From Gammaproteobacteria bacterium (lineage in GTDB: Bacteria; Pseudomonadota; Gammaproteobacteria; GRL18): a stretch of 64,000 nt of DNA. A program made the position numbers and the translations under genes. The notes beneath the pieces are model-generated. The model ran no database searches. It worked only from the letters and a program-made list of their open reading frames with translations, and was not told the origin of the DNA. Below are positions 1 to 64,000 of this stretch, piece after piece (position 1 is the stretch's first letter; every line of letters starts with the position of its first letter). The stretch is taken from the NCBI GenBank assembly GCA_027071355.1, contig JALSUJ010000461.1:1-64000 (forward strand). The letters run 5' to 3'.

Positions 1-9
1 CCACCTTAT

Positions 10-242
10 TTAGGCGGCGGGTACATGGCCACGAGTCAACACCATAATTTCATCGGTAGTCATTTGCAGGGTTTCTGCCTTATGAGCACGCCTGAAGCGG
101 CTGGCTCCTGTTGTCTGAGCCTTTTTCAAATACCAATGTCCATTGTCCTTAACAAGTTCTACCTCTGTTTCCGCAGGCAGGCTCCCAGATCCTCACGAAC
201 TTCTTGCGGAATAGTAACCTGGCCTTTGCGGGTAACTCGCAT
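10..242 (-). pseudogene. AbrB/VapB-type antitoxin gene broken by a frameshift
   Basis: Read leftward from ATG at 242, the frame gives MRVTRKGQVTIPQEVREDLG, the swapped-hairpin N-terminus of an AbrB/SpoVT/VapB antitoxin. It then runs into a stop after about 26 codons. Shifting one base just after DLG restores LPAETEVELVKDNGHWYLKK and continues without stops to TAA at 12-10, giving the usual ~77 residues. A single-base deletion therefore disables the gene, or a sequencing error mimics this. The antitoxin would bind its own promoter and neutralise a PIN toxin, whose gene would lie left of base 1 and is not visible. Confidence 0.75.
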
Positions 243-294
243 AATTAAATACCACTTAGTGTAAATCTATGTTTTCAGTGTAGTTGTCGCTTAT

Positions 295-588
295 TTAGTA
301 ACCCGCTTCTTTCTGATGCCGGAAGGCAAGTATATACACCGTATCGTCTTTTACATCAAAGTTATAGAGTGCCACATAACCCGAGTCCCCAAAGGGGATG
401 ATTAACTCGCGCAGTTCTGGCAAATCATCTAAGAGGCGGCCTATCCTTGGCTCGGCTTCTAGCAATACGAACAGTTGTTGAATAGCCTCACCCGCTCGCC
501 TTGCTGCCTGGGGATTCTTTTCAGCCAGAAATAACCGACATCGTTCCAATCCCTGTGCTGCACCTTCCGTGACAATTATTCGTGGCAC
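295..588 (-). CDS. RelE/ParE-family toxin of a type II TA pair
   Basis: This 97-residue protein has the length and basic N-terminal layout of ParE toxins. TEGAAQGLERCRLFLAEKN forms the first helices, followed by a strand-rich half with RIGRLLDDLPELRELIIPFG and a terminal YILAFRHQKEAGY that resembles the family's ending of hydrophobic strand then basic tail. ParE toxins poison gyrase, while RelE relatives cut mRNA; the sequence does not decide between these. It starts with GTG at 588, 13 bases inside the end of the upstream antitoxin gene, so the two are translationally coupled. A second pair of the same architecture lies at 28.5-29.1 kb. Confidence 0.85.
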   Translation of the reverse strand: MPRIIVTEGAAQGLERCRLFLAEKNPQAARRAGEAIQQLFVLLEAEPRIGRLLDDLPELRELIIPFGDSGYVALYNFDVKDDTVYILAFRHQKEAGY

Positions 589-848
589 TGAGGAATCTCT
601 GTTTCTTTATCCGTACCCCAGGTATTCAGCCAGTCTTGTACTTCCTTGCCCGTCAGATGTTGCCCGGTTTCCTTATAAGCCTTCCAGGAGGCCAGAGCCT
701 CATGCTTGAAGCTCTCGCTTGCCTCCTCGCGCTCAACATAGTCACGGATTGCTTCGCGCATAATCCAATGGGCTGAGCGGTGCCGTACCTTGGCCAGATG
801 CTGGATACGCCTTTTCAGGTCGTCATCAAGTTTCACGGATGTTGCCAT
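576..848 (-). CDS. ribbon-helix-helix (CopG/ParD-like) antitoxin
   Basis: The 90-residue protein begins MATSVKLDDDLKRRIQHLAK, a ribbon-helix-helix start: one beta strand with a KLDDDL turn, then two helices ending near AIRDYVEREE at about residue 40. The C-terminal half (LASWKAYKETGQHLTGKEVQDWLNTWG) is a toxin-binding tail and closely resembles the antitoxin at 28.5 kb (LERWEAYEQNG...MEDWLSSWG). It would bind the promoter as a dimer and neutralise the downstream ParE-like toxin, whose start it overlaps. ATG at 848 opens the frame. Confidence 0.87.
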   Translation of the reverse strand: MATSVKLDDDLKRRIQHLAKVRHRSAHWIMREAIRDYVEREEASESFKHEALASWKAYKETGQHLTGKEVQDWLNTWGTDKETEIPQCHE

Positions 849-929
849 ACTGGGATCCCCATTATTACCAGGTAGTACCTTTCGATACTATACCAGAAAT
901 TTCACTATTCAGGGATTAGAATATTTGTT

Positions 930-1350
930 TCAGGGAGGTGAAAGAAGAGCTGGAGTTTTACCATGAGCAGAAGACGTACCTAACCGTAAAAATAGCTCAT
1001 CCAGGAAAACCTTCAAGGCCTTGTCAGGCAGATTGAATTGGAAACACCCCGTGATCGAGCGGGTACATTTGAAGCCCAATTAGTCAAAAAACATCAAACT
1101 CATTTGACCAATGAGATTGAGCGAAAAATCATTTCCATGTTTGTCTAGGTATGAGTTATCAGGATATCGCTTCATACGGAGCTAAACTCTATGAGAAGAG
1201 TATCTCGAATGCTATGATCAGCAGCATCACATATAAACTCATTCCTGAGCTGAAACAATGGCAACCGCTTCCTCTGGTAAAGCTTATTCGTTTATCTGGG
1301 TGCGTGCAATCCACGACATAGCTGGAAATAAGATCACAGTATGTGTTCTG
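930..1350 (+). pseudogene. decayed IS256-family transposase fragment
   Basis: Across several frames this stretch carries remnants of an IS256-family (Mutator-type) transposase: NRKNSSSRKTFKALSG near 980-1020, ELETPRDRAGTFEAQLVKKH near 1038-1095, LTNEIERKIISMF to about 1143, GMSYQDIASYGAKLYEKSIS from 1150, then LIPELKQWQPLPL and YSFIWVRAIHDIAGNK in another frame. These follow the family order from the N-terminal region to the start of the DDE domain. At least three frameshifts and stops make it non-functional, and both ends and the C-terminal half are missing. Nothing else was seen in the 849-1413 gap apart from the regulatory box at 1383. Confidence 0.75.
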
Positions 1351-1382
1351 GATATTGTTTTTAAAAAATCTTTATTTCCAAC

Positions 1383-1398
1383 CTTACGAGATTGTAAG
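1383..1398. promoter_or_regulatory. CTTAC-N6-GTAAG box before the two-component genes
   Basis: CTTAC, six bases, then GTAAG form a perfect 5-bp inverted repeat about 36 bp upstream of the response-regulator start. The same arrangement, exact or with one mismatch, recurs at 10333 and 12590 in front of the two efflux operons. The position and recurrence suggest the binding site of the adjacent OmpR-family regulator, but this is inference. Confidence 0.5.
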
Positions 1399-1433
1399 AA
1401 TAACAGATAACTTATGTGAGTTATGATAGCTAT

Positions 1434-2111
1434 ATGCATATTTTGTTAGTAGAAGATGACCTCAGTGCTGCAGCCTACCTGGTGAAAGGGCTCACTGAAA
1501 ATGGTCATGTTGTGGATCATGCTGCTGATGGGGAGGATGGCCTGCATATGGCATTGACCCAGAAGTATGATGTTCTGGTAGTAGATCGGATGCTTCCTGA
1601 GCGTGATGGGCTTTCTATTATACGAATGTTACGTGCCGATAATAATACAACACCTGTACTTATATTAAGCGCTCTGGGTGAAGTTGATGACAGAGTTGAA
1701 GGCTTGCGCGCAGGCGGGGATGATTACCTTGTTAAACCTTATGCTTTTGTTGAATTATTAGCCAGACTTGATGCTTTAGCTCGGCGTGGTAATGAGAATG
1801 AGAGTTCGATCGGTTTAAGTGTTGCAGACCTGGAGCTGGATTTATTAAAACATAAGGTGACACGCGCCGGCCAGGTAATACGACTGCAGCCCAGAGAACT
1901 TCGTTTGCTGGAATTTTTTATGCATCATGCCGGTCAGGTTGTAACGCGCACCATGTTGCTCGAACAGGTATGGGATTTTCATTTTGATCCACAGACGAAT
2001 GTAATCGATACCCAGATCAGTCGCTTACGTTCAAAAATTGACAAAGGATTTGACCGCCCATTACTTCATACTGTTCGCGGTATAGGTTACAAGCTTGATG
2101 AAACCCCGTAG
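1434..2111 (+). CDS. OmpR/PhoB-family response regulator
   Basis: This 225-residue DNA-binding response regulator has a receiver domain at residues 1-115 with acidic pocket D8/D9, phospho-acceptor D51 in VLVVDRMLPERDG, switch S79 and conserved K101 in YLVKPY. A winged-helix domain covers about 125-225 (PRELRLLEFFMHHAGQVVTR, then HTVRGIGYKL). ATG 1434 is chosen because MHILLVEDD is the normal family start; a GTG at 1416 would add six residues. The downstream sensor kinase overlaps its last 14 bases. Its likely targets are the two RND operons that share its upstream box. The closest functional relatives by layout are PmrA/QseB/CusR-type regulators, but the signal cannot be read from sequence. 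Confidence 0.93.
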   Translation: MHILLVEDDLSAAAYLVKGLTENGHVVDHAADGEDGLHMALTQKYDVLVVDRMLPERDGLSIIRMLRADNNTTPVLILSALGEVDDRVEGLRAGGDDYLVKPYAFVELLARLDALARRGNENESSIGLSVADLELDLLKHKVTRAGQVIRLQPRELRLLEFFMHHAGQVVTRTMLLEQVWDFHFDPQTNVIDTQISRLRSKIDKGFDRPLLHTVRGIGYKLDETP

Positions 2112-3480
2112 CTTATTATTACACACCACCGCCATGCGCCTTGCGCTGCGCTATGCGGTTTTTTATGCAGTTCTTATTGCGCTCGGGCTTGGGGCTCTCT
2201 ACTGGGCAATCAGTCGCTATGTTGATGCTCAGTTAGCTGCTGGTCTGGAGCAGGAAGTCCATGAGCTTGCCAGTCTGGATCGACAACAGGGCAGACAGAA
2301 GTTAAAAGCACTATTGAAATCAGAAAGTCTCATCATTGGTGAAAATCGTCGTTATTACCTTCTAGATGAAACTAAGTCTAACAAACAGACAGGCAACCTT
2401 CTTGCCTGGCCACATGCACTAAAGGTGGAAGGAAAAGTACAGAATATCTGGATTGAAGATGATCTTATTCCCGGTTATATGGAGGATCAGGATGGTTACT
2501 GGCCCATGGTTGGTGTGGTTCTGGATGATGGCGCACGTTTGCTAGTCGCTCAGGCAGTACGCCAGGCTGAAGATTTACAGGAGTTTATTCTTGCCACCAT
2601 GGCTATTATTATCGTCGTTTCCGTTGGCCTTGCTCTGGCTATGGGCTGGCGGCTAGGTCGGTCTCTGCTTGATCGAATCGAGCTTATCAATAAAACAGCG
2701 GAAAGAGTTACAGCGGGAGACCTGTCGCGCCGAGTACCCCTCAGCGGTCAGGATGATGAATTCGATGAACTTGCCGGTCATCTCAATAGCATGTTGTCAC
2801 AAATCGAAGTTCTCCTGACCGGGATGCGCCAAGTTACCGATAATGTGGCTCACGATCTACGCAGGCCACTCGCACGTATGCGCAACAGAATTGAAGTGAC
2901 GCTGTTAGAACCCAGGAAAACAGAAGACTATCGGCAGGCCTTGGAAGAGACTATGACCGATGCAGAAGAATTAATGCGAACTTTCAATGCTCTGCTGGAG
3001 ATTGCCCAGGCTGAGGCAGGAAGTTATCGAGGGGAGTGGAAAGAAGTCGATCTATCAGCCTTGCTTGAAGAGCTGAGTGAACTCTATGAAGATCAGGCGG
3101 CAGAGCATAAACGAAATTTTAAAGTACAGATCGAAAAAGAACTGCTTGTAACAGGTAACCGGCAACTGCTGGCACAGGTTATTACAAATCTACTGGACAA
3201 TACCTTCAAGTTTACAGACAACGGTGGCAGTATTTTGCTTGAAGCAATCCACGAGGACGGAAAAATACAGGTATCTGTAAGTGATGATGGTGCTGGAATA
3301 CCAGCAGATCAGAGAGATAAGGTATTGCAGCGTTTTGTTCGGCTGGAAGCGGCGCGTAGCACAGCGGGAAATGGACTTGGGTTAAGTCTGGTTAAGGCCG
3401 TTGCTGATTTACACAAAGCCAGCTTGCACCTGAAAGATAACAATCCGGGTTTACGAGTAGTGATTGAATTTAAAGGTTAA
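2098..3480 (+). CDS. membrane sensor histidine kinase
   Basis: The 460-residue kinase is the partner of the response regulator. TM1 lies at about 17-40, then a periplasmic sensor loop of about 130 residues, TM2 at about 168-188 (FILATMAIIIVVSVGLALAM) and a HAMP linker (ERVTAGDLSRRVPL). The HisKA box carries phospho-accepting H252 (VAHDLRRPLARM), followed by an N box (ITNLLDN), G1 (DDGAGIP) and G2 (GNGLGLSLV) of the ATP-binding domain. HDLRRPL rather than HELRTPL is common in the QseC/PmrB/CusS-like subgroup. ATG 2098 overlaps the regulator stop; a TTG one codon earlier is less likely. No metal-binding His or Met cluster stands out in the periplasmic loop. Confidence 0.93.
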   Translation: MKPRSLLLHTTAMRLALRYAVFYAVLIALGLGALYWAISRYVDAQLAAGLEQEVHELASLDRQQGRQKLKALLKSESLIIGENRRYYLLDETKSNKQTGNLLAWPHALKVEGKVQNIWIEDDLIPGYMEDQDGYWPMVGVVLDDGARLLVAQAVRQAEDLQEFILATMAIIIVVSVGLALAMGWRLGRSLLDRIELINKTAERVTAGDLSRRVPLSGQDDEFDELAGHLNSMLSQIEVLLTGMRQVTDNVAHDLRRPLARMRNRIEVTLLEPRKTEDYRQALEETMTDAEELMRTFNALLEIAQAEAGSYRGEWKEVDLSALLEELSELYEDQAAEHKRNFKVQIEKELLVTGNRQLLAQVITNLLDNTFKFTDNGGSILLEAIHEDGKIQVSVSDDGAGIPADQRDKVLQRFVRLEAARSTAGNGLGLSLVKAVADLHKASLHLKDNNPGLRVVIEFKG

Positions 3481-3481
3481 G

Positions 3482-3635
3482 GAACCATCTGATTAATTCT
3501 GGGCGTAGCAGTTTGCGTTTAAAATTCACGAATTCAAGGCGACGAATCGCACGTGAGCAAGCTATCGCGAAGATTCGCAACGTAGAAGTAGGGTGCTAAG
3601 CGTGAAATACGAGTCCATGAATTGATCAGAGGCTC
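3482..3635. repeat. MITE-like element with imperfect terminal inverted repeats
   Basis: The left end GAACCATCTGATTAATTC (3482-3499) matches the reverse complement of the right end GAATTGATCAGAGGCTC (3619-3635), with two substitutions and one indel. The ~154 bp between sensor kinase and PAP2 gene has no plausible ORF. Size, terminal symmetry and lack of coding suggest a small non-autonomous element, or a long bidirectional terminator between the convergent genes. No second copy was found in this window. Confidence 0.4.
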
Positions 3636-3646
3636 ATTTATTGTTA

Positions 3647-4192
3647 TTACCAATTTATCGATAAATTGACACCCAGAATTTTTGTAGCTGCATAAGGTGT
3701 AATGGTGATGCCCTTATAGTGCGTTGTGAAATAATAACTACTGAATATACCAATAGCTGCACCGGTAAGTACGTCAGCGTTATCATGCTTGTCGGATTCT
3801 CCCTCAACCCGACTCCAGCCTACAAAAGCAGCTGCTGCATAAGCAGGTAAGGCTGAATTCCAGCCATATCTTTTTTGTATAAATGCTGCGCCCTGAAAAG
3901 CAGCGGAGGTATGCCCAGATGGGAATGAATAATCCCCGTTATTTTCAGGACGCCGCTTGTTTACTATACGTTTAAGAACATGTGTAATACCAATATTGCT
4001 TAGAAATGATTTATAAAACTGCTTTCTGCCAGCAAAATCCTGCATATAGAAGGTAGCGCCATAAGCAGATAATGGGATAAGAAGCTGGAGAATATCGCCT
4101 TTTTTTTCGCTGTTGCTTTTACCTGCTACCACGGTCGTTGATATTACTAACAGGGTTACTGAAATTATAAAAGCAGTGCAATATGATTTCAT
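3647..4192 (-). CDS. PAP2-superfamily phosphatase, exported
   Basis: This 181-residue PAP2 (lipid phosphatase / acid phosphatase) protein carries all three signature motifs: K74-x6-RP (KRIVNKRRP), PSGHT at 91-95 with the catalytic His, and SRVEG...HDNADVLTG with the second His and Asp. An N-terminal hydrophobic segment ending VVAG is a signal peptide or anchor. Its ATG overlaps the TGA of the RND pump gene (ATGA), so it is the last gene of that leftward operon. It probably dephosphorylates an undecaprenyl- or lipid-A-type phospholipid outside the inner membrane, which would fit an envelope-stress operon, but the substrate is unknown. Confidence 0.88.
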   Translation of the reverse strand: MKSYCTAFIISVTLLVISTTVVAGKSNSEKKGDILQLLIPLSAYGATFYMQDFAGRKQFYKSFLSNIGITHVLKRIVNKRRPENNGDYSFPSGHTSAAFQGAAFIQKRYGWNSALPAYAAAAFVGWSRVEGESDKHDNADVLTGAAIGIFSSYYFTTHYKGITITPYAATKILGVNLSINW

Positions 4193-7100
4193 TGTGCAAA
4201 CCTTTTCTTATCGCTTATTTTAGATACTGTTCGGTAAATCAGTGGCATAACAATAATGACTAAAGGAATTTGTACCAGTAATCCGGAAATAATAGCTACA
4301 GCAAGAGGCTGTTGCATTGCAGAACCCTGCCCCATCGCCAATGCTAATGGCATGAGTGCAAGAATGGCGGCGGTTGTGGTCATTGCAATGGGCCGCATAC
4401 GATTGATGCCAGCCTGTATCAGCGCTTCGTATGGCGCCAAATTTTTCTTCAATAGATCGTGATACTCTGAGAAATAAAAAATAGATACCTCGGTTACTAT
4501 GCCAACAATCATGGTCATGCCCATCATGGCCGTAATATTCAGCTCTATGCCCGTCAGCCACAGGCCGATAAACACCGCCAGCATAGCCAGCAGGGGAGAT
4601 ACCATAATGGCAAGGGCTGCGGCAAAATCTTCATACAGAAACAGCAAAAGTAAAAATACCAGAGCCAGGGCGGCAATAAATACAGCGATCAATCCGCGAA
4701 AGGCAATCTGCTGTTGTTTATACAGCCCGCCTAATTGGTAGTACATATCACCGGGCAATAGATCGGAATTGTCCAGAGCCTTTTTTATCTCGCGAATGGT
4801 TGAACCCATATCGCGACCGCTGATACGCCCCGTAACTGCAACCATGCGTTTTAAATTGTCACGAGTAATTTGTGGTTGACCACTTTCCACCGAAATATGG
4901 GCAATGCGCTTGAGCAGAAAGCGATGCCCCTGTGGTGTGCGCAACCAGATTTTTTCAATGGCACTTGTTTTGTCTCGCACAGAAGCAGGCACCCAGAGAC
5001 GTACCCCGATAAACTTGATATTTTCCTGTACTTGAGTGGTTACCAAGCCGCTAAACCAGGCATCCAGCTGCTGAGTAACAAAATCAGGATCTATACCTTC
5101 AAGTGCTGCCTTATCACGATCAACAATAATATTGATAGCATCTCCGGCCAGCACGATGCCATTATTGACATCCACTATGCCGGTAATTTTGCTAATTGCA
5201 GCGGCAACCCGAGGTGCTGTTGTCAGCAATTCATCAAGCCTGTCACTGTAGAGCTTGATTTCAATTGGTTGAGGAACGGCCGTCAAATCACCAATAAGAT
5301 CTTCCATTAACAGAGCCATTTCAACTTCAAGTCCGGGTACTTCTGTTTCGATGCGTTGACGAACCCTGTCCATAACGGTGTCGATGGAAGCTCTTGGGAA
5401 GGATTTCAGGCGGACAAAGAAATCCCCCTCATTGGCTTCGGTAATACTTCCTCCAAGCTGTGCGCCAGTTCGTCGTGAATAAGTTTCCACCGCTGGATTG
5501 TTGCGCAAAATTGTTTCGACCTGACGTAGTAGGCGATCCGTCTCTGCCAGTGAAGTGCCTGCAGGTGAGCGATAGTCAAGAATAAAACCACCTTCGTCCA
5601 TACGAGGCATAAAACCGGAACCAACCTGCTTATAGGCAAACAGACCAAGTAAAAACAGGGGAATGAGTCCAGCAAGCAATAACCAAGGTGCATGCATAAT
5701 GCTATGCATTAAATGCTGATATCTGTTTTGCAACCACTTGAATACAGGCCCCGTATCATCCTTTTCAGCATCTTTTCTATGCAACAGATGCTCTGATAAT
5801 AAAGGTACAGCTAGCCAGGCCAGCAGAAAAGAAATGAGCAGGCTACTGGCCATGGTCAGAGAGAGCGCCTTGAAGAACGCGCCGGTAACACCACTCAGAA
5901 AAGCCAGGGGGACAAAAATAACGATGGTTGCAGCGGAGGAACCTGCTAATGGTGAAGTAAATTCAATGGCAGCCTGGCGTATGGTGAGGGTAATATTCTG
6001 TCCTTCTTCACGTAGGCGGCGGATAATATGTTCGATCATAACAATCGCATCATCAACAATCAGTCCCACAGCCGCAGCCATTCCCCCCAAGGTCATGATA
6101 TTAAAGCTCATGTGCAGGACGCTGAGTAACAGGATAGTGCTGGCCAGCACCGAAGGCACAAACACTATGGCGACCAGGGTGATTTTAAGATTGCGCAGGA
6201 AGATCAATAAAATGAATGCGGCCAGTACAACACCAATAGCGATTGCATCACGTACACTTTTTGCCGATTCAGTAATCAGCTGGCTTTGGTCATACCAGTT
6301 GGCAATATGCACATCAGTCGGTAATTTTTTGCCATAGTTTTTTAATTGCTGCTGAATATCTTTTACAATCTGCACCGTATTTCCACCGGGCTGCTGGTAG
6401 ATCTGTACCAGCACCGCATCATTACCATCGGCTGTCACCCGCAACCACTGAGGCGCGGTTGTTGGATAAATGTGTGCAATATCGTCCAGTCGCACCAGTC
6501 CATCGGCACCGCTGCGTAGTACCGTACTTTCGATGGTTTCCAGTGAATGAATACGCGTATCAGACAACAGCAGGTAGAGCTTATAATGATCTTCTAGGCG
6601 GCCTACGGCCTGTAGCACATTACTGGTTGACAGGGATTTAGCCACATCATCAAAGGTCAGCTTATAGGCTCCAAGCTTGTCCGGATCAATTTCAACCCGG
6701 TACTCAGCCTGTTTACCACCCATGACCATGACTTTTGCAACACCATCAATCGATGACAGCAGAGGAAGCAATTGATACTGCGCCAGATCCCGTAGTTGCA
6801 CCAGAGATTTTGTTGCCGAAGTCAGGCTGTAAGCAACAACCGGAAACACGGTAGGGTCCATGCGGCGGATACTGAAACTTGTACCCGCAGGTAAACTGGG
6901 CAGGATCTGATTGATTGCAGAGCTCACCTGTAACATGGCTGCGACCATGTCATCGCCCCACTGGAAGTTGATTGACAGCTCGGCGCTACCACGGCTGGTG
7001 GTTGAACGCAGGCTGGCAACGCCGGGAACAGAACGTACTGCCTGCTCAACGGGCCGAGTGACCGCAATAACCATTTGATCCGCCGGGCGATCACCTGTTT

Positions 7101-7248
7101 CCAGTATCACAACCACACGGGGAAAGTTGACATGGGGGAACAGGGCGACGGGTAACCTGAGTCCTGCCGCTATACCGCCCAAGGAGAGGATGGCCACTAG
7201 GAAAAGAATTGAACGGCGATGGGCTGCAGCCCAGTGAGCGACATCCAT
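4189..7248 (-). CDS. RND efflux pump, inner-membrane permease (AcrB/CzcA superfamily)
   Basis: The 1019-residue length and two-fold RND plan fit: a TM helix at the N-terminus, a periplasmic loop (40-330), a TM bundle with GLIVDDAIVMIEHI carrying the proton-relay aspartates of TM4 (near 400), a second loop, and a C-terminal TM bundle (from about 850). DD in GLIVDD and ENIKF/IGVRL in the second loop favour a hydrophobe or general HAE-like pump over a strict heavy-metal pump. It couples proton influx to export of a substrate through the adaptor and the TolC-like protein encoded just upstream. The start overlaps the adaptor stop (TAATG) and the stop overlaps the PAP2 start. Confidence 0.93.
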   Translation of the reverse strand: MDVAHWAAAHRRSILFLVAILSLGGIAAGLRLPVALFPHVNFPRVVVILETGDRPADQMVIAVTRPVEQAVRSVPGVASLRSTTSRGSAELSINFQWGDDMVAAMLQVSSAINQILPSLPAGTSFSIRRMDPTVFPVVAYSLTSATKSLVQLRDLAQYQLLPLLSSIDGVAKVMVMGGKQAEYRVEIDPDKLGAYKLTFDDVAKSLSTSNVLQAVGRLEDHYKLYLLLSDTRIHSLETIESTVLRSGADGLVRLDDIAHIYPTTAPQWLRVTADGNDAVLVQIYQQPGGNTVQIVKDIQQQLKNYGKKLPTDVHIANWYDQSQLITESAKSVRDAIAIGVVLAAFILLIFLRNLKITLVAIVFVPSVLASTILLLSVLHMSFNIMTLGGMAAAVGLIVDDAIVMIEHIIRRLREEGQNITLTIRQAAIEFTSPLAGSSAATIVIFVPLAFLSGVTGAFFKALSLTMASSLLISFLLAWLAVPLLSEHLLHRKDAEKDDTGPVFKWLQNRYQHLMHSIMHAPWLLLAGLIPLFLLGLFAYKQVGSGFMPRMDEGGFILDYRSPAGTSLAETDRLLRQVETILRNNPAVETYSRRTGAQLGGSITEANEGDFFVRLKSFPRASIDTVMDRVRQRIETEVPGLEVEMALLMEDLIGDLTAVPQPIEIKLYSDRLDELLTTAPRVAAAISKITGIVDVNNGIVLAGDAINIIVDRDKAALEGIDPDFVTQQLDAWFSGLVTTQVQENIKFIGVRLWVPASVRDKTSAIEKIWLRTPQGHRFLLKRIAHISVESGQPQITRDNLKRMVAVTGRISGRDMGSTIREIKKALDNSDLLPGDMYYQLGGLYKQQQIAFRGLIAVFIAALALVFLLLLFLYEDFAAALAIMVSPLLAMLAVFIGLWLTGIELNITAMMGMTMIVGIVTEVSIFYFSEYHDLLKKNLAPYEALIQAGINRMRPIAMTTTAAILALMPLALAMGQGSAMQQPLAVAIISGLLVQIPLVIIVMPLIYRTVSKISDKKRFAQ

Positions 7249-8276
7249 TACGGGGTCTCCCTGATTGCCATACCGTCAGTCAGCTCATAATTCCCCTGCG
7301 TAATAATGTTATCACCTGCTTTTAATGAACTGATGATCTCAATATCATCACCCTGTTCCAGGCCGGTCTGCACCTTTATTTTGCGGGCCGTACCCTGTTT
7401 GATGGTATATACAAATGCATTTTGATCATCACCCAGCACAGCGCTGCGGGGAACGACCAGAGCTTGATGGGGTGCCAGCTGGATATGCCCCATAATGCGA
7501 CTACCGAGTACCAAGTGATCAATTTGCTGTTCTGGAATAGGGGACAGCACTTCTACCAGATGGGTGCGAGGGTTGATCATGGCATGTATCTCGCGAATCT
7601 GACTTTCTACCTTAACCTCAGGCACAAAGACGGAGGTGATAGTAACCGGCGTGCCAGGTTTCAGATGAGTCAGATCTTCTGCCTCAATTCCAAGGCGTGC
7701 TATAAGCCGTTTCTCAGCCGCAATCAGCATTGCAGTGCTATCTGCCTGTACACGCTGCCCCTGAGCGACATCAAGTCGGGTGATGATACCGTCCATGGGT
7801 GCACGCAGCGTGTCTTTTGTGCGATCCAAGCCGCGTTTTCGCAGGGCATCCAGAGACACTTTGGCATCATGCAGGGCCTTGCGTGTTGTATCAACTTGCG
7901 CTTTGGTAGCCAGCTGCTCCTGTAATAGACGTTGCTTACGCTTTAGTTCACGGTTGGCAAAGTCAACAGAGCTTTGTGCCTGTAGATAGCGCATGCGAGC
8001 ATCCGGTGCCGTGACCACTTCCAGTAATTTATCGCCACTTTTTACGCGCTGACCCAGTCGTATCCAGACTCGATTAATTAATCCAGCATGGGGTAGTGAA
8101 AGACTGAGTACCTGGTCTGGATCTGGATCCAGAATGCCATAGGCAACAAGGGTTTCGCCGAACTTCTTTTCTGTAACAACGGCCGTTTTTACGGCCACAC
8201 TTGTTACGTCAGCCGCATGGGAAACAGAGCTGATGGTTATTTCCAGAGCGATCAATAAGACAGGCAATATATTCAT
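7248..8276 (-). CDS. RND efflux periplasmic adaptor (membrane fusion protein)
   Basis: This 342-residue adaptor begins MNILPVLLIALEITISS with a signal peptide ending near SHAADV. A lipoyl half-motif (GLINRVWIRLGQRVKSGDKL) is followed by a coiled-coil hairpin (about 95-150), a second lipoyl half (LRAPMDGIITRLDVAQGQRV) and beta-barrel and membrane-proximal domains ending QGNYELTDGM. The start at 8276 is preferred over an upstream in-frame start because ATG overlaps the TGA of the TolC-like gene and AGAAGGA precedes it. It bridges the RND pump and outer-membrane channel. Confidence 0.92.
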   Translation of the reverse strand: MNILPVLLIALEITISSVSHAADVTSVAVKTAVVTEKKFGETLVAYGILDPDPDQVLSLSLPHAGLINRVWIRLGQRVKSGDKLLEVVTAPDARMRYLQAQSSVDFANRELKRKQRLLQEQLATKAQVDTTRKALHDAKVSLDALRKRGLDRTKDTLRAPMDGIITRLDVAQGQRVQADSTAMLIAAEKRLIARLGIEAEDLTHLKPGTPVTITSVFVPEVKVESQIREIHAMINPRTHLVEVLSPIPEQQIDHLVLGSRIMGHIQLAPHQALVVPRSAVLGDDQNAFVYTIKQGTARKIKVQTGLEQGDDIEIISSLKAGDNIITQGNYELTDGMAIRETP

Positions 8277-9697
8277 GGCTGTTCCTTCTGGAAAGCAGGC
8301 AAATCTGTCGGGCTGGATTTGATATCCGGTAATGCTAGTAAGGTCTGAAGTGCGATACGATTTTCCCACTGTGTTTGTTGCAGTGAGATCTGTTCGAGAC
8401 GTTTACTGACCCATGTGGATTCCATATTCAGGAAGGTAAGGGCATCAATATCACCCTGGCGATAGGCGCGTCGTGCACGTTCAACCAGAGCTTTTAAGCG
8501 GGGCAGATAAGCCTGTAAATTGACCCGTTGTTGCTCAATGATATTTTGCAATTCCAGCAGGCGATCGACATCCGTTTGTGTTTGTGCAAGCCTCGCCTGA
8601 TATTCCTCAAACAATTGCCTGCGCGTTGCCCGCTCAATGGTGATGGCTCCACGGTTGCCGTTAAACAAAGGAAGATTAAGGCCGATATTAAATCCGCTGG
8701 TATAAATATTGCCTGTATCCCGTGCTCGACTAATACCGATACTGAATGACGGGAACTGAGCCAGAATAGCAGCCCGAACTCTCTCCTCCTGTGCCTGATA
8801 ACCGGCTTTTAGAGCCAGAAGATCCGGTCGAATTTCGGGCAGCTTTCTGAGCTGTGTCTCAATAGTGGCTTGATCAAATACAGGTTCGGCAGGCAGTTTA
8901 GTCAGCGTAATCACCGCGCCGGATTTAAGACCCAATATATGATTGAGATCGTGACGCGTTTGATTATGTTGCTGTTCAAGTTGCGTGATCTGAGAAAGAC
9001 TATCTATCAGAGCAGTAAGATCTGTTCCATTGACATCAAGGGTTACATTACCTTCCATCAGGCCTTTTTCAGAGTGTTGATAACGATTCTGGTAAAGGCT
9101 GCGCATTTTTTGTAGCAGGGAAAGGCGCAGGTTTTCCAGCTGCAAACGGACGGCTAGCGAACGCGCTTGCTGAATCACCTGCCATTCCTGCCATAACAGC
9201 TCCAGTTGCACTTTTGTATGTGCGCCCTGTTCAGCATTAATCCGTGCCTGACGCGTAATCAGTGGCGTAATGTCATATCCCAGTCCAAGCCCACGGGCAT
9301 TAACAAGGCCCGCAGTATTACCTGTAGGATGGTCAATACTGGTTGAGAGCTGAGGATCAGGTAACAGGCCAGCAGAAAATGCCTGTGCACCGGCCACCTC
9401 AAGTTGAGCTCGTTTGGCTTTGAGATCGGGATTCGCGAGCACCGCAAGTATGGCCACTTCGGTCAGATCCAGTCCATCGGACGGATTAATTTTATGAGAA
9501 CCCTTTTCAGCATCGAGAGACTTATTGACCTGGGTTGTCAGTATATCCAGATCATTTATCAGTAGATCCTGTTCTAGCAAAGGTTTGGCCTGGTAGCTTG
9601 CACAGCCCCCGAGCAATGTGACGGTGGTTAATACAGGAAACAACCTATGCCATAAAACTCCTCGGTATGTTTGTCCTAACATATCTGTCTCAGTCAT
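8273..9697 (-). CDS. TolC-like outer-membrane efflux lipoprotein
   Basis: This 474-residue outer-membrane factor starts with a signal peptide ending in a lipobox (VTLLGGCASYQ; acylated Cys about residue 32). It then shows the two OEP repeats: ANPDLKAKRAQLEVAGAQ...GLLPDPQL for the first and IRPDLLALKAGYQAQEERV...QFPSFSIGIS for the second, with long helical coiled-coil stretches and an LPLFNGNRG turn. It would form the exit duct for the adjacent RND pump. A second in-frame ATG at 9682 is an alternative start. It follows the PepSY gene by 44 bases that hold a perfect stem-loop. Confidence 0.9.
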   Translation of the reverse strand: MTETDMLGQTYRGVLWHRLFPVLTTVTLLGGCASYQAKPLLEQDLLINDLDILTTQVNKSLDAEKGSHKINPSDGLDLTEVAILAVLANPDLKAKRAQLEVAGAQAFSAGLLPDPQLSTSIDHPTGNTAGLVNARGLGLGYDITPLITRQARINAEQGAHTKVQLELLWQEWQVIQQARSLAVRLQLENLRLSLLQKMRSLYQNRYQHSEKGLMEGNVTLDVNGTDLTALIDSLSQITQLEQQHNQTRHDLNHILGLKSGAVITLTKLPAEPVFDQATIETQLRKLPEIRPDLLALKAGYQAQEERVRAAILAQFPSFSIGISRARDTGNIYTSGFNIGLNLPLFNGNRGAITIERATRRQLFEEYQARLAQTQTDVDRLLELQNIIEQQRVNLQAYLPRLKALVERARRAYRQGDIDALTFLNMESTWVSKRLEQISLQQTQWENRIALQTLLALPDIKSSPTDLPAFQKEQP

Positions 9698-9711
9698 ATT
9701 TAATTAGATAA

Positions 9712-9731
9712 GGTGTTAATGCGTTAACACC
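9712..9731. promoter_or_regulatory. intercistronic stem-loop between PepSY and TolC-like genes
   Basis: GGTGTTAA, a TGCG loop and TTAACACC form a perfect 8-bp hairpin between the PepSY stop and the TolC-like start. There is no run of T after it on the coding strand, so full rho-independent termination is unlikely. An mRNA processing or stability element that lets PepSY be made in excess is possible. Confidence 0.5.
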
Positions 9732-9741
9732 CCAATCAGGT

Positions 9742-10242
9742 TTAATTGTGATTCTGGTGCTCATCCTGATCATTATCTTCCCAGAACTTCCAGTTGAAAT
9801 GCTTATCTTCATTATCGTCCTCATGATCTTCGTCACCCTCTTCATCACTCACTTCGGCAGCTAGCAGGTATCCATTTCCCGCATCTATCATAAGTTCTGT
9901 TTCCTTACCCTTTGTTGTAATGAGTTCTACCTCCCACACCAGAAAACCATTCTCGTTATCCAGTCTGGTTTCGATAACTTTACCGGGCAGGGCTCGAATA
10001 GCGATAGTGGCCGCTTCACCCGAACTAATGCTGGCCAGTCCAGCTATTGTGTGGTCATTGGCACCCTTAATTTTGATAGAGCCTGACTGTACTTCATCAG
10101 GGATGTTCTCCATGACGAGAATATCTTCTACGACTATGCCTTTAAAAGCCTTGGCGTTATTGCTGTCCGCTAATGCCGCTAGACTAATGCCTAACATGCT
10201 GATGATTGCAATCGATGTCAGCGCTGGTTTTAATGTACTCAT
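9742..10242 (-). CDS. periplasmic PepSY-domain protein with acidic tail
   Basis: The 166-residue exported protein has a signal peptide ending SLAALADS. A repeated-fold region with GKVIETRLDNENGFLVWEVE and ELMIDAGNGYLLAAE is typical of PepSY-like domains, followed by a very acidic, His-containing tail (EEGDEDHEDDNEDKHF, ending DQDEHQNHN). PepSY proteins are often found beside two-component-controlled efflux or protease genes. The Asp/Glu/His tail could bind divalent metal, but that is inference. It is first in the leftward RND operon and lies about 90 bp downstream of a CTTAC-like box. Confidence 0.75.
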   Translation of the reverse strand: MSTLKPALTSIAIISMLGISLAALADSNNAKAFKGIVVEDILVMENIPDEVQSGSIKIKGANDHTIAGLASISSGEAATIAIRALPGKVIETRLDNENGFLVWEVELITTKGKETELMIDAGNGYLLAAEVSDEEGDEDHEDDNEDKHFNWKFWEDNDQDEHQNHN

Positions 10243-10332
10243 AATTTTCTCCAGTTTAATTTAGATTCAAACGTCCTAATAACGTTGGAGAAAATTCTGA
10301 CATAGTCTACCTTGCCAACAGCTATCCTGAAC

Positions 10333-10348
10333 ATTACCGAATTGTAAG
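10333..10348. promoter_or_regulatory. TTAC-N6-GTAA box upstream of the PepSY/RND operon
   Basis: ATTAC, CGAATT, then GTAAG repeats the layout of the 1383 box with one mismatch in the left half, 91-106 bp upstream of the PepSY start. A further ACCTTGCCAA half-like sequence near 10309 also resembles the 12590 site. Probable target of the window's response regulator (inference). Confidence 0.45.
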
Positions 10349-10364
10349 GATTTAAAATTATCCA

Positions 10365-12518
10365 TTACTGTTTATTGTATGGCGTATTTGTATCGCTGTT
10401 ATTTTTCATATTGTCCTGAGTCTTTAGCTCAACAAGCTGTATCTGCCCACGGCTGAAAAATGAATTTCCTGTCAGGGTCTGGCCAACGATTGATGGGAGA
10501 TAGGGGGAAAGCCGTGTGTTTTTCAGCAGGTTTGCTGCCCGAAATGATGCAACAACAGCATTGCGACTAGCATCAAGATCAGGGTCAATAGTACGCATAA
10601 CACCCCAGTGAACGCCATCAAATGTTTTTGCAATGGCAACAAAAATTCTGCCCTGATGTGTTGCATAAGGCGTTTCCCAGATTTGTACAGTCAAAGCATG
10701 TTTACCACCCGGTGTTTCAAGCGCTTTTTCAAATGCAAGCGTATTAATCTGATTGTTCCAGAAAGCAGGTGCAAGGGGTGCATATGGACTGACCTCGCCT
10801 GATTGCAAAACAGTAAGCAGATTCTGAATATCAGCTTGCTGCGGTTTATACCAGCCTGATTTTTGAAAAGCTTTTTGCAGGTTGGTTTTATCCCGAGCAA
10901 TAAAAATGATACCCAGGGGCTGCTGTTTCTGGCCGAAGGCGGTTTCGCTATAGGCGGGCGCATGTGATCTAAGAAAGAGGGCGGGGCTGCCTTTGATTTT
11001 CTGTATTTTGACCTGCGCTGGTTTTGCAAAACGTGGCTGATATTGGGATGCAAAACTCAGATAAATGATAATAGCTACTGCAACCAGACCCCAGGAAATT
11101 CGTTGAGCAACGGACCGGTTATTATCCGGCAACTTCACAGTCTTGCTGTTTAACCATTCACTTAAACTGATGCCAATAATAAGCCACAGGGCACCAATCA
11201 GATAGCCACCCAGCACATCACTTAAATAATGAACGCCCAGCATAATACGGCTGAGCCCGATAAGTAGAATTAAAACCAGGCAGGCAAAAAATAAATTCAC
11301 CCGATGTTTCCATGTATCCGAGCTACGGATAAGGATATAAGCCAGAAAACCGTAAAAGGCAACGGCAATGGTGGCATGACCACTGGGAAAGGAGTAGGAA
11401 TTTTCGAGCAGAACCGCTTCCACCGGACGTGGACGATGAAAGGCGATTTTACCCAGTGTTGTAAACACAATACTGCCTGATACTGCGGTCAGCAGACCGG
11501 CAATAAACTGCTGCCGTTGCACCAGCCAGAGAATAGTCATGCTTATCAGTGTAAAGGCAATAATCAGCTGCCATGCACCGAGTTCAGTCATCCAGATAAA
11601 GAATTGTACTGTTTCGGCTGTGCGTAACATTGCGATAAGCTGAGCCAGGCTATGATCAACTGCAACAAGGGGATCTCTGGAAATCAGATCTTCAACAATT
11701 CCGCCAAACAGGGCCAGCACATATAAAAAGGCAAGACTCAATAAAGTCAGTGGCAAACCGCTGAAATGCTGTTTATTGAGGCGCACGGTAAGAAAGCTAA
11801 ATAGGCGAGGGTGGTCTTGAATCAACCGGGTAACGTCCGAATTGTTAGCGATAGCAGTTCTGATCGAATGCCAGACGGAGTTCAGGAAGTGCAGCCATTG
11901 TTGTCCATAACGGAATATAAAATGCCTGAGCCACAAAAGCAGCAGGGACAGAACGAATAATATTGCCAGTAGCAGGCCCATACGCGAAAGCCATAGCTGT
12001 GCAAGATTTATGGAGCGCGCAAATAGATAGCCTGCCCCCAGCCATTCAAGCCCCCAGCCAGTTGCCCCCAGCACATTCCAGAACATAAATGCCGGGCGGC
12101 GCATCTTAACGGTACCGGCCACGAACGGGATCAGCTCCTTGATACCGGGAACAAAGCGGCCGAGGAAAATGCTTCTTGCACCATGTCTGTCCAGGAAATC
12201 CTGGGTATTTTCTATGTGTTTCGTTTTTATAAACCCAGCACCATCATGTATCCAGTGCTGACCGTAATGTTTACCAAGCCAGTAATTCAGATTGTCGCCG
12301 ATAATCGCACCGGCAATGGCAAAATAGAGCAAGCTGGCAAAATCAATATGTCCACTGGCAGAAAAAGCACCCAGCAAGAGTAGCAGTGTTGATCCCGGTA
12401 TAAATAATCCAATGAGAAAAGTGGTTTCTACCAGTGCAGCAAAAAAGGCAATCCAGTAACTGAATTCCTGAAAATGCTGGATGACTGGAAAGATGAAGTG
12501 AGTGATTGAGTCGGTCAT
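10365..12518 (-). CDS. DedA - PAP2 - LssY three-domain membrane protein
   Basis: This 717-residue fusion has three parts. Residues 1-200 are a DedA/SNARE-associated domain (FLGRFVPGIKELIPFVAGTV, several TM helices). Residues about 240-470 are a PAP2 lipid phosphatase domain with KIAFHRPRP, SFPSGHATIA and SRIMLGVHYLSDVLGG. Residues about 495-700 are a soluble LssY C-terminal domain (GWYKPQQADIQNLL, then FDGVHWGVMRTIDPDLDASR). DedA proteins flip undecaprenyl phosphate or phospholipids and PAP2 dephosphorylates polyprenyl or lipid pyrophosphates, so a combined carrier-lipid recycling role is plausible. The gene is transcribed away from the second RND operon and shares its 159-bp promoter region. 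Confidence 0.9.
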   Translation of the reverse strand: MTDSITHFIFPVIQHFQEFSYWIAFFAALVETTFLIGLFIPGSTLLLLLGAFSASGHIDFASLLYFAIAGAIIGDNLNYWLGKHYGQHWIHDGAGFIKTKHIENTQDFLDRHGARSIFLGRFVPGIKELIPFVAGTVKMRRPAFMFWNVLGATGWGLEWLGAGYLFARSINLAQLWLSRMGLLLAILFVLSLLLLWLRHFIFRYGQQWLHFLNSVWHSIRTAIANNSDVTRLIQDHPRLFSFLTVRLNKQHFSGLPLTLLSLAFLYVLALFGGIVEDLISRDPLVAVDHSLAQLIAMLRTAETVQFFIWMTELGAWQLIIAFTLISMTILWLVQRQQFIAGLLTAVSGSIVFTTLGKIAFHRPRPVEAVLLENSYSFPSGHATIAVAFYGFLAYILIRSSDTWKHRVNLFFACLVLILLIGLSRIMLGVHYLSDVLGGYLIGALWLIIGISLSEWLNSKTVKLPDNNRSVAQRISWGLVAVAIIIYLSFASQYQPRFAKPAQVKIQKIKGSPALFLRSHAPAYSETAFGQKQQPLGIIFIARDKTNLQKAFQKSGWYKPQQADIQNLLTVLQSGEVSPYAPLAPAFWNNQINTLAFEKALETPGGKHALTVQIWETPYATHQGRIFVAIAKTFDGVHWGVMRTIDPDLDASRNAVVASFRAANLLKNTRLSPYLPSIVGQTLTGNSFFSRGQIQLVELKTQDNMKNNSDTNTPYNKQ

Positions 12519-12589
12519 GTCATGATAGTCAGCGGCCAGAATCCTATGAAGAAAAATAGTAACAGGATGACCCGGCAGGGTCTGCTAAC

Positions 12590-12605
12590 CTTGCCAAATG
12601 GTAAG
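12590..12605. promoter_or_regulatory. CTTGC-N6-GTAAG box between DedA fusion and second RND operon
   Basis: CTTGC, CAAATG, GTAAG, flanked by further matching C/G, gives CCTTGC-N6-GTAAGG. It differs from the 1383 box at one base. It lies between divergent genes starting at 12518 (leftward) and 12678 (rightward) and so could serve both. Confidence 0.45.
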
Positions 12606-12677
12606 GAAAAAATAACACCATGACGTTGATAATAACAGACAGCTTAAAGCTCAATTATCCAAAGGCTATGAAAAAGA

Positions 12678-13751
12678 ATGCTAAAACAACTAATACTTTT
12701 GGTTTGCCTGCTGCCATCCCTAAGCGATGCAAAAGAACCGATCACGGCGGTTGCGGGCACCTGGCAACCGACCTCAACAGCTTTCGCCCGGGTCAGTGCT
12801 CGCCAACAAGCGGTGCTCGGCCTGCCATTTGCCGCGCGCATTATTGCGCTGAATGTCGAACCCGGTGCAAGAGTAGCAGCAGACGATGAGCTGGCACGCT
12901 TCGATGCACCATTACTCAGGCAACATCTGGCGGCTTGGCAGCAGGCGTTGCTGGAAGTTCGACTGTCGCAGAAACGTTTACAGGTACTGCGGGAAAGTGA
13001 GTCCCAGCACGCCATTACCCGGCGGGAGCTGATGGCTGGTGAGCAGGCTGCTGCACAGGCGCAGGGCAGGTCACGCATGAGCTGGGAAATACTGGCGGCG
13101 GATCTGGATCTGCTGCATATCAAGGGTGATGCAACAGAGCTTGAGGCGCGAATTAACAAAGAAGGCTTGCCCTCTGTGGCGCGCTCGCTTGGTAGTCTGC
13201 GGGCACCTTTTACCGGTATTGTAACTGAGCGCCGGGTTGCCTTGGGTGAGCAGGTTGAGGCGACCAGACCAGTGTTCGAACTGGAGGCGCTGGAACAGGT
13301 ATACTTGGATGTAGGTGTAGCCCATTCGGCACTGCCAATCTGGAAAAAAGGTAAAACACACTGGCATGTCGAATCGGCAACGGGATCACTCAAGTCGCTG
13401 GATGGCACCCCTTTATATGATGCGCAGTCGGGTCTCTGGCTATTACGCTACCAGGCGGAAAATCCGCAGCGACTGCTGCGCGATGGGGCCTGGATTGAAG
13501 TTGAACATATAGGTATGCCTGTAGCGGTGGTCTGGGTGCCTGCATCTGCCGTGGTGGCCCGCAATGGAAAAACCTGGTGTATCGTTAAGAATGGTGATCA
13601 GTTTAAACCCGTTGAGGTAGAAGTTGGTGCAGCTGTTAATGGACGTGTACCGGTGCTTTCAGGTATTGCTGGCGGCGACAGGGTGGTGACCAGCGGTGCT
13701 TACGAGCTGCTTTACCGCGACCTTAAAGAACTGATCAAGTTTGTAGATTAA
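12678..13751 (+). CDS. RND efflux periplasmic adaptor, second system
   Basis: The 357-residue membrane-fusion protein has a signal peptide (MLKQLILLVCLLPSLSDAKE), a lipoyl half (IIALNVEPGARVAADDELAR), a helical hairpin around 75-150, a second lipoyl half (LRAPFTGIVTERRVALGEQV) and a C-terminal domain ending GDRVVTSGAYELLYRDLKEL. It pairs with the RND permease 12 bases downstream. No outer-membrane factor is encoded here, so it probably borrows the TolC-like protein of the first operon or another cell-wide TolC. Confidence 0.9.
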   Translation: MLKQLILLVCLLPSLSDAKEPITAVAGTWQPTSTAFARVSARQQAVLGLPFAARIIALNVEPGARVAADDELARFDAPLLRQHLAAWQQALLEVRLSQKRLQVLRESESQHAITRRELMAGEQAAAQAQGRSRMSWEILAADLDLLHIKGDATELEARINKEGLPSVARSLGSLRAPFTGIVTERRVALGEQVEATRPVFELEALEQVYLDVGVAHSALPIWKKGKTHWHVESATGSLKSLDGTPLYDAQSGLWLLRYQAENPQRLLRDGAWIEVEHIGMPVAVVWVPASAVVARNGKTWCIVKNGDQFKPVEVEVGAAVNGRVPVLSGIAGGDRVVTSGAYELLYRDLKELIKFVD

Positions 13752-13763
13752 GGAGTAGCCGAT

Positions 13764-16700
13764 ATGCTCAAACTGCTCCTTCGTCACCCCATTGCCGTTA
13801 TTCTGGGTAGTCTTTTGCTCGGTCTGGGCGGACTTGCCAGTCTGCACGAATTACCGGTAGACCTGTTTCCACGTCTGGATTATCCGCTCATCAATGTTAT
13901 TACCCATTACCCTGCGGGTACCGCGGAAGATATGGAGCAACTGGTTACCCGGCCCATCGAAAATGCGATGCTGGGGCTAACCAGTCTGCGCCGGGTACGC
14001 TCAACGTCGGCACCGGGATTTTCTCAGGTCACGGTAGAATTTACCTGGGGTGTGGACGTATTGCAGGCTCGCCAGCTGGTTAGTAATCGGCTGGCAAGTG
14101 TCAATCTGCCTGCAGCTGCTAGACCGGAGATGGAGAATATCGGTACCTCGCTGGCCATGCTATCAACTTATACCTTAAGTGGTGGTGACCCAGTGGCAAG
14201 CCGTGCTTTTGTCCAGTATCAGTTAGCCCCGCAATTGGCCGCTTTGCCCGGCATCTCCCGGGTGCAGGTAATGGGAGGAGGTGAAGCCGCCTGGCGTATT
14301 GATCTGGACCCACTGCGTCTCAAGCGCCATCGAGTGTCAGCCCAGACCATTGCTGCGGCAGTGAAAGCATCGAATATACTGGATACCGGCGGTTATCTGG
14401 AAAGTCATGGGCGTGATTTATTGATTCGTACCGAAGGGCGCTTGATGACCCTGGATGAGCTGAAACAGGTTACTGTGGGCTATGGTCAGGACCATCAGCC
14501 CCTGCGTCTGGATGATGTTGCAGATGTGTATGCCGGTAGCAAACCACAGCGCTATGTCGTTTCCAGTAATCGTCTTCCGGCAGTCGCCTTTACTATCCAG
14601 AAACAACCCGGTGCCAGCACACTGGCTGTCTCACAGGAAGTGGACAAGGCGCTCAGGCAGCTGAAACTGCCGGCTGATACTCATCTGGAAAAATTTTATG
14701 ATCAGGCGGAAATTATTGGTCTGGCCTACCGCAATATGCGCAACAATCTACTCACCGGTGCATTCCTGGCTATTATTGCCGTGATCTGGGTTTTGGGGCG
14801 TAACCGCGCCAGCCTGGTGATTGCCATCGGTTTTCCGCTGGTGGTACTGGCCACATTTGCTGCCATGGGGATATTTGATCTTGGCTTAAATCTTATGACC
14901 CTAGGGGCATTAACCGTGGCCATTGGGCTGATTGATGATGATGCTGTCGTGGTCATGGAAAATATTGAGCGTCATCGCACACTGGGAAAGTCATCTTTGA
15001 ATGCGGCACTGGATGGTACTCGAGAAGTCCTTGCAGCGGATATTGCCGGAACCCTGACCGTGCTGGCCGCTTTTGTACCACTGGTTCTGGTGAGCGGCCT
15101 GGCGGGTCGTCTGTTTCAACCTTTCGGCCTGACTTTTGGTTTTATTTTACTGTTCTCCCTGATAACCTCATTAACTCTGATACCTCTGGCTTCTGTCTAC
15201 TGGGCTCCGCGGCAACAGCTTAAAACACTTTATATAACTGGAGGAGCACGCTGGATCAACTTTTTAGGTGAGTGGAATCTGAGTCTGCTAGACAGCCTGC
15301 TACACCACCGAGTCAAGGCCCTATTCGTCACAGTCTTATTGCTTGTGCTGAGCCTTGCATTGTTGATCTTTAATCCCGCACGACTACTGCCTTTACTAGA
15401 TGAAGGCAGTTTGCTATTAAGTTATCAGTTAGCCCCTGGGACTTCGTTATCTGAAAGCAATCGTGTCGGTGATACGCTGGAAAAACAGCTGCTGGCTATG
15501 CCTGCTGTTAAAGCTGTTTTTCGCCGTACTGGCTCCCCCGAATCATCCTTCTATATCGAAGGCCCGGATGAAGGGGAGCTGGTGGTTAGACTGGATAAAA
15601 AAAAGGCACCTGATCCATTGGTAGTGAAGGCAGATATCGACAGCCTGTTATCGGAAACACCTGGTGTTATTGGCCGGGTCAACGAGCCAACTACCGAGAA
15701 ACTGGATGAATCTTTTTCCGGACTGCCGACCCTGTTCGGTATTACGCTCTATGCCAATGATTTACAACAGCTCTATGCGGCAGCGTCCAGTGTGGAAGCC
15801 GCTGCAAATAAGGTGGAAGGGCTCACGAATATTGTCAACAATACAAAAATACCGGTGGATCAGATACGCATAAGCATCGATCGGAGGGCACTGGCTCGCT
15901 TTGATGTGAGTGCAGAAACCGTGGCTCAGGCTGTGCGCACCGCCATGCAGGGTGAAAGTATCAGCCAAGTCGTTATTAAGCAGCAACCCGTTGATATTAT
16001 TCTGCGTTATGGCAATGTTCGACGTGATAGTCTTGATGCGCTTAAACAGGTACAGGTGGCTGTACCCACAGGTCGTCTGATTCCTTTATCTCAGCTCACC
16101 CATATCGAGACTCTGTCGAGCTACCCGACCATTGAGCATCAGCGTGGACTGCGAGCATTAACACTAACAGCCGAAATCGATGGCAATCCCTATACCGTTA
16201 TGCATCGCCTAGATCAAACATTGACCAAGCTGAATTTACCTGAAACTGTACAGTGGGGCTACACCGGTGAATATGGTCAGTTACTAAAAACAGGCGGACA
16301 GGTACTGTGGGTGTTGCTGGCTTCAGCTCTGCTAGTGTACGGCATTATCGCTATACAGCTCGGCAATCTGCTGGATCCTGCCGTAGTGCTGACCAAGCTG
16401 CCACTGGATTTTATGGGCGCTGCGCTGGCGCTGTTTATCACCCGACAACATCTTGATCTCACTGTGGCTATCGGCTTCATTACCCTCATTGGAGTCGCAA
16501 CCAACAATGGCATTATGTTGCTCACTTTCACCCGAAACTTCCGTCGTCAGGGAATGGATGCAGTGGCGGCTGTGCGTGAGGCGGTTCGTCTACGCACTCG
16601 CCCCATGCTGTTAACTCATCTTACTACGCTGTTGGCTTTGATCCCTGCAGCTCTGGGTCTGGGAGAGGGGCCGCAACTTTTGCAGCCATTGGGTATTATG

Positions 16701-16820
16701 CTATTTGGTGGACTTACAGCAGGGACGCTGCTGACCCTTAACCTGTTGCCTGTAATCTATGTTGTAACGGAGCCATGGCGACACGGTCCACATGAAAAGA
16801 CAAATGAAAGACTGGCATAA
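13764..16820 (+). CDS. RND efflux pump permease, second system
   Basis: The 1018-residue RND permease is preceded by AGGAG. It has an N-terminal TM, two large periplasmic loops (about 40-330 and 550-850) and two TM bundles. The TM4 proton-relay motif reads GLIDDDAVVVMENIERH, with Asp replacing the usual Val before the conserved DD pair, giving three consecutive aspartates. The second loop begins LLPLLDEGSLLLSYQLAPGT, close to CzcA/HAE3-like pumps. It forms a two-gene operon with the adaptor and divides from the DedA fusion at a promoter with the shared box. The substrate is not deducible. Confidence 0.92.
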   Translation: MLKLLLRHPIAVILGSLLLGLGGLASLHELPVDLFPRLDYPLINVITHYPAGTAEDMEQLVTRPIENAMLGLTSLRRVRSTSAPGFSQVTVEFTWGVDVLQARQLVSNRLASVNLPAAARPEMENIGTSLAMLSTYTLSGGDPVASRAFVQYQLAPQLAALPGISRVQVMGGGEAAWRIDLDPLRLKRHRVSAQTIAAAVKASNILDTGGYLESHGRDLLIRTEGRLMTLDELKQVTVGYGQDHQPLRLDDVADVYAGSKPQRYVVSSNRLPAVAFTIQKQPGASTLAVSQEVDKALRQLKLPADTHLEKFYDQAEIIGLAYRNMRNNLLTGAFLAIIAVIWVLGRNRASLVIAIGFPLVVLATFAAMGIFDLGLNLMTLGALTVAIGLIDDDAVVVMENIERHRTLGKSSLNAALDGTREVLAADIAGTLTVLAAFVPLVLVSGLAGRLFQPFGLTFGFILLFSLITSLTLIPLASVYWAPRQQLKTLYITGGARWINFLGEWNLSLLDSLLHHRVKALFVTVLLLVLSLALLIFNPARLLPLLDEGSLLLSYQLAPGTSLSESNRVGDTLEKQLLAMPAVKAVFRRTGSPESSFYIEGPDEGELVVRLDKKKAPDPLVVKADIDSLLSETPGVIGRVNEPTTEKLDESFSGLPTLFGITLYANDLQQLYAAASSVEAAANKVEGLTNIVNNTKIPVDQIRISIDRRALARFDVSAETVAQAVRTAMQGESISQVVIKQQPVDIILRYGNVRRDSLDALKQVQVAVPTGRLIPLSQLTHIETLSSYPTIEHQRGLRALTLTAEIDGNPYTVMHRLDQTLTKLNLPETVQWGYTGEYGQLLKTGGQVLWVLLASALLVYGIIAIQLGNLLDPAVVLTKLPLDFMGAALALFITRQHLDLTVAIGFITLIGVATNNGIMLLTFTRNFRRQGMDAVAAVREAVRLRTRPMLLTHLTTLLALIPAALGLGEGPQLLQPLGIMLFGGLTAGTLLTLNLLPVIYVVTEPWRHGPHEKTNERLA

Positions 16821-16849
16821 ATCTGCATTACATGTTGCCTGATCGATTA

Positions 16850-17105
16850 AGCATTTAATAAGCGGAACGTTAAAAAAACTCCGTTAAAGTTTCCCCTAAA
16901 TCCGAATCGCTCATTTGTCCTGCAACAATGAAAACTGTTCACGTAAAGACAATAGCTGGGCAAAATCCACTTTTTAGAGGCTTCCTGAATTACCAGAAAG
17001 ACTACTTTTTTTACTGCATCATCCATTGAAAATAATTTATGTTTTTTTAATGGCTTTGCGAACCACGCTTGCATTTGATGGCGTAATTACAAGTAAGTAT
17101 TGTAA
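16850..17105 (-). pseudogene. decayed IS256-family transposase C-terminal fragment
   Basis: Read leftward, the region gives an interrupted version of the transposase C-terminus. It runs from a degraded YTTNAIES-like stretch near 17105-17075 to KKHKLFSMDDAVKKVVFLVI and QEASKKW (17050-16965), followed by out-of-frame remnants. This matches the family segment leading to KKWTMPIQNW. An open frame of 75 codons exists (17074-16847) but its second half is not family-like, so it is a fossil. Its orientation is opposite to the fragment at 930-1350, so both point into the efflux block. The rest of the 16821-17348 gap holds only the repeat at 17131. Confidence 0.6.
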
Positions 17106-17130
17106 TGTAAGCGAAGCCAATAATTTACAA

Positions 17131-17311
17131 GTATGCATAATATGTATTAAGTAAAACTAATATACCGTCTTGAGGCGATTCCTATTTTGCATAGGAATGA
17201 ATGGAAGAGGGTAGGGGAATGAACATTTGGATTACGTTTCATACCCACACTAACCGTACGCTACAAATTATCATCTATTTTTTGAAAAAAACAAGTTTTT
17301 TTTATTTAACT
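17131..17311 (+). repeat. ~170 bp direct repeat, copy A
   Basis: This segment aligns nearly base for base with 46506-46673 in the same orientation. Long identical runs include GCATAATATGTATTAAGTAA, AGGGGAATGAACATT, CCCACACTAACCGTAC and CAAATTATCATCTATTTTTT. Both copies keep a small hairpin although its bases differ (here TTCCTAT...ATAGGAA). Copy A has an extra T after AACATT that changes the reading frame of the short ORF present in copy B. It may be a mobile or recombinogenic repeat, or duplicated 5' sequence of a lost gene. Confidence 0.85.
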
Positions 17312-17348
17312 AGGCTGAAAAATATCAATCAATTTTTCAAAGAAAGAT

Positions 17349-17741
17349 TTAAAGCAATGTCATACCAAAAGATGTTGCTTTTTTATCGAATGTTTTAATG
17401 GATTCACAACCACGCTGCTCCGAAATAACCGCAATCAGTGCATCACTGAAATCACCATTGCCAGCCGAAAATCGTTTAAGCGCCAGATAGGCGACCTCCG
17501 CATTTTCAATCAATAGCTGTCGTGTTGTGAGCAGTACCTGAACAACATCCAGAATGTTTTCTTTGCTCTGGTCGTAGCAGGACTCCAGTACCCAAACCAC
17601 TTCAACCAGGCTAATCAAGCTGATAAAGCCCGGCTGTGTTTCGGTTAATGTGTTTTCAATCAATTTGTTTGCTTTGCCGGACTGAGTCTTATCATCCTGT
17701 GTCAGATAACGGATAATGACATTTGTATCCAGACCAATCAT
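17349..17741 (-). CDS. vapC: PIN-domain toxin (VapC family)
   Basis: The 130-residue PIN ribonuclease keeps the acidic active site: D5 in MIGLDTNVIIRYL, E in SLVEVVWVLES (about 47), D near GNGDFSDALIAV (about 98), and a final KTFDKKATSFGM strand. VapC toxins cleave tRNA or rRNA. The start overlaps the antitoxin stop by four bases (ATGA), giving the usual vapBC order. It sits directly beside repeat copy A at the left edge of the 17-46 kb island. Confidence 0.92.
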   Translation of the reverse strand: MIGLDTNVIIRYLTQDDKTQSGKANKLIENTLTETQPGFISLISLVEVVWVLESCYDQSKENILDVVQVLLTTRQLLIENAEVAYLALKRFSAGNGDFSDALIAVISEQRGCESIKTFDKKATSFGMTLL

Positions 17742-17974
17742 GATTGAGCGGCTCTAGAGTGAATAGCCTGATTCATTTCATCAATGCTAATGGTTCTGTT
17801 GGTTTTAATCATGCCCTTAATCTCGGATACGTTCCGCGTGGCGGCGATGATTTCATAATGGCCATCAGCAACTTTAACAAATTCAATTCTATCGCCAGGG
17901 CCGACATGAAGATCTTTTCTAACTTCAGCCGGTATCGTGACCTGGCTTTTGCTGGTAATCGTGGCCGTCGTCAT
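17738..17974 (-). CDS. vapB: AbrB-type antitoxin (VapB family)
   Basis: This 78-residue protein opens with MTTATITSKSQVTIPAEVRK, the swapped-hairpin AbrB/SpoVT DNA-binding fold, followed by GPGDRIEFVKVADGHYEI. The C-terminal tail (from about 50) is the toxin-binding region. It neutralises the overlapping VapC and represses its own promoter, which carries repeated CCTTAC/GTAAGG elements immediately upstream. An AGGAG Shine-Dalgarno sequence precedes ATG 17974. Confidence 0.92.
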   Translation of the reverse strand: MTTATITSKSQVTIPAEVRKDLHVGPGDRIEFVKVADGHYEIIAATRNVSEIKGMIKTNRTISIDEMNQAIHSRAAQS

Positions 17975-18011
17975 ACCTTACTCCTAAAATTACGCCTTAC
18001 TTTAGGTAAGG
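17975..18011. promoter_or_regulatory. vapBC operator repeats
   Basis: CCTTAC-TTTAG-GTAAGG (17995-18011) is a perfect inverted repeat, and another ACCTTAC half-site (17975-17981) abuts the antitoxin start. The position fits VapB autoregulation. Confidence 0.6.
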
Positions 18012-18216
18012 TATCATAAATGTCTGACATTTCAAGCTGTTTGGGAATAATAGGCAAAATCAGTGAGGAGTATTTTCGCAAGGGATTCTCAGGGTAGCCA
18101 GTTGTTTTATCGTTGATTCGAACCGCATATCACTGCGTTCTCGTTATGCCAATAGCACACCCTTTATATATTGCCTTTATCCGTTCAGGTTTAAATTGAA
18201 GTTATTAGAATATAGA

Positions 18217-19599
18217 TTAAATTACTTTCAGAATCTCAGACTGTAAATTCGACAGGTTAAGCGATGTCATATTTGAAAAGCATGCGTTATTAAGTTCAGC
18301 TACCAATGTTTTTCTATTATCATTTTCTTTAGCCCAGTCATGAAGAGAAATATATTGCCCATTATTAAGAAGCAGTTTTCTGAGTTGATCGGCTGTCATT
18401 TCAGTTTTTAATTGCTTGCGTATATTCCATCTAACAGCTTGATGATTTAGCCATGGGCGTATTTGTTTAAAAATAATCAGGCTTAAAAAACTACAGATAA
18501 TTAATGTTATCCACCATGCCCATGCAGGCATTGTCCAGTGCCGTGGTAAATTATGCAGAGATTCTTTTAGCGTGCTAGACTCAGGATCAAAATAGCGTAG
18601 TTTAATGTTAATTTTAGGCCCAAAAGGCATTAGCCATTTTGGCAAAGGAGCGTTAATTATATTTAGGTCGCCATAGTCTTTGTAATTAGATAGTTTTTTA
18701 TACTTCATTTTAATATTTGAGACATCCTGTCCGTTTATTATTGATAACTGCTTATCAAGACCCGGCACACCAAAGGGGATAAGGGCAGGTGTGTGGACGA
18801 TGGTTTTCCATGAATTTATTTCACCATTCTCAATCTTTGAGTCTAATTTTAATTCGCCTACAGGTAGATTCGGTGGTAAGTAACTGGGTAAGGGCTTAAC
18901 CTGTAAATGTTGTACTGGTAAATAAAAGCGCCTTCGGTCACTGCCTGATAACTGATAACGAATAGCCGGTAAATCAATAGATTGCTTGCCTTCATTTAAG
19001 GGGTAAAAGATCCAGCCAGCATCAAAAATAGCGAGTCCATTTTTTGTAATATGCTTTTCAGTTTTCAATTCGCGTAGCATGGATTCGTTATTGTCAGGCG
19101 AGTCAAGTAGGACATGAGCTGTTGTATCGGAACTTTGTATTCGCACATGAATGATAATGGCTTCGCGTTGCCATGGGGATAAATTTGAAATATTCCAGCT
19201 TAACTCAATAGGTTCGTTTTTAATTTTTGCTGGGGTGACTTTTAATGGAATAGAAATGCTCTTTGCTTTTTCTAAGGTTAATGCTGGCAACTGCCTTATG
19301 TCTTTATTTCTAGGATAAAGGCGTAACTTTAAAGTTTGTATAATACGTCCATACTCGTCTTCATCTTTGTATTCGTCGCCATAAACAATAGAAAAATGTT
19401 TTTTCCAGAGATCTAAGTTCAAGTGTTCTAATGATTGGTTTCCTGTGTAATTAATAGTGATTCTGAAATATTGTCCCAATTGTTTTTCCGTTTTCGATAC
19501 CTGTACCGTTAGTTTGTCTTCTAAGATTGTGTCCTGTGCGTGCACCGGTGTGACTATATAAAACATGAATATAGAGGCAATGAGCAGTCTGTTTACCAT
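18217..19599 (-). CDS. batD: BatD-like exported protein
   Basis: The 460-residue protein has a signal peptide (ending VTPVHAQ), beta-rich BatD-type repeats in the periplasm (KLTVQVSKTEKQLGQYF; FSIVYGDEYKDEDEYGRIIQ), one TM helix near 360-385 (AWWITLIICSFLSLIIF) and a small cytoplasmic tail. It is last in the moxR-bat operon and overlaps the BatB/C gene by seven bases. Bat proteins are linked to aerotolerance and envelope or metal-insertion chaperoning with MoxR ATPases. The target of this set is unknown. Confidence 0.8.
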   Translation of the reverse strand: MVNRLLIASIFMFYIVTPVHAQDTILEDKLTVQVSKTEKQLGQYFRITINYTGNQSLEHLNLDLWKKHFSIVYGDEYKDEDEYGRIIQTLKLRLYPRNKDIRQLPALTLEKAKSISIPLKVTPAKIKNEPIELSWNISNLSPWQREAIIIHVRIQSSDTTAHVLLDSPDNNESMLRELKTEKHITKNGLAIFDAGWIFYPLNEGKQSIDLPAIRYQLSGSDRRRFYLPVQHLQVKPLPSYLPPNLPVGELKLDSKIENGEINSWKTIVHTPALIPFGVPGLDKQLSIINGQDVSNIKMKYKKLSNYKDYGDLNIINAPLPKWLMPFGPKINIKLRYFDPESSTLKESLHNLPRHWTMPAWAWWITLIICSFLSLIIFKQIRPWLNHQAVRWNIRKQLKTEMTADQLRKLLLNNGQYISLHDWAKENDNRKTLVAELNNACFSNMTSLNLSNLQSEILKVI

Positions 19600-21428
19600 G
19601 GGCGCACACCCTGTATAGTTTTAGGTGTTTGAGGGTGTGCAGGTATACCTTCTTCTAACTCAAACAAGCGTTGCCAGAATTGAATTTTATTTGCAGCAGT
19701 GGGGTTGTCATTACTAAATCGGCTCCAGTCGTTCTTTTGTTGCTGGCTAGCTTTTGATGTGGCTGATAGCTTTAAAAAATTCTGCTGTCTTAGTAAATAT
19801 GTTGTAAGTTGTTGTTCAGTTAAATTGCCGGGCTTTGATAAGATGGATGCTAAGTCTTTTGATCTTCTTGAGGAACTAATATCCATTGTAGAGACTCGGT
19901 CATTGTTAAAATTTATGACTGATTCGATGTTGCCTAAGCCTTCCTGTAAGTTGCTATCCCTATTTGCCAATAAGCGTAAATAGCGTTCAATGTTTTGTTG
20001 AACTTCTATTGTGAATTCCAGGTTGTTTTTGTAGTTTGCTTGTTCAGGCTGATAACGTAATGCGTCTTTATATAATTGGATAGCTGACTTGAAATCACCT
20101 TGTTTAAAAAAACTATTAGCTAAATTAAAAGCTGCCTGACCTCGTTGAGTGTCAGTTTCTGCTTCCCATGCTGCGTGACTAAATGAGGTGATGGCGCATT
20201 CTATTTGTTGGATACGAAAACAGCTGGCACCTTCGCCCATGCGCGCCATGTACCCCTTTGTTTTTGAGTATAACTTTGCTGCCTGAGTATAATCCTGTTT
20301 TTCCCATGCCTGATATGCTTGTATTAATACATCAGAGCTTGTTTGCATATTATCAGCATGTACTTCATTCGTAGGTAGTATCAAAATTAAGCTTATAAAT
20401 ATTACAGTCAGTGCTTGAACTTTTTTTAGCTTTTCTAAGCTGAATTGTTTTAAAAAAATCAACAATATAGCGGCTAACAATGGCCAGTAAAATAACTCAT
20501 TCCAGCTGGCCTTATTCTGGTTTTTTTCTGATATTTTAATCCTTGCCGGTTGCCAGACATTGGAAAGTTGATTATGCGTATCAGGGTTGAGTCTTGCGTA
20601 AATGATATCGTTGGATAATTGTCGTAATTCATTTTCTTTGAGCCGAGTTTGTACGGCCTTATTGTTAAATTTCAACCAGTGACCTGCGGTATCTGTTAAC
20701 GCAACCGGTGATGGCAAACCGATACCTAGAATATGTAATGTAATGTTGTCTTTCTGTAATTTATTAATTATATTTTTGAGTCGTATAAATTCATGCTTTG
20801 TAATATCGCCATCCGTTAATAATATAATCGTGCGTTCGCCCGATACATCTTTTAATAGCAACTGACTTTGTAAAAGCGCTTCAGTAATAGCACTGCCGTG
20901 AGTCGGTAGTTGTATTTCATTTAATAGCAACGCACTCTCATGCAGTGCATTTATATCAAATGTAGCCGGTAACATAATGTGTGATGCACCGGAAAAAATA
21001 ACTAAACCTAATTTTATATTCTTTAGCTTCTGATTTTCATTTGCTTGAGTCCATTGTTTAATCATCTTATCGGCAATGGCTTGTCTGCTTGGGTAAACAT
21101 CATTAGCCTGCATAGAGCGAGAGTGATCGACAATGATAATCGCAGCACTCTGAGGGGGTAGTATTTTTTCAGGTGCGGATATAAGCAGGCGAGGCCCCGC
21201 TGCGGAAATGGCCAGTAAAACCCATATTATAAATTGTTGAATATTCTTCCAATGCGTTTTTCTCTGCGCATGAGGTAGTGTTATCCAGGGTAGCAAATCA
21301 ACATCGGCATATTGCTTTAAGCTGAGGTTATGATGCAAGCTTTTCCATGCCATTATAAAGAGTGGTAAAAAGGCCAGCAATAACCACAGTGATTCCCTCC
21401 AGTAGAGTTGAGTTAAAAAATCATTCAT
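19593..21428 (-). CDS. batB: BatB/BatC-like fusion: VWA domain with TPR region
   Basis: This 611-residue membrane protein has N-terminal TM helices, then a von Willebrand A domain with the MIDAS motif DHSRSMQANDVYPSR (about 105-120) and TDGD. Another TM near 325 follows, then TPR helices (AYQAWEKQDYTQAAKLYSKT; AFNLANSFFKQGDFKSAI) at about 375-490 that correspond to BatC. ATG 21428 is chosen because it overlaps the BatA stop as ATGA; an upstream in-frame start would bury 26 codons in BatA. The VWA domain probably binds a partner or Mg2+ on the periplasmic side, and the TPR part scaffolds other Bat proteins. Confidence 0.85.
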   Translation of the reverse strand: MNDFLTQLYWRESLWLLLAFLPLFIMAWKSLHHNLSLKQYADVDLLPWITLPHAQRKTHWKNIQQFIIWVLLAISAAGPRLLISAPEKILPPQSAAIIIVDHSRSMQANDVYPSRQAIADKMIKQWTQANENQKLKNIKLGLVIFSGASHIMLPATFDINALHESALLLNEIQLPTHGSAITEALLQSQLLLKDVSGERTIILLTDGDITKHEFIRLKNIINKLQKDNITLHILGIGLPSPVALTDTAGHWLKFNNKAVQTRLKENELRQLSNDIIYARLNPDTHNQLSNVWQPARIKISEKNQNKASWNELFYWPLLAAILLIFLKQFSLEKLKKVQALTVIFISLILILPTNEVHADNMQTSSDVLIQAYQAWEKQDYTQAAKLYSKTKGYMARMGEGASCFRIQQIECAITSFSHAAWEAETDTQRGQAAFNLANSFFKQGDFKSAIQLYKDALRYQPEQANYKNNLEFTIEVQQNIERYLRLLANRDSNLQEGLGNIESVINFNNDRVSTMDISSSRRSKDLASILSKPGNLTEQQLTTYLLRQQNFLKLSATSKASQQQKNDWSRFSNDNPTAANKIQFWQRLFELEEGIPAHPQTPKTIQGVRPW

Positions 21429-22471
21429 GCGTTTGAGCTTTTTTTGTTGCGGATAGAAAAGAGCTCTTTCATGCCTAATAATAATATGGCCAATAATAAA
21501 GGCCAAAAATATAGTGCCTGTGTTTTTCGCGGAGAAAAACGGTCACTCGATTTCACCTGATGGCGTTTTTCGATATAATCTAATGCCGCATCAATTGATT
21601 TTACATCGGTACCATGAAAACTTTCACCACCGGTTATTTTGGCCATTTCACTTAATAATTCTACATCGCTTGCTTCATAAAGCAGTTCACCCATTTGACT
21701 GGCAGACATATTATTTTTTGTCGTGTCTGTTGAACCAATGGCAATGGTATGTAATACCGTATTGGATTCGGCAGCTCGTTTTGCACCCTCTATGGGAGAC
21801 AACTTTCCAACGGGAGTGGTCGCATCACTAATTAATACCAATACAGTTTTTTTGGATTGTTTATCCGATTTAACAAAATCAGCTGCAATAGCAATTGCAT
21901 CACCCAGTGCAGCCATTCGGCCAGAAACAGTCGGCTCTAAACGATGAATAAGGTGACGAACAAGGTCTTTATCTTTGCTGGGTTTAAGCAAAATTTGCGG
22001 TGGATCACCGAAAATCACAATGCCGATACGTTGCCCGCTAAAGCGTCTGGAAAAACGATCCAGTAAAGTCTGTGTCATGGTCATTCGATCAACACGTTTT
22101 CCGTCGAGTTGATAATCTCTGATGACCATACTAATCGAGGTGTCGATAATCAGCATAATATCGGCTGATGTATCTGCGGTTGTTACTTTTTCTCCCCGAT
22201 GTATTGGTTGTGCCAGCGCCAATGCTATTAAACTACCTGCAAGCAGTGTTGTAAAAATATTTGTTGATTGTTTTGTTTTAAGATGTAATGCGGTGTTATC
22301 CAATGCATAAGGGTGTTTTACGCTTATCGTACTGGGTTGATTGTTTTGTTTTATCCATTGTTTTTTTATCAAAAAGGGTCTGATAAATATATAGATAATG
22401 AGGGGCGTGATCAACCACAGCCATTCAGGCTGAAGCAATTCATAATCAGATAGAAGAACCGCTAGATCCAT
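21425..22471 (-). CDS. batA: BatA-like von Willebrand factor A membrane protein
   Basis: The 348-residue protein has two N-terminal TM helices (about 15-32 and 65-88), a VWA domain with complete MIDAS residues (MLIIDTSISMVIRDY at about 105; ISDATTPVGK; conserved Thr near GRMAALGDAIAIA), and a C-terminal TM (ALYFWPLLLAILLLGM). It overlaps both neighbours (10 and 4 bases), which indicates tight co-translation. It is expected to work with BatB and the MoxR ATPase. Confidence 0.88.
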   Translation of the reverse strand: MDLAVLLSDYELLQPEWLWLITPLIIYIFIRPFLIKKQWIKQNNQPSTISVKHPYALDNTALHLKTKQSTNIFTTLLAGSLIALALAQPIHRGEKVTTADTSADIMLIIDTSISMVIRDYQLDGKRVDRMTMTQTLLDRFSRRFSGQRIGIVIFGDPPQILLKPSKDKDLVRHLIHRLEPTVSGRMAALGDAIAIAADFVKSDKQSKKTVLVLISDATTPVGKLSPIEGAKRAAESNTVLHTIAIGSTDTTKNNMSASQMGELLYEASDVELLSEMAKITGGESFHGTDVKSIDAALDYIEKRHQVKSSDRFSPRKTQALYFWPLLLAILLLGMKELFSIRNKKSSNA

Positions 22472-22821
22472 TTTTTTGTCTGACTGATTAAAAGGTTCAT
22501 TGTGTGCTCATCTACACCGTTACGACTAAAGCAGGCTGCCTGTAATTGTTCATTAAATGTTTTATTTAAGTGTTTTTTCTCTGTATTATTTTTTAACATA
22601 TTTGAAATAGTCAACGCTAACTGTCTCTGGTTGATTTTTTTATTGTTATATTTTTTTTGAATCCGTTTAAGTTGTTGTTTATCAGACCGGTAATGTTTTA
22701 TAACGACAATAGCAATTAATAATATGAAACTGATTAGTACTATCCAGATAGCATCTGTTTCATTTTGAGGTGCAGACGGCGGTAAAATGTCTGCTATTTT
22801 TTCTAGCTCAATTTTACTCAT
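22462..22821 (-). CDS. DUF4381-like small membrane protein
   Basis: This 119-residue protein has one TM helix near 25-43 (AIWIVLISFILLIAIVVI), a basic coiled stretch after it, and a C-terminal QAACFSRNGVDEHTMNLLI segment typical of DUF4381 proteins between DUF58 and BatA genes. Its function is unknown. It overlaps the DUF58 gene stop by four bases and the batA start by ten. Confidence 0.75.
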   Translation of the reverse strand: MSKIELEKIADILPPSAPQNETDAIWIVLISFILLIAIVVIKHYRSDKQQLKRIQKKYNNKKINQRQLALTISNMLKNNTEKKHLNKTFNEQLQAACFSRNGVDEHTMNLLISQTKKWI

Positions 22822-23759
22822 TTTTCTGTTGCCTGAAGAGCTTCTGCAAGATTATCTGTCTGACTACAAATTGAGATGAAATGGATGCCGGATTTTTTAC
22901 AACGTTGTTTTATGTTTTGCTGTCGCTCATTAAAACTAAACTGATAAGCTTTTTGTATTTTATGGCTGCCGGTATCGACTAGTGAATTACTTTCTAATCC
23001 ATGTTGTTCTCCCCAGCATAAATTTAAATGTCCAGCATTCGATAATTGGCGTTCGGCTGCATCATATATATGGATGGCAAGCACGCGGTGCTGTTGACCC
23101 AGTTCATAAAGTTGAGCCTGCATTTCATTATTTAAATCATAGAAATCACTGAGTAAATAAACATGGCTACCTTGTGGTATTTGTTTTGTGAGTAATGATA
23201 ATGCGCGTTTCAGACTAAATGTTGAATGGATATCTAGAGGAGGCGCAGCAAGACTTGCAAACTTCGCGAGTTGATAAATACCCTGCTGGCCATTTGTGGC
23301 TGTTTGCCACTTCGGTGTTTCGTTTAATATTAAAGCGCCCAGCTCCGTACCTGCCTGTGCTTCCCAGCTGGCCAGAAAAATCGATAACCGGGCTGCTTGT
23401 GTTACTTTTAAACGACTGCGTGTACCAAAGCGCATGCTTGCCCGACGATCAATTAAAAAATAACATTGAGGGGATAAGTCCTTATGAAACACACGTACCT
23501 GTGGTTTGCCGGTACGTGCGGTTGCACGCCAGTTAATGTGCCGCGGTTCATCACCAGGCTGGTAAGGCCGGGTTTCACTAAAGTCGATACCACTTCCTTG
23601 TTGAGTCGAGCTTAAATCACCACTTCCGCCCAGGCGTATTTCACGCATGCTTAATGGTAAGCCATCACCGTTCCACTGATGCCCATGTTGAATGCATTGA
23701 TTAATGGCCTGTGAATCGAGTAAGGGCTGTTGCAGGCGTTGCAGGTCTTTGCGGCGCAT
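22818..23759 (-). CDS. DUF58 domain protein
   Basis: The 313-residue cytoplasmic DUF58 protein is recognised by RLGGSGDLSSTQQGSGIDFS, YQPGDEPRHINWRATARTGK and PQVRVFHKDLSPQCYFLIDR, which precede a VWA-like fold (ASMRFGTRSR). It regularly accompanies MoxR and is thought to link the ATPase to the Bat membrane complex. It lies 20 bases after the MoxR stop. Confidence 0.9.
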   Translation of the reverse strand: MRRKDLQRLQQPLLDSQAINQCIQHGHQWNGDGLPLSMREIRLGGSGDLSSTQQGSGIDFSETRPYQPGDEPRHINWRATARTGKPQVRVFHKDLSPQCYFLIDRRASMRFGTRSRLKVTQAARLSIFLASWEAQAGTELGALILNETPKWQTATNGQQGIYQLAKFASLAAPPLDIHSTFSLKRALSLLTKQIPQGSHVYLLSDFYDLNNEMQAQLYELGQQHRVLAIHIYDAAERQLSNAGHLNLCWGEQHGLESNSLVDTGSHKIQKAYQFSFNERQQNIKQRCKKSGIHFISICSQTDNLAEALQATEK

Positions 23760-23779
23760 ATTACAGGCTCATGATAAAT

Positions 23780-24739
23780 TTAGGGTGCATCAACTTTTTC
23801 AAGTAGCTTTGTAATGATTTGTTTGCCATCAATGCCTTCAGCCTGAGCGGAGAAATCCAGCACTAAACGGTGCCGCAGTACGTCTACCGCCAAATCAATG
23901 ACATCTTCAGGAATCACGTAATCGCGATCTGCGAGCAGGGCGCGTGTACTCGCCGCACGTAATAATGAAATAGCACCACGGGGCGAAGAACCGGCTTTAA
24001 CCAGCCCGTCCCATTCGGGAATGTAGGTTTTAATATCACGGCTGGCCGCCACCAGTTCAATCACATATTTTTCGATTGAAGGCTCAACATGAATGCCATT
24101 GAGTTGTAATCGTAAGGAAAGAATATCCTCTGGCTTAGCAATGGATTTTAAGTTTGCGTCGAGTCTTCCATCATCAACTTTACGGGTACGCCTGAGTATT
24201 TCAATTTCTTCTTCATGGCTGGGGTATTGCATAATCAGGTGAAACAAAAAACGATCCAGCTGAGCTTCCGGCAAGCTATAGGTGCCCGCATTTTCCAGTG
24301 GGTTCTGAGTGGCCAACACCATAAATAAAGGCGGTAATATATGTGTTTCAGCCCCTACGGTAATTTGGTGTTCGGCCATTGCTTCAAGCAAGGCTGATTG
24401 TACCTTGGGTGGGGCACGGTTGATTTCATCGGCCAGTACAATTTCATGGAACAGGGGGCCGGGCTGAAAACGAAATGAGCCCTTATCCGGCTCAAATATT
24501 TCGCTGCCGGTGAGATCCCCCGGCATCAGGTCGGGGGTAAACTGAATGCGCTGAAAAGACGCATGTACACTACCGGCCAGTGCATGCACCGCGGTGGTTT
24601 TAGCCAGCCCGGGTGGCCCCTCCAGTAATACGTGGCCACCACTGACTAGTGCAATGATAAGTCTGTCTAACAAGTCTTCCTGTCCAACGATCACCTGTTG
24701 GAGTTGCTGTTTTAATTGTTCGCAGGAAAATGTACTCAT
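23780..24739 (-). CDS. moxR: MoxR-family AAA+ ATPase
   Basis: The 319-residue AAA+ protein has Walker A GPPGLAKTTAVHALA (about 40-54), Walker B VLADEINRAPPKVQSALLEA (about 100), sensor 1 ATQNPLENAGTYSLPEAQLD and a C-terminal winged/lid domain. MoxR ATPases act as chaperones for maturation of envelope or metal-cofactor complexes. It is the first gene of the leftward bat operon and starts about 90 bases after the cysteine desulfurase stop, so read-through from that operon is possible. Confidence 0.93.
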   Translation of the reverse strand: MSTFSCEQLKQQLQQVIVGQEDLLDRLIIALVSGGHVLLEGPPGLAKTTAVHALAGSVHASFQRIQFTPDLMPGDLTGSEIFEPDKGSFRFQPGPLFHEIVLADEINRAPPKVQSALLEAMAEHQITVGAETHILPPLFMVLATQNPLENAGTYSLPEAQLDRFLFHLIMQYPSHEEEIEILRRTRKVDDGRLDANLKSIAKPEDILSLRLQLNGIHVEPSIEKYVIELVAASRDIKTYIPEWDGLVKAGSSPRGAISLLRAASTRALLADRDYVIPEDVIDLAVDVLRHRLVLDFSAQAEGIDGKQIITKLLEKVDAP

Positions 24740-24830
24740 TTACCATAGCCTTTAAATTTAGTTAGTCTGGATGTTTAACCAGAGTGTTTAATTTGGGTGT
24801 ATTAAATAATACGGAGGCTTATTTTACACA

Positions 24831-26036
24831 TCAATGGGGGTAAATCTGTTTATTGCAGATTAATTTATTTTTATCGGGGATATGGCACGCACTTTTCAAT
24901 CCACATTCACACAGTGCCGATACTAATGTGCTTGCAGCCCATTCTATATCAGATATTGAAGTAGACACACCAACCGAAAATCGAACTGCACCCTGTGCTC
25001 TTTGTTGTGATAAGCCCATGGCGCCGAGGACACCACTAACTTTATCAGACTCTTCATGACAGGCTGAGCCTAGAGATGCTGCAACATCATTGGCGGCTTG
25101 TTTGAGCAATTCTCTGCCTGTAATGTTGGGGAAAGAGACGTTCAGTGTGTTGGGTAGACGCATATCTGGATGCCCATTGAGTTTTAAATCGGGTACGGCC
25201 TCTAATAAGCGCTCATGTAAAATATCCCGTAATATACGAAGTGTAATACCCTCGAAACCATCGCTCTTATAAATCAATTCTGCTGCTTTACCTATACCGA
25301 CAATAGCCGGTACGTTTTCTGTGCCCGGTCGTAAGCCCTGTTCGTGGCCTGCGCCTACAATTAGTGGTTCAATCGGTGTGCCTTTACGCACATAAAGTGC
25401 ACCAATACCTTTTGTGGCATAAAACTTATGCCCAGCAAGTGTGAGTAAATCAACACCAAGATGATCTACAGATACCGGGATTTTCCCCACGGACTGAGCC
25501 GCATCGGTGTGCAATAAAATGCCTTTGGGGCGAACCATGTCAGAGATTTCTGAAATAGGCTGGATTGTGCCGACTTCATTATTGGCATGCATAATAGACA
25601 CCAATACGGTATCTGGGCGCAATGCATTTTTTACAGATTCAACGCTGACCAGGCCATACTTGTCCACGGGTAGAACAGTGACTTCCCAGCCATTTCTTTT
25701 GAGTAATTGTAATGGTGCACTTACCGAAGGATGCTCTATCGAGGATGTAATAATATGACGCCCTTTATTACGCATGGCCTCAGCAACGCCTCGAATACCC
25801 AGATTATTGGCTTCAGTGGCGCAGCCGGTAAAGAGTATTTCATCATGCTGCGCGCCGATTAATGTGGCAACCTGATAACGGGCCTTTTCCACCGCATCGT
25901 GTGCTCGTTGACCATATATATGGTTAGACGAAGGGTTGCCAAAAAAATGTTGTCTTAAATAGGGTTCAATAGCATCCGCTACCTGTGGATCAACAGGGGT
26001 TGTTGCGTTGTGGTCTAGATAGATTGGATTGTGCAT
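24831..26036 (-). CDS. cysteine desulfurase (NifS/IscS-like)
   Basis: This 401-residue class V aminotransferase-fold PLP enzyme has MHNPIYLDHNATTPVDP at the start, SSIEHPSV, HTDAAQSVGKI and the PLP lysine in LAGHKFYATKGIGALY. The catalytic-loop Cys is in SLGSACHEESDKVSGVL, where the usual S-S-G-S-A-C reads S-L-G-S-A-C. It removes sulfur from cysteine as an enzyme persulfide. ATG 26036 has GAGG nine bases upstream; a start at 26051 lacks one. It closes the operon with TSUP, DUF1499 and a small cysteine protein, all behind the ArsR-rhodanese-type operator, so the role is likely sulfane-sulfur handling, with Fe-S biogenesis as the alternative. Confidence 0.88.
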   Translation of the reverse strand: MHNPIYLDHNATTPVDPQVADAIEPYLRQHFFGNPSSNHIYGQRAHDAVEKARYQVATLIGAQHDEILFTGCATEANNLGIRGVAEAMRNKGRHIITSSIEHPSVSAPLQLLKRNGWEVTVLPVDKYGLVSVESVKNALRPDTVLVSIMHANNEVGTIQPISEISDMVRPKGILLHTDAAQSVGKIPVSVDHLGVDLLTLAGHKFYATKGIGALYVRKGTPIEPLIVGAGHEQGLRPGTENVPAIVGIGKAAELIYKSDGFEGITLRILRDILHERLLEAVPDLKLNGHPDMRLPNTLNVSFPNITGRELLKQAANDVAASLGSACHEESDKVSGVLGAMGLSQQRAQGAVRFSVGVSTSISDIEWAASTLVSALCECGLKSACHIPDKNKLICNKQIYPH

Positions 26037-26085
26037 ATTAACTAACCTCATTGCTTGTAATTACGAGCGACTATCAAGGGGATTT

Positions 26086-26400
26086 CTAAACACCACTCAT
26101 TAAGTCTTCTATCAGGTTATCCAGCTTTTTATGAACTTCAGTCAGATCAGCATTATCGAACCCCGTTTGTTCAATGGCACGACAAAGATCATCAGCATCA
26201 ATAATGAAGCCATCATTTGGCATCACCGGGTTACCATCCAGCAATAAGCCGGGTGCGCTGTGAGTATGATCTTCATCGGGGTAAATAGTTTGCATGTCAA
26301 AGCCAAGTGAATTTGATAGTGTTTGAGCATAATTTGTGTAAAGTGTGCAGCGTCCACCGGCGGGGTTATTAGATAAAATAGTTATGTTTAATTGTGTCAT
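26086..26400 (-). CDS. small cysteine-containing protein, thioredoxin-like layout, function unknown
   Basis: This 104-residue soluble protein is not recognised as a named family. It opens with a beta strand and a glycine-Cys turn (TILSNNPAGGRCTLYTNYAQ), has APGLLLDGNPVMPNDGFIID in the middle and DDLCRAIEQTGF later, an order like a degenerate thioredoxin fold with its cis-Pro loop. Single Cys residues at about 18 and 74 could carry persulfide. It lies between DUF1499 and the cysteine desulfurase in the same operon, so a sulfur-acceptor role is possible but unproven. Confidence 0.65.
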   Translation of the reverse strand: MTQLNITILSNNPAGGRCTLYTNYAQTLSNSLGFDMQTIYPDEDHTHSAPGLLLDGNPVMPNDGFIIDADDLCRAIEQTGFDNADLTEVHKKLDNLIEDLMSGV

Positions 26401-26466
26401 TCTTAACTCTCTAAATTATTTTAGAGCCTGCCGATACAGACTCAAACGGGTTCTGTTGTATTGTTT

Positions 26467-27207
26467 TTATAACGATGTAGTTGTTTGCTTTAATGCGTCA
26501 AGATAGCGCCGAATGCGTTTGGCATTGGCACCACGATCAATTCGACCGATGCGCGAGCGGGAGCGAATATCAATAATTGAGCCTTCATCCGATGCAGCCA
26601 CTCGTACAACAATTTCATCTTTAAAACCAAACAATAAAGAGGTGTCGACCGCTTCAATTCGTCCTTCATCGGCATCGCTTGCGATCACTTCCCAGCCATT
26701 TTTAGTCACAACTTCCAGGGCTTTTTCAAAAGCTTTCTCCTGAGAAACCGATAAGGCCAATGGTTTTAAATCTGGATAAGCCGCTAACTGTTTTTCTGCG
26801 AAGGACTCTCCAGGGTACTCAATCGGGTTGGGCACATCCCAGTAAGATGGCGGGTCCTGAGTGTCCGTAGTGATATCATTAATTTTGGGATAGGCGCTTG
26901 CGCTGTATTCAAATAAAGCGGTGGCTGATATCACCGGTACACTTAGCACGATACCGGTTATCGCCAGCAGCATTCCTCGTTGTTGAGACTGAGAGCGTGT
27001 TTTGAAAACGGCTATCGCAGATATAACAACCGCAACAATGGCAGCATAGGTCGCCCACTCAAAAATGGAAAAGGCTTCCGGGTGTCGCCACCAGCCAAGC
27101 CGATAGCCAACACCTGACATTAATGCACTGATAATGACCGCTACACTCAATGCCAGTCCAGACAGGGCAAGCTTTGATGTGGTTTTTGGGATGTTTTGAT
27201 TATTCAT
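26467..27207 (-). CDS. DUF1499 family membrane protein
   Basis: The 246-residue protein has three TM helices in the first 110 residues (LALSGLALSVAVIISALMSG; FEWATYAAIVAVVISAIAVF; MLLAITGIVLSVPVISATAL). A C-terminal DUF1499 domain (about 145-240) is recognised by KNGWEVIASDADEGRIEAVD, LLFGFKDEIVVRV and DIRSRSRIGRIDRGANAKRI. Its function is unknown. It lies second in the TSUP operon. Confidence 0.85.
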   Translation of the reverse strand: MNNQNIPKTTSKLALSGLALSVAVIISALMSGVGYRLGWWRHPEAFSIFEWATYAAIVAVVISAIAVFKTRSQSQQRGMLLAITGIVLSVPVISATALFEYSASAYPKINDITTDTQDPPSYWDVPNPIEYPGESFAEKQLAAYPDLKPLALSVSQEKAFEKALEVVTKNGWEVIASDADEGRIEAVDTSLLFGFKDEIVVRVAASDEGSIIDIRSRSRIGRIDRGANAKRIRRYLDALKQTTTSL

Positions 27208-27252
27208 ACTGATACCTCTTTGTCTTTAATCTAATGGGGGGAGAGTGTCGAC

Positions 27253-28032
27253 TTAATTGAACAAAACACTCTTGAATATAATATAACTGGCCACCAGCAT
27301 CAGGAATCCACCAAAGCCTTTTTTAAGTAAATCCGCCGGTAAACGATGCCCCAGCTGGCTACCCGCAACACTGCCAACAACGGCAATGGCGGTGAAGATA
27401 CCCATTAACTGGTAGTCGATGGCTACCGAACCGGCATATCCGGCAAAACCGGCAAATGACTTGAGTGAAACAATGCTGAGTGAAGTGCCTACCGCTCTTT
27501 TCATCGATAAACCCGATAATAAAACCAGTGCAGGTACAATCAGAAAACCGCCTCCAACACCCACGATGCCGGTTAATATGCCAACGGCAATGCCATGTAA
27601 GGCAATATGTCCATATTGAAGATCATCACAGTGTCCATCCGGGCAATCAACGGCAGCTGCACCTACCGATTTATGTTGAGGTGAGGGCTTAATCATTTTC
27701 CAGGCGGCGGCATACATAACCAGAGCAAACACGCTGAGTTGTATAACAACGGGGGTTACTACGCCCACCAATGCGCCAGCATAAGTGCCAGCCACACCAA
27801 ATAAACCAAAAACAGCCGTGATTTTGAGATCCACATTACCGTGGCGCCAGTGTTGTAATGCAGTGATAGTCGCAGTGACTGCAACAATGCCTAGGCTCAT
27901 GGCGATGGCCGATTTGGGCTCAACATCTAATAAATAAAGCAGGGCGGGCATAGTGATAATGGAGCCACCACTGCCAAAGATGCCGAGTAGCATACCTGTA
28001 ACGAGACCTGCGATGATAATTGAAATAGACAT
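27253..28032 (-). CDS. TSUP/TauE-SafE family transporter
   Basis: This 259-residue membrane protein has about eight TM helices with the TSUP repeat: GMLLGIFGSGGSIITMPALL in the first half and GILTGIVGVGGGFLIVPALV in the second. The family moves sulfite, thiosulfate, sulfoacetate or other sulfur anions. A cysteine pair in the central loop (AAVDCPDGHCDD) is uncommon and could be redox-active. ATG 28032 follows GAGGAAAG; a start six codons upstream is less likely. It is first in its operon and lies 49 bases downstream of a long perfect palindrome that matches the ArsR-rhodanese promoter. Confidence 0.88.
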   Translation of the reverse strand: MSISIIIAGLVTGMLLGIFGSGGSIITMPALLYLLDVEPKSAIAMSLGIVAVTATITALQHWRHGNVDLKITAVFGLFGVAGTYAGALVGVVTPVVIQLSVFALVMYAAAWKMIKPSPQHKSVGAAAVDCPDGHCDDLQYGHIALHGIAVGILTGIVGVGGGFLIVPALVLLSGLSMKRAVGTSLSIVSLKSFAGFAGYAGSVAIDYQLMGIFTAIAVVGSVAGSQLGHRLPADLLKKGFGGFLMLVASYIIFKSVLFN

Positions 28033-28080
28033 GTTTCTTTCCTCTGGCAACTAGGGTGATTGAATAGCGCTATTAATCAA

Positions 28081-28120
28081 ATATTCTACTATTCTATAAA
28101 TCACTAGAATAGTAGAATAT
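28081..28120. promoter_or_regulatory. 40-bp perfect palindrome, ArsR-type operator of the TSUP operon
   Basis: A 16-base arm (28081-28096, two tandem TATTCTA units) is perfectly mirrored at 28105-28120 around an 8-base spacer TAAATCAC. The inner 22 bases, TATTCTA-N8-TAGAATA, match the site at 44790-44811 including seven of eight spacer bases. AT-rich palindromes of this kind are bound by the BigR/SqrR group of ArsR regulators. Confidence 0.75.
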
Positions 28121-28486
28121 CATTAACAGGAGAAAGGTCAAGGATATTTATGAAAGAAGGGAGTTTTTAGATCTGAGTGGGATTCGAGCGGTTCGAGGAT
28201 CAGATATTTCCATGCCACAATTGCCAGTATGTATAGTCTGTGATTGGTTGTTGCGCGATGCGCAATAGTAGTTATATGGACAGTCATCATGCATTTGTTT
28301 ATAAAAACAAAAGGTTAGAGTTAAGGTGGGAAAAATTATGTTGGGTAATGACTGTTTAAGATTCTTTCAATTTTTATTATTCTACGGTGAGTGGGATATT
28401 AAGGAATCATCAATCAAGGACCTGTCCCTGTTAGTCATGTAATTTTATGTCGATAAGAATGACGATTAAATGTCCTGAAATGTGTT
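28121..28486. other. gene-free interval
   Basis: About 365 bases between the TSUP operator and the RHH antitoxin promoter. No ORF with a plausible start and family resemblance was seen on either strand, and no long repeat. A TTGCGC/TGCGCAA near-palindrome at about 28251-28265 is the only structured element. Confidence 0.5.
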
Positions 28487-28489
28487 ATT

Positions 28490-28516
28490 GTTTAACAGTG
28501 TTAAACATCGTTAAAC
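28490..28516. promoter_or_regulatory. TA operator with three GTTAAAC-type half-sites
   Basis: GTTTAAC (28490-28496), GTTAAAC (28500-28506) and GTTAAAC (28510-28516) lie at 10-base spacing just before the antitoxin start. The first two form an inverted repeat. One-turn spacing fits cooperative binding of RHH dimers on one DNA face. Confidence 0.65.
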
Positions 28517-28531
28517 AATGAGGTAATCATT

Positions 28532-28798
28532 ATGTTAGGCGTTCGATTAGATCCTGAGCTGGAACAACGTCTGGGTGTGCTGGCCGAAAAAACCAAACGC
28601 TCCAAAAGCTATCTTGCCAAAGAAGCTCTGCGCGATTACATGGATCGGCTGGACACACTGGAACGACGCAGAAAAGAAACCCTTGAGCGCTGGGAAGCCT
28701 ATGAGCAAAATGGAGAAACCATCCCACATGAGGCCATGGAGGACTGGCTATCCTCTTGGGGCGAGGATAAGGAAAAAACGTGCCCGACTATCAAATAA
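28532..28798 (+). CDS. ribbon-helix-helix antitoxin, second pair
   Basis: The 88-residue antitoxin starts MLGVRLDPELEQRLGVLAEK, a CopG/ParD-like RHH fold through EALRDYMDRLD, then a toxin-binding tail with LERWEAYEQNGETIPHEAME and WLSSWGEDKEK. It is a clear relative of the 576-848 antitoxin. It overlaps the toxin start by 19 bases and lies directly behind a three-half-site operator. Confidence 0.9.
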   Translation: MLGVRLDPELEQRLGVLAEKTKRSKSYLAKEALRDYMDRLDTLERRRKETLERWEAYEQNGETIPHEAMEDWLSSWGEDKEKTCPTIK

Positions 28799-29079
28799 GT
28801 TGGCTGCCGGGTGCAACCCGGGATGTTGCCCGGTTAAGAGAGTTCATCCAAAAAGAAAACCCAAGTGCTGCAAAAAAGGCTGGGCAGCGTATTTTAAGTG
28901 CCGTGAAAATCCTGATCAACAACCCAGAAGCCGGCACCCCCAGTGCCGATGAAGACTGTGAATTATTTAGGGATTTATACGCCCCGTTTGGGCAGGGCGG
29001 TTACACCATCCGCTACCGGATAAAGCAACACACTGTTGTTATTGTACGGGTCTGGCACAGCAGAGAAGAACGGATATAA
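28780..29079 (+). CDS. RelE/ParE-family toxin, second pair
   Basis: The 99-residue toxin has WLPGATRDVARLREFIQKEN for the N-terminal helices, PEAGTPSADEDCELFRDLYA in the middle and YTIRYRIKQHTVVIVRVWHS with terminal RxWHSRE, the usual ParE ending. GTG 28780 is the start, inside the antitoxin gene, with GAGG upstream. The toxin at 295-588 also begins at GTG, which keeps toxin translation below antitoxin. The 158 bases after it, to the SHOCT gene, show nothing recognisable. Confidence 0.9.
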   Translation: MPDYQISWLPGATRDVARLREFIQKENPSAAKKAGQRILSAVKILINNPEAGTPSADEDCELFRDLYAPFGQGGYTIRYRIKQHTVVIVRVWHSREERI

Positions 29080-29237
29080 AATTAAAGCGGAGTCCTCATC
29101 GCTAAAGTTTTTAATGCTTCTTAGACGGACATTCAATCTAAAATTTGCTTATATTGACTCTAAGTCTTTGTTTTTAATACTCCACGGATGGATAATAGCT
29201 GTCTATACTAACTTTTCTGCTAACAATATCAGCACCA

Positions 29238-29498
29238 TCATGCGTTATCGTCACCAAGCGCCTTTTTCATTTCTTCATATTCGTCTTTATTGATTTCACC
29301 TTTGGCAAAGCGTTTATCCAGAATCTCACGGGCACTTTCTGACCTGTGGCTACTGCTACCATGACCGGAGCCGTAGTTGTTCGGGTTATTATTCTGCCCA
29401 AACATGCCACGCATAAAAAATACAAAAACCAGAAGAAAAATAACTGGAAATATCCACATAAATCCAAAACCATTTCCCATCCAATAATCAGGGCCCAT
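29238..29498 (-). CDS. small SHOCT-domain membrane protein
   Basis: This 86-residue protein has one TM helix at about 11-30 (FMWIFPVIFLLVFVFFMRGM), a polar linker rich in Gly, Ser, Asn and His (NNYGSGHGSSSHRSES), and a C-terminal SHOCT domain (AREILDKRFAKGEINKDEYE). Such small proteins often accompany metal-transport or stress genes. It lies next to an ArsR gene in the same direction, 63 bases downstream, so it may be co-transcribed. Confidence 0.8.
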   Translation of the reverse strand: MGPDYWMGNGFGFMWIFPVIFLLVFVFFMRGMFGQNNNPNNYGSGHGSSSHRSESAREILDKRFAKGEINKDEYEEMKKALGDDNA

Positions 29499-29561
29499 AT
29501 CTTTTCTCCTGTAATATGCAGTAATAAAAATTATAAGTAATACTTATTAAACAATCGCTGT

Positions 29562-29906
29562 TTATTGAGCGATTTTTTTATCCGGCTGTTTAGCATTGAC
29601 GTTAGCTGTGTGTGTGGCCATCCAGCCGCTGAAATTCTCTAGCAAACTAAGTAGCTCAGGATCGGGTAAACAGTAGTAAATAAAAGCACCCTTGCGCTCA
29701 GGACGCACCAGACCCGCTTCCCGCAATGTGCGTAAATGAAAAGACACATTGGTCTGGCTTAATCCCGTGTCTTCAATAATATCGGACACGGGGCGGCACT
29801 CTAGTGCAAGACTGCACAATATTTTTAAACGGTTAGGTTCTGACAGTAATTTAAAAATTTTACTCAGGCTCTTGACTTGCCCGCATTCGTATGCGTTAAT
29901 ACTCAT
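29562..29906 (-). CDS. ArsR/SmtB-family repressor of the Met-rich module
   Basis: The 114-residue winged-helix regulator has LSKIFKLLSEPNRLKILCSL, then the recognition helix GLSQTNVSFHLRTLREAGLV and wing RPERKGAFIYYCL. The alpha-3 metal box ELCVCD of SmtB relatives is absent; instead it reads ALECRPVSD, and further Cys residues lie at about 8, 31 and 78. A different, possibly thiol-based ligand set is therefore likely. It is divergent from the first Met-rich gene. Its own start region contains CTCATATGCG, found again before the GST/methyltransferase genes. Confidence 0.87.
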   Translation of the reverse strand: MSINAYECGQVKSLSKIFKLLSEPNRLKILCSLALECRPVSDIIEDTGLSQTNVSFHLRTLREAGLVRPERKGAFIYYCLPDPELLSLLENFSGWMATHTANVNAKQPDKKIAQ

Positions 29907-29950
29907 ATGCGTTATCGCTCATATGTGGAATTGCTCATGTGTTCATATTC
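29901..29950. promoter_or_regulatory. tandem CTCAT(A)TG repeats, ArsR operator
   Basis: ACTCATATGCG (29901-29911), GCTCATATGTG (29917-29927) and GCTCATGTGTTCATATTC (29933-29950) repeat at about 16-base intervals from the ArsR start upstream. The 10-mer CTCATATGCG recurs exactly, inverted, at 31116-31125. Confidence 0.55.
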
Positions 29951-30077
29951 AACGATTACAGTATGAATGTCAATGTTCTGAGTCAACATATTAAATAAGC
30001 ATGCGCTTTAACAAGTTGGGCACAGATAAGTTATCTACTGCTCGGCATTTTATTAAATATTAATTGAGGATTTAATC

Positions 30078-30269
30078 ATGATGAATATGTGCAATGAAAT
30101 GATGGGAAAAATGGGTATGGAAGGAATGAAGCAGAAAGGCATGGGAATGGCAAAAAACTGCATGGGTTCGATGGGTGGAAGTGGTGAAGATGCACCTGCA
30201 GAACCCCCTTCAAAAGGCGCTACTGAATCAGCAAAAACTGAAACAAAGGCACCTGCCAAAACTAAGTAA
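30078..30269 (+). CDS. methionine-rich small protein
   Basis: The 63-residue protein has 12 Met and two Cys in its first 32 residues (MMNMCNEMMGKMGMEGMKQK...), then an Ala/Pro/Lys-rich tail. No signal peptide or TM is visible. A GAGG site precedes ATG 30078, supporting a real gene despite its size. The motif MxMC[NK][ED]MM is shared with the 156-residue protein at 32087. Methionine and cysteine clusters bind soft metals such as Cu(I), Ag(I) or Hg(II), so a metal-buffer role is plausible. It is divergent from an ArsR gene. Confidence 0.75.
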   Translation: MMNMCNEMMGKMGMEGMKQKGMGMAKNCMGSMGGSGEDAPAEPPSKGATESAKTETKAPAKTK

Positions 30270-30280
30270 TGTCTTAAATT

Positions 30281-30318
30281 ATAGTCGGGTAGTCGGTATT
30301 GACTGATTATCCGGCTAT
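30281..30318 (+). terminator. possible terminator after the Met-rich gene
   Basis: ATAGTCGG (30281-30288) pairs with CCGGCTAT (30311-30318) with one G-U pair, and the inner bases pair partly. It is followed by a weak T-containing stretch, not a clean T run. Confidence 0.35.
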
Positions 30319-30405
30319 TATCTTACCTGTGAAAAGGCCATTGCTCATAAATTGTAATAAACCATTGTCGTACAACATTAATCTGCTCAGTAGTCGCATC
30401 TACTA

Positions 30406-31068
30406 TTATTCATGTTCAACATCACCCTCAACAAATGGCTTGTATGCCTCTATATAAAACTTGTCATCACAGCGGTTAGCTTTTACGGATGGTCGTTCAG
30501 CCATAACTTCCAGCCAGCGGTGAATGGCTTTATATTTTGATGCAATATTAAATTTTCGATAATGCGATAATACAGGGGCGTGCTCAAAAAATGGGTAATA
30601 GGTTAAATCAACCAGGGTTAATTGATCTCCCATCCAGTAAGGCCCAACGGATTCAGATAAGCCTTGCTCCATAAAATCGAGTGCGGCAGTTAATTGCTGC
30701 CGGATAGCGTCATGTTTTGAATCATCCAGTTCAAACACCAGCCCACAATAATTTGGCTGAAATGCCGTATTACAGTAATCAATCCATAGTCTCGCCCTAG
30801 CTCGCTCTATGGGTGAAGCGGGTAGTAAAGGGTTATCGGTAAACGCATCTTCAAGATACTCATTAATAACCGTGCTTTCCCAAACGATATCATCACCCTG
30901 TTTAATTAAAGGCACCTTGCCATCAGAGGAAATTTGATAATAACTATCAGGAATATTATGTAAATCTATTTCAATTGCCTCATAGTCGATATTTTTTTCG
31001 GCTAACACTAAGCGTACACGATAGGCAAAAGGGCATACATCGTTACTGTAAAATTGTAATTTTGTCAT
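30406..31068 (-). CDS. glutathione S-transferase-like protein
   Basis: This 220-residue protein has a thioredoxin-fold N-domain (MTKLQFYSNDVCPFAYRVRL, with CPFA at the GSH site and GKVPLIKQGD...WESTVINEYLED supplying cis-Pro and Glu-Ser) and an all-helical C-domain (PYWMGDQLTLVDLTYYPFFE). The CPxA active site resembles the omega/GstO or SspA-like group, where the Cys makes mixed disulfides with glutathione. ATG 31068 fits the family start; 31101 is an alternative. It is divergent from the methyltransferase and shares its CTCATATGCG operator. Confidence 0.85.
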   Translation of the reverse strand: MTKLQFYSNDVCPFAYRVRLVLAEKNIDYEAIEIDLHNIPDSYYQISSDGKVPLIKQGDDIVWESTVINEYLEDAFTDNPLLPASPIERARARLWIDYCNTAFQPNYCGLVFELDDSKHDAIRQQLTAALDFMEQGLSESVGPYWMGDQLTLVDLTYYPFFEHAPVLSHYRKFNIASKYKAIHRWLEVMAERPSVKANRCDDKFYIEAYKPFVEGDVEHE

Positions 31069-31115
31069 TATTTTGATCCAGACGGTTGACCTGTACGGCA
31101 TGTTATGCGTAAACT

Positions 31116-31125
31116 CGCATATGAG
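31116..31125. promoter_or_regulatory. CGCATATGAG operator between GST and methyltransferase
   Basis: This is the exact reverse complement of CTCATATGCG at 29902-29911 in the ArsR start region, followed by another GCGCATG at 31131. It sits between divergent genes and is probably bound by the same ArsR protein. Confidence 0.5.
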
Positions 31126-31190
31126 TATTAGCGCATGTAATAAGCCACATAATCTACTAAATTATGTTTGCTGTCAATTGGAGCCACACA

Positions 31191-31787
31191 ATGAATAAAG
31201 AAGCCCTTTTTCCCGCGACAATGATGCCCGATAAAGACTGGTGGCAAGCCCTGTGGCCAGATCCACAAGGCGTACTGCACTCAGTCGGGATAGGGCCAGA
31301 TATGCAGGTGGTTGATTTATGCTGCGGTGATGGTCACTTTACTAAACCCATGTGTGAATTGGTGCGCCCGGGTAAAACATGGGCGTTAGATCTGGATAAG
31401 GATTTACTGGGTGAAGCTGAAAAAGGTTGTGAAAACAATCCTAATTTTCATGCCATTCTGGGCGATGCACGTGAATTGGGTAAGCAGATAGACGAGCCGG
31501 TAGATTTTGTTTTTATTGCCAATACGTTTCATGGTGTACCGGAAAAAACTGAATTATCTAAAGCCGTATATGAATCTCTAAAAACAGGTGGACGTTTTGC
31601 TGTGATTAACTGGCATAAACGCCCACGAGAAGAAACCACCGTGCTTGATCAACCCCGTGGGCCAGATACAGAATTACGCATGCAACCGCAAGAGGTTCAA
31701 AAAGTTGTTGAACCGTCTGGTTTCAAACTGGAAAAAGTTATTGATGTGGGACCGTATCACTATGCAGCCATATTTATAAAAAACTGA
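31191..31787 (+). CDS. class I SAM-dependent methyltransferase
   Basis: The 198-residue enzyme has motif I VVDLCCGDGHFTKPM (about 39-53), an acidic residue in WALDLDKDLL, ILGDARELG, and VFIANTFHGVPEKTE as motif IV/V. ATG 31191 is preceded by GGAG. CCGDG instead of GxGxG and a Met-rich N-terminus (ATMMPDKDWW) are notable. It starts an operon with two Met-rich proteins (spacing 22 and 16 bases). The substrate is unknown; methylation of a metalloid or of a thiol are possibilities given the ArsR context. Confidence 0.85.
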   Translation: MNKEALFPATMMPDKDWWQALWPDPQGVLHSVGIGPDMQVVDLCCGDGHFTKPMCELVRPGKTWALDLDKDLLGEAEKGCENNPNFHAILGDARELGKQIDEPVDFVFIANTFHGVPEKTELSKAVYESLKTGGRFAVINWHKRPREETTVLDQPRGPDTELRMQPQEVQKVVEPSGFKLEKVIDVGPYHYAAIFIKN

Positions 31788-31809
31788 AACCACTAAAGAG
31801 GATAGAGCC

Positions 31810-32070
31810 ATGAATGAAACAATGAAAAAAGTAATGGAAAAAATGATGTCGGGCATGATGAAGCCTGAAGATATGCCCGGTATGATGAATTCAATGATGG
31901 ATGGTATGTTTAAAGAAATGACACCACAAGATCGTATGGGCTTTATGGAAAACATGCTGCCACGTTGCATGAATATGATGTTTTCAGAACTTGAACCAGC
32001 TGACCGAAAGTCACTGGCAGAAACGATGTTAAGCAAAATGATGAATGAACTGAAGACCCAAACAAAATAA
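31810..32070 (+). CDS. methionine-rich protein, 23 Met in 86 residues
   Basis: The 86-residue protein is rich in paired Met (KVMEKMMSGMMKPEDMPGMM, GMMNSMMDGMFKEM), with one Cys in PRCMNMM and a charged helical C-terminus (ELEPADRKSLAETML). There is no signal peptide. The pattern is amphipathic helices with Met faces, as in soft-metal-binding proteins, but no named family was recognised. GAGG precedes ATG. It lies between the methyltransferase and the H1-tailed protein in one operon. Confidence 0.8.
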   Translation: MNETMKKVMEKMMSGMMKPEDMPGMMNSMMDGMFKEMTPQDRMGFMENMLPRCMNMMFSELEPADRKSLAETMLSKMMNELKTQTK

Positions 32071-32086
32071 ATGAGAGGGTAAGTTA

Positions 32087-32557
32087 ATGGATAAGCCTGA
32101 TATGAACCCCAAAATGGGGATGGATATGATGAAGAAAATGATGGGTGGCGGTGATAGTGAAAGCGGCAGGCCTATGCAGATGTGTAAAGACATGATGTCT
32201 TCTGTTAAAAAAACGGCCTCTATGGCTGCATTTGCTACCCCCGAGCTACAAACATTATTCGGCGAATGGTTAGAAGGTAAAGAAAAAGATGTGCTTAAAA
32301 CAATTGCAAAAAGTGGTAAGCACGATCTTGCAAATGTTGCGAAAAAGTTGAAATTAACAACTGAGAGTACTGCTTATTTGTTGGCGAGATTGGCAACTGA
32401 AGAAAAACTAACACTTGAAGTAAAAGCTAATAGCAAAGCAAGTAAAGCAGTCGTAAAAAAGAAAGCAAAAAAACCTGCTAAGGCACCCGTGAAGAAAAAA
32501 GCTGTTAAAAAGAAAGCGGCAAGTAAGAAGAAAGTGACTAAAAAAACCAGGACATAA
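32087..32557 (+). CDS. Met-rich protein with helical core and histone H1-like lysine tail
   Basis: This 156-residue protein has three parts. Residues 1-48 are Met-rich with MQMCKDMM. Residues about 50-110 are a helical, winged-helix-like core (FGEWLEGKEKDVLKTIAKSG; LANVAKKLKLTTESTAYLLA). Residues about 115-156 are an almost pure Lys/Ala/Val/Pro tail (KKKAKKPAKAPVKKKAVKKK) like eukaryotic H1 or AlgP-type tails. The tail suggests DNA or RNA binding, and the Met segment suggests metal sensing or packing against its Met-rich neighbours. A combination of these parts is not known to me. Confidence 0.8.
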   Translation: MDKPDMNPKMGMDMMKKMMGGGDSESGRPMQMCKDMMSSVKKTASMAAFATPELQTLFGEWLEGKEKDVLKTIAKSGKHDLANVAKKLKLTTESTAYLLARLATEEKLTLEVKANSKASKAVVKKKAKKPAKAPVKKKAVKKKAASKKKVTKKTRT

Positions 32558-32607
32558 AACCTATAAAAGGTATTATATGCGCATCGTTTTAAGTGTGTTC
32601 ACATCCA

Positions 32608-33201
32608 ATGAAATTTATGAATAAATATTCTGCTTGTTTCTTTGTAATCATCATCAGTTTTCACAGCAGCTCTGTATTATCTGATATAAAATTATCAATC
32701 GACGCTGAAACAAATTTAAAAGGCTGGAAATTTAATCAGGGCGATATGGAGCTGGAACTCATTCAAAGAACACCTGATCAGACCCGAGGTTTTTTTCTAG
32801 CCAGAGGGTTTTCTGCAATAGTGGCGAACGACATAGCAACAGCGTGTGTTTTTCAAACCATTGTACGAAATAAGGGGTCTGAAGCCCAGGGAAACCCAAT
32901 TGTAGTATCACTTAAGGAATGGAAAATTATAAAGAATAGCAAACCTTTATCCCTTAAATTAAAAGAAGATTGGAATCAGGAATGGGCAGACACCCGCATT
33001 AAACCATCTGCTCAGCTGGCTTTTCGTTGGGCGACATTTCCAACAGAACAGATATTTAACCCGGCGGGTGATTATAACTGGGGAATGATAAGTTTTGGTC
33101 TGAAGCCGGGTGAAAGTTTTGATTTAAATATTCACTGGAATGTAGCTGAAAAATCGAGTCAGGCCATAATTAAAAACATGCAGTGCCCAGAGGACAAATA
33201 A
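32608..33201 (+). CDS. exported protein of unknown function
   Basis: The 197-residue protein starts with a signal peptide (MKFMNKYSACFFVIIISFHS...VLSD). The mature part looks beta-rich (FFLARGFSAIVANDIATACV; WGMISFGLKPGESFDLNIHW), with single Cys residues near the middle and end. No family is recognised. It is followed nine bases later by a TlpA-like thioredoxin gene, so it may be the substrate or partner of that redox protein. An alternative start is ATG 32617. Confidence 0.7.
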   Translation: MKFMNKYSACFFVIIISFHSSSVLSDIKLSIDAETNLKGWKFNQGDMELELIQRTPDQTRGFFLARGFSAIVANDIATACVFQTIVRNKGSEAQGNPIVVSLKEWKIIKNSKPLSLKLKEDWNQEWADTRIKPSAQLAFRWATFPTEQIFNPAGDYNWGMISFGLKPGESFDLNIHWNVAEKSSQAIIKNMQCPEDK

Positions 33202-33210
33202 GAAATCATT

Positions 33211-33732
33211 ATGTATAAAAAAATTATTAGCTTTATAATAATTCTACTATTGGCTAATATTAAAGTGGTTTTAGCGGGTGAATTATTAACCCGCTTAAAA
33301 AATCCAGTTATTGCGCCTGCCTTAAAATTAAAAGATATGGATGAGATAGTGCATGAGCTTACTGATTACAGTGGTAAACCAGTAATCATAAATTTCTGGG
33401 CAAGCTGGTGTCCTCCCTGTCGAGAAGAATTACCTTCAATGAACAGGGCATGGGATAAGCTTAAGCAGGAAGGGATTATCATGCTGGCTGTGAATGTGGG
33501 TGAGGATGAAGACACTATTTTTTCCTTTATGGGAAATTATCCAATTGATTTTACGGTGTTGTTAGATCAAACGGGAGAGGTATCTGAACACTGGCCAATA
33601 AAAGGTTTACCTACAACATTTGTATTAAATTCTGATGGGTATATTGTTTATCAGGCTATTGGTGGTCGTGCCTGGGATGATAAAAAACTACTTGATACGG
33701 TTCGTAGTTTAAAACGGTTAGATATAAAATAA
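33211..33732 (+). CDS. TlpA/ResA-like exported thioredoxin
   Basis: The 173-residue periplasmic thiol reductase has an N-terminal signal/anchor (IISFIIILLLANIKVVLAG), then a thioredoxin fold with active site WASWCPPCREELPSM (about 69-83), VNVGEDEDTIFSFM and cis-Pro in IKGLPTTFVLNSDGY. Such proteins keep cytochrome c haem-site or metal-site cysteines reduced. The window encodes c-type cytochromes and metal proteins nearby, but the direct partner is probably the upstream exported protein. Confidence 0.9.
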   Translation: MYKKIISFIIILLLANIKVVLAGELLTRLKNPVIAPALKLKDMDEIVHELTDYSGKPVIINFWASWCPPCREELPSMNRAWDKLKQEGIIMLAVNVGEDEDTIFSFMGNYPIDFTVLLDQTGEVSEHWPIKGLPTTFVLNSDGYIVYQAIGGRAWDDKKLLDTVRSLKRLDIK

Positions 33733-33750
33733 AATATTATTAACTTGAAG

Positions 33751-34383
33751 TTAGTTTTTCTTTAAATAAACAGCAATAAAACTACCATAGTTGAATTTGT
33801 CCGGTACCACACTTTCCAGTAACTTACAGGCTTGAAAATCAAGCGGACACCATATAGCGGTGCGTATTGTAATATCTACGTTAAGGTTTGATTCGTCACA
33901 CCATTGATAGATGCTTGCTGGTGTATCCCAACGTGCTCCCTTATATCCTGGGCTATTACGTTTTAGTAAATAAAGTAAACTAAAGCGGTTCAGTAATCCC
34001 AGAATAATTCCTTTTTTACTTACTCGTACCATTTCCTGTAAGGATTGTTGAGGGTTCTGTATAAAGCATAAGCTGGTAACTGCACTGCAATAATCAAATG
34101 TCTCATCTTTAAAGGGTAATTTTTCTGCATTAGCTTGAATGTAATCAATTTTATTGTCGATAGTTTTAGCATAATCTAACATGGCTAAATTGTTATCGAG
34201 TCCTGTAACCTGTAGTCCCATATCACTAAAACGCTTGCTGAACTGGCCTGTGCCACAACCGACATCAAGCAGGCTTTTAGTTGCTTTGGGTTGAAGTAAA
34301 TTAACTAACAGATTAAATTCTATATTCGAAATCCACTTGCCTTTATCTGTTTGGTACCAGGCGTCATATTTGGATGGGGTCAT
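33751..34383 (-). CDS. class I SAM-dependent methyltransferase (Methyltransf_11 type)
   Basis: This 210-residue enzyme has motif I LLDVGCGTGQFSKRF (about 38-52), GLDNNLAMLDYAK, QANAEKLPFKDETFDYC and MVRVSKKGIILGLLNRFSLL. It is the distal gene of the leftward ArsR / outer-membrane / HMA / MerT-like operon, 40 bases after the MerT-like gene. Small-molecule methylation, perhaps of a metal(loid), is possible because of context, but quinone or other substrates cannot be excluded. Confidence 0.85.
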   Translation of the reverse strand: MTPSKYDAWYQTDKGKWISNIEFNLLVNLLQPKATKSLLDVGCGTGQFSKRFSDMGLQVTGLDNNLAMLDYAKTIDNKIDYIQANAEKLPFKDETFDYCSAVTSLCFIQNPQQSLQEMVRVSKKGIILGLLNRFSLLYLLKRNSPGYKGARWDTPASIYQWCDESNLNVDITIRTAIWCPLDFQACKLLESVVPDKFNYGSFIAVYLKKN

Positions 34384-34423
34384 GTTGATTATTATAAGCT
34401 GTATTTAAGGATTACGATTGTTT

Positions 34424-34819
34424 TTATTTCGATTCTAAAAACTGAGTAAGCGGTAACAGTAGATAAGCGGCAAAAAAACCGATGCCCCAGAAAGCGCAAG
34501 AAATCCACAGCAATCTTTTATTCCATTTATTAGCAGATGCACATGCCTGAGCGAGTTCAGGGTCAGTCGGGCAGCTTCTACCAGGGCGAAATAAAACCCA
34601 TGCAGATAAAACTAAAATGCCTGCGGTAATGATAAACGTCCAAATTTTGTGTAAGCCTAAAAAAGTAAGAAAGGGGAGGCTGCCATACAGTGAAGCCACG
34701 ACAGCGCCCATACCCAAACTCACTAAAATAATAGGGATAACACAACACACAAGTGTTGTTGAGGAGGAAAGGAGAATTAGCCATCCCCAATGCCTGATTT
34801 TATTGTTTTTTTCTGCCAT
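34424..34819 (-). CDS. MerT-like small membrane transporter
   Basis: The 131-residue protein has three or four TM helices. The first carries a vicinal Cys pair (TTLVCCVIPIILVSLGMG), as in MerT/MerC-like mercuric ion transporters. A cytoplasmic loop with two Cys (RPGRSCPTDPELAQACASAN) follows. It sits next to an HMA protein resembling MerP. No merA reductase or MerR regulator is present, and control appears to be by a CadC-like ArsR, so the metal may be Hg, Cd, Cu or another soft ion. Confidence 0.75.
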   Translation of the reverse strand: MAEKNNKIRHWGWLILLSSSTTLVCCVIPIILVSLGMGAVVASLYGSLPFLTFLGLHKIWTFIITAGILVLSAWVLFRPGRSCPTDPELAQACASANKWNKRLLWISCAFWGIGFFAAYLLLPLTQFLESK

Positions 34820-34854
34820 GAATTGAATCCTGTTAGGTATAAATTTAAATACTA

Positions 34855-35412
34855 TTAATTGATTTTAATGCTGCTGGCTTCAATTTTTATTTCATCACCA
34901 TGTTTAATAACTTTCCCCTGAATGTTTAATGGTGCACCTACTTTAAGGTTTTTAGGCATTCCATTTGCAGGTAACATAACTTCAAGTACATCCGATTTAT
35001 ACACAAAATAAAAGTCTTCACCATCGTCACACATGCCGTTATAAATGCCCGTAACAGATACATTTTCGCCTATGGGTAGTATTGATTTTTTATGGGAAGA
35101 ACTCTGTGATTCTGCGCAGCCAGATTTTACTTCCTCGCCTTTAAATGTATAGCCTGATTCTACAAATATTTTTGACAGTTCTTTCTCTGTAAAAGTTAAA
35201 TTTTCATCCGTACAGATTGAAACGGTACCGGCTGTAAAATCAACGTCAAATGTTTTTACTCCATCGAATTTTTTAAATTTCTTTTCAAGGCCATAAGCAC
35301 AGGATGCACAAACCGCTCCGTGCACTTTCATAATATGCATTTTTTCAGCATGATTTACTGAGCTATAAAATAAGACTAATACAGTCAATAAGATTATTTT
35401 TTTCATTATCAT
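34855..35412 (-). CDS. exported HMA-domain protein with C-terminal OB-like domain
   Basis: This 185-residue protein has a signal peptide (LLTVLVLFYSSVNHA), an HMA ferredoxin-like domain (about 22-90) with metal-site GAVCASCAYGLEKKF, and an added C-terminal beta domain (about 105-185; SVTGIYNGMCDDGEDFYFVY, GAPLNIQGKVIKHGDEI) like an OB-fold. MerP proteins have only the HMA part, so the extension is unusual. It would scavenge a soft metal in the periplasm and pass it to the MerT-like protein. Confidence 0.85.
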   Translation of the reverse strand: MIMKKIILLTVLVLFYSSVNHAEKMHIMKVHGAVCASCAYGLEKKFKKFDGVKTFDVDFTAGTVSICTDENLTFTEKELSKIFVESGYTFKGEEVKSGCAESQSSSHKKSILPIGENVSVTGIYNGMCDDGEDFYFVYKSDVLEVMLPANGMPKNLKVGAPLNIQGKVIKHGDEIKIEASSIKIN

Positions 35413-35424
35413 TGTATCCTTTAA

Positions 35425-36321
35425 TTAAAAGTTAATATCTAAAGCGACTTTAAATCGGTAATCAGATTTATTCTGGTTATTTAAATCACTGTAAATGGGA
35501 ATTTGTATGCCGCCTTTTAATGAACGGTTTCTGTACGACCAGATCACACCGGGTGACATAAAATATTCAGTTATACTGTTTTGAGAAAGTGAAGTGTTAT
35601 TCGCGTCGGCACTTTGTTGATATTCTGTATTGATCTCTATCATCCAGAGTGTATCGGATTCATAATACTGAGGCGCTTGTGCACGCCATCCAATTGAAGC
35701 ATCAAAATAAATCTCATTCGCTGAATCTATATTCAAATCGCTGTCACCATTAATGCGATAGCTTAAACTTGCCCAGCGTTGCCAGATTAAACTTTCTTGC
35801 CCGTATGCCAAACCCAAAATGTAATCGGTTGTATTTTTGGTGGCTTCTGTTTGAGGTTGATTATTTGAGTTTTTAATAATGGCTTTGGCAAATCCAGAAA
35901 TAGAATCTTGTTTACCGAATGCATTGAGTCGCCATAAACGGTATTTTGTTTCCAGTACAATATTATCAAGGCCTGACTTGTTAACATCATCTGCGCTGTT
36001 GTTTGAATAGGGCAACTCTATTGCAATTTCCCAATCCTGATTGATGCCATACCCCAAACCCAGCATTAATTCGTTTTCTGTTTCAGATGGTGTTTTTGAC
36101 TGATAATATTCAAGCTGAATTTCTATGCCGTCTTTATATATGGTTTCTGGTCCCGGTGAAAAAATAGGCCCGTGGGCTGACGCGGGCAGAGTGATTAGCC
36201 CTATCACTAGGAATAAATATTTTTGAATGATGGTTTGTTTTAATCCCGAATGTAATTTTAAATTTAAAAAAGCATTTAAACTGATTACTATATTTTCGAT
36301 AATAACTAAACGAGATAACAT
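35425..36321 (-). CDS. putative outer-membrane beta-barrel protein
   Basis: The 298-residue protein has a long N-terminus, a signal peptide ending LPASAHG and alternating aromatic/polar beta strands to the end (LGLGYGINQDWEIAIELPYS; DYILGLAYGQESLIWQRWAS). It ends in YRFKVALDINF, with a terminal Phe as in barrel proteins. This resembles the transporter/porin-like proteins found beside copper or mercury genes. The signal peptide begins about 30 residues inside the open frame, so an internal non-ATG start is possible. It lies between the ArsR gene and the HMA gene. Confidence 0.75.
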   Translation of the reverse strand: MLSRLVIIENIVISLNAFLNLKLHSGLKQTIIQKYLFLVIGLITLPASAHGPIFSPGPETIYKDGIEIQLEYYQSKTPSETENELMLGLGYGINQDWEIAIELPYSNNSADDVNKSGLDNIVLETKYRLWRLNAFGKQDSISGFAKAIIKNSNNQPQTEATKNTTDYILGLAYGQESLIWQRWASLSYRINGDSDLNIDSANEIYFDASIGWRAQAPQYYESDTLWMIEINTEYQQSADANNTSLSQNSITEYFMSPGVIWSYRNRSLKGGIQIPIYSDLNNQNKSDYRFKVALDINF

Positions 36322-36328
36322 AATAAAA

Positions 36329-36703
36329 TTATCCTAGTTTCTGTTGCAGTAATTTAAGATCAGTTTTGAGTGCGCTTAATAAATCCACACTATTTAATCG
36401 GTAATAAACCATCTTGCCGTCATTACGCATTTTCAACCAACCTTTATCGCGTAATAATTTTAGCTGGTGAGACGTAGCCGCTGTACTTAGACCCAACACA
36501 TGCGCAATATCGCACACGCATAATTCGGAATCAGCCAGAGACATTAAAATTTTAAGTCGGTTAGTATTGCCTAGTAATTTATAAAATTCTGCTAATTCGG
36601 GTAAACGTGCTTCGTCATTAAGTAATTTTTTTTGTATTTTGCCCACTTTATCCTGATCAAAACAGGGTATTTGGCAGGTGTCTGCAGCATTTGATTGGCT
36701 CAT
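36329..36703 (-). CDS. CadC/SmtB-like metalloregulator (ArsR family)
   Basis: This 124-residue repressor has an N-terminal Cys pair (ADTCQIPCFDQDKV), the classic alpha-3 metal box SELCVCDIAHVLGLS and recognition helix TAATSHQLKLLRDKGWLKMR. This is the ligand arrangement of CadC-type sensors of Cd, Pb or Zn. It starts the leftward operon that contains the MerT-like and HMA genes and faces a matching inverted repeat 11 bases upstream. Confidence 0.9.
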   Translation of the reverse strand: MSQSNAADTCQIPCFDQDKVGKIQKKLLNDEARLPELAEFYKLLGNTNRLKILMSLADSELCVCDIAHVLGLSTAATSHQLKLLRDKGWLKMRNDGKMVYYRLNSVDLLSALKTDLKLLQQKLG

Positions 36704-36713
36704 TATTTATTGC

Positions 36714-36737
36714 TCATTTCGATATTTTCGAAAATGA
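36714..36737. promoter_or_regulatory. ArsR operator upstream of the CadC-like gene
   Basis: TCATTTCGA (36714-36722) and TCGAAAATGA (36728-36737) form an inverted repeat with one extra base, just upstream of the regulator start. Probable autoregulatory site. Confidence 0.6.
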
Positions 36738-36770
36738 TAATGCATTCTTGCTGTGAAAGTCAATCTATTT

Positions 36771-36846
36771 GTAGGGTGGATTAAACGCAGTGGATCCACC
36801 GATGCCTAAATAACCCTGTGGTTCCGCATGGCTTGATCCACCCTAC
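36771..36846. repeat. 76-bp palindromic interspersed repeat (GTAGGGTGGAT)
   Basis: GTAGGGTGGAT (36771-36781) and its exact reverse complement (36836-36846) bound a 76-bp segment with further internal symmetry (GTGGATCCACC). This is the well-known gammaproteobacterial REP/MITE class with GGTGGATNNA...ATCCACCC ends. It lies between the ArsR promoter and the cytochrome operon end and may act as a terminator. Confidence 0.7.
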
Positions 36847-36884
36847 TAACACCTAAAAGCCGTAAGCTATTTTTAAAGGTGTCC

Positions 36885-37724
36885 TTATGGTGCCTTGGTA
36901 TCTTTGTTTCGATATAGTTCACTTATAATGCCTTTTATATTCAGCAGGTCACCATCAAGGGCAGGGTGTCCATGCCACCATTGATAGTCAGGTGACTGAT
37001 GGCCCACGCCAAGATAAACATTTTTTAAATGATGTTGCATTTTTTCCATAACCTGTCTGGCGGGTTTGAGTTCAGACTCACTGAATAATGCTGAAGCCTG
37101 CTCAATAAGTCCGGCTCCTTCACGTACTTTTTTTCGTGCGATCTCCAACATATTTTCGCCATTGACTAACAGCCGAGTTATGTATCGAGGTGCATGGCAA
37201 TCCTGACAAACACTGCGTATAGATGTTTCATTATTATCAGCCGCCTTTTTATCCATTAACGAATCTCGGGATAAGCTGTTTATATTGTGATTAGAATCGT
37301 GCATATGGCAATAACTGCAACCGGGTGCGCGATAGTTTGCCTGTGCAAGGGGTTGTTGCCAGTCATAAGTGTTTTTTTCAAGCCGCATAATGATGCCGTG
37401 TTTTGAGCTGGTATAGCTATGTACTACGGGTGATTTATCTCCGCCGTGACATTCAATGCAGGTTTTATCCGGGCGAGCCATTGCCGCACTATTGTTATGA
37501 TTTTTTCCATGACAGCTAATGCAATCTGTTACAGGTTGAGTGCTGGCGTGAATGCTGCTTCCCCAATCTTTAATAAGTTGAGGGTTGTGTTTTTTATGGC
37601 ACACAATACAGGTATTATTATCAATATTTCCTGAAGGTATTGAATTTTTATCCGCATGAAGCTGAGGGCTTAAAACACTTAAAATAAATATAAAAAAATA
37701 ACCTCTGAATAATTTAATTTTCAT
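36885..37724 (-). CDS. pentahaem cytochrome c, HAO-like C-terminal layout
   Basis: The 279-residue exported protein has five CxxCH motifs: CIVCHKKH (39-43), CISCHGKNH, CIECHGGD, CSYCHMHDSNH and CQDCHAPR. A helical C-terminus follows with KMQHHLKNVYLGVGHQSPDY and QWWHGHPALDGDLL. The last part resembles the helical domain of hydroxylamine-oxidoreductase-like cytochromes. It is the final gene of the cytochrome operon and its start overlaps the octahaem gene by one base. It probably acts as electron-transfer partner or second subunit of the octahaem protein. Confidence 0.87.
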   Translation of the reverse strand: MKIKLFRGYFFIFILSVLSPQLHADKNSIPSGNIDNNTCIVCHKKHNPQLIKDWGSSIHASTQPVTDCISCHGKNHNNSAAMARPDKTCIECHGGDKSPVVHSYTSSKHGIIMRLEKNTYDWQQPLAQANYRAPGCSYCHMHDSNHNINSLSRDSLMDKKAADNNETSIRSVCQDCHAPRYITRLLVNGENMLEIARKKVREGAGLIEQASALFSESELKPARQVMEKMQHHLKNVYLGVGHQSPDYQWWHGHPALDGDLLNIKGIISELYRNKDTKAP

Positions 37725-39079
37725 CAGTTATTCTCCTGATTAAATTCAGTATATTCACCCTTATGCCAGATGTCTTTAATGATTTTTGTATTGGTTTTAA
37801 TTTTTTCTGATCGTTGTAATTGTTCGGCTTTAATTTTTATGTCTTTTAAATTTTCATCCATCGATGCATGCCATTTTTTCACAAAAGAATTATCCCCATG
37901 AGCCGAGCCTTTATAAGCACCTAAATTTCCGAAATACCACATATTAAAATAATCACGTTCAATAGGGGAAACATTATAAAAAGCCGATGCTTGTCCCTCA
38001 AAAAAACCGATTCGCTCGCGTTGAATAAGGGAATGTTTTGTATCACCGGGATAAGGTGGACGCAATTCTGTTGAAGGAAATAAGTTATTGTTTGAACGTA
38101 AGTCTTTCAGGATAGCTTCAGCCTGATAAAGTTTATTCCAGGTTTTTTTTCGTTCTGCATCCATGGCTTTAAGTTGTTGAGCTGACCAATTTTTATCATG
38201 GCAGTCACTACACAGTTTTATCCACTTATTGCGCTTAATTTCATTACCCGAGCTTAAGGGGTTAATTTGTTTAAGGCCAAACTTCCAGATAGACTTATCC
38301 GCTACCTGATGTTTGCCTTCATCCATATGGCAATAAGCGCAGGTAGGGGCAGGGTAGTTGCCTTTTTTAAGGGGTTTGCTCCAGTCCCATTGATCACCTT
38401 CTTTAAGATATAACTGACCATGAGCCGAATTAAAATAAGTTTCATCATCGGGGTGTGGCGGCCCACTGTGACAGGTAATACACGCTTCGGGGCGGCGGGC
38501 TTCGGCAGCACTGAATTTATGCCGGCTATGACAGGAGTCACACTTGGTTGCAACTGAATGGCATTGCAAACAGGCGGTAACTTCGGCTTTCGGTTTATCG
38601 ACAAAATGTTTCGCATCTAGTGCCCGTTCCATTGCCAGTGCATGGCTGGGAAAGCCATAACGTTTTTCATCGACAAATTGCTGATGTTGAACCGTGTGAC
38701 AACTGGCGCAAACTTTAGGCGTGGGCATGTGCAGGTTTTCGTGGTTGTCGCCATGACAGTCTGAACAGAAAACTTTTTTATCAGCCTTTGAATGACGCGA
38801 TGCCTGCCAGTCTTTAACGATGCCGGGTGTGACGCCTTTATGACAGTTAATGCATTCTTCACCTTTAAATACACCGACAACTGATTTTACCGGCTGATAA
38901 AAATCATCGGGATTCCAGTAGGCAAAAACCTCATCAGGTTTCCAGTCACGTGAATATAAACCGGCACCTTCACCACTCTTGCTCCAGTTGACATAATAAA
39001 AACCAAGTGGCACCAAAATGATCGAAATCATAACGGGTATCCAGATGTATCTTACTTTTTTATTTTTATCGATTTTCAT
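37724..39079 (-). CDS. membrane-anchored octahaem cytochrome c, hydroxylamine oxidoreductase-like
   Basis: This 451-residue protein has an N-terminal TM anchor (11-31) and eight CxxCH motifs. The stretches CDSCHSRHKFSAAEARRP, CITCHSGPPHPDDETYFNSA and CAYCHMDEGKH match the HAO-family core around haems 4-6. A helical C-terminus with SPIERDYFNMWYFGNLGAY follows. HAO relatives oxidise hydroxylamine or hydrazine or reduce nitrite, and octahaem cousins handle sulfur oxyanions. The context with DsrE, rhodanese and TSUP genes leaves N or S substrates open. ATG 39079 overlaps the upstream TGA. Confidence 0.9.
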   Translation of the reverse strand: MKIDKNKKVRYIWIPVMISIILVPLGFYYVNWSKSGEGAGLYSRDWKPDEVFAYWNPDDFYQPVKSVVGVFKGEECINCHKGVTPGIVKDWQASRHSKADKKVFCSDCHGDNHENLHMPTPKVCASCHTVQHQQFVDEKRYGFPSHALAMERALDAKHFVDKPKAEVTACLQCHSVATKCDSCHSRHKFSAAEARRPEACITCHSGPPHPDDETYFNSAHGQLYLKEGDQWDWSKPLKKGNYPAPTCAYCHMDEGKHQVADKSIWKFGLKQINPLSSGNEIKRNKWIKLCSDCHDKNWSAQQLKAMDAERKKTWNKLYQAEAILKDLRSNNNLFPSTELRPPYPGDTKHSLIQRERIGFFEGQASAFYNVSPIERDYFNMWYFGNLGAYKGSAHGDNSFVKKWHASMDENLKDIKIKAEQLQRSEKIKTNTKIIKDIWHKGEYTEFNQENN

Positions 39080-39441
39080 GAGCGATTTTTCCACCAGCGG
39101 ATAAAACCCAGCAACAGTAAAATAAAGACGCCAGTGTAAAGTAGCCAGAATAGCCCACCACCATTACCTTGTTGGGTATTCTGAATAACCTGATCAGCAT
39201 TTTCTAATAACATCATGTGATCTTTACTGTGATGGGCATAAGACGCAGATGGATATAATAAAAACAGACAGAAAACGTTAAAAATATTTACGCCTGTCAT
39301 ACCTGCATGCTTGTTGCTGGTATCCAGAGGCTGCTGTTCGATAAAGTCACTGGATTCCGGCTCAGAAGCATACCGGAATGACGATGTTGTCTTTTCAGCA
39401 TTGCTTACCTGCTGACATAAGAGGTGATTATGTTTTTTCAT
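39076..39441 (-). CDS. small membrane protein with repeat-derived N-terminus
   Basis: The 121-residue frame has a first third encoded by an 87-bp inverted repeat (39296-39382). The remainder has a signal-like segment (FNVFCLFLLYPSASYAHH), a short periplasmic part with HHSKDHMML and one TM near the C-terminus (GGGLFWLLYTGVFILLLLGF). The original start may be ATG 39300, giving a normal signal peptide, with the repeat upstream. It overlaps genes on both sides, so it belongs to the operon, and could be a membrane partner between the NapH-GltD protein and the cytochromes. Confidence 0.7.
   Translation of the reverse strand: MKKHNHLLCQQVSNAEKTTSSFRYASEPESSDFIEQQPLDTSNKHAGMTGVNIFNVFCLFLLYPSASYAHHSKDHMMLLENADQVIQNTQQGNGGGLFWLLYTGVFILLLLGFIRWWKNRS
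39296..39382. repeat. 87-bp interspersed palindrome (GTCATNCC...GGNATGAC)
   Basis: The 33-base left half beginning GTCATACCTGCATGCTTGTT is mirrored, with about six mismatches, by the right half ending AGCATACCGGAATGAC. This is the widespread proteobacterial repeat that, when translated, gives the familiar SxRYAxEPESS-like peptides. Here it lies inside the 5' part of an open frame and keeps it open. Confidence 0.75.
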
Positions 39442-41843
39442 ACGCTTTTACCCGCATGATTTTGCATTGCAATATAATTTTCAGGCTGCTTGAAAATAAC
39501 CCGTTGTTTAAACGTGGATTTAATTTGTTCAATCGGTCCAAAGCTTTTTAAAATACCTTTTGCTGCAATTCGACCTGAAGAAATTGCAGTGACCACAAGA
39601 TCGGGGCCATTGGTATTATCGCCACCGGCATAGATTTTAGGATTAGATGTTTGACCATTGTCATCCACAATAATGATGCCTTGCTCATTGGTTTTTATAG
39701 CCAGTTGTGCAATCCATTTTTGTGGTTTATTCACCTGACCTACCGCAAAAATAATAGCATCACATTGAATGGTTTCCTGTCCACTAACTACCTTATCAAA
39801 TCGCACAGCCGAAACATGCTCATCACCGATTACCTGTATCGGTGCATATTCCAGAAGCAGACGCACACCTTCTTCCCAGGCCGCCTGCTTTTCTTTTGGC
39901 GTAGCACGCATCGCTTGTTCATTGCCTCGATAAACGACGGTGACTTCTGCTGCATTCTGGCGAATCGCAGAACGCGCACAATCCATTGCACTATCACCAC
40001 CACCAATCACCAGAACATGTTTGCCTGCCATGAGATTATTATTTTTATCCAGATTAACCTGTTGCAGGTAAGTCAGTGCATCGGTAACTCCCTTGAGATG
40101 CTGACCGGGTAGTTGTAAATCGCGGGAGGTCTGAGCGCCGGTGCCAAGGAATATTGCATCGTAACGGCTATTTATTTGTTGCCATTCAGCTTCATTGATT
40201 TCTTTACCTAAGTTAAAGCGGATGCCTTGCTTCTGCAGAATTTCCAGACGACGAGATAGAAAAGTTTTGTCGAGCTTGAATGAGGGAATACCGGTTTCCA
40301 TCAAGCCCCCAATTTTATTATTTTTATCGAATACCGTAACTTCACAGCCTGCCTTGCTAAGCTCATCAGCGCAGGCAAGACCTGCGGGGCCTGCACCAAT
40401 AATAGCTACCTGTTTACCATTACTGTGGATCGAATTCTGCCCCTGCCCGTTATTAGCTAATGCTTCATCTACCAGGTAACGCTCAATCGCACCAATGGTG
40501 ACTGCACCACCGGGTTCTTTTGCTTTAGTACATGCGCCTTCACATAAGCGATGTTGTGGGCAAACGCTACCGCATATTTCCGGCAGATTACTGGTGCTCT
40601 GGGCAATCTCAGCTGCCTGTTGAATATTGCCGACAGCCACTTGTTCCAGCCACTCAGGAATGCGGTTGTTTAAAGGGCATGCATTGCTGCATCCGGGCAG
40701 GCCGCAATCCAGGCAACGACTGGCCTGTTGCTTAATCATGGTCAGTGAAGGTTGTTTAGTTATTTCTGACCAGTCGCCCACACGTTTATTTGGTGAACGG
40801 CCATTAGCTTCCTGACGGCCCAGATCGGTTAATGGTTTGCGTTTTAATAAATAACTGGCATTTTGCACCAGTGATTTTTTAAATACATTTCGTACATCGG
40901 TAATTTCTAGCGCATCGGTAGGGCAGGACACCACGCAGCGAGCACAACCCATGCAATCTTCCAGTGCGGTAACACGACCGGCTTCTTTTCCCTGTCGCCA
41001 AACAGGAATTCCCATGTCGCAAACCTGTTCACAACGCTGACAGTCGATGCATTTTTCTGCGTCCATTTTAATGCCGTAATAACCCGCATGATTTAACAGT
41101 CCAAATGTGGCACCGTAAGGGCAGAGGTAGCGACAATAAAACCGGTTACCCACTAATGGCGCAAGAAAAAAGCTGCCGAAGTAAGTCATCGCCACAACAA
41201 GATAAAAACCACCGACAAAACTCACCGTCCATGAATTAGGTGGAAACTGGGTAACGACCATAACGCCCACGTAATAACTGAAAAATATCCATTTGCTATG
41301 GCGTAGTGCCCAGGTCCAGTTCGAGCGTAAGGTGCGATCTCGAAAAGGAAAGCCCACGGTTTCGCGGATGCCGACACAGGGACAATTAAAACCACAAATA
41401 ATACGCCGGCCAAATAAAAACACCGCAGCCAGAATTAAAAAAAACGTAATCGTGCCGGGAACATGCAGGGAAGGAAAAACCGGTTGTGCCCAGAGAAAAC
41501 CTACGTAGGGTTCGTAAACGGGAAGCAACCAGGGAATTAACCACCAGAAAACAGTGACCATAAAAACCAGAATAATTAGGCGCTTTCGGGTGTAGGTGTT
41601 TTTTTCTGCGGCTATACGCCAAAGCCCAAAGACAAGAATAATGGCATATTCAGTGTAGCGATTTAACCAGATAGGATTTTCAAACCACATTAACCAGGAT
41701 TCATTTAACCAGCCTGCAAATGCCAGGGTAAAGGCCAGCATACTGAGTATCTGTACCGGTAAACCGTAGCGTGATGGCATAAGGTTTTGTTGCGAACCTT
41801 TTTTGCTGCGTGGTTGATAGGTAATGATGTGTTCTGTTGCCAT
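39438..41843 (-). CDS. NapH-like polyferredoxin fused to GltD-like FAD/NAD(P) oxidoreductase
   Basis: The 801-residue fusion has about five N-terminal TM helices with NapH-type cysteines (CGFNCPCVGIRE; YCRYLCPYGATFG), two 4Fe-4S ferredoxin motifs (CIDCQRCEQVCDMG; CMGCARCVVSCP) up to about 300, then a GltD domain from about 365. The GltD domain has cysteine clusters CLDCGLPGCSNACP and CGSVCPQHRLCEGACTK, FAD motif AIIGAGPAGLACADE and NAD(P) motif VLVIGGGDSAMDCARSA. It could pass electrons between NAD(P)H and the quinone pool or periplasmic cytochromes. ATG 41843 has GAGG upstream; 41864 is an alternative. Confidence 0.9.
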   Translation of the reverse strand: MATEHIITYQPRSKKGSQQNLMPSRYGLPVQILSMLAFTLAFAGWLNESWLMWFENPIWLNRYTEYAIILVFGLWRIAAEKNTYTRKRLIILVFMVTVFWWLIPWLLPVYEPYVGFLWAQPVFPSLHVPGTITFFLILAAVFLFGRRIICGFNCPCVGIRETVGFPFRDRTLRSNWTWALRHSKWIFFSYYVGVMVVTQFPPNSWTVSFVGGFYLVVAMTYFGSFFLAPLVGNRFYCRYLCPYGATFGLLNHAGYYGIKMDAEKCIDCQRCEQVCDMGIPVWRQGKEAGRVTALEDCMGCARCVVSCPTDALEITDVRNVFKKSLVQNASYLLKRKPLTDLGRQEANGRSPNKRVGDWSEITKQPSLTMIKQQASRCLDCGLPGCSNACPLNNRIPEWLEQVAVGNIQQAAEIAQSTSNLPEICGSVCPQHRLCEGACTKAKEPGGAVTIGAIERYLVDEALANNGQGQNSIHSNGKQVAIIGAGPAGLACADELSKAGCEVTVFDKNNKIGGLMETGIPSFKLDKTFLSRRLEILQKQGIRFNLGKEINEAEWQQINSRYDAIFLGTGAQTSRDLQLPGQHLKGVTDALTYLQQVNLDKNNNLMAGKHVLVIGGGDSAMDCARSAIRQNAAEVTVVYRGNEQAMRATPKEKQAAWEEGVRLLLEYAPIQVIGDEHVSAVRFDKVVSGQETIQCDAIIFAVGQVNKPQKWIAQLAIKTNEQGIIIVDDNGQTSNPKIYAGGDNTNGPDLVVTAISSGRIAAKGILKSFGPIEQIKSTFKQRVIFKQPENYIAMQNHAGKSV

Positions 41844-41973
41844 AACCGCCTCTGTTTTAATCATAACTTTCTGAACAGATCACATTTGTTTTGACCTGTT
41901 CAACCGCATCAGTTGATGCATTATTAAGTTAATTCTTTCTCAGGGGGGGAGAAGATGACTCAGAATTTTTTAC

Positions 41974-42327
41974 TTAAAAAACAATAACCTGATCACTATT
42001 TTTTACCCAGTTAGCCAGTGCTTTCATCGATCCGCGTTCAATGCCATCCAGCAGGGTGGACTCATCTATTGCACAATCATCGAGTGCCATGCCACAGGCA
42101 CGAACATCAAGGCCGCATTCAATCAGTTCACTGAGTAATTCCTGAAGATTGACGGTGCCTTCTGGTATTGATTGATTCTTGCGACCGACTTCTACACCAT
42201 CATCTAAAAGGTGAACTTGCACAGTCATATCTTCGGTGAGTGCTGCCCCGGCAAAACGCAGAGCATGCCAGGCTTTATTATCAGATTGGTAAGGTGCATT
42301 TTGAATTACTATGGTAACGGTTGACAT
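41974..42327 (-). CDS. DsrE-family sulfur-carrier-like protein
   Basis: This 117-residue protein has the DsrE/YchN fold: beta strand MSTVTIVIQNAPYQSDNKAW, HALRFAGAALTEDMTVQVHL, then Cys residues in LIECGLDVRACGMALDDCAI (about 76-91). It ends QVIVF. DsrE proteins bind sulfur as persulfide on the conserved Cys corresponding to RACG. Placement with TVP38-rhodanese and an ArsR-rhodanese regulator supports sulfane-sulfur handling. The 110-130 bases on its downstream side hold no other gene. Confidence 0.88.
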   Translation of the reverse strand: MSTVTIVIQNAPYQSDNKAWHALRFAGAALTEDMTVQVHLLDDGVEVGRKNQSIPEGTVNLQELLSELIECGLDVRACGMALDDCAIDESTLLDGIERGSMKALANWVKNSDQVIVF

Positions 42328-42350
42328 GGTTTCCTCTTAATGTTCCTGGT

Positions 42351-42854
42351 TTAAATAATTTTCTTATCAGCCATACCTTTTGTGTTATGCATTGAATGGC
42401 TATAGCGTGAATTTATCGTAATTTGAGATGAAGCTTGACCGCCTAATATTTCACCGAGTATTTTTTTTGATGTGGCGGCAATCGACTTTTTGCTAACTCG
42501 ATGTTGAGCCGATAATAGTTTGTTTAGATAAAAATTATCTTCAAATACGATCTGTTCTTTCGATGGGCCAAAGGCAGTATCGGTACTGATTCTGGCAATT
42601 CGTCCCAGGTTTATACCACGGCCATCATCTAGTAAAATATTATGTGGATACAGACCACTTGCTGGATCTGGAGCTGGAAAGTCAATAACAGCTAGCAGCT
42701 TATATTTTTTGTCTGTATGTCTTATTGCCATATTTGAATAAGTCGGTCTTAATTCAACTAGAAAAATGTCTTCACCAATTAATGCCTTCAGTTTTTTTAT
42801 TTGATGTAGATAATTTTCAGATGGCCAGATGGACTGGTGTTGATTATTTTTCAT
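42351..42854 (-). CDS. hypothetical protein in the sulfur/cytochrome operon
   Basis: The 167-residue soluble protein is not recognised. Notable sequences are YKLLAVIDFPAPDPASGLYP and ILLDDGRGINLGRIARISTD in a beta-rich first half and a basic, helical second half without Cys. It lies 15 bases after the TVP38-rhodanese stop and 24 bases before DsrE, on the same strand, so it is probably co-transcribed. Confidence 0.6.
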   Translation of the reverse strand: MKNNQHQSIWPSENYLHQIKKLKALIGEDIFLVELRPTYSNMAIRHTDKKYKLLAVIDFPAPDPASGLYPHNILLDDGRGINLGRIARISTDTAFGPSKEQIVFEDNFYLNKLLSAQHRVSKKSIAATSKKILGEILGGQASSQITINSRYSHSMHNTKGMADKKII

Positions 42855-42868
42855 CGCAGCTAAACCTT

Positions 42869-43834
42869 TTATTTTTCAATTGGATATTCATTTTTAATCC
42901 AGTCGGTCATGCCCATTCTGGCGACATGCACATCAGCAAAACCTTTTTTTGCCAGCAGCTGTGCAGCTTTTGCAGATTTACGATCAGTTCTGCAAATGGT
43001 AATAACCGGCTTTTCAAGAAAATCACCGATTTCATCAATACGTTGTTCCAGTTCTTCTAGTGGCACTAAAGTCGAACCGGCAATGTGACCTTGTTCACCC
43101 ACATAATCATCGGCTGTGCGAACATCGAGCAATAACAGCTCTTCATTTTTATCCAGTCGTTGCTTGAGTTCAGAGGCATCAATGGTGGCTCCTTTTCGCA
43201 GGTTGCCAATCAGGCGCGGTAAAAATGAAACCACAGCTAACAAGGCTAATGCCAACATGGCTTTTTGAATAAGGCCTTCACCACCCGTTGCTGCTTCACG
43301 CCCGATGTAACCCAGATAGGTGTAAGCAATGGCACCGGGTAGCATGCAGACATAAGTGGCAATGCTGTATTGAGTAAAACTAATTTTGGTTAAACCCAGC
43401 GCATAATTAAGCAGATTGAAAGGGAAGAAAGGCACCAGCCGTGTGAAGGCAACAAAACGCCAGCCTTCATTTTCCACCCCGTTAATGAGTTGTTTCATAC
43501 GTCCGCCGGTTTTTTTAGCGACCCAGTCTGAAGCCAGATAACGGGAGGCTAAAAATGACAGCATTGCGCCAATCGTTGCAGCAGTAAGGTTGTAAAACGT
43601 TCCCCAAATAGGCCCGAATAATGCGCCACCTAATAAGGTGAGCACCGATCCGGGCAGAAAAAACAAAGTGCCGATAATATAAATCAGCATAAATAGCAGG
43701 GGAGCGGCTGACCCGGCATCATTCATTAAGACTTCAAGCTGAGCGGCATCGAGTTGGTCACGGTAAATGACAACCAGTGCAATGCCCGCGACCAGCACTA
43801 AAAAAGTAATCAGGCGCGCGAGTTTATTTTTCAT
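42869..43834 (-). CDS. TVP38/TMEM64-DedA-like membrane protein fused to rhodanese
   Basis: This 321-residue protein has an N-terminal TVP38/SNARE-associated membrane domain (MLIYIIGTLFFLPGSVLTLL; VAFTRLVPFFPFNLLNYALG; TM helices to about 210) and a C-terminal rhodanese domain (about 225-321) with LLLLDVRTADDY and active-site loop ITICRTDRKSAK. The intact Cys suggests sulfur transfer or persulfide sensing at the membrane. ATG 43834 lies inside the end of the upstream gene (11-base overlap). Confidence 0.9.
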   Translation of the reverse strand: MKNKLARLITFLVLVAGIALVVIYRDQLDAAQLEVLMNDAGSAAPLLFMLIYIIGTLFFLPGSVLTLLGGALFGPIWGTFYNLTAATIGAMLSFLASRYLASDWVAKKTGGRMKQLINGVENEGWRFVAFTRLVPFFPFNLLNYALGLTKISFTQYSIATYVCMLPGAIAYTYLGYIGREAATGGEGLIQKAMLALALLAVVSFLPRLIGNLRKGATIDASELKQRLDKNEELLLLDVRTADDYVGEQGHIAGSTLVPLEELEQRIDEIGDFLEKPVITICRTDRKSAKAAQLLAKKGFADVHVARMGMTDWIKNEYPIEK

Positions 43835-44693
43835 CTTCAGCTTTCCCGTTCCATTCACGGCGGTTAATGACATAACCGGACATTTTGCCCATAAAGGGCA
43901 TAGCTAACATGCCGGTAATCCAGTTGGTTTGCTTAACATCGGTAAATTTATGGATGCCAATTTTCATGCCCTGATGTCCACCGCGAGGTTGATCACGATA
44001 GGTGCCGAATAGTCTGTCCCACCAGGTCAGGTTAAAACCGAAATTACTATTGGTTTCATCGTCTTCAACCGAGTGGTGCACCCGGTGCATATCCGGTGTC
44101 ACAATGAACCAGCGGAATATTTTGTCTAATGCCTTTGGCAGCCCGACATTGCCGTGATTAAACATGGCCATGGCATTGAGGGCGACTTCAAAAATAATCA
44201 CTGCAACTACTGGTGGACCGAGTACTACGATGGTGGCAAACTTAATGAGCATTGAAAGTATTATTTCAATGGTATGAAAACGGGCACCGGTGGTGACATC
44301 ATAATCCAGGTCTGCATGATGCACTCTATGCAGTCGCCATAATACGGGTACTGCATGTACCAGGACGTGTTGTAAATAGATAATAAAATCCATTGCGATA
44401 ATCGATATAACGACACTTAAGGCAAATGGAATGGAATAATAATTTAATAAGCCCCAGCCATGTTCACTTGCAAAAGCCGCAACGCCAACAGCCGCCGCAG
44501 GAAACAGTAAGCGCACAATAAAACTATTGAAAAAAACCAGCCCCAGGTTATTCGTCCAGCGCAGTGCTTTGGAAACGGTTAACGCACGTTTGGGGGCGAT
44601 GATTTCCCATAAAGCCATTATTGCCAACGTGCCAATAAAAAAGCTTAGCCGAATAGTTTTTTCGTTATCGGTTATGAATTCGTAAATAGTCAT
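43824..44693 (-). CDS. sterol desaturase / fatty acid hydroxylase-family protein
   Basis: The 289-residue integral membrane di-iron oxygenase family member has histidine clusters HVLVHAVPVLWRLHRVHHAD (about 117-136), HTIEIIL and HRVHHSVEDDETNSNFGF (about 203-220), plus about five TM helices. It would hydroxylate or desaturate a lipid. It starts the leftward sulfur/cytochrome operon and is divergent from the ArsR-rhodanese gene, with the operator between them. Confidence 0.88.
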   Translation of the reverse strand: MTIYEFITDNEKTIRLSFFIGTLAIMALWEIIAPKRALTVSKALRWTNNLGLVFFNSFIVRLLFPAAAVGVAAFASEHGWGLLNYYSIPFALSVVISIIAMDFIIYLQHVLVHAVPVLWRLHRVHHADLDYDVTTGARFHTIEIILSMLIKFATIVVLGPPVVAVIIFEVALNAMAMFNHGNVGLPKALDKIFRWFIVTPDMHRVHHSVEDDETNSNFGFNLTWWDRLFGTYRDQPRGGHQGMKIGIHKFTDVKQTNWITGMLAMPFMGKMSGYVINRREWNGKAEDEK

Positions 44694-44789
44694 AATTTAT
44701 CTCTTTTCCTATGCCATTTCCTGAGGGTATGAAGGTTAATATTGCTTGTATCTATAGACCAAAAGGTTATAATTTCTAATACAATCTAT

Positions 44790-44811
44790 TATTCTATTAA
44801 TCACTAGAATA
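44790..44811. promoter_or_regulatory. ArsR-rhodanese operator, divergent promoter
   Basis: TATTCTA, spacer TTAATCAC, TAGAATA. It matches the core of the TSUP-operon palindrome (28090-28111) with one spacer difference. It is 23 bases before the ArsR-rhodanese GTG start and about 100 bases before the hydroxylase start. Confidence 0.75.
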
Positions 44812-44833
44812 CTGAAATTATGGAGTAAGTCAA

Positions 44834-45493
44834 GTGGCAGGTTTTAAACATGAATTATTTAGTCAGTTTGCCCGTGTAGGTAAAGCATTAAGTAATGGTA
44901 ACCGATTGGAATTGCTGGAGTTTTTAGCTCAGGGTGAGCGCAGTGTTGAAGATTTAGCAAAAGTCTCCGGTTTAAGCGTTGGAAATACCTCTCAGCATTT
45001 AAAGCTACTCAGGCAGGCCGGTTTGGTCACATCACGCAAAGAAGGCTTAAAAGTCCATTACAGTGTAACGGGTGATGATGTCATTTCACTTCTCGATAGT
45101 ATGCGTGATGTTGCCCAGCGTCATATTGCTGATGTACAACAATTGGTCAGCAGTTTTCTAACAGTAAAGGATGATTTAGAGCCTATCCCCAGAGAAGAGC
45201 TCATTCGTCGGGTAAAAGATGATCTGGTCACGGTTCTTGATGTGCGACCACCTGAAGAATTTGCAGCCGGTCATGTACCCGGTGCAGTCAATATTCCTTT
45301 AGCGGAATTAGAAAGCTATTTAGATAAGCTTGAAGCCGAACAGGAAATAGTGGCTTATTGCCGTGGCCCACATTGTGTTCTGGCATTTGATGCGGTTGCA
45401 AAGGCAAGAGATAAAGGCTTAGTTGCCAGGCGCCTGGAAGATGGGTTTCCTGAGTGGAAATTAGCAGGGCTTCCGGTTGAAATGCATCACTAA
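44834..45493 (+). CDS. ArsR-rhodanese fusion regulator
   Basis: This 219-residue protein has an N-terminal ArsR winged helix (1-95; GKALSNGNRLELLEFLAQGE, recognition helix SVGNTSQHLKLLRQAGLV) and a C-terminal rhodanese domain (about 118-215; VTVLDVRPPEEFAAGHVPGA) with active loop AYCRGPHCVLAF. The only two Cys are in that loop; the DNA-binding half has none. Sensing probably goes through a persulfide or a disulfide of the rhodanese site, unlike BigR/SqrR sensors. GTG 44834 follows GGAG. Likely targets are its own divergent operon and the TSUP operon. Confidence 0.92.
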   Translation: MAGFKHELFSQFARVGKALSNGNRLELLEFLAQGERSVEDLAKVSGLSVGNTSQHLKLLRQAGLVTSRKEGLKVHYSVTGDDVISLLDSMRDVAQRHIADVQQLVSSFLTVKDDLEPIPREELIRRVKDDLVTVLDVRPPEEFAAGHVPGAVNIPLAELESYLDKLEAEQEIVAYCRGPHCVLAFDAVAKARDKGLVARRLEDGFPEWKLAGLPVEMHH

Positions 45494-45534
45494 TAAGTGG
45501 ATTTTTATACATCGGCATATCAATTCGAGAAAAT

Positions 45535-46413
45535 ATGAATAGTACTATTTTAATAAAAAGTAAATGGAAGTCTTTATGTTTGTTTATTTTCTTACAAAGT
45601 TTTTATACTTCACAATGTTTTGCAGAAGAAGCACCTGAAATAAATTTTGGGATTTTATCACCTGGAAAGGCACCACGGATAAAGATTATATGGCAACCTT
45701 TTAGTGACTATATGAGTAAGCGCACTGGAGGCTTAATAAAAATTGTTGTAATTTCCAGTTTTAAAGAAATGCAGAAAGCAATTGATGAAAAGAATATCGA
45801 CTTTTTCTATATTAACTCTTATGTTTTTTATCGTCTTAAACAGAAAGGTAAAGTGGTAGCGGTTGCGCAAATGAAAAACACCCTGGGTAAAATTACCAGC
45901 CAGAGTGAGTTCATTGTCAGACGTGATAGTGAGATTAATACAGTAGCAGATTTAAAAGGAAAAAATATCGCATTTGTAAATCCGATGGGAGCGGGTGGAT
46001 ATATAGCTCCTCGTGCATATCTTTATCAAGCAGGTTTAAAAAATGGTATAGATAGTAATGAAATATTTACCAATAATTTATTTAATTCCATACGGGGCGT
46101 TACTTTAGGTGAATATGATGCTGCTACGATGTGTGGTTTAAACTATACGTTGATAGGTAAAGAAGCAGGTAATGTTGACTTAAAAGTTATAGCAGTGAGT
46201 GATAGTTACCCAGAAAATATAATAGCTGCACGAAAAGGAGTTCCATTTAAATTATTAGCTTTATTTAAAGACGAGGTAATTAATATGTCATCGTCAAAAG
46301 ATGGAAAAAAAGTTATTGAAGGTATGAAAAATATAAAAATAGGGTCGTTTGTTAAGTATGACGAGAGTAGTGAAAATTTAACACGTAATTTATTGAAATC
46401 AATTAATTATTAA
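45535..46413 (+). CDS. PhnD-like periplasmic substrate-binding protein
   Basis: The 292-residue exported protein has a signal peptide (FIFLQSFYTSQCFAEEA). It carries PhnD/phosphonate-type binding-protein features: INFGILSPGKAPRIKIIWQP, FFYINSYVFYRLKQ, LKGKNIAFVNPMGAGGYIAP and GEYDAATMCGLNYTLIGKEA. No ABC permease or ATPase gene is nearby, so it may serve a sensor protein or be an orphan. It lies 41 bases after the ArsR-rhodanese gene. The 370-base gap downstream holds repeat copy B and no convincing gene. Confidence 0.85.
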   Translation: MNSTILIKSKWKSLCLFIFLQSFYTSQCFAEEAPEINFGILSPGKAPRIKIIWQPFSDYMSKRTGGLIKIVVISSFKEMQKAIDEKNIDFFYINSYVFYRLKQKGKVVAVAQMKNTLGKITSQSEFIVRRDSEINTVADLKGKNIAFVNPMGAGGYIAPRAYLYQAGLKNGIDSNEIFTNNLFNSIRGVTLGEYDAATMCGLNYTLIGKEAGNVDLKVIAVSDSYPENIIAARKGVPFKLLALFKDEVINMSSSKDGKKVIEGMKNIKIGSFVKYDESSENLTRNLLKSINY

Positions 46414-46505
46414 TATTAAGCATTATTAAAACTAGGAATGAAATAAGTGAGTGTCTTCATATATGGAGAGACTGTACAAAGAAAACCAGAATGAAATCTG
46501 CCTTA

Positions 46506-46673
46506 TGTGTGCATAATATGTATTAAGTAAAACTAATATACTGTTTTTGGGCATGTCCTATGTTGCATAGGAAGAAGGGCAGGGGAATGAACATTGGATT
46601 ACGTTTCACACCCACACTAACCGTACAGTACAAATTATCATCTATTTTTTAACAAATTCAAGCTTTTTATTCA
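46506..46673 (+). repeat. ~170 bp direct repeat, copy B
   Basis: Same orientation and sequence as 17131-17311, about 29.4 kb away. It keeps the hairpin with different bases (TCCTATG...CATAGGA). It contains AGAAGGG and then ATG 46587 opening a 21-codon frame (MNIGLRFTPTLTVQYKLSSI plus F) ending at TAA 46652. This could be the start of a lost membrane sensor gene. It sits between the island and the conjugation genes. Confidence 0.85.
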
Positions 46674-46783
46674 ATAAATTTTAAAAAATTGTTATCAACA
46701 ATATATATGTTTAAAAAAAATAACCTAGAAATTTAACAAATTAATAAAAACACATACGAGATATACCTAACAAAAATCTCAGT

Positions 46784-48757
46784 TTATTTCTTATTTTCAT
46801 CATCAAAACCCGATATGTTTACTAATACTTTATTTGGTGACGGAGGCTTTGCATCACCAAAAATAGCACTCACTGGCAGCAGCCAGCCTTTTATTCTAAC
46901 TTCGCGCTCCTTTCCCTGGATAAGGTATGTATGAATATTCAGGCCCTTCTTTGTTTTTCTGTGGAGTTTCGCTTTACTCATCATCTTTGTGAGTTTTCGC
47001 TGGAGCGCGGTTGCAGCAAATGTTTCTGCCTCTGATTTTTTATCATATTTTTCGTAATCAACAAGTCCAAAAGCTTTGACAAATTTCTTGAAGGTTAATG
47101 GCGATACAATCAAAGCGCCTTCTTTGACTATATGTACCAGAGCGTCTCTGCGATTCACAAATATTTTACCGTCTCGTATACCGGCCCTGACCCAATCCAA
47201 AAAGTGCTGCGCAATATCTGGATCTTCCATATCTAGTGATTTCTCCAGCCCAGCAGAAGATGATGATGGTGCGATATTTTCGTTTTCCTCATCCATGTAA
47301 AAATCTTTTACATGGCCAATATTTTCGTGGGGTTGGTCTTGAGTGGTGCGACTCGCACCACTGTCAGTTATATAATCAGCAGCTTTTTTTGAGGTGATGT
47401 GAGTCACATCACTTTCAGCATTCGAGGTGCTGGGAGTCCCAGCACTTTGAGAATGATGGTTCTGAGTGCTGCGACTCGCAGCACTTTCAATAGAATGATC
47501 TGAGGTGGTGTCAGTGACACCACTACGGGAATGATGATTTTGGGTGGTGGGACTCCCACCACTTTCAGTGTTTTGGGTGTTGCGAGTCGCAACACTTCGG
47601 GAACTTTCTGGTTTATCTGCCGATATAGACAGCTCTCCAGCAAAGGCTTCAGGTCTACGGCTGGGGTGGAAGAGGCGATTTGTCTCAAATTTCAAAACCG
47701 TCAGAGTAAGGCTATTATTTATTGTCAGGTGCCATATAGCCCGGTTATCCGGGGTGCTCTCAACAAATCCATGTTCCTGCCAAGTGTCAAAAAGGCGTGT
47801 ATTGTCACTGGGTATATCCGTTGCGCCAGTTCTCTGTAGGGCACTGCGCACAGCATCTGCCACAGTTCCACAGACTAGATAGGTGTAATGCTCATCACTC
47901 CAACCTGCACTGCCTTCGGGTCGATTAATGCGCAAGATATCCTCATCCAGTAATTGGCGCAGTGCAGTAGTGATTCGATCAACCAGCGGAATAGTTGGCG
48001 CATTGGGAAACCGTTGCTCTTGTCCGCCCAGTTTCAGGTTTCTTGCGACAGATTGGCCATCTGCCTGACGCACAATATCGCCTATTGCGCCACACTCATA
48101 TAGATCTCCTGCCAGCCAGGCCGTTAATTGAACCAGAATGTCAGGGTATTGAGCCAACCAGCCCCGACCTTTGTTCGGCAGGATGTGTATTAGCCCATTT
48201 GCTAATACCGTGTGAGCATTGTAGCGGCTTTTTTCAAAGACAACTCTATATGTATTTGCCCCAGTATCTAAAATGGGTGTGTCGTGAGGTGTCCAGATTC
48301 TACCTGTATCAAGCAGCAAGCGTGTATTTGAGATCAGTTTGCCTGCATCATGTAGCATTGCCCCAGAAAATATAGCATAGGTCCATATATGCTCCTGGGC
48401 TGATATAACCTCAGCCGGAGCTTGAAGTGGAAGGTTGTAGGATTTGCGGATCCGGAGTGATGTATCAATAACATCAAGGGTATGGATGATCAATCCGCCT
48501 GGGCCAGCGTGGTGATGAGCAGTTGAAGCGGGGACTAATTGAGCAGACTCAATAAATTGCTCAATGGCTGGACGATACAGGTGATCAAAATACTCTGCGC
48601 CAGAGGCTGTCAATTTCTCGATTGACTTGAGTTTTGGCCCAAGTCCTAATAGATCAACAATATCCCGAGACCTTAATACAGGAATATTGTTGTAATCCAG
48701 GTTGTTGAGATCGATATTCGGTAGTTTAGATAATGCTGGAGTTCTGTGCCAGAACAT
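46784..48757 (-). CDS. traI: MobH-family relaxase (TraI of PFGI-1-type ICE)
   Basis: The 657-residue relaxase has an N-terminal TraI_2/HD-type domain (about 40-330) with PASTAHHHAGPGGLIIHTLD and FSGAMLHDAGKLI, the His and HD residues of MobH enzymes. A variable linker covers about 380-480. A C-terminal DUF1528-like domain covers about 510-650 (AQHFLDWVRAGIRDGKIFVN; FKKFVKAFGLVDYEKYD). It nicks oriT and leads the strand to the coupling protein TraD. Its linker is built from seven short peptide repeats encoded by perfect DNA palindromes. It overlaps the upstream small gene by one base. Confidence 0.9.
   Translation of the reverse strand: MFWHRTPALSKLPNIDLNNLDYNNIPVLRSRDIVDLLGLGPKLKSIEKLTASGAEYFDHLYRPAIEQFIESAQLVPASTAHHHAGPGGLIIHTLDVIDTSLRIRKSYNLPLQAPAEVISAQEHIWTYAIFSGAMLHDAGKLISNTRLLLDTGRIWTPHDTPILDTGANTYRVVFEKSRYNAHTVLANGLIHILPNKGRGWLAQYPDILVQLTAWLAGDLYECGAIGDIVRQADGQSVARNLKLGGQEQRFPNAPTIPLVDRITTALRQLLDEDILRINRPEGSAGWSDEHYTYLVCGTVADAVRSALQRTGATDIPSDNTRLFDTWQEHGFVESTPDNRAIWHLTINNSLTLTVLKFETNRLFHPSRRPEAFAGELSISADKPESSRSVATRNTQNTESGGSPTTQNHHSRSGVTDTTSDHSIESAASRSTQNHHSQSAGTPSTSNAESDVTHITSKKAADYITDSGASRTTQDQPHENIGHVKDFYMDEENENIAPSSSSAGLEKSLDMEDPDIAQHFLDWVRAGIRDGKIFVNRRDALVHIVKEGALIVSPLTFKKFVKAFGLVDYEKYDKKSEAETFAATALQRKLTKMMSKAKLHRKTKKGLNIHTYLIQGKEREVRIKGWLLPVSAIFGDAKPPSPNKVLVNISGFDDENKK
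47342..47595 (-). repeat. array of seven variable perfect palindromes inside traI
   Basis: Seven inverted repeats with 9-10 base arms and a one-base centre lie at 47342-47362, 47394-47412, 47427-47445, 47465-47485, 47505-47523, 47544-47562 and 47577-47595. Left arms read GTGGTGCGA, GTGATGTGA, GTGCTGGGA, GTGCTGCGA, GTGGTGTCA, GTGGTGGGA and GTGTTGCGA; each is matched exactly by its own right arm. Centre spacings are 51, 33, 39, 39, 39 and 33. On the coding strand each unit reads AGT-GNT-GNN-A(G/C)T-NNC-ANC-AC, encoding S-x-x-S/T-x-x-T. Confidence 0.95.
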
Positions 48758-49155
48758 TATGGCTGTACCTGATTGAACTGACTAAACAGCCACTTATGAA
48801 TAATATCTGCCGCAGGGTACTCCATACTCGCCTGGTATATCTGTGTCGCATTCTTTTTGAATTCTGTATATTTTTCCTTGAGAGGATTCCAATAAACGGC
48901 ATTGCGCTCATTATCCAGATAATAAGCGCGGTATGTAAATGCATGTATATAGCCCATTTGATTAATAAAGCGAACTTCTGGAGAGTCATTTCTATCTAAT
49001 GATGACAGGATTTCGTATATTGCCGCATCCGGTTTGTTTTCTTCATCAAGCGGGTATTCGGCAAAGTTCTCGATTAAAGTAAATATAGTATTGAGCCATT
49101 CGGGTTTCTCTATTCGATCCAGTTCTTCTTTTATTCGATCAATGTAATTTTCCAT
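48757..49155 (-). CDS. hypothetical protein upstream of the relaxase
   Basis: This 132-residue acidic, helical protein (MENYIDRIKEELDRIEKPEW; AFTYRAYYLDNERNAVYWNP; PAADIIHKWLFSQFNQVQP) is not recognised. ATG 49155 is chosen because the 24 residues before it in the open frame are low-quality and repeat-derived; CAAGG lies upstream. It overlaps traI by one base, so it may be a relaxosome accessory or regulator, by position only. Confidence 0.6.
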   Translation of the reverse strand: MENYIDRIKEELDRIEKPEWLNTIFTLIENFAEYPLDEENKPDAAIYEILSSLDRNDSPEVRFINQMGYIHAFTYRAYYLDNERNAVYWNPLKEKYTEFKKNATQIYQASMEYPAADIIHKWLFSQFNQVQP

Positions 49156-49275
49156 TTTTGACCTTGAGTAATTTTGAGTAGTGTTATTTTGAGGGATAAT
49201 TGTACGGCGACTTATTTCTGTAATCATTATTAAATATGAATACTGATTTTCGGATTACCCTTTTTTAAAACCCTT

Positions 49276-49305
49276 TGAGAGTATGCCTTAATGGGCATAC
49301 TCTCA
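49276..49305. promoter_or_regulatory. 12-bp stem-loop in the relaxase/pilL divergent region
   Basis: GAGAGTATGCC (49277-49287) pairs with GGCATACTCTC (49294-49304), extended by T-A at 49276/49305, with a 6-base loop. It could be a terminator, a relaxosome element or a regulator site. Confidence 0.6.
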
Positions 49306-49347
49306 GGTTTTACCATTTAAAATCCCTTCCCCTTAATTCCATTTGCA

Positions 49348-49379
49348 GGCGGCTTCGCGCATTTAGCGAAGACGCCGCC
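49348..49379. promoter_or_regulatory. GC-rich bulged hairpin, candidate oriT element
   Basis: GGCGGC-TTCGC (49348-49358) pairs with GCGAA (49366-49370) and GCCGCC (49374-49379) across a 3-base bulge. It is much more GC-rich than its surroundings and lies between divergent transfer genes next to the relaxase, where oriT of MobH elements can be located. Not proven. Confidence 0.45.
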
Positions 49380-49430
49380 CTTTGGATAGGCCCATTCCCA
49401 TTGGGTTTTGATTTTGCCTAAAAACGAAAT

Positions 49431-49456
49431 AAATCCGAAAAAGGTAATTCGGATTT
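49431..49456 (+). promoter_or_regulatory. hairpin in the leader of pilL
   Basis: AAATCCGAA (49431-49439) and TTCGGATTT (49448-49456) are perfect 9-base arms around an 8-base loop, followed by CTTATTACATTTATTTTTTT. It lies about 65 bp before the pilL start, so it looks like an attenuator or terminator that the transfer operon must pass. Confidence 0.55.
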
Positions 49457-49518
49457 CTTATTACATTTATTTTTTTGAGTCGCTAAAGTTCTTCCTAAAT
49501 GTTTTTAGGGCTCATGAA

Positions 49519-49965
49519 ATGATGAAGAGATTTATTGCTTTCGGTATTTTTTTACTAATGACACAAAACGTATTTGGCGTTAGTCAGGAAGTCGTGCGTG
49601 TTGATCGTTATTCGCTGATGGAAGTAAAAGCAAGCAGGGCGCAAGCTGATTTGCTGTCGGTCATAGTTAATATCAATGTTCCGGGCCATATTGTAACAGT
49701 AGGCGAGGCATTGGATCACGTTTTGCAACGATCCGGTTTTTCGATGGCTTCTGTTAAGTCTTCCGATCCAGCATTACCTATATTGTTGAAACAAAAATTA
49801 CCTCTCGTTCATCGTCATATTGGTCCTATTTCATTGCGCAATGCTTTAAAGACGTTGGCAGGTTCCGCATGGGCATTGGTTGAAGACCCGGTTAATCGAA
49901 TGGTGTCATTTCAGTTACTGGATAAGTATTCAAACTTCCGACCAGCAGTCAATAGAAAAAAATAG
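49519..49965 (+). CDS. PilL N-terminal-like exported protein (ICE, TIGR03748 type)
   Basis: The 148-residue protein has a signal peptide (MMKRFIAFGIFLLMTQNVFG), then VRVDRYSLMEVKASRAQADL and HIVTVGEALDHVLQRSGFSM. ISLRNALKTLAGSAWALVED is a STN/secretin-like small domain of the PilL-N family at the head of PFGI-1-type transfer clusters. ATG 49519 has AGGG eight bases upstream; an earlier in-frame start lies before a hairpin. First gene of the long transfer operon. Confidence 0.8.
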   Translation: MMKRFIAFGIFLLMTQNVFGVSQEVVRVDRYSLMEVKASRAQADLLSVIVNINVPGHIVTVGEALDHVLQRSGFSMASVKSSDPALPILLKQKLPLVHRHIGPISLRNALKTLAGSAWALVEDPVNRMVSFQLLDKYSNFRPAVNRKK

Positions 49966-49974
49966 GTAGGTATT

Positions 49975-50859
49975 ATGCAAACAAATATTGCAGAAAATAT
50001 TGAAGATGCGGAAACAGTTGCTTCCAAAGATCCCGATCTGTCTTCTGTAGTTATAGAAAATAATGATATTAAAGAAGAACCCGCTAGCACAAAAAATGGT
50101 GCACCTGCGCCAATTCCATCAGGTATTAAATTCATGTTGGGTGGAGTAGTTGTGGTTATTGTTCTGGTTATAACGGGTGTTTTTCTATTTACAGGAAGTG
50201 AGAATAATACGGTTCTGGAAGATGACATGTATATAGATCCGGTTTCCCTGGTCAATGGTAAGAAGATAAAAGAAAACCTTGAAGACAAGGGTGTTGTCAA
50301 TGCCGAAAACCTTGCTGATGATTTAATCGGTTCAACAGAAGTCACTCCCTCTTTTGATAAACCTGATCTTAATAATTCTATAACTGCCAATAATATTTCA
50401 AAGTCTATAGAACCTTCACAGGGTGTTAATAAGGAGCTACAAAAACTTAAATCACTATTAGATGAGCAGGGTATTGATATTTCTCAATTAAACGAAACGC
50501 TATCACGCTTTAAAGATGAAGAGTTCGGGAAGATGAGTCAGCAAATACAAATGATATCGGGTGAAATCGAAAATATTGAGAAGCTTGTTAATAAACATTA
50601 CAAAGAACTTAAATCTGTACATAAAAAAACATCAATCAAGTTAAACCGCTTACCAAACAAACCTCCTTTTAAATTGGTATCGATTGATGTCTGGGGAGGA
50701 CAGACCAACGCCGTAATTCTTATGAATGGAAAAACCAGCTTCGCTGGAGTTGGGGAAGAACGTGCTGGATGGAAAATCGTGAGCATTGATAGACCCAATT
50801 GTATTACGACTAGAAACACCGTTAATAATAAACGCAAAAAAGTCTGTAAAAAGGGTTAA
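49975..50859 (+). CDS. transfer-cluster membrane protein with coiled coil
   Basis: This 294-residue protein has a cytoplasmic acidic N-terminus, a TM at about 45-67 (GIKFMLGGVVVVIVLVITGV), a long coiled coil (about 145-215; INKELQK-type heptads, LKSLLDEQGIDISQLNETLS) and a small C-terminal beta domain (FKLVSIDVWGGQTNAVILMN; FAGVGEERAGWKIVSID). The last part resembles PilP/secretin-partner-like domains that touch outer-membrane components. No named family is certain. It starts nine bases after pilL. Confidence 0.65.
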   Translation: MQTNIAENIEDAETVASKDPDLSSVVIENNDIKEEPASTKNGAPAPIPSGIKFMLGGVVVVIVLVITGVFLFTGSENNTVLEDDMYIDPVSLVNGKKIKENLEDKGVVNAENLADDLIGSTEVTPSFDKPDLNNSITANNISKSIEPSQGVNKELQKLKSLLDEQGIDISQLNETLSRFKDEEFGKMSQQIQMISGEIENIEKLVNKHYKELKSVHKKTSIKLNRLPNKPPFKLVSIDVWGGQTNAVILMNGKTSFAGVGEERAGWKIVSIDRPNCITTRNTVNNKRKKVCKKG

Positions 50860-50861
50860 GC

Positions 50862-51593
50862 ATGAAAACGACGATCAAGTTGTTAACAATAACGGTTAGT
50901 GGATTATTAGCTGCGTCATGCGCCAGCAATAGTGTTATTGAATCATCAGTTGATGAGTCTGTTTCTAAGGTTGAAATAAAACCAGATATTGAACATAAAC
51001 CATCATGTGAATCTTTGGTTAGAAATCTGACTTTGCCATGGCAGGTATCACAATCAGGGTGTGAAGATGATCGTATCGTAACAAAACCATTGGTTGATGT
51101 TGAAGAACTTAAAGAAACACAGAGGCTAAAGCTGCACAAGGAACGTAATGCCTATCTGGCAAAAAAAAGAAAAGAACGCGAAAAAAAAGCCGTTTTATAT
51201 CAGGCTAATGAGTTGTTAAAAAAACCATTGGAAGAAAAAACCGTTATTCAGAAAAACAAATCGGCAGAATATAAAGTTGTATTGAATGACAAAACCCATT
51301 CTAAGCATATCTGGTTTGCAAAACATATTCGAATACTTGGTCCGCAGGGTAGTGCTTCCACGATGGCTTTGATACCAGATATTTCGCGCTCAGAAGGTCG
51401 TATCTTATTGAGAGGTTTTTATCTGAAAGAAGAGCTGGATGGTTACGATCCAGAAGTATTCTCTGTTGCTCGTGCTCTAGCTGTGAAGAAAAAGTTGGTG
51501 GAGGAAGGTGGTATCAGTCAGGAGAGAATTACTATTTTGCATCATTCTCCAGAATTAAATGCTCGGTATACGGAGATCAAATTCAGTGGTTAA
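50862..51593 (+). CDS. transfer-cluster lipoprotein with OmpA-like C-terminus
   Basis: The 243-residue protein has a lipobox (ISGLLAASCASNS-like; Cys about 19), a charged coiled-coil middle (RLKLHKERNAYLAKKRKERE) and a C-terminal domain with ALIPDISRSEGRILLRGFYL and ARALAVKKKLVEEGGISQER, reminiscent of OmpA/MotB peptidoglycan-binding folds. It may anchor the transfer channel to the envelope. It starts two bases after the previous stop, and its end overlaps the next gene. Confidence 0.65.
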   Translation: MKTTIKLLTITVSGLLAASCASNSVIESSVDESVSKVEIKPDIEHKPSCESLVRNLTLPWQVSQSGCEDDRIVTKPLVDVEELKETQRLKLHKERNAYLAKKRKEREKKAVLYQANELLKKPLEEKTVIQKNKSAEYKVVLNDKTHSKHIWFAKHIRILGPQGSASTMALIPDISRSEGRILLRGFYLKEELDGYDPEVFSVARALAVKKKLVEEGGISQERITILHHSPELNARYTEIKFSG

Positions 51594-52383
51594 TAAGTTG
51601 ATTTGGGTAATAGTAGTATTGTTGTGTTCGGTTCCAGGCTTTGTGTTGGCTGTCGATGTGTCTGCGGCACCTGATGTTTATAGTGATACTGCGATTGATC
51701 GAACCCAACGATCATATACCGAACCCCAGAAAACCATTGAACAGAATGCCGAATCTTTCGGCGTTACAACTGAAGAGTGGGTTCGCTACAAAAATATTAT
51801 GGATGGGGAAGGTCGTTACCACTGGAAAAATGTAGATCCAAGAGTTGTTTTGGGTATGTATTCGAAGACTGCGTCACAGCGTATGCGATATGCAGAAATG
51901 ATGGCACGTAAGGAGTACGAGCTGAATAAGCGTTTTATCGATTTCAACCAGGCGTATATGAAGGCTTTTGAAAAGTTATATGGCAATGAGCCGGTCATGA
52001 ATCTCTCTCGTATCCCTGCCTACAAAAAACAGTTTGGGTCATTTCTTATTGGTAACTCAGGACAGTCAAATAGAGGCATGAGCATAGGTGATCGAATCGT
52101 TCTTTTTATTAGTACTGATTGTTCGTCTTGTGATGACTATTACAGACAAATCCGTGATGTTCAGGGATTTTCTGCATTGGATGTTTATTTTATCAATGAT
52201 TCAAACGAAAAAATTACACAGTGGGCTAAAAACATGGGGATTAAGCCAGAACAGGTTAAATCGGGTTCTGTGACGCTGAATGCTGACAATGGTATGTATG
52301 CTAAATACGGTCGTCCTGGACTACCAGCCAGTTTTTATTTCAATAAACGTGATCAAAGTGTTTCGGCGTTTCTACCGGAATAG
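51586..52383 (+). CDS. ICE protein of the PFL_4693 family, thioredoxin-like
   Basis: This 265-residue protein has a signal peptide (LIWVIVVLLCSVPGFVLAVD), family core EEWVRYKNIMDGEGRYHWKN and VLGMYSKTASQRMRYAEMMA, and a C-terminal thioredoxin-like part (IVLFISTDCSSCDDYYRQIR with CSSC) ending PGLPASFYFNKRDQ. It may act as a periplasmic disulfide catalyst for transfer proteins. GTG at 51586 gives a clean signal peptide and overlaps the upstream stop; ATG 51559 would run 35 bases into that gene. Confidence 0.85.
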   Translation: MVNKLIWVIVVLLCSVPGFVLAVDVSAAPDVYSDTAIDRTQRSYTEPQKTIEQNAESFGVTTEEWVRYKNIMDGEGRYHWKNVDPRVVLGMYSKTASQRMRYAEMMARKEYELNKRFIDFNQAYMKAFEKLYGNEPVMNLSRIPAYKKQFGSFLIGNSGQSNRGMSIGDRIVLFISTDCSSCDDYYRQIRDVQGFSALDVYFINDSNEKITQWAKNMGIKPEQVKSGSVTLNADNGMYAKYGRPGLPASFYFNKRDQSVSAFLPE

Positions 52384-52395
52384 CAGGAGATCATT

Positions 52396-52905
52396 GTGAA
52401 ACGATGGGTGTTTATTTTATTGATGAGTATATCGGGTATTGCGAATGCCTATATACCGCAGGCCTATGTGTCGATTGCAAATGAATATGATGTTCCGCCT
52501 GCAGTTTTGTATGCAGTTGCACTGGTTGAGTCAGGACATCCTGATATTAAACGACCCTGGCCATGGGCTGCGAATATAGATGGTCAGTCTATTTACTTTG
52601 ATAGCCGTGAGGATATGTATAAGGCTCTGATTAAAGCTAAAGATGAGGGAAAGGGTTTTGCTATCGGCACAATGCAAATTCGCTGGCATTGGCATAGGCA
52701 ACGTTTCCATAGCTTATGGGATTCGACCAATCCTTATGAAAATATTCGTGCAGGCGCTGCATATTTAAGAGAACTATACCGCGAGACAGGTTCATGGGAT
52801 AAGGCTGTCTCTGATTATCATACGCGGTCGGATATGATTAAGGCTGATGAATATCGAAATAAAGTTCAAAAGCGTTTACTTCTTGTGCTGTCAGGTAAGC
52901 TTTAG
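52396..52905 (+). CDS. lytic transglycosylase (SLT domain), transfer-associated
   Basis: The 169-residue exported protein has a signal peptide (VFILLMSISGIANAYIPQAY) and an SLT fold with catalytic Glu in LYAVALVESGHPDIKRPWPW, KGFAIGTMQIRWHWHRQRF and NIRAGAAYLRELYRETGSW. It opens peptidoglycan for assembly of the mating channel, like VirB1. Twelve bases after the previous gene. Confidence 0.9.
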   Translation: MKRWVFILLMSISGIANAYIPQAYVSIANEYDVPPAVLYAVALVESGHPDIKRPWPWAANIDGQSIYFDSREDMYKALIKAKDEGKGFAIGTMQIRWHWHRQRFHSLWDSTNPYENIRAGAAYLRELYRETGSWDKAVSDYHTRSDMIKADEYRNKVQKRLLLVLSGKL

Positions 52906-52913
52906 GTGTTGGT

Positions 52914-53456
52914 ATGAATATAAAAGATATTAGCGTCTTGATTGTTTTAATGGTTGTCATGTGCAGTCATGTTAAAGCTGAGCCTATTGTTATATATGAC
53001 TCTGGGCGAACAGTTCCTGCAAGTAAATATACTAATTTTCTCTTTACTGATATTAAACCTGACTTTATCAAAAGCGGTTGGATGTTTACGGATGAAGCTG
53101 ACAAAGAAGAGAGTCAAAAGAAACCTAATTCACAGGTGTTTCCGTTGACCACAAAACTCTCGCCGGCTCGTATATCTGTCAACAAAGAGCAGTATATTGC
53201 CAGCTTGCCTGGACCGTTATGTATTGTCGGGTCGGATCCGCTATCTAAACAATGGATAACAAGAAACTATAAACACCTTCGGGATATGGGAGCCAGGTGT
53301 ATTATTGTTCAGTCTGAAAATGAATCACAGGCACAAGAACTTGCCATGATGCTAAATGGTTTGCTCGTGAATCTTGGTGACGGTGATGTGCTTGCTGACT
53401 ACTTCAAAATCGAGCATTACCCAGTACTCATCACTGAAAGGAGTATTTCGCAATGA
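52914..53456 (+). CDS. ICE protein of the PFL_4695 family
   Basis: This 180-residue exported protein is recognised by PIVIYDSGRTVPASKYTNF, ARISVNKEQYIASLPGPLCI and GSDPLSKQWITRNYKHLRDM, with LNGLLVNLGDGDVLADYFKI near the end. This family is found only in PFGI-1-type transfer regions, between the SLT protein and TraD; the role is unknown. It overlaps the traD start by four bases. Confidence 0.87.
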   Translation: MNIKDISVLIVLMVVMCSHVKAEPIVIYDSGRTVPASKYTNFLFTDIKPDFIKSGWMFTDEADKEESQKKPNSQVFPLTTKLSPARISVNKEQYIASLPGPLCIVGSDPLSKQWITRNYKHLRDMGARCIIVQSENESQAQELAMMLNGLLVNLGDGDVLADYFKIEHYPVLITERSISQ

Positions 53457-55606
53457 GTACCAAATACAATGTAGAGGCCTTGTTACGCCCTCCTGTGGAA
53501 TATGTTGCAGCTTTTAGTTACTTCTCTGTTGCATTCATCATGTTCTGGTTACCGAATGGCTTGATGTTGGTTAAGGAGTCAGCATTAATTTGTGGCAGTG
53601 CTTTATTGTTGTTGGGTCTGAATCGTTTTCGCCAGGCCTGGAAGGTTAGAAAATATCAGCGCGGCCTCCTTAAAATAAAACCATTCTCAATATCTTCAAA
53701 GACATTGCCTGTCAGTAATGAGCGTTTGTGGTTAGGTAAAGGTTTTGTCTGGGACTCGCGTCATACGCAGCGTCTGGCTGATTTAGGACGCAAGGGTGGC
53801 CGTAAATATCTGGAAGCATCCAAGGCCTATCTGCTGGCACGACATATTGAAGTCAAATACGAGAAAGCGCGTTTATTCAATATTTATAAAGAATCCTATC
53901 AGCGTTTTCATCGATTCATGGCACGTCAGCGTTTGAACCCAGTAGCTTCAGGAATTAAATATGCGCTCGAAAATAATCCCTTCGTGCCATTACCACCCGT
54001 TGGCGGTGATTCTACGATCCATGCGGTCGGCTTGTATGAGGGTGAAAAAGACATATCCATGTCACTGGGTGATCGGGTAGGGCATACATTGGTTCTAGGG
54101 ACCACGCGTGTAGGGAAAACACGCCTGGCCGAGTTATTGATTGCACAAGATATACGTCGAGGCGATACCGTTATTGTATTCGACCCCAAAGGTGATGCAG
54201 ACCTCTTTATGCGTATGTATGTTGAGGCACAAAAGGCAGGCCGCATTGATAACTTTTACTTCTTTCATCTGGGGCATCCTGAAATATCGGCTCGTTACAA
54301 CCCGGTTGGTACGTTTTCACGTATTACTGAGGTGGCATCACGAATTGCCAATCAGTTACCAGGTGAAGGACAGAGTGCAGCTTTTCGTGAATTTGTCTGG
54401 CGTTATGTCAATGTCATCGCTAAGGCGCTCACCGCTCTGGGTCGAAAGTCCGACTACAACATGATTCTGGACTATGGGCAGGACATCGAACCACTGGTAA
54501 GAGATTACCTGACTATGTTGGCTAACACGGCCGATCCCTCTGGAAGTTGGAAAGAGAAAGTCCTCGAAATAAAGGAGGCTTTTGATGATAGTGATAATCG
54601 TGAGTATCGTGTCACCCGAGAGCTGTCTTCCAGGGATCGTTATGTCGTGGCATTGCTTCGTTACTGTAAAGACAATGACATCCTGGATAGTGTTGCACGG
54701 TCTCTGGCTCGAACATTCGAATATGACCGGGGTTATTTTGACAAGCTTGTTTCCTCTCTGCTTCCACTCATGGAGAAGCTGACAACAGGTAAATCGGCTG
54801 AGCTACTATCTCCTGATTATCTGGACCAGACGGATACCCGTCCAATTTTTACCTGGCAGGATGTTATTCGTACCAAAGGAATTGTATATGTGGGGTTGGA
54901 CGCATTAACGGATCCGGAAGTCGCGGGTGCTGTTGGTAATGCGATGTTCTCAGACCTTACATCCTTGGCCGGTTACATATACAAGCATGGAGCCTATAAC
55001 GGCTTACCAGATATCGACATCAAAAATACGGCAGTCAATATTCATGCGGATGAATTTAATGAATTGATCGGTGACGAGTTTATACCAATGTTGAATAAGG
55101 CCGGTGGTGCAGGTTTTCAGGTGACTGCCTATACCCAGACCTGGTCTGATGTGGAAGCACGGCTCCAGGATAAGGCCAAGGCCGGTCAGGTAGCGGGTAA
55201 CTTCAATACACTTATTATGATGCGTGTTCGTGAACAGGCTACTGCCGAAATGCTCACCAAAGAGTTCGATAAGGTGGAGATAAATCTGCTAACCAATATT
55301 TCCGGGTATATGGATGTTGCGAACACAGAATCTGATCAGGAATTTACTAGCTCCACTTCTCAGCGTGAATCAACCCAGCAAGTCGAGCTAATACATTCAA
55401 AACATATTATGTCGCTTCCGAAAGGGCAGTGTTTTGCACTGCTGGATGGTGGTAAGCCTTACAAGATTCGGCTTCCTCTGGCGGATAGTTCTGATTTTGA
55501 CGGCGTACCTTCATCACTGACACAGGTTGCTGATGACATGCGCAAGCATTACACCATGAATGATGATTGGTACAACTTTGTGCCTTCCTGGAGGGATGCG
55601 GCGTAA
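53453..55606 (+). CDS. traD: TraD-type type IV coupling ATPase
   Basis: The 717-residue coupling protein has two N-terminal TM helices (about 20-60), Walker A VLGTTRVGKTRLAELL (about 216-230), DPKGDADLFMRMYVEAQKA, Walker B VNIHADEFNELIGDEF (about 530) and QVTAYTQTWSDVEARL. It pumps the relaxase-DNA complex into the T4SS. GTTRVGKT rather than GxxGxGKT is the SXT/TOL-type variant. Confidence 0.92.
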   Translation: MSTKYNVEALLRPPVEYVAAFSYFSVAFIMFWLPNGLMLVKESALICGSALLLLGLNRFRQAWKVRKYQRGLLKIKPFSISSKTLPVSNERLWLGKGFVWDSRHTQRLADLGRKGGRKYLEASKAYLLARHIEVKYEKARLFNIYKESYQRFHRFMARQRLNPVASGIKYALENNPFVPLPPVGGDSTIHAVGLYEGEKDISMSLGDRVGHTLVLGTTRVGKTRLAELLIAQDIRRGDTVIVFDPKGDADLFMRMYVEAQKAGRIDNFYFFHLGHPEISARYNPVGTFSRITEVASRIANQLPGEGQSAAFREFVWRYVNVIAKALTALGRKSDYNMILDYGQDIEPLVRDYLTMLANTADPSGSWKEKVLEIKEAFDDSDNREYRVTRELSSRDRYVVALLRYCKDNDILDSVARSLARTFEYDRGYFDKLVSSLLPLMEKLTTGKSAELLSPDYLDQTDTRPIFTWQDVIRTKGIVYVGLDALTDPEVAGAVGNAMFSDLTSLAGYIYKHGAYNGLPDIDIKNTAVNIHADEFNELIGDEFIPMLNKAGGAGFQVTAYTQTWSDVEARLQDKAKAGQVAGNFNTLIMMRVREQATAEMLTKEFDKVEINLLTNISGYMDVANTESDQEFTSSTSQRESTQQVELIHSKHIMSLPKGQCFALLDGGKPYKIRLPLADSSDFDGVPSSLTQVADDMRKHYTMNDDWYNFVPSWRDAA

Positions 55607-56352
55607 TGTCTAAGGAATCACAACAATACTCAAGGCGCAGCGAGTTGGTCGTGAAAAAGAAGACAGCCTTCGATATAGCAATATCCCAGATAATGGAAAT
55701 ATTGGGTTGGCTCTTTCTGGCTCTCACCATGTCCATAGTGATGGAGTGGATAGGCATGTCGTTTATCTGGGATGAGCAAGGCGTAGACCACTCAAGATCT
55801 ACAATTATTAAAGAGCTGTCATATGTAAATAACGAAACAAGACTGCCGTATGTGAGCGGGAAAACACCGGCCGAGGTGGCTCAAAATTTTGCAATTAGTA
55901 TGGATTATTATTTATTTGAGTGGACTCATATTCGGGATTTCCTGGCATGGATTGTATCAACACCAGATACCGGATCGGCAGTCACTGCATATTTAAAACG
56001 ATTGGTCCTTTCCGGTAGTGATTATATAGCCGCTGCTATTAATACAACGCAGGTATTTTCCGTTCGTTTAGCCGTTGCATTTATGTCATTCCCGTTATTC
56101 CTGCTCGTAGGGACAGTGGCACTTATTGATGGAATGGTAGAGCGAGAACTCAGACGTTTTGGTGGAGCCAATGAATCGGCATACATATATCACAATGTGA
56201 AACCGTGGGCAAAACCAGTGATGGTGGGGGCGTTTGTTCTTTATCTTGGTTATCCAGATTCTATTCACCCGAATGTAATTCTGGTTCCATTTGTAACCGC
56301 TTACGGTGTTGTTGTGTTTACAGTAGCGAAGACATTTAAAAAGTTTCTCTAA
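55606..56352 (+). CDS. ICE membrane protein of the PFL_4697 family
   Basis: This 248-residue protein has about four TM helices (IMEILGWLFLALTMSIVMEW; LAVAFMSFPLFLLVGTVALI; VMVGAFVLYLGYP...; NVILVPFVTAYGVVVFTVAK) and the family string GMVERELRRFGGANESAYIY. ATG 55606 overlaps the traD stop (TAATG); an ORF start 39 bases earlier lies inside traD. It is always next to TraD in this ICE group. Confidence 0.88.
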   Translation: MSKESQQYSRRSELVVKKKTAFDIAISQIMEILGWLFLALTMSIVMEWIGMSFIWDEQGVDHSRSTIIKELSYVNNETRLPYVSGKTPAEVAQNFAISMDYYLFEWTHIRDFLAWIVSTPDTGSAVTAYLKRLVLSGSDYIAAAINTTQVFSVRLAVAFMSFPLFLLVGTVALIDGMVERELRRFGGANESAYIYHNVKPWAKPVMVGAFVLYLGYPDSIHPNVILVPFVTAYGVVVFTVAKTFKKFL

Positions 56353-56370
56353 ATAGTAGAAGGCATAGAC

Positions 56371-56661
56371 ATGAGAAAAATAGTTATAGGATTGACATTA
56401 ATGACACTGATTCATTCGGCACAAGTTATTGCTGACGAGGAAATTGAGCGAGAAAACCTATCGCTTTTTGTAAAAGAAATTGATTTTTTAATTAGTGATG
56501 TGGACCGTATCAGAAAACTGTCAGACTCAAATGGACGACTGATATTTGACTACACATCATTAAAAGAAGATCTTCGGTCTATGCGTAACGGAATTCGTAG
56601 TTATATACAAAAGGATATTAATGATGGTCATTCCATAAAACCGCTTAAAGGTAATTATTAA
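56371..56661 (+). CDS. RAQPRD-family ICE protein
   Basis: The 96-residue exported protein has a signal peptide ending AQVIADEE, then ERENLSLFVKEIDFLISDVD and RLIFDYTSLKEDLRSMRNGI, which match the RAQPRD family consensus (FDY..L..DL..VR.GI). The name-giving RAQPRD motif itself is replaced by RIRKLSD-like sequence, so it is a divergent member. Its last bases overlap the next start (TAATG). Confidence 0.8.
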   Translation: MRKIVIGLTLMTLIHSAQVIADEEIERENLSLFVKEIDFLISDVDRIRKLSDSNGRLIFDYTSLKEDLRSMRNGIRSYIQKDINDGHSIKPLKGNY

Positions 56662-56882
56662 TGGAAACGGCATTTTTTAATGGGGCCGGCTTTAATGCAG
56701 TGGATGTCAGCGTCATGATTAGGGTGATGATTGCATCATTATATGCATTGTTTTCTGGTTGGGTTTGTTGGAGGCAGTTCGCGCTAGTTCGTGAAGAAAG
56801 AATGGAGGTGGGAAAATGGTTGAATAATGTCATTTGGCAAATATCACTATTGGTCGGTATCTTACTGATCGTAATAATTTAA
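56661..56882 (+). CDS. small membrane protein of the PFL_4701 family
   Basis: This 73-residue protein has two TM segments (VMIRVMIASLYALFSGWVCW; VIWQISLLVGILLIVII) joined by a short basic loop, as in TIGR03758-type ICE proteins. Position between RAQPRD and PFL_4702-type genes supports the call. Confidence 0.8.
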   Translation: METAFFNGAGFNAVDVSVMIRVMIASLYALFSGWVCWRQFALVREERMEVGKWLNNVIWQISLLVGILLIVII

Positions 56883-56909
56883 TAAATTTTGAACACAGAG
56901 GAAAGAAAA

Positions 56910-57263
56910 ATGAAAAAACTTAGGCTCTTTTTTATAACTGTAATAGCTGGTTTATTCACATCTCCTGCTATGGCAGCCTTGCCATTGGCGGCTGATGTAA
57001 CAGGTGGGGCTACCGTCGATAATGATTCGCCCATTGCGATGATACAAAACTTGTTTTCATCCGGAATTGGAACAGCGGCAACTGTATTTGCAGCAATGAT
57101 TATACTCGGTGGCGGTTGGCATATCTGGACCAGTTTTGGTGAGTCTCGTGAGAAGGGTAACTGGAAAAACTTTGCCATTACATTCTCAATAGTGGCCTTC
57201 TTGATGGTTGGCGGAGTTGTATTAGCGATTCTTGCCAATACTTATGGTAGCAACTTTGCATAA
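56910..57263 (+). CDS. PFL_4702-family protein, pilin-like
   Basis: The 117-residue protein has a signal peptide (ending SPAMAALPLA) and two hydrophobic segments (TAATVFAAMIILGGGWHIWT; ITFSIVAFLMVGGVVLAILA), the layout of T4SS VirB2/TraA-like pilins. ATG 56910 follows GAGGAAAG; a TTG at 56889 would add a poor leader. Confidence 0.85.
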   Translation: MKKLRLFFITVIAGLFTSPAMAALPLAADVTGGATVDNDSPIAMIQNLFSSGIGTAATVFAAMIILGGGWHIWTSFGESREKGNWKNFAITFSIVAFLMVGGVVLAILANTYGSNFA

Positions 57264-57284
57264 CGCAATCTAAGGACAGTGTTT

Positions 57285-57623
57285 ATGGCTAACAACGATA
57301 CCGCTCATTTACTAGATTCCAAGCCTATATTGTTCCTTGGCTGCTCGGCTGAGGAGATAATGGGATTGGGATTGTTAGGCATCGTTGCCGGTTTGGTGGT
57401 CGGTATTGTTTTAGCCATTATGACTGGAATATGGTTGCTCATAATACCTTTTCCAATTATTGGATTAGCTGTGTTTATTTTTAAAGGCGGCAAAAAATTA
57501 GGAAAAGCGAAAGAAGGTTTTCCTGATGGGTATATCGGTCGCGTTATCGACATATGGATGTGTGAGAAGAAATTGAGCAATAAATTTGTTACCCGACATG
57601 GATATTGGAGGATTCGACGTTGA
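57285..57623 (+). CDS. TIGR03750-type ICE membrane protein
   Basis: This 112-residue protein has HLLDSKPILFLGCSAEEIMG, two TM helices (LGLLGIVAGLVVGIVLAIMT; WLLIIPFPIIGLAVFIFKGG), then GKAKEGFPDGYIGRVIDIW. It resembles TraL/VirB3-like proteins. ATG 57285 after TAAGGACA is preferred to GTG 57279. Confidence 0.85.
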   Translation: MANNDTAHLLDSKPILFLGCSAEEIMGLGLLGIVAGLVVGIVLAIMTGIWLLIIPFPIIGLAVFIFKGGKKLGKAKEGFPDGYIGRVIDIWMCEKKLSNKFVTRHGYWRIRR

Positions 57624-58249
57624 GCTATGTAAACGAAAATGAAAACTTGAAACAGAACCAGCGACTGCTGGTGAGAATTATTATTGGTGCATTCATTGTC
57701 ATCATCATGATGTACAGTTTTTCGATTGCTTCAATACGGGATATCACTTTGCATTATCCACCTGATCTTCGGTCTGGCGCATCTATGAAGGTCGGTGAAA
57801 TACCAGATTATCAGGCTTATATTTTTGCGCAATACATTGTGCAACAGCTGAATAACTGGGAGAAAAACGGCGCTAAAGATTACCCAGCTCGGGTTCAGGC
57901 GCTCACCTTCTATATAACACCAGGTTATAAGGCAAACCTACTGAAAGATATAAAGGAGCGCCTACGCCAGGGCGAATTACAAAATCGAGTACGCCACTTA
58001 CGTCCCTTACCCGGTTCGGCGTATACAGAGGATTCTGTTGAAATACGCGGGAACAGCTGGATTGTGTGGCTCAATGTTGCCATTGAGGAGACAATTTCAG
58101 GACAACCCGTTAAGGAATTGAAAATGCGCTATCCAATACGTGTCGTTCGATATGACGCCAACCGAGAAAAGAATCCCTGGCAGTTGGCACTGGATGGTAA
58201 CGGTGGTCTTGAACCGCAATCATTGTCTAGTGAATCGAATAAAATTTAA
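57620..58249 (+). CDS. TIGR03746/PFL_4703-type ICE protein
   Basis: The 209-residue protein has one N-terminal TM (VRIIIGAFIVIIMMYSFSIA) and a periplasmic part (YQAYIFAQYIVQQLNNWEKN; SWIVWLNVAIEETISGQPVK) with a VirB8/TraE-like order. TTG 57620 overlaps the preceding TGA and has GGAGG eight bases upstream, so it is preferred to the TTG at 57605. Confidence 0.87.
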   Translation: MSYVNENENLKQNQRLLVRIIIGAFIVIIMMYSFSIASIRDITLHYPPDLRSGASMKVGEIPDYQAYIFAQYIVQQLNNWEKNGAKDYPARVQALTFYITPGYKANLLKDIKERLRQGELQNRVRHLRPLPGSAYTEDSVEIRGNSWIVWLNVAIEETISGQPVKELKMRYPIRVVRYDANREKNPWQLALDGNGGLEPQSLSSESNKI

Positions 58250-58276
58250 AAACATCGATGCTTAAATGAGAATGCT

Positions 58277-59164
58277 ATGAAAATCAAACAACCCCTTGTC
58301 GACATTTGTGTCAGTGTCACTTTAGTGATGTTATTGCACTCGACTGCTACAAAAGCAGCTGAAAATCAGATGCCTAAACGAATTGTCGAGCATGTAGTTT
58401 GGGATAAAACGCCCATCAAAGTGACCTTGCCTGTAGGCATCGAGAGGCGTATTGATTTTCCAGTGCCCGGTAGTAAATTCGAGGTGCCTGAGAAGCTCCT
58501 GCACAAATCCAAACCCATTCAAATGCGGGAAGATGGCAGTATTTACTGGACTGCATTGGAGCCATTTTCATTTGAGCGAGTGCAGTTTGTTACGCCAACA
58601 GGTTATAGTTACTTTCTTGACGTACAGGCAGTCGATAATAAAAAAGGATCATATTCAGACTACGAACGTCCATTAGTGATTATAGATACACGAATAAAAC
58701 AGAATGATGATAAAGAAAAGGATGCACAAGGCCTGGCTTCGGCTAAAAAGCTGAACTATGACTATGTGGATCTGGTACGTATGGCTTCCCAGTCCATATA
58801 CGGACCGGAGCGTTTAATAAAGAATTTACCCGGTGTAACACGTATTGGCGTTAATACCTGCCCCGTTAGAATATATAGAGGCGGGCATGTTGTGACAGAG
58901 CCTATCGCTCAGTGGAAGGCCAATACGGTACCCTCACTCTATGTTACCGCTATTCGAGTAACATCCAATTCCCTTGAAGATACTGTATGGGATCCTCGGC
59001 GTATCCGTGGTGAGTTTGTGGCCGCTGCTGCTCAACACCCTCTTGTTAAAGCAGCGATGGAAATAGGGGATACCACCACATGGTATTTAGTATCAAAACT
59101 ACCTTTTAAAGAGGCAGCGCCTTCTACCTGTCAAACCCGTAAAGAGGTTGCTAGTAATGAATAA
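58277..59164 (+). CDS. TIGR03749/PFL_4704-type ICE protein (TraK/VirB9-like)
   Basis: This 295-residue exported protein has a signal peptide (MLLHSTATKAAEN) and a beta-rich start (IVEHVVWDKTPIKVTLPVGI), with VDLVRMASQSIYGPERLI and RIRGEFVAAAAQHPL later. The position and fold fit the TraK/VirB9 core-channel component. The next gene overlaps its last eight bases. Confidence 0.87.
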   Translation: MKIKQPLVDICVSVTLVMLLHSTATKAAENQMPKRIVEHVVWDKTPIKVTLPVGIERRIDFPVPGSKFEVPEKLLHKSKPIQMREDGSIYWTALEPFSFERVQFVTPTGYSYFLDVQAVDNKKGSYSDYERPLVIIDTRIKQNDDKEKDAQGLASAKKLNYDYVDLVRMASQSIYGPERLIKNLPGVTRIGVNTCPVRIYRGGHVVTEPIAQWKANTVPSLYVTAIRVTSNSLEDTVWDPRRIRGEFVAAAAQHPLVKAAMEIGDTTTWYLVSKLPFKEAAPSTCQTRKEVASNE

Positions 59165-60572
59165 AGTAATCATTTTACTAGCAGGTTTATTGATAATGTT
59201 TATTGGGCTAATGGTGTTCAACAGTGGTGATGATAAACCTGTCAACCAGACGAAAGCGCAACAAAAGCCTGCAACAAATGCCGCTGCGGTGACAGAAGCC
59301 GAACGGGATGATTATGTTAATACAATAAAAACAATTAATGCCCGTGCCATCGCACTTGAAAAACAAATAAAAGATATGCAGGAAAAAATTGATGAACAGA
59401 AGAAAAAATCTTTGACTCGCCAGGATGTTGAATCCATTGCTGAACGCAGCAGTGAGCAACGTACTAGGGACTTTAAAAGCATTATGGACGATAAATTCAA
59501 CGAATTTACCTCTGTATTGGATGAAGTTAAAAAGAAGAAAGGAACTTCCGTTCAATTAATGCCGCAAGGTCTTGGTCTGGATCAGATTGTTAGCCAGATG
59601 AATGGTAAAAAAAATACTCAAGGCAATGTTAATTCTATGGGATCTCTTGGATTTCCAGGACAGGGCAACCGATACGCAACCATTACACCGCTTGTGACAG
59701 TAAGCACAATACAAAGTCAAAATGGAATGCCTGATATCAAGATGACACCGGACGGTCGGCCCTTAACGGAAAAAAATGGGGATAGTGGTAAGCAATCATC
59801 CATTAAAAAGAAACGCAAACTGCCTGTTCCAATGTATACCATTCCTCAAAATGCCACATTATTTGAAAATGCCAGTATGACCGCATTGCTTGGCATAGTA
59901 CCCATAAATGGCCAGATAATAGATCCGGTGCGTTTTAAGGTAATTACAGGCCCAGAAAATATCGCTACAAATGGATTATATCTACCACCAGGAATAAAAA
60001 ATATTGTATGGAGCGGTGTTGCCCTTGGAAACCGAGAAATGTCCTGTACCTATGGTCAGCTTAACTCCGTTACGTTTACCTTTGAGGATGGCCGTGTCAC
60101 CACTATCAATTCACAAACCGATGCCGGTCAAGATCGTATGGGCGGAAAAATGCTGGGGTATATTGCAACTAAATCCGGTAATCCCTGCATACGCGGAAAG
60201 CTAATATCCAATGCTACGCAGTATCTTGAAGATCGTATGTGGGCATCAGGATTTGCATCGGCTGGACAAGCCTTTAGTGATACGCAAAAAAGAATTGATA
60301 CCACGGCTGCTGGAATCAAGGAAACATTTAATGGCGATGCAGCAGATTATATTCTTGGCAATACTTTCTCCGGTTCCTTGCGAGAGCTGGTGCAATATCT
60401 GCGTGATCGCCAGTCCCAGGCAATTGATATTGTCTATGTGCCAAATGGCCAGGACTTTGTTGTACATGTTGAGAAAGAAATCAAAATCGATTATGACCCG
60501 AATGGACGGATGATAGATCATGCAAATCAAATACCTAGTACCCTGGTTAGCGCCACTGGCGCTCTCGATTAA
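59157..60572 (+). CDS. traB: TIGR03752/PFL_4705-type ICE protein (TraB/VirB10-like)
   Basis: The 471-residue protein has an N-terminal TM (about 2-20), a coiled coil (about 50-120; ALEKQIKDMQEKIDEQKKKS) and a C-terminal domain with MYTIPQNATLFENASMTALL, LPPGIKNIVWSGVALGNREM and QDRMGGKMLGYIATKSGNPC. This is the TraB/VirB10 plan of a scaffold spanning both membranes. ATG 59157 overlaps the previous stop and has AGAGG upstream. Confidence 0.88.
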   Translation: MNKVIILLAGLLIMFIGLMVFNSGDDKPVNQTKAQQKPATNAAAVTEAERDDYVNTIKTINARAIALEKQIKDMQEKIDEQKKKSLTRQDVESIAERSSEQRTRDFKSIMDDKFNEFTSVLDEVKKKKGTSVQLMPQGLGLDQIVSQMNGKKNTQGNVNSMGSLGFPGQGNRYATITPLVTVSTIQSQNGMPDIKMTPDGRPLTEKNGDSGKQSSIKKKRKLPVPMYTIPQNATLFENASMTALLGIVPINGQIIDPVRFKVITGPENIATNGLYLPPGIKNIVWSGVALGNREMSCTYGQLNSVTFTFEDGRVTTINSQTDAGQDRMGGKMLGYIATKSGNPCIRGKLISNATQYLEDRMWASGFASAGQAFSDTQKRIDTTAAGIKETFNGDAADYILGNTFSGSLRELVQYLRDRQSQAIDIVYVPNGQDFVVHVEKEIKIDYDPNGRMIDHANQIPSTLVSATGALD

Positions 60573-60903
60573 TTTATTGGGATTAGTCGGATGTTCTGAA
60601 CCGATGGTCATACCGGAGTCCGGTATGAGTACATTGGACATTTATAAGCAACATGTCGGCTCATCTAACAGTGTAATTAAGATGTTTCGAGATGTTAGAA
60701 ATGATCGGCGCGATTTATATGGTTACACACGTAATGCCAGCAATGAAATCGAAGGATTGTTTCCTAAGCTACCTAATCCTGAGCTGGTGATGTATGTATA
60801 TCCACACCTGACAGCAAAAAAGCGCCCAGTACCAGGTTATGCGACTCAGTTTTCCATGTATGAAAAAGATGAATACGCGCTGCCAGGGGAAATAGCGCCA
60901 TGA
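60520..60903 (+). CDS. TIGR03751-type transfer lipoprotein (TraV-like)
   Basis: This 127-residue protein has a lipobox (NLLGLVGCSEPM; Cys about 25) and the family string ESGMSTLDIYKQHVGSSN. It overlaps the TraB-like gene by 53 bases in another frame, which is large but fits a lipoprotein signal beginning MQIKYLVPWLAPLALSINLL. It is likely the outer-membrane lipoprotein of the core complex. Confidence 0.82.
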   Translation: MQIKYLVPWLAPLALSINLLGLVGCSEPMVIPESGMSTLDIYKQHVGSSNSVIKMFRDVRNDRRDLYGYTRNASNEIEGLFPKLPNPELVMYVYPHLTAKKRPVPGYATQFSMYEKDEYALPGEIAP

Positions 60904-63722
60904 TGCACTTTCTTGACGATGAAAAAATGGATCATGCTAAACGCTATAGTAGTGTTGCCTTGGACTGGTTCATGCGTCTATCGGGCATCACACCCATGGA
61001 TGGATCAAAGCCACTAACTCAAAAGCAGCTAAAGAAAACATATAGTGATGAACCTTCTTTTGTTGAGTTTTTACCTTTCCGTGACTATTCAGACGAGGAT
61101 AAGGTTTTCCATTTTTATGATGGCGTGTCTGTGGGTGTTGTTCTGGATATTAAACCCATTGATATTGAAGGGCGGCCTCAACATATCCTGAAAAAAGTAG
61201 AAAAAGCGATTGAGAAATCCATTAAGAGTATCCCACCGCATCATGAATCGCCATGGATTGTACAGACGTTTTTACAGGATGAACCGATTCTGGGACTGGT
61301 GGATTCGATGCGAGAGTATTCAGCCCCAGAGGCCAGGAAGTATCCACATCATGAAATGTGGATGAAAGAAATGGAAGAGCATCTGGAACATATGTCGCGT
61401 GATGGAGGACTTTTTCATGACTCAATATCCAATATCAACTGGCGTGGTCTGAGTCGGAAGGTCAGGATTGTTATCTATCGTCGCTCCAAAAAAGAAGAAT
61501 GGGTAACCAAAACAGGCAAACCGATACCGGGTAAGGGGAGACCAGCAAAAGAGTTACGTGCGATTGTTCAAGGTTTCACCGGACAGCTTAAAAATATCGG
61601 TTGTCAGATTAAAGAGTACAACGATGAGGATCTTTTCAAATGGCTCGCACCCTGGTTTATGCCACAGCCCCTGGGATTCAAGAGTGTCGGAGAGTATTTA
61701 AAGGCACGTAAATTTCCAAAAGATCGTGATTGCTTTGAAGCAGGCGCTGATCTTGCAGAAATGTTGCTGACCGCTTCACCTAAGTCACGCAAGGATGGAG
61801 CCTGGCTTTTTCAGGATCGACCTTCACGTCTGATTGCTATGCAAGCCATTGATACACCCCCATGCACGGGTGTATTAACTGCCGAACAGGAGACCCCATC
61901 TGGCAAGGAAGCCTCTTTATGGGATAAGTTACCCGAGGGTAGTATCTGGGTCACGACGATGGTGGTTCTGCCCAAGAGCGCTGTTATGCGCCACCTTGAT
62001 GACATCATCAAAGCAGGCGGACAAGGATCATCGGAAGCACGTGCCTCATCGGCACAGGCCAAACAAGCCAAAGATAATATTGCGGCCGGCCGATGGCTAT
62101 ATCCAGTATTCAATGGTGTTTATATTCGCGGTAAAGATGATGATGAGTTGGCTACCAATGTTAACAATGCATTCAACGCATTGGTTGCAGCTAATTTCAA
62201 TCCGATTAATCCACGTTATGACGTGACTGCCCTAGATAACTATTTACGGTTTCTGCCTTTGGCTTATCAGTATGATCTGGACAAAGAAGGTGCCAATATG
62301 GTCAGGATGACCTACAGCGATCATATCGCACGTATTATGCCACTGTATGGTCGAGGTACCGGAACGGGTAAGCCAGGCAAGGTCTTTTTTAACCGCATCG
62401 GTGAACCCATTCTTTTTGATCCGGTCCGCGACCGTGCGCGTGTCGCACACAGCCTTATATTCGGCCCAACGGGTGCCGGCAAATCAGCCACCATTAATTA
62501 CATGGTCCTTAATGATATGGCGATCTATGCGCCTCGGACTTTTATTATCGAGAAAGGAGACAGCTTCGGGCTGCTTGGCGATTGCTTAAAAGCACGGGGC
62601 TTCTCAGTTAATAAAGTAAAGTTTTCACCTGGAACTGATATTTCTCTGCCTCCATATGCCAAGGCTTTTGAAGCATTAGAACAGGCAGAAGCGACAGAAG
62701 AGGCAATGGAACGTGCGCTCTACATGTCGGCAGATGACACCATTGATGAAGATGTGTCTGATCAGGATGATGAGATGCGTGATTACCTGGGGGAAATGGA
62801 ATTGATTACCCGCATGATGATCACCGGGGCTGATATGGAAAAGGAAAAGCAGATCGAGCAGGCTGACAAAATGATTATTCGTAAGTCTATTTTGGATGCC
62901 ACTCGTAAACAGCGGAAAGCAGGAAAAGATTATGTGCTACCCAGCCATGTTGTCGCGCAGCTTAACGAAGTGGCCGATAACATGAATGATGACAAAAACC
63001 GCGCAAAACGCGAACGCATTTATAACATGGCGGATTCATTAGCGTATTGGTGTGAAGGCATACATGGCAAGTTCTTTAATCGTCCAGGTAAGGCCTGGCC
63101 AGAAGTAGATGTCACCATTCTCGATATGGGTATGTTAACGGCAGATAACTACAAGGATATGTTGGCTGTGGCAGTCGTCAGCTTGATCAATACAATCACA
63201 GGCATTGGTGAAAAATACCAATATTCGGGTAGGCAAACACAGGTCTACACTGACGAAGGTCACGCAATCACAACAAATCCTACATTGGTTAAACCTTTTG
63301 TATTTGGTGCCAAGACCTGGCGGAAACTCAATATCTGGCTTAACCAGGGAACACAACAATTCACTGATTATCCTGATGAAGCAGAAAAAATGATCTCACT
63401 CGCGGAATGGTGGTATTGCCTCAACATGGGTGATGATGATTTAAAACAGCTATTACGCTTTAAACGCCTGAACGATGAACAAAAAGCGTTAGTGACTTCG
63501 GCTAAAAAGGAGAAGGGGAAATACACCGAAGGTGTTGTGATTTCCGATAATGTGACTTCGTTATTTCGTGTAGTTGTACCTGCTTTACCTCTTGTCCTTG
63601 CGGGTACCGATGACGACGAAAAGCGAGCCAGGCGTGAAATTATGGAGGAGCATAACTGTACGGAAATCGAAGCCGTATACAAAATTGCTGACAGCATAAA
63701 AGAGAAGAGGATTGCTCGATGA
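60900..63722 (+). CDS. traC: TraC/VirB4-type conjugative ATPase
   Basis: The 940-residue ATPase has an N-terminal VirB4/CagE-like region with SVGVVLDIKPIDIEGRPQHI, Walker A LIFGPTGAGKSATINYMVLN (about 518-532), Walker B QVYTDEGHAITTNPTLVKPF (about 783) and WLNQGTQQFTDYP. It energises pilus and channel assembly. The start overlaps the lipoprotein stop, and its stop overlaps the next ATG (ATGA). Confidence 0.93.
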   Translation: MMHFLDDEKMDHAKRYSSVALDWFMRLSGITPMDGSKPLTQKQLKKTYSDEPSFVEFLPFRDYSDEDKVFHFYDGVSVGVVLDIKPIDIEGRPQHILKKVEKAIEKSIKSIPPHHESPWIVQTFLQDEPILGLVDSMREYSAPEARKYPHHEMWMKEMEEHLEHMSRDGGLFHDSISNINWRGLSRKVRIVIYRRSKKEEWVTKTGKPIPGKGRPAKELRAIVQGFTGQLKNIGCQIKEYNDEDLFKWLAPWFMPQPLGFKSVGEYLKARKFPKDRDCFEAGADLAEMLLTASPKSRKDGAWLFQDRPSRLIAMQAIDTPPCTGVLTAEQETPSGKEASLWDKLPEGSIWVTTMVVLPKSAVMRHLDDIIKAGGQGSSEARASSAQAKQAKDNIAAGRWLYPVFNGVYIRGKDDDELATNVNNAFNALVAANFNPINPRYDVTALDNYLRFLPLAYQYDLDKEGANMVRMTYSDHIARIMPLYGRGTGTGKPGKVFFNRIGEPILFDPVRDRARVAHSLIFGPTGAGKSATINYMVLNDMAIYAPRTFIIEKGDSFGLLGDCLKARGFSVNKVKFSPGTDISLPPYAKAFEALEQAEATEEAMERALYMSADDTIDEDVSDQDDEMRDYLGEMELITRMMITGADMEKEKQIEQADKMIIRKSILDATRKQRKAGKDYVLPSHVVAQLNEVADNMNDDKNRAKRERIYNMADSLAYWCEGIHGKFFNRPGKAWPEVDVTILDMGMLTADNYKDMLAVAVVSLINTITGIGEKYQYSGRQTQVYTDEGHAITTNPTLVKPFVFGAKTWRKLNIWLNQGTQQFTDYPDEAEKMISLAEWWYCLNMGDDDLKQLLRFKRLNDEQKALVTSAKKEKGKYTEGVVISDNVTSLFRVVVPALPLVLAGTDDDEKRARREIMEEHNCTEIEAVYKIADSIKEKRIAR

Positions 63723-64000
63723 GACTTATTATTTTTATTTTATTGGTATTGATAAATACCGTAACGATGGCGGGGTCTTCAATGCCAGTCGTATATTTCC
63801 TGGGAACCAATCAATCTACACTGACAAATGCTGAATATGCCAAAACACAAGGTTTTGAGATTAAGCAATACAATATGGATGGACATCTCAATTTGGAGAA
63901 AGAATTGTCTCGGGGGTTGCCACAGGACTTCAATGAAGCAGAAAGAGTCGCTAATGAGCGTTTAGAACAAATGGATTTGTCGAAAATAAAGGCAGCATTT
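63719..64000 (+). CDS. TIGR03757/PFL_4709-type ICE protein, cut by the window end
   Basis: At least 94 residues: a signal peptide (LIIFILLVLINTVTMAGSSM), FLGTNQSTLTNAEYAKTQGF and LEKELSRGLPQDFNEAERVA, which match the small exported PFL_4709 family that follows TraC. The frame is open at base 64000, so the C-terminus is missing. Downstream TIGR03756/TIGR03755 and TraG-like genes are expected outside the window. Confidence 0.8.
   Translation, partial: MRLIIFILLVLINTVTMAGSSMPVVYFLGTNQSTLTNAEYAKTQGFEIKQYNMDGHLNLEKELSRGLPQDFNEAERVANERLEQMDLSKIKAAF

Follow-up and report, generated by a model that had tools for sequence, protein, structure and literature searches.

A palindrome array in a MobH relaxase gene as a probable inverted duplicate of the oriV-type array of a PFGI-1-class ICE

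The MobH family relaxase gene of an ICE was found to carry, within its reading frame, an array of seven perfect palindromes which, judged from sequence, is a diverged and inverted duplicate, spacers included, of an array at the canonical oriV location of the same element. The relaxase array lies in the window (the whole stretch of DNA analysed, 64,000 nt); its counterpart lies outside, and was for that reason invisible to the first-pass annotation. We assign a probability of roughly 0.55 to the reading that an iteron-like oriV array, together with one AT-rich origin palindrome, was duplicated in inverted orientation into the linker of the relaxase gene, that its units are sites for a dimeric protein, and that template switching has helped to keep them palindromic. 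Coordinates are given in Table 1.

Table 1. Features of the relaxase gene and its palindromes (window positions)
Feature	Position	Strand	Remarks
MobH family relaxase gene	46784..48757	-	657 aa; TraI_2 and TraI_2_C domains; linker encoded by array
Seven-palindrome array	47342..47596	-	Diverged copy of the oriV array (contig C461:107778-107949)
AT-rich palindrome CCATGTAAAAATCTTTTACATGG	47293..47315	.	Second origin palindrome type, one copy; downstream in relaxase gene
Palindrome unit AGTGGTGCGACTCGCACCACT	47342..47362	.	
Palindrome unit GTGATGTGAGTCACATCAC	47394..47412	.	
Palindrome unit GTGCTGGGAGTCCCAGCAC	47427..47445	.	
Palindrome unit AGTGCTGCGACTCGCAGCACT	47465..47485	.	Core identical to one oriV unit
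Palindrome unit GTGGTGTCAGTGACACCAC	47505..47523	.	
Palindrome unit GTGGTGGGACTCCCACCAC	47544..47562	.	
Palindrome unit GTGTTGCGAGTCGCAACAC	47577..47595	.	

The relaxase ORF is intact, and the array encodes residues 388-472, between the TraI_2 (residues 46-340) and TraI_2_C (515-645) domains; a palindrome array inside a working gene is unusual. The 19-bp cores of the units begin at 47343, 47394, 47427, 47466, 47505, 47544 and 47577, which gives spacings of 51, 33, 39, 39, 39 and 33. All seven are perfect inverted repeats with C or G at the centre, and their arms vary only at positions 4, 7 and 8, where every change in one arm is matched in the other. The first-pass annotation had described the repeats, their spacings and their in-frame placement in exactly these terms, and had argued that they could not be due to chance. 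They are not: across the 4.17 Mb of the genome the loose frame GTGNTGNNANTNNCANCAC occurs at only 14 sites, of which 12 fall within two arrays, and a reversed control pattern occurs at none. A pattern of two units had no match in other genomes of the order (control also 0). The genome-wide palindrome search that the annotation had called for brought a second array to light, and the palindromes are not peculiar to the relaxase gene. The motif is that of the putative oriV repeats of the element, a point that the annotation had missed.

The only other array in the genome is on this contig too, at a distance of 60 kb, and comprises five units with spacings of 39, 36, 39 and 39. It is intergenic, between a STY4528 family gene (NF040582) and a PFL_4669 family gene (TIGR03761; Pfam AcaB); genes for ParA, ParB (TIGR03764), SSB, TopA and a ParB-HTH protein are close by. 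The relaxase side of the element has the TraD, PilL2 and TraC_PFL_4706 genes, and the two gene sets together identify it as a PFGI-1-class ICE, with the relaxase and the origin module towards its two ends. In PFGI-1 the putative oriV lies immediately upstream of PFL_4669 and contains two palindrome classes, one of which is AGTGTTGTGGGCCACACCACT (Mavrodi et al. 2009, PMC2647930). This published repeat has the same motif and frame as both arrays described here, and the relaxase units likewise form a tandem series of 19-21 bp inverted repeats of the form GTGNT...ANCAC. The canonical location (beside PFL_4669, between the STY4528 and DUF3158-type genes) is occupied by the five-unit array and not by the relaxase array, which, as it is located in the relaxase gene, is better regarded as a displaced copy than as the canonical oriV.

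Several comparisons point to duplication. The coding strand of the relaxase array and the plus strand of the oriV array are 75% identical over 177 bp. Spacers 3 and 4 show 17/20 and 15/20 identities, and the spacers alone, compared in register, score higher than all of 5000 shuffles; no match was found between the relaxase and oriV spacers in the opposite orientation. The AT-rich palindrome at 47293-47315 shows 87% identity over 39 bp with one of the three members of this second palindrome class in the STY4528 gene (C461, about 108.44-108.53 kb); as it is the one copy in the window and stands beside the relaxase array, both origin palindrome classes are represented there. Because the motif is the same, the spacers are shared and the putative parent array sits at the canonical oriV, we interpret the relaxase array as the duplicate. 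Copying probably ran from the origin to the relaxase gene, as relatives keep their arrays at oriV while other relaxase genes have none. Homologous units of the relaxase and oriV arrays differ as GTGGTGGGAGTCCCACCAC versus GTGCTGCGAGTCGCAGCAC and GTGCTGGGACTCCCAGCAC versus GTGTTGTGACTCACAACAC: changes in one arm are accompanied by changes in the other, many of them transversions, and all five pairs have a centre base in common.

The three AT-rich palindromes of the STY4528 gene (CCATGTAAAAAATATTTACATGG and variants, about 108440-108530) are in frame and are followed by an AT-rich inverted repeat, GTAGTAGT...ACTACTAC. Since comparable features occur at about this place in further ICEs (L052, L060, L064 and L066), origin elements appear to sit within the replication gene itself. 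Elsewhere on the contig, two 299-aa transposase-like ORFs whose first 45 residues are identical (81825-82724 and 89751-90650) bracket about 7 kb of ICE cargo. The same genome has two more MobH-type relaxase genes, both without palindromes (G000:C337:31571-33451 and G000:C193:6870-8075); contig C337 also carries a PFL_4669 gene of its own (23420-24058).

The motif is widespread at the origins of related elements. In pKLC102 (NC_019202), 57-bp repeats follow one another between STY4528 and PFL_4669, and every repeat contains a unit like GTGGTGCCACTGGCACCAC; the whole record gives 15 pattern matches, as many as its oriV. Scanning genome contigs for two adjacent units returned 14 loci (Pseudomonas, Halomonas, Kushneria, Billgrantia, Nevskia, Thiobacillus and others), most of which adjoin STY4528, PFL_4669 or the DUF3158-type gene after it, and other ICEs drawn by gene family yielded further versions of the motif, for example GTGATTCCACTGGAATCAC, GTGATTCCCGGGGAATCAC and GTGGCCACACTGTGGCCAC. 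In relatives most arrays lie between genes, and their spacings include 38, 40, 49, 50 and 58. No internal array was found in about 40 other MobH relaxase genes (L040-L044, L046, L047, pKLC102, two plasmids and L100-L129), and a search of viral contigs found no close relatives of the relaxase. The relaxase array is thus known from one element only, in one MAG. Palindromes were also observed at other positions. In genome G044, two of origin type follow closely on the relaxase stop codon, before traD (L108:3172-3292), and match the palindrome type at the oriV of that genome (L064:2268); in a P. putida record, palindromes GTGTTGCTACTAGCAACAC with the ICE-motif frame and a C/G centre lie between parA and parB (L037:2633-2743); and a palindrome CCCTTAAAGGGCCCTTTAAAGG recurs in several ICEs near the start of the DUF3158-type gene, at the place that encodes PFKGPFKGKG (L055:1400-1421, and also in L052, L054, L056, L064 and L066).

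These distributions bear on two further explanations. Selection on the peptide repeat S-x-x-S/T-x-x-T, with the DNA palindrome as a by-product, would account for units that are in frame in an intact ORF, but we reject it as extremely improbable: the parent array is noncoding, with a stop codon inside it in the corresponding frame, and relatives' arrays stand mostly between genes. Their relaxases have variable, unrelated linkers and no such peptide repeat, so that the refutation offered by the first-pass annotation (relatives that lose palindromy while keeping the peptide) has nothing to act on. Spacings in multiples of three seemed suggestive, since the noncoding parent array shows them too (36 and 39), but given the spacings of the relatives they are no rule outside the gene. 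Palindromic elements inserted in frame within genes are known from other bacteria, and the array could on that precedent be a dispersed mobile element of the REP, MITE or Rickettsia type (RPE). This too was rejected, as very improbable, because scattered copies are lacking: genome-wide, arrays of the motif occur only at the two ICE sites, and what was copied spans several units plus their spacers.

We assessed the symmetry of the motif on 204 units selected only on GTG, T5, A15 and CAC, so that all other arm pairs were free to vary; as the units are kin by descent, the counts are not independent. Watson-Crick matches were found at pair 4/16 in 194 units (70 expected under independence; all four pair types), at pair 6/14 in 200 (132 expected), at pair 7/13 in 194 (159 expected), at pair 8/12 in 188 (120 expected) and at pair 9/11, which flanks the single centre base, in 201 (106 expected; three pair types). 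Symmetry ends sharply at 19 bp: pair 0/20 is matched in 37 of 139 distinct 31-mers against 54 expected, which is no excess. At the centre, all but one of the 204 units (203) have C or G, the exception being a T, as do 138 of the 139 distinct ones. Variation is also seen within arrays, with at least two pair types at 4/16 in 12 arrays and at 9/11 in eight, and one-armed intermediates make up about 2-9% of distinct units per pair. The letters in arrays of this kind change, but the mirror symmetry is preserved.

Covariation of this kind might arise if stem-loops in the transferred strand or the mRNA were under selection as a priming or regulator site; each unit would then form a stem of 8 bp and a loop of 3 nt. 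Transfer of the element, and perhaps its replication, proceeds via single strands, and the segment folds far better than shuffled sequences (z = -9.9 as DNA, z = -8.7 as RNA); such folding does not discriminate, however, as any perfect palindrome must fold in this way. In a hairpin the loop takes about three bases and positions 9 and 11, unable to pair, should vary freely, yet they are among the best matched, so that covariation extends beyond the positions that a stem could pair. The restriction of the centre to C or G is strand-symmetric, and G.T mismatches on the sense strand are about as common as A.C mismatches (10 versus 8, P = 0.81), with no sign of the G.T excess expected on a functional strand. 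We therefore regard hairpins as distinctly unlikely; the evidence favours a symmetric double-stranded protein site of partition or initiator type over RNA or strand-specific DNA hairpins. Among the three causes suggested in the first-pass annotation, template switching and a protein that reads a family of sites both fit these data, and hairpins in RNA or single-stranded DNA are left unsupported.

A dimeric protein would account for the fixed 19-bp length and the outer bases, though not for the matching of arm positions that are free to vary. Template switching is known to homogenise the arms of inverted repeats and to invert their spacers (PMC8604942), as well as to yield compensatory changes (PMC8794818), and would explain both the matched arms and the C/G alternation, as inversion of a one-base spacer is a C/G flip. 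The two combined make the best model. Each 19-bp unit would be a dyad-symmetric double-stranded site bound by a homodimer that the ICE encodes for replication or partition; selection for symmetry, along with template-switch repair of one-armed mutations between the arms, would keep the arms identical, and the template switching would also flip the centre. The linker would tolerate the array because it is variable, presumably disordered, and need only keep its reading frame.

Template switching on its own might suffice if the array were a functionless relic of the origin, left in a tolerant linker. That the array occurs in this element only, that relatives' linkers are variable, that arm homogenisation can operate in coding DNA (PMC8604942) and that one-armed intermediates exist are all consistent with this, and we regard it as possible, if on the unlikely side. 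It accords less well with seven perfect units despite 15-25% divergence in the best-aligned spacers and more in the others, a divergence at which drift alone would be expected to break several of the seven. Two of the five oriV units have decayed arms and no relaxase unit does; moreover, the outer GTG/CAC, T5/A15, the C/G centre and the second, AT-rich palindrome type have all been kept.

Under the preferred reading of a duplicated array bound by a dimer, the candidate binders are the TIGR03764 ParB, the ParB-HTH protein, the STY4528 protein and the PFL_4669/AcaB-family protein. The ParB-like proteins may be considered the leading candidates: KorB, a ParB-family protein, binds TTTAGC(C/G)GCTAAA, which is likewise C/G-centred (PMC2680271), one pKLC102 unit has a parS-like half-site, and the motif occurs between parA and parB in P. 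putida. The ICE encodes ParA and two ParB-like proteins, the gene complement that a ParB/KorB-type site calls for. The STY4528 or PFL_4669 protein is a possible binder, and searches of solved structures with these two proteins found nothing. The relaxase copy would then most likely be an additional protein-loading site, origin or centromere-like, at the other end of the element. We consider unlikely a stronger version, in which the coding sequence of the relaxase gene itself contains a working second origin or centromere and in which, throughout the repeat family, the double-stranded DNA machine needs dyad symmetry as such and no fixed sequence; if true, a transfer gene and a replication or partition site travel and evolve as one.

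Several points weigh against our proposal. A dimer of relaxed specificity does not by itself need matching arms, so that an extra assumption of template switching or dyad selection is required; the oriV of this class of ICE is postulated; the relaxase array is confined to one element, so that its function draws no support from conservation; and pKLC102 and most relatives manage without a second array. The relaxase array may be either a working second site or a relic kept perfect by template switching. PFGI-1/pKLC102-class ICEs are widespread, and in the studies considered here their origin is only postulated. Matched variation over about two dozen arrays now defines its sites as dyads of 19 bp centred on C/G and makes hairpins improbable, so that the binding protein can be sought directly. 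The copy in the relaxase gene amounts to a natural experiment, in which a noncoding origin array, now in a gene and in frame, is still perfectly palindromic, and in which selection on DNA sites can be separated from template-switch repair.

Compared with known systems, the putative oriV of PFGI-1 and pKLC102 shares with our element the 19-21 bp frame, the tandem arrangement, the two palindrome classes and the genes neighbouring the parent array. It differs in that here a second array lies in frame within relaxase coding sequence, with units that are more varied yet all perfect and are spaced at 33-51 rather than 46 or 57 bp. Canonical parS is TGTTTC-ACGT-GAAACA, and the pKLC102 unit TGTTTC-CAGTG-GAAACA has the same half-sites around a centre of five bases rather than four, and so is not a canonical 16-bp parS. 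The KorB operator has the C/G centre in common with our units; unlike parS and KorB sites, the arms here vary within an array, and binding of the units by a protein is putative. The parS sites of IncC/SGI1 are 22-bp inverted repeats at scattered positions in a MobH-type element, with four plasmid copies inside ORFs, but each copy stands alone, the core is fully conserved and there are no arrays with matched variation (PMC10954446). Perfect inverted repeats are also kept within translated genes in the mitochondria of Nematomorpha, where they reach 284 bp and lie in conserved protein regions, rather than stemming from a duplicated origin array (PMC6649704).
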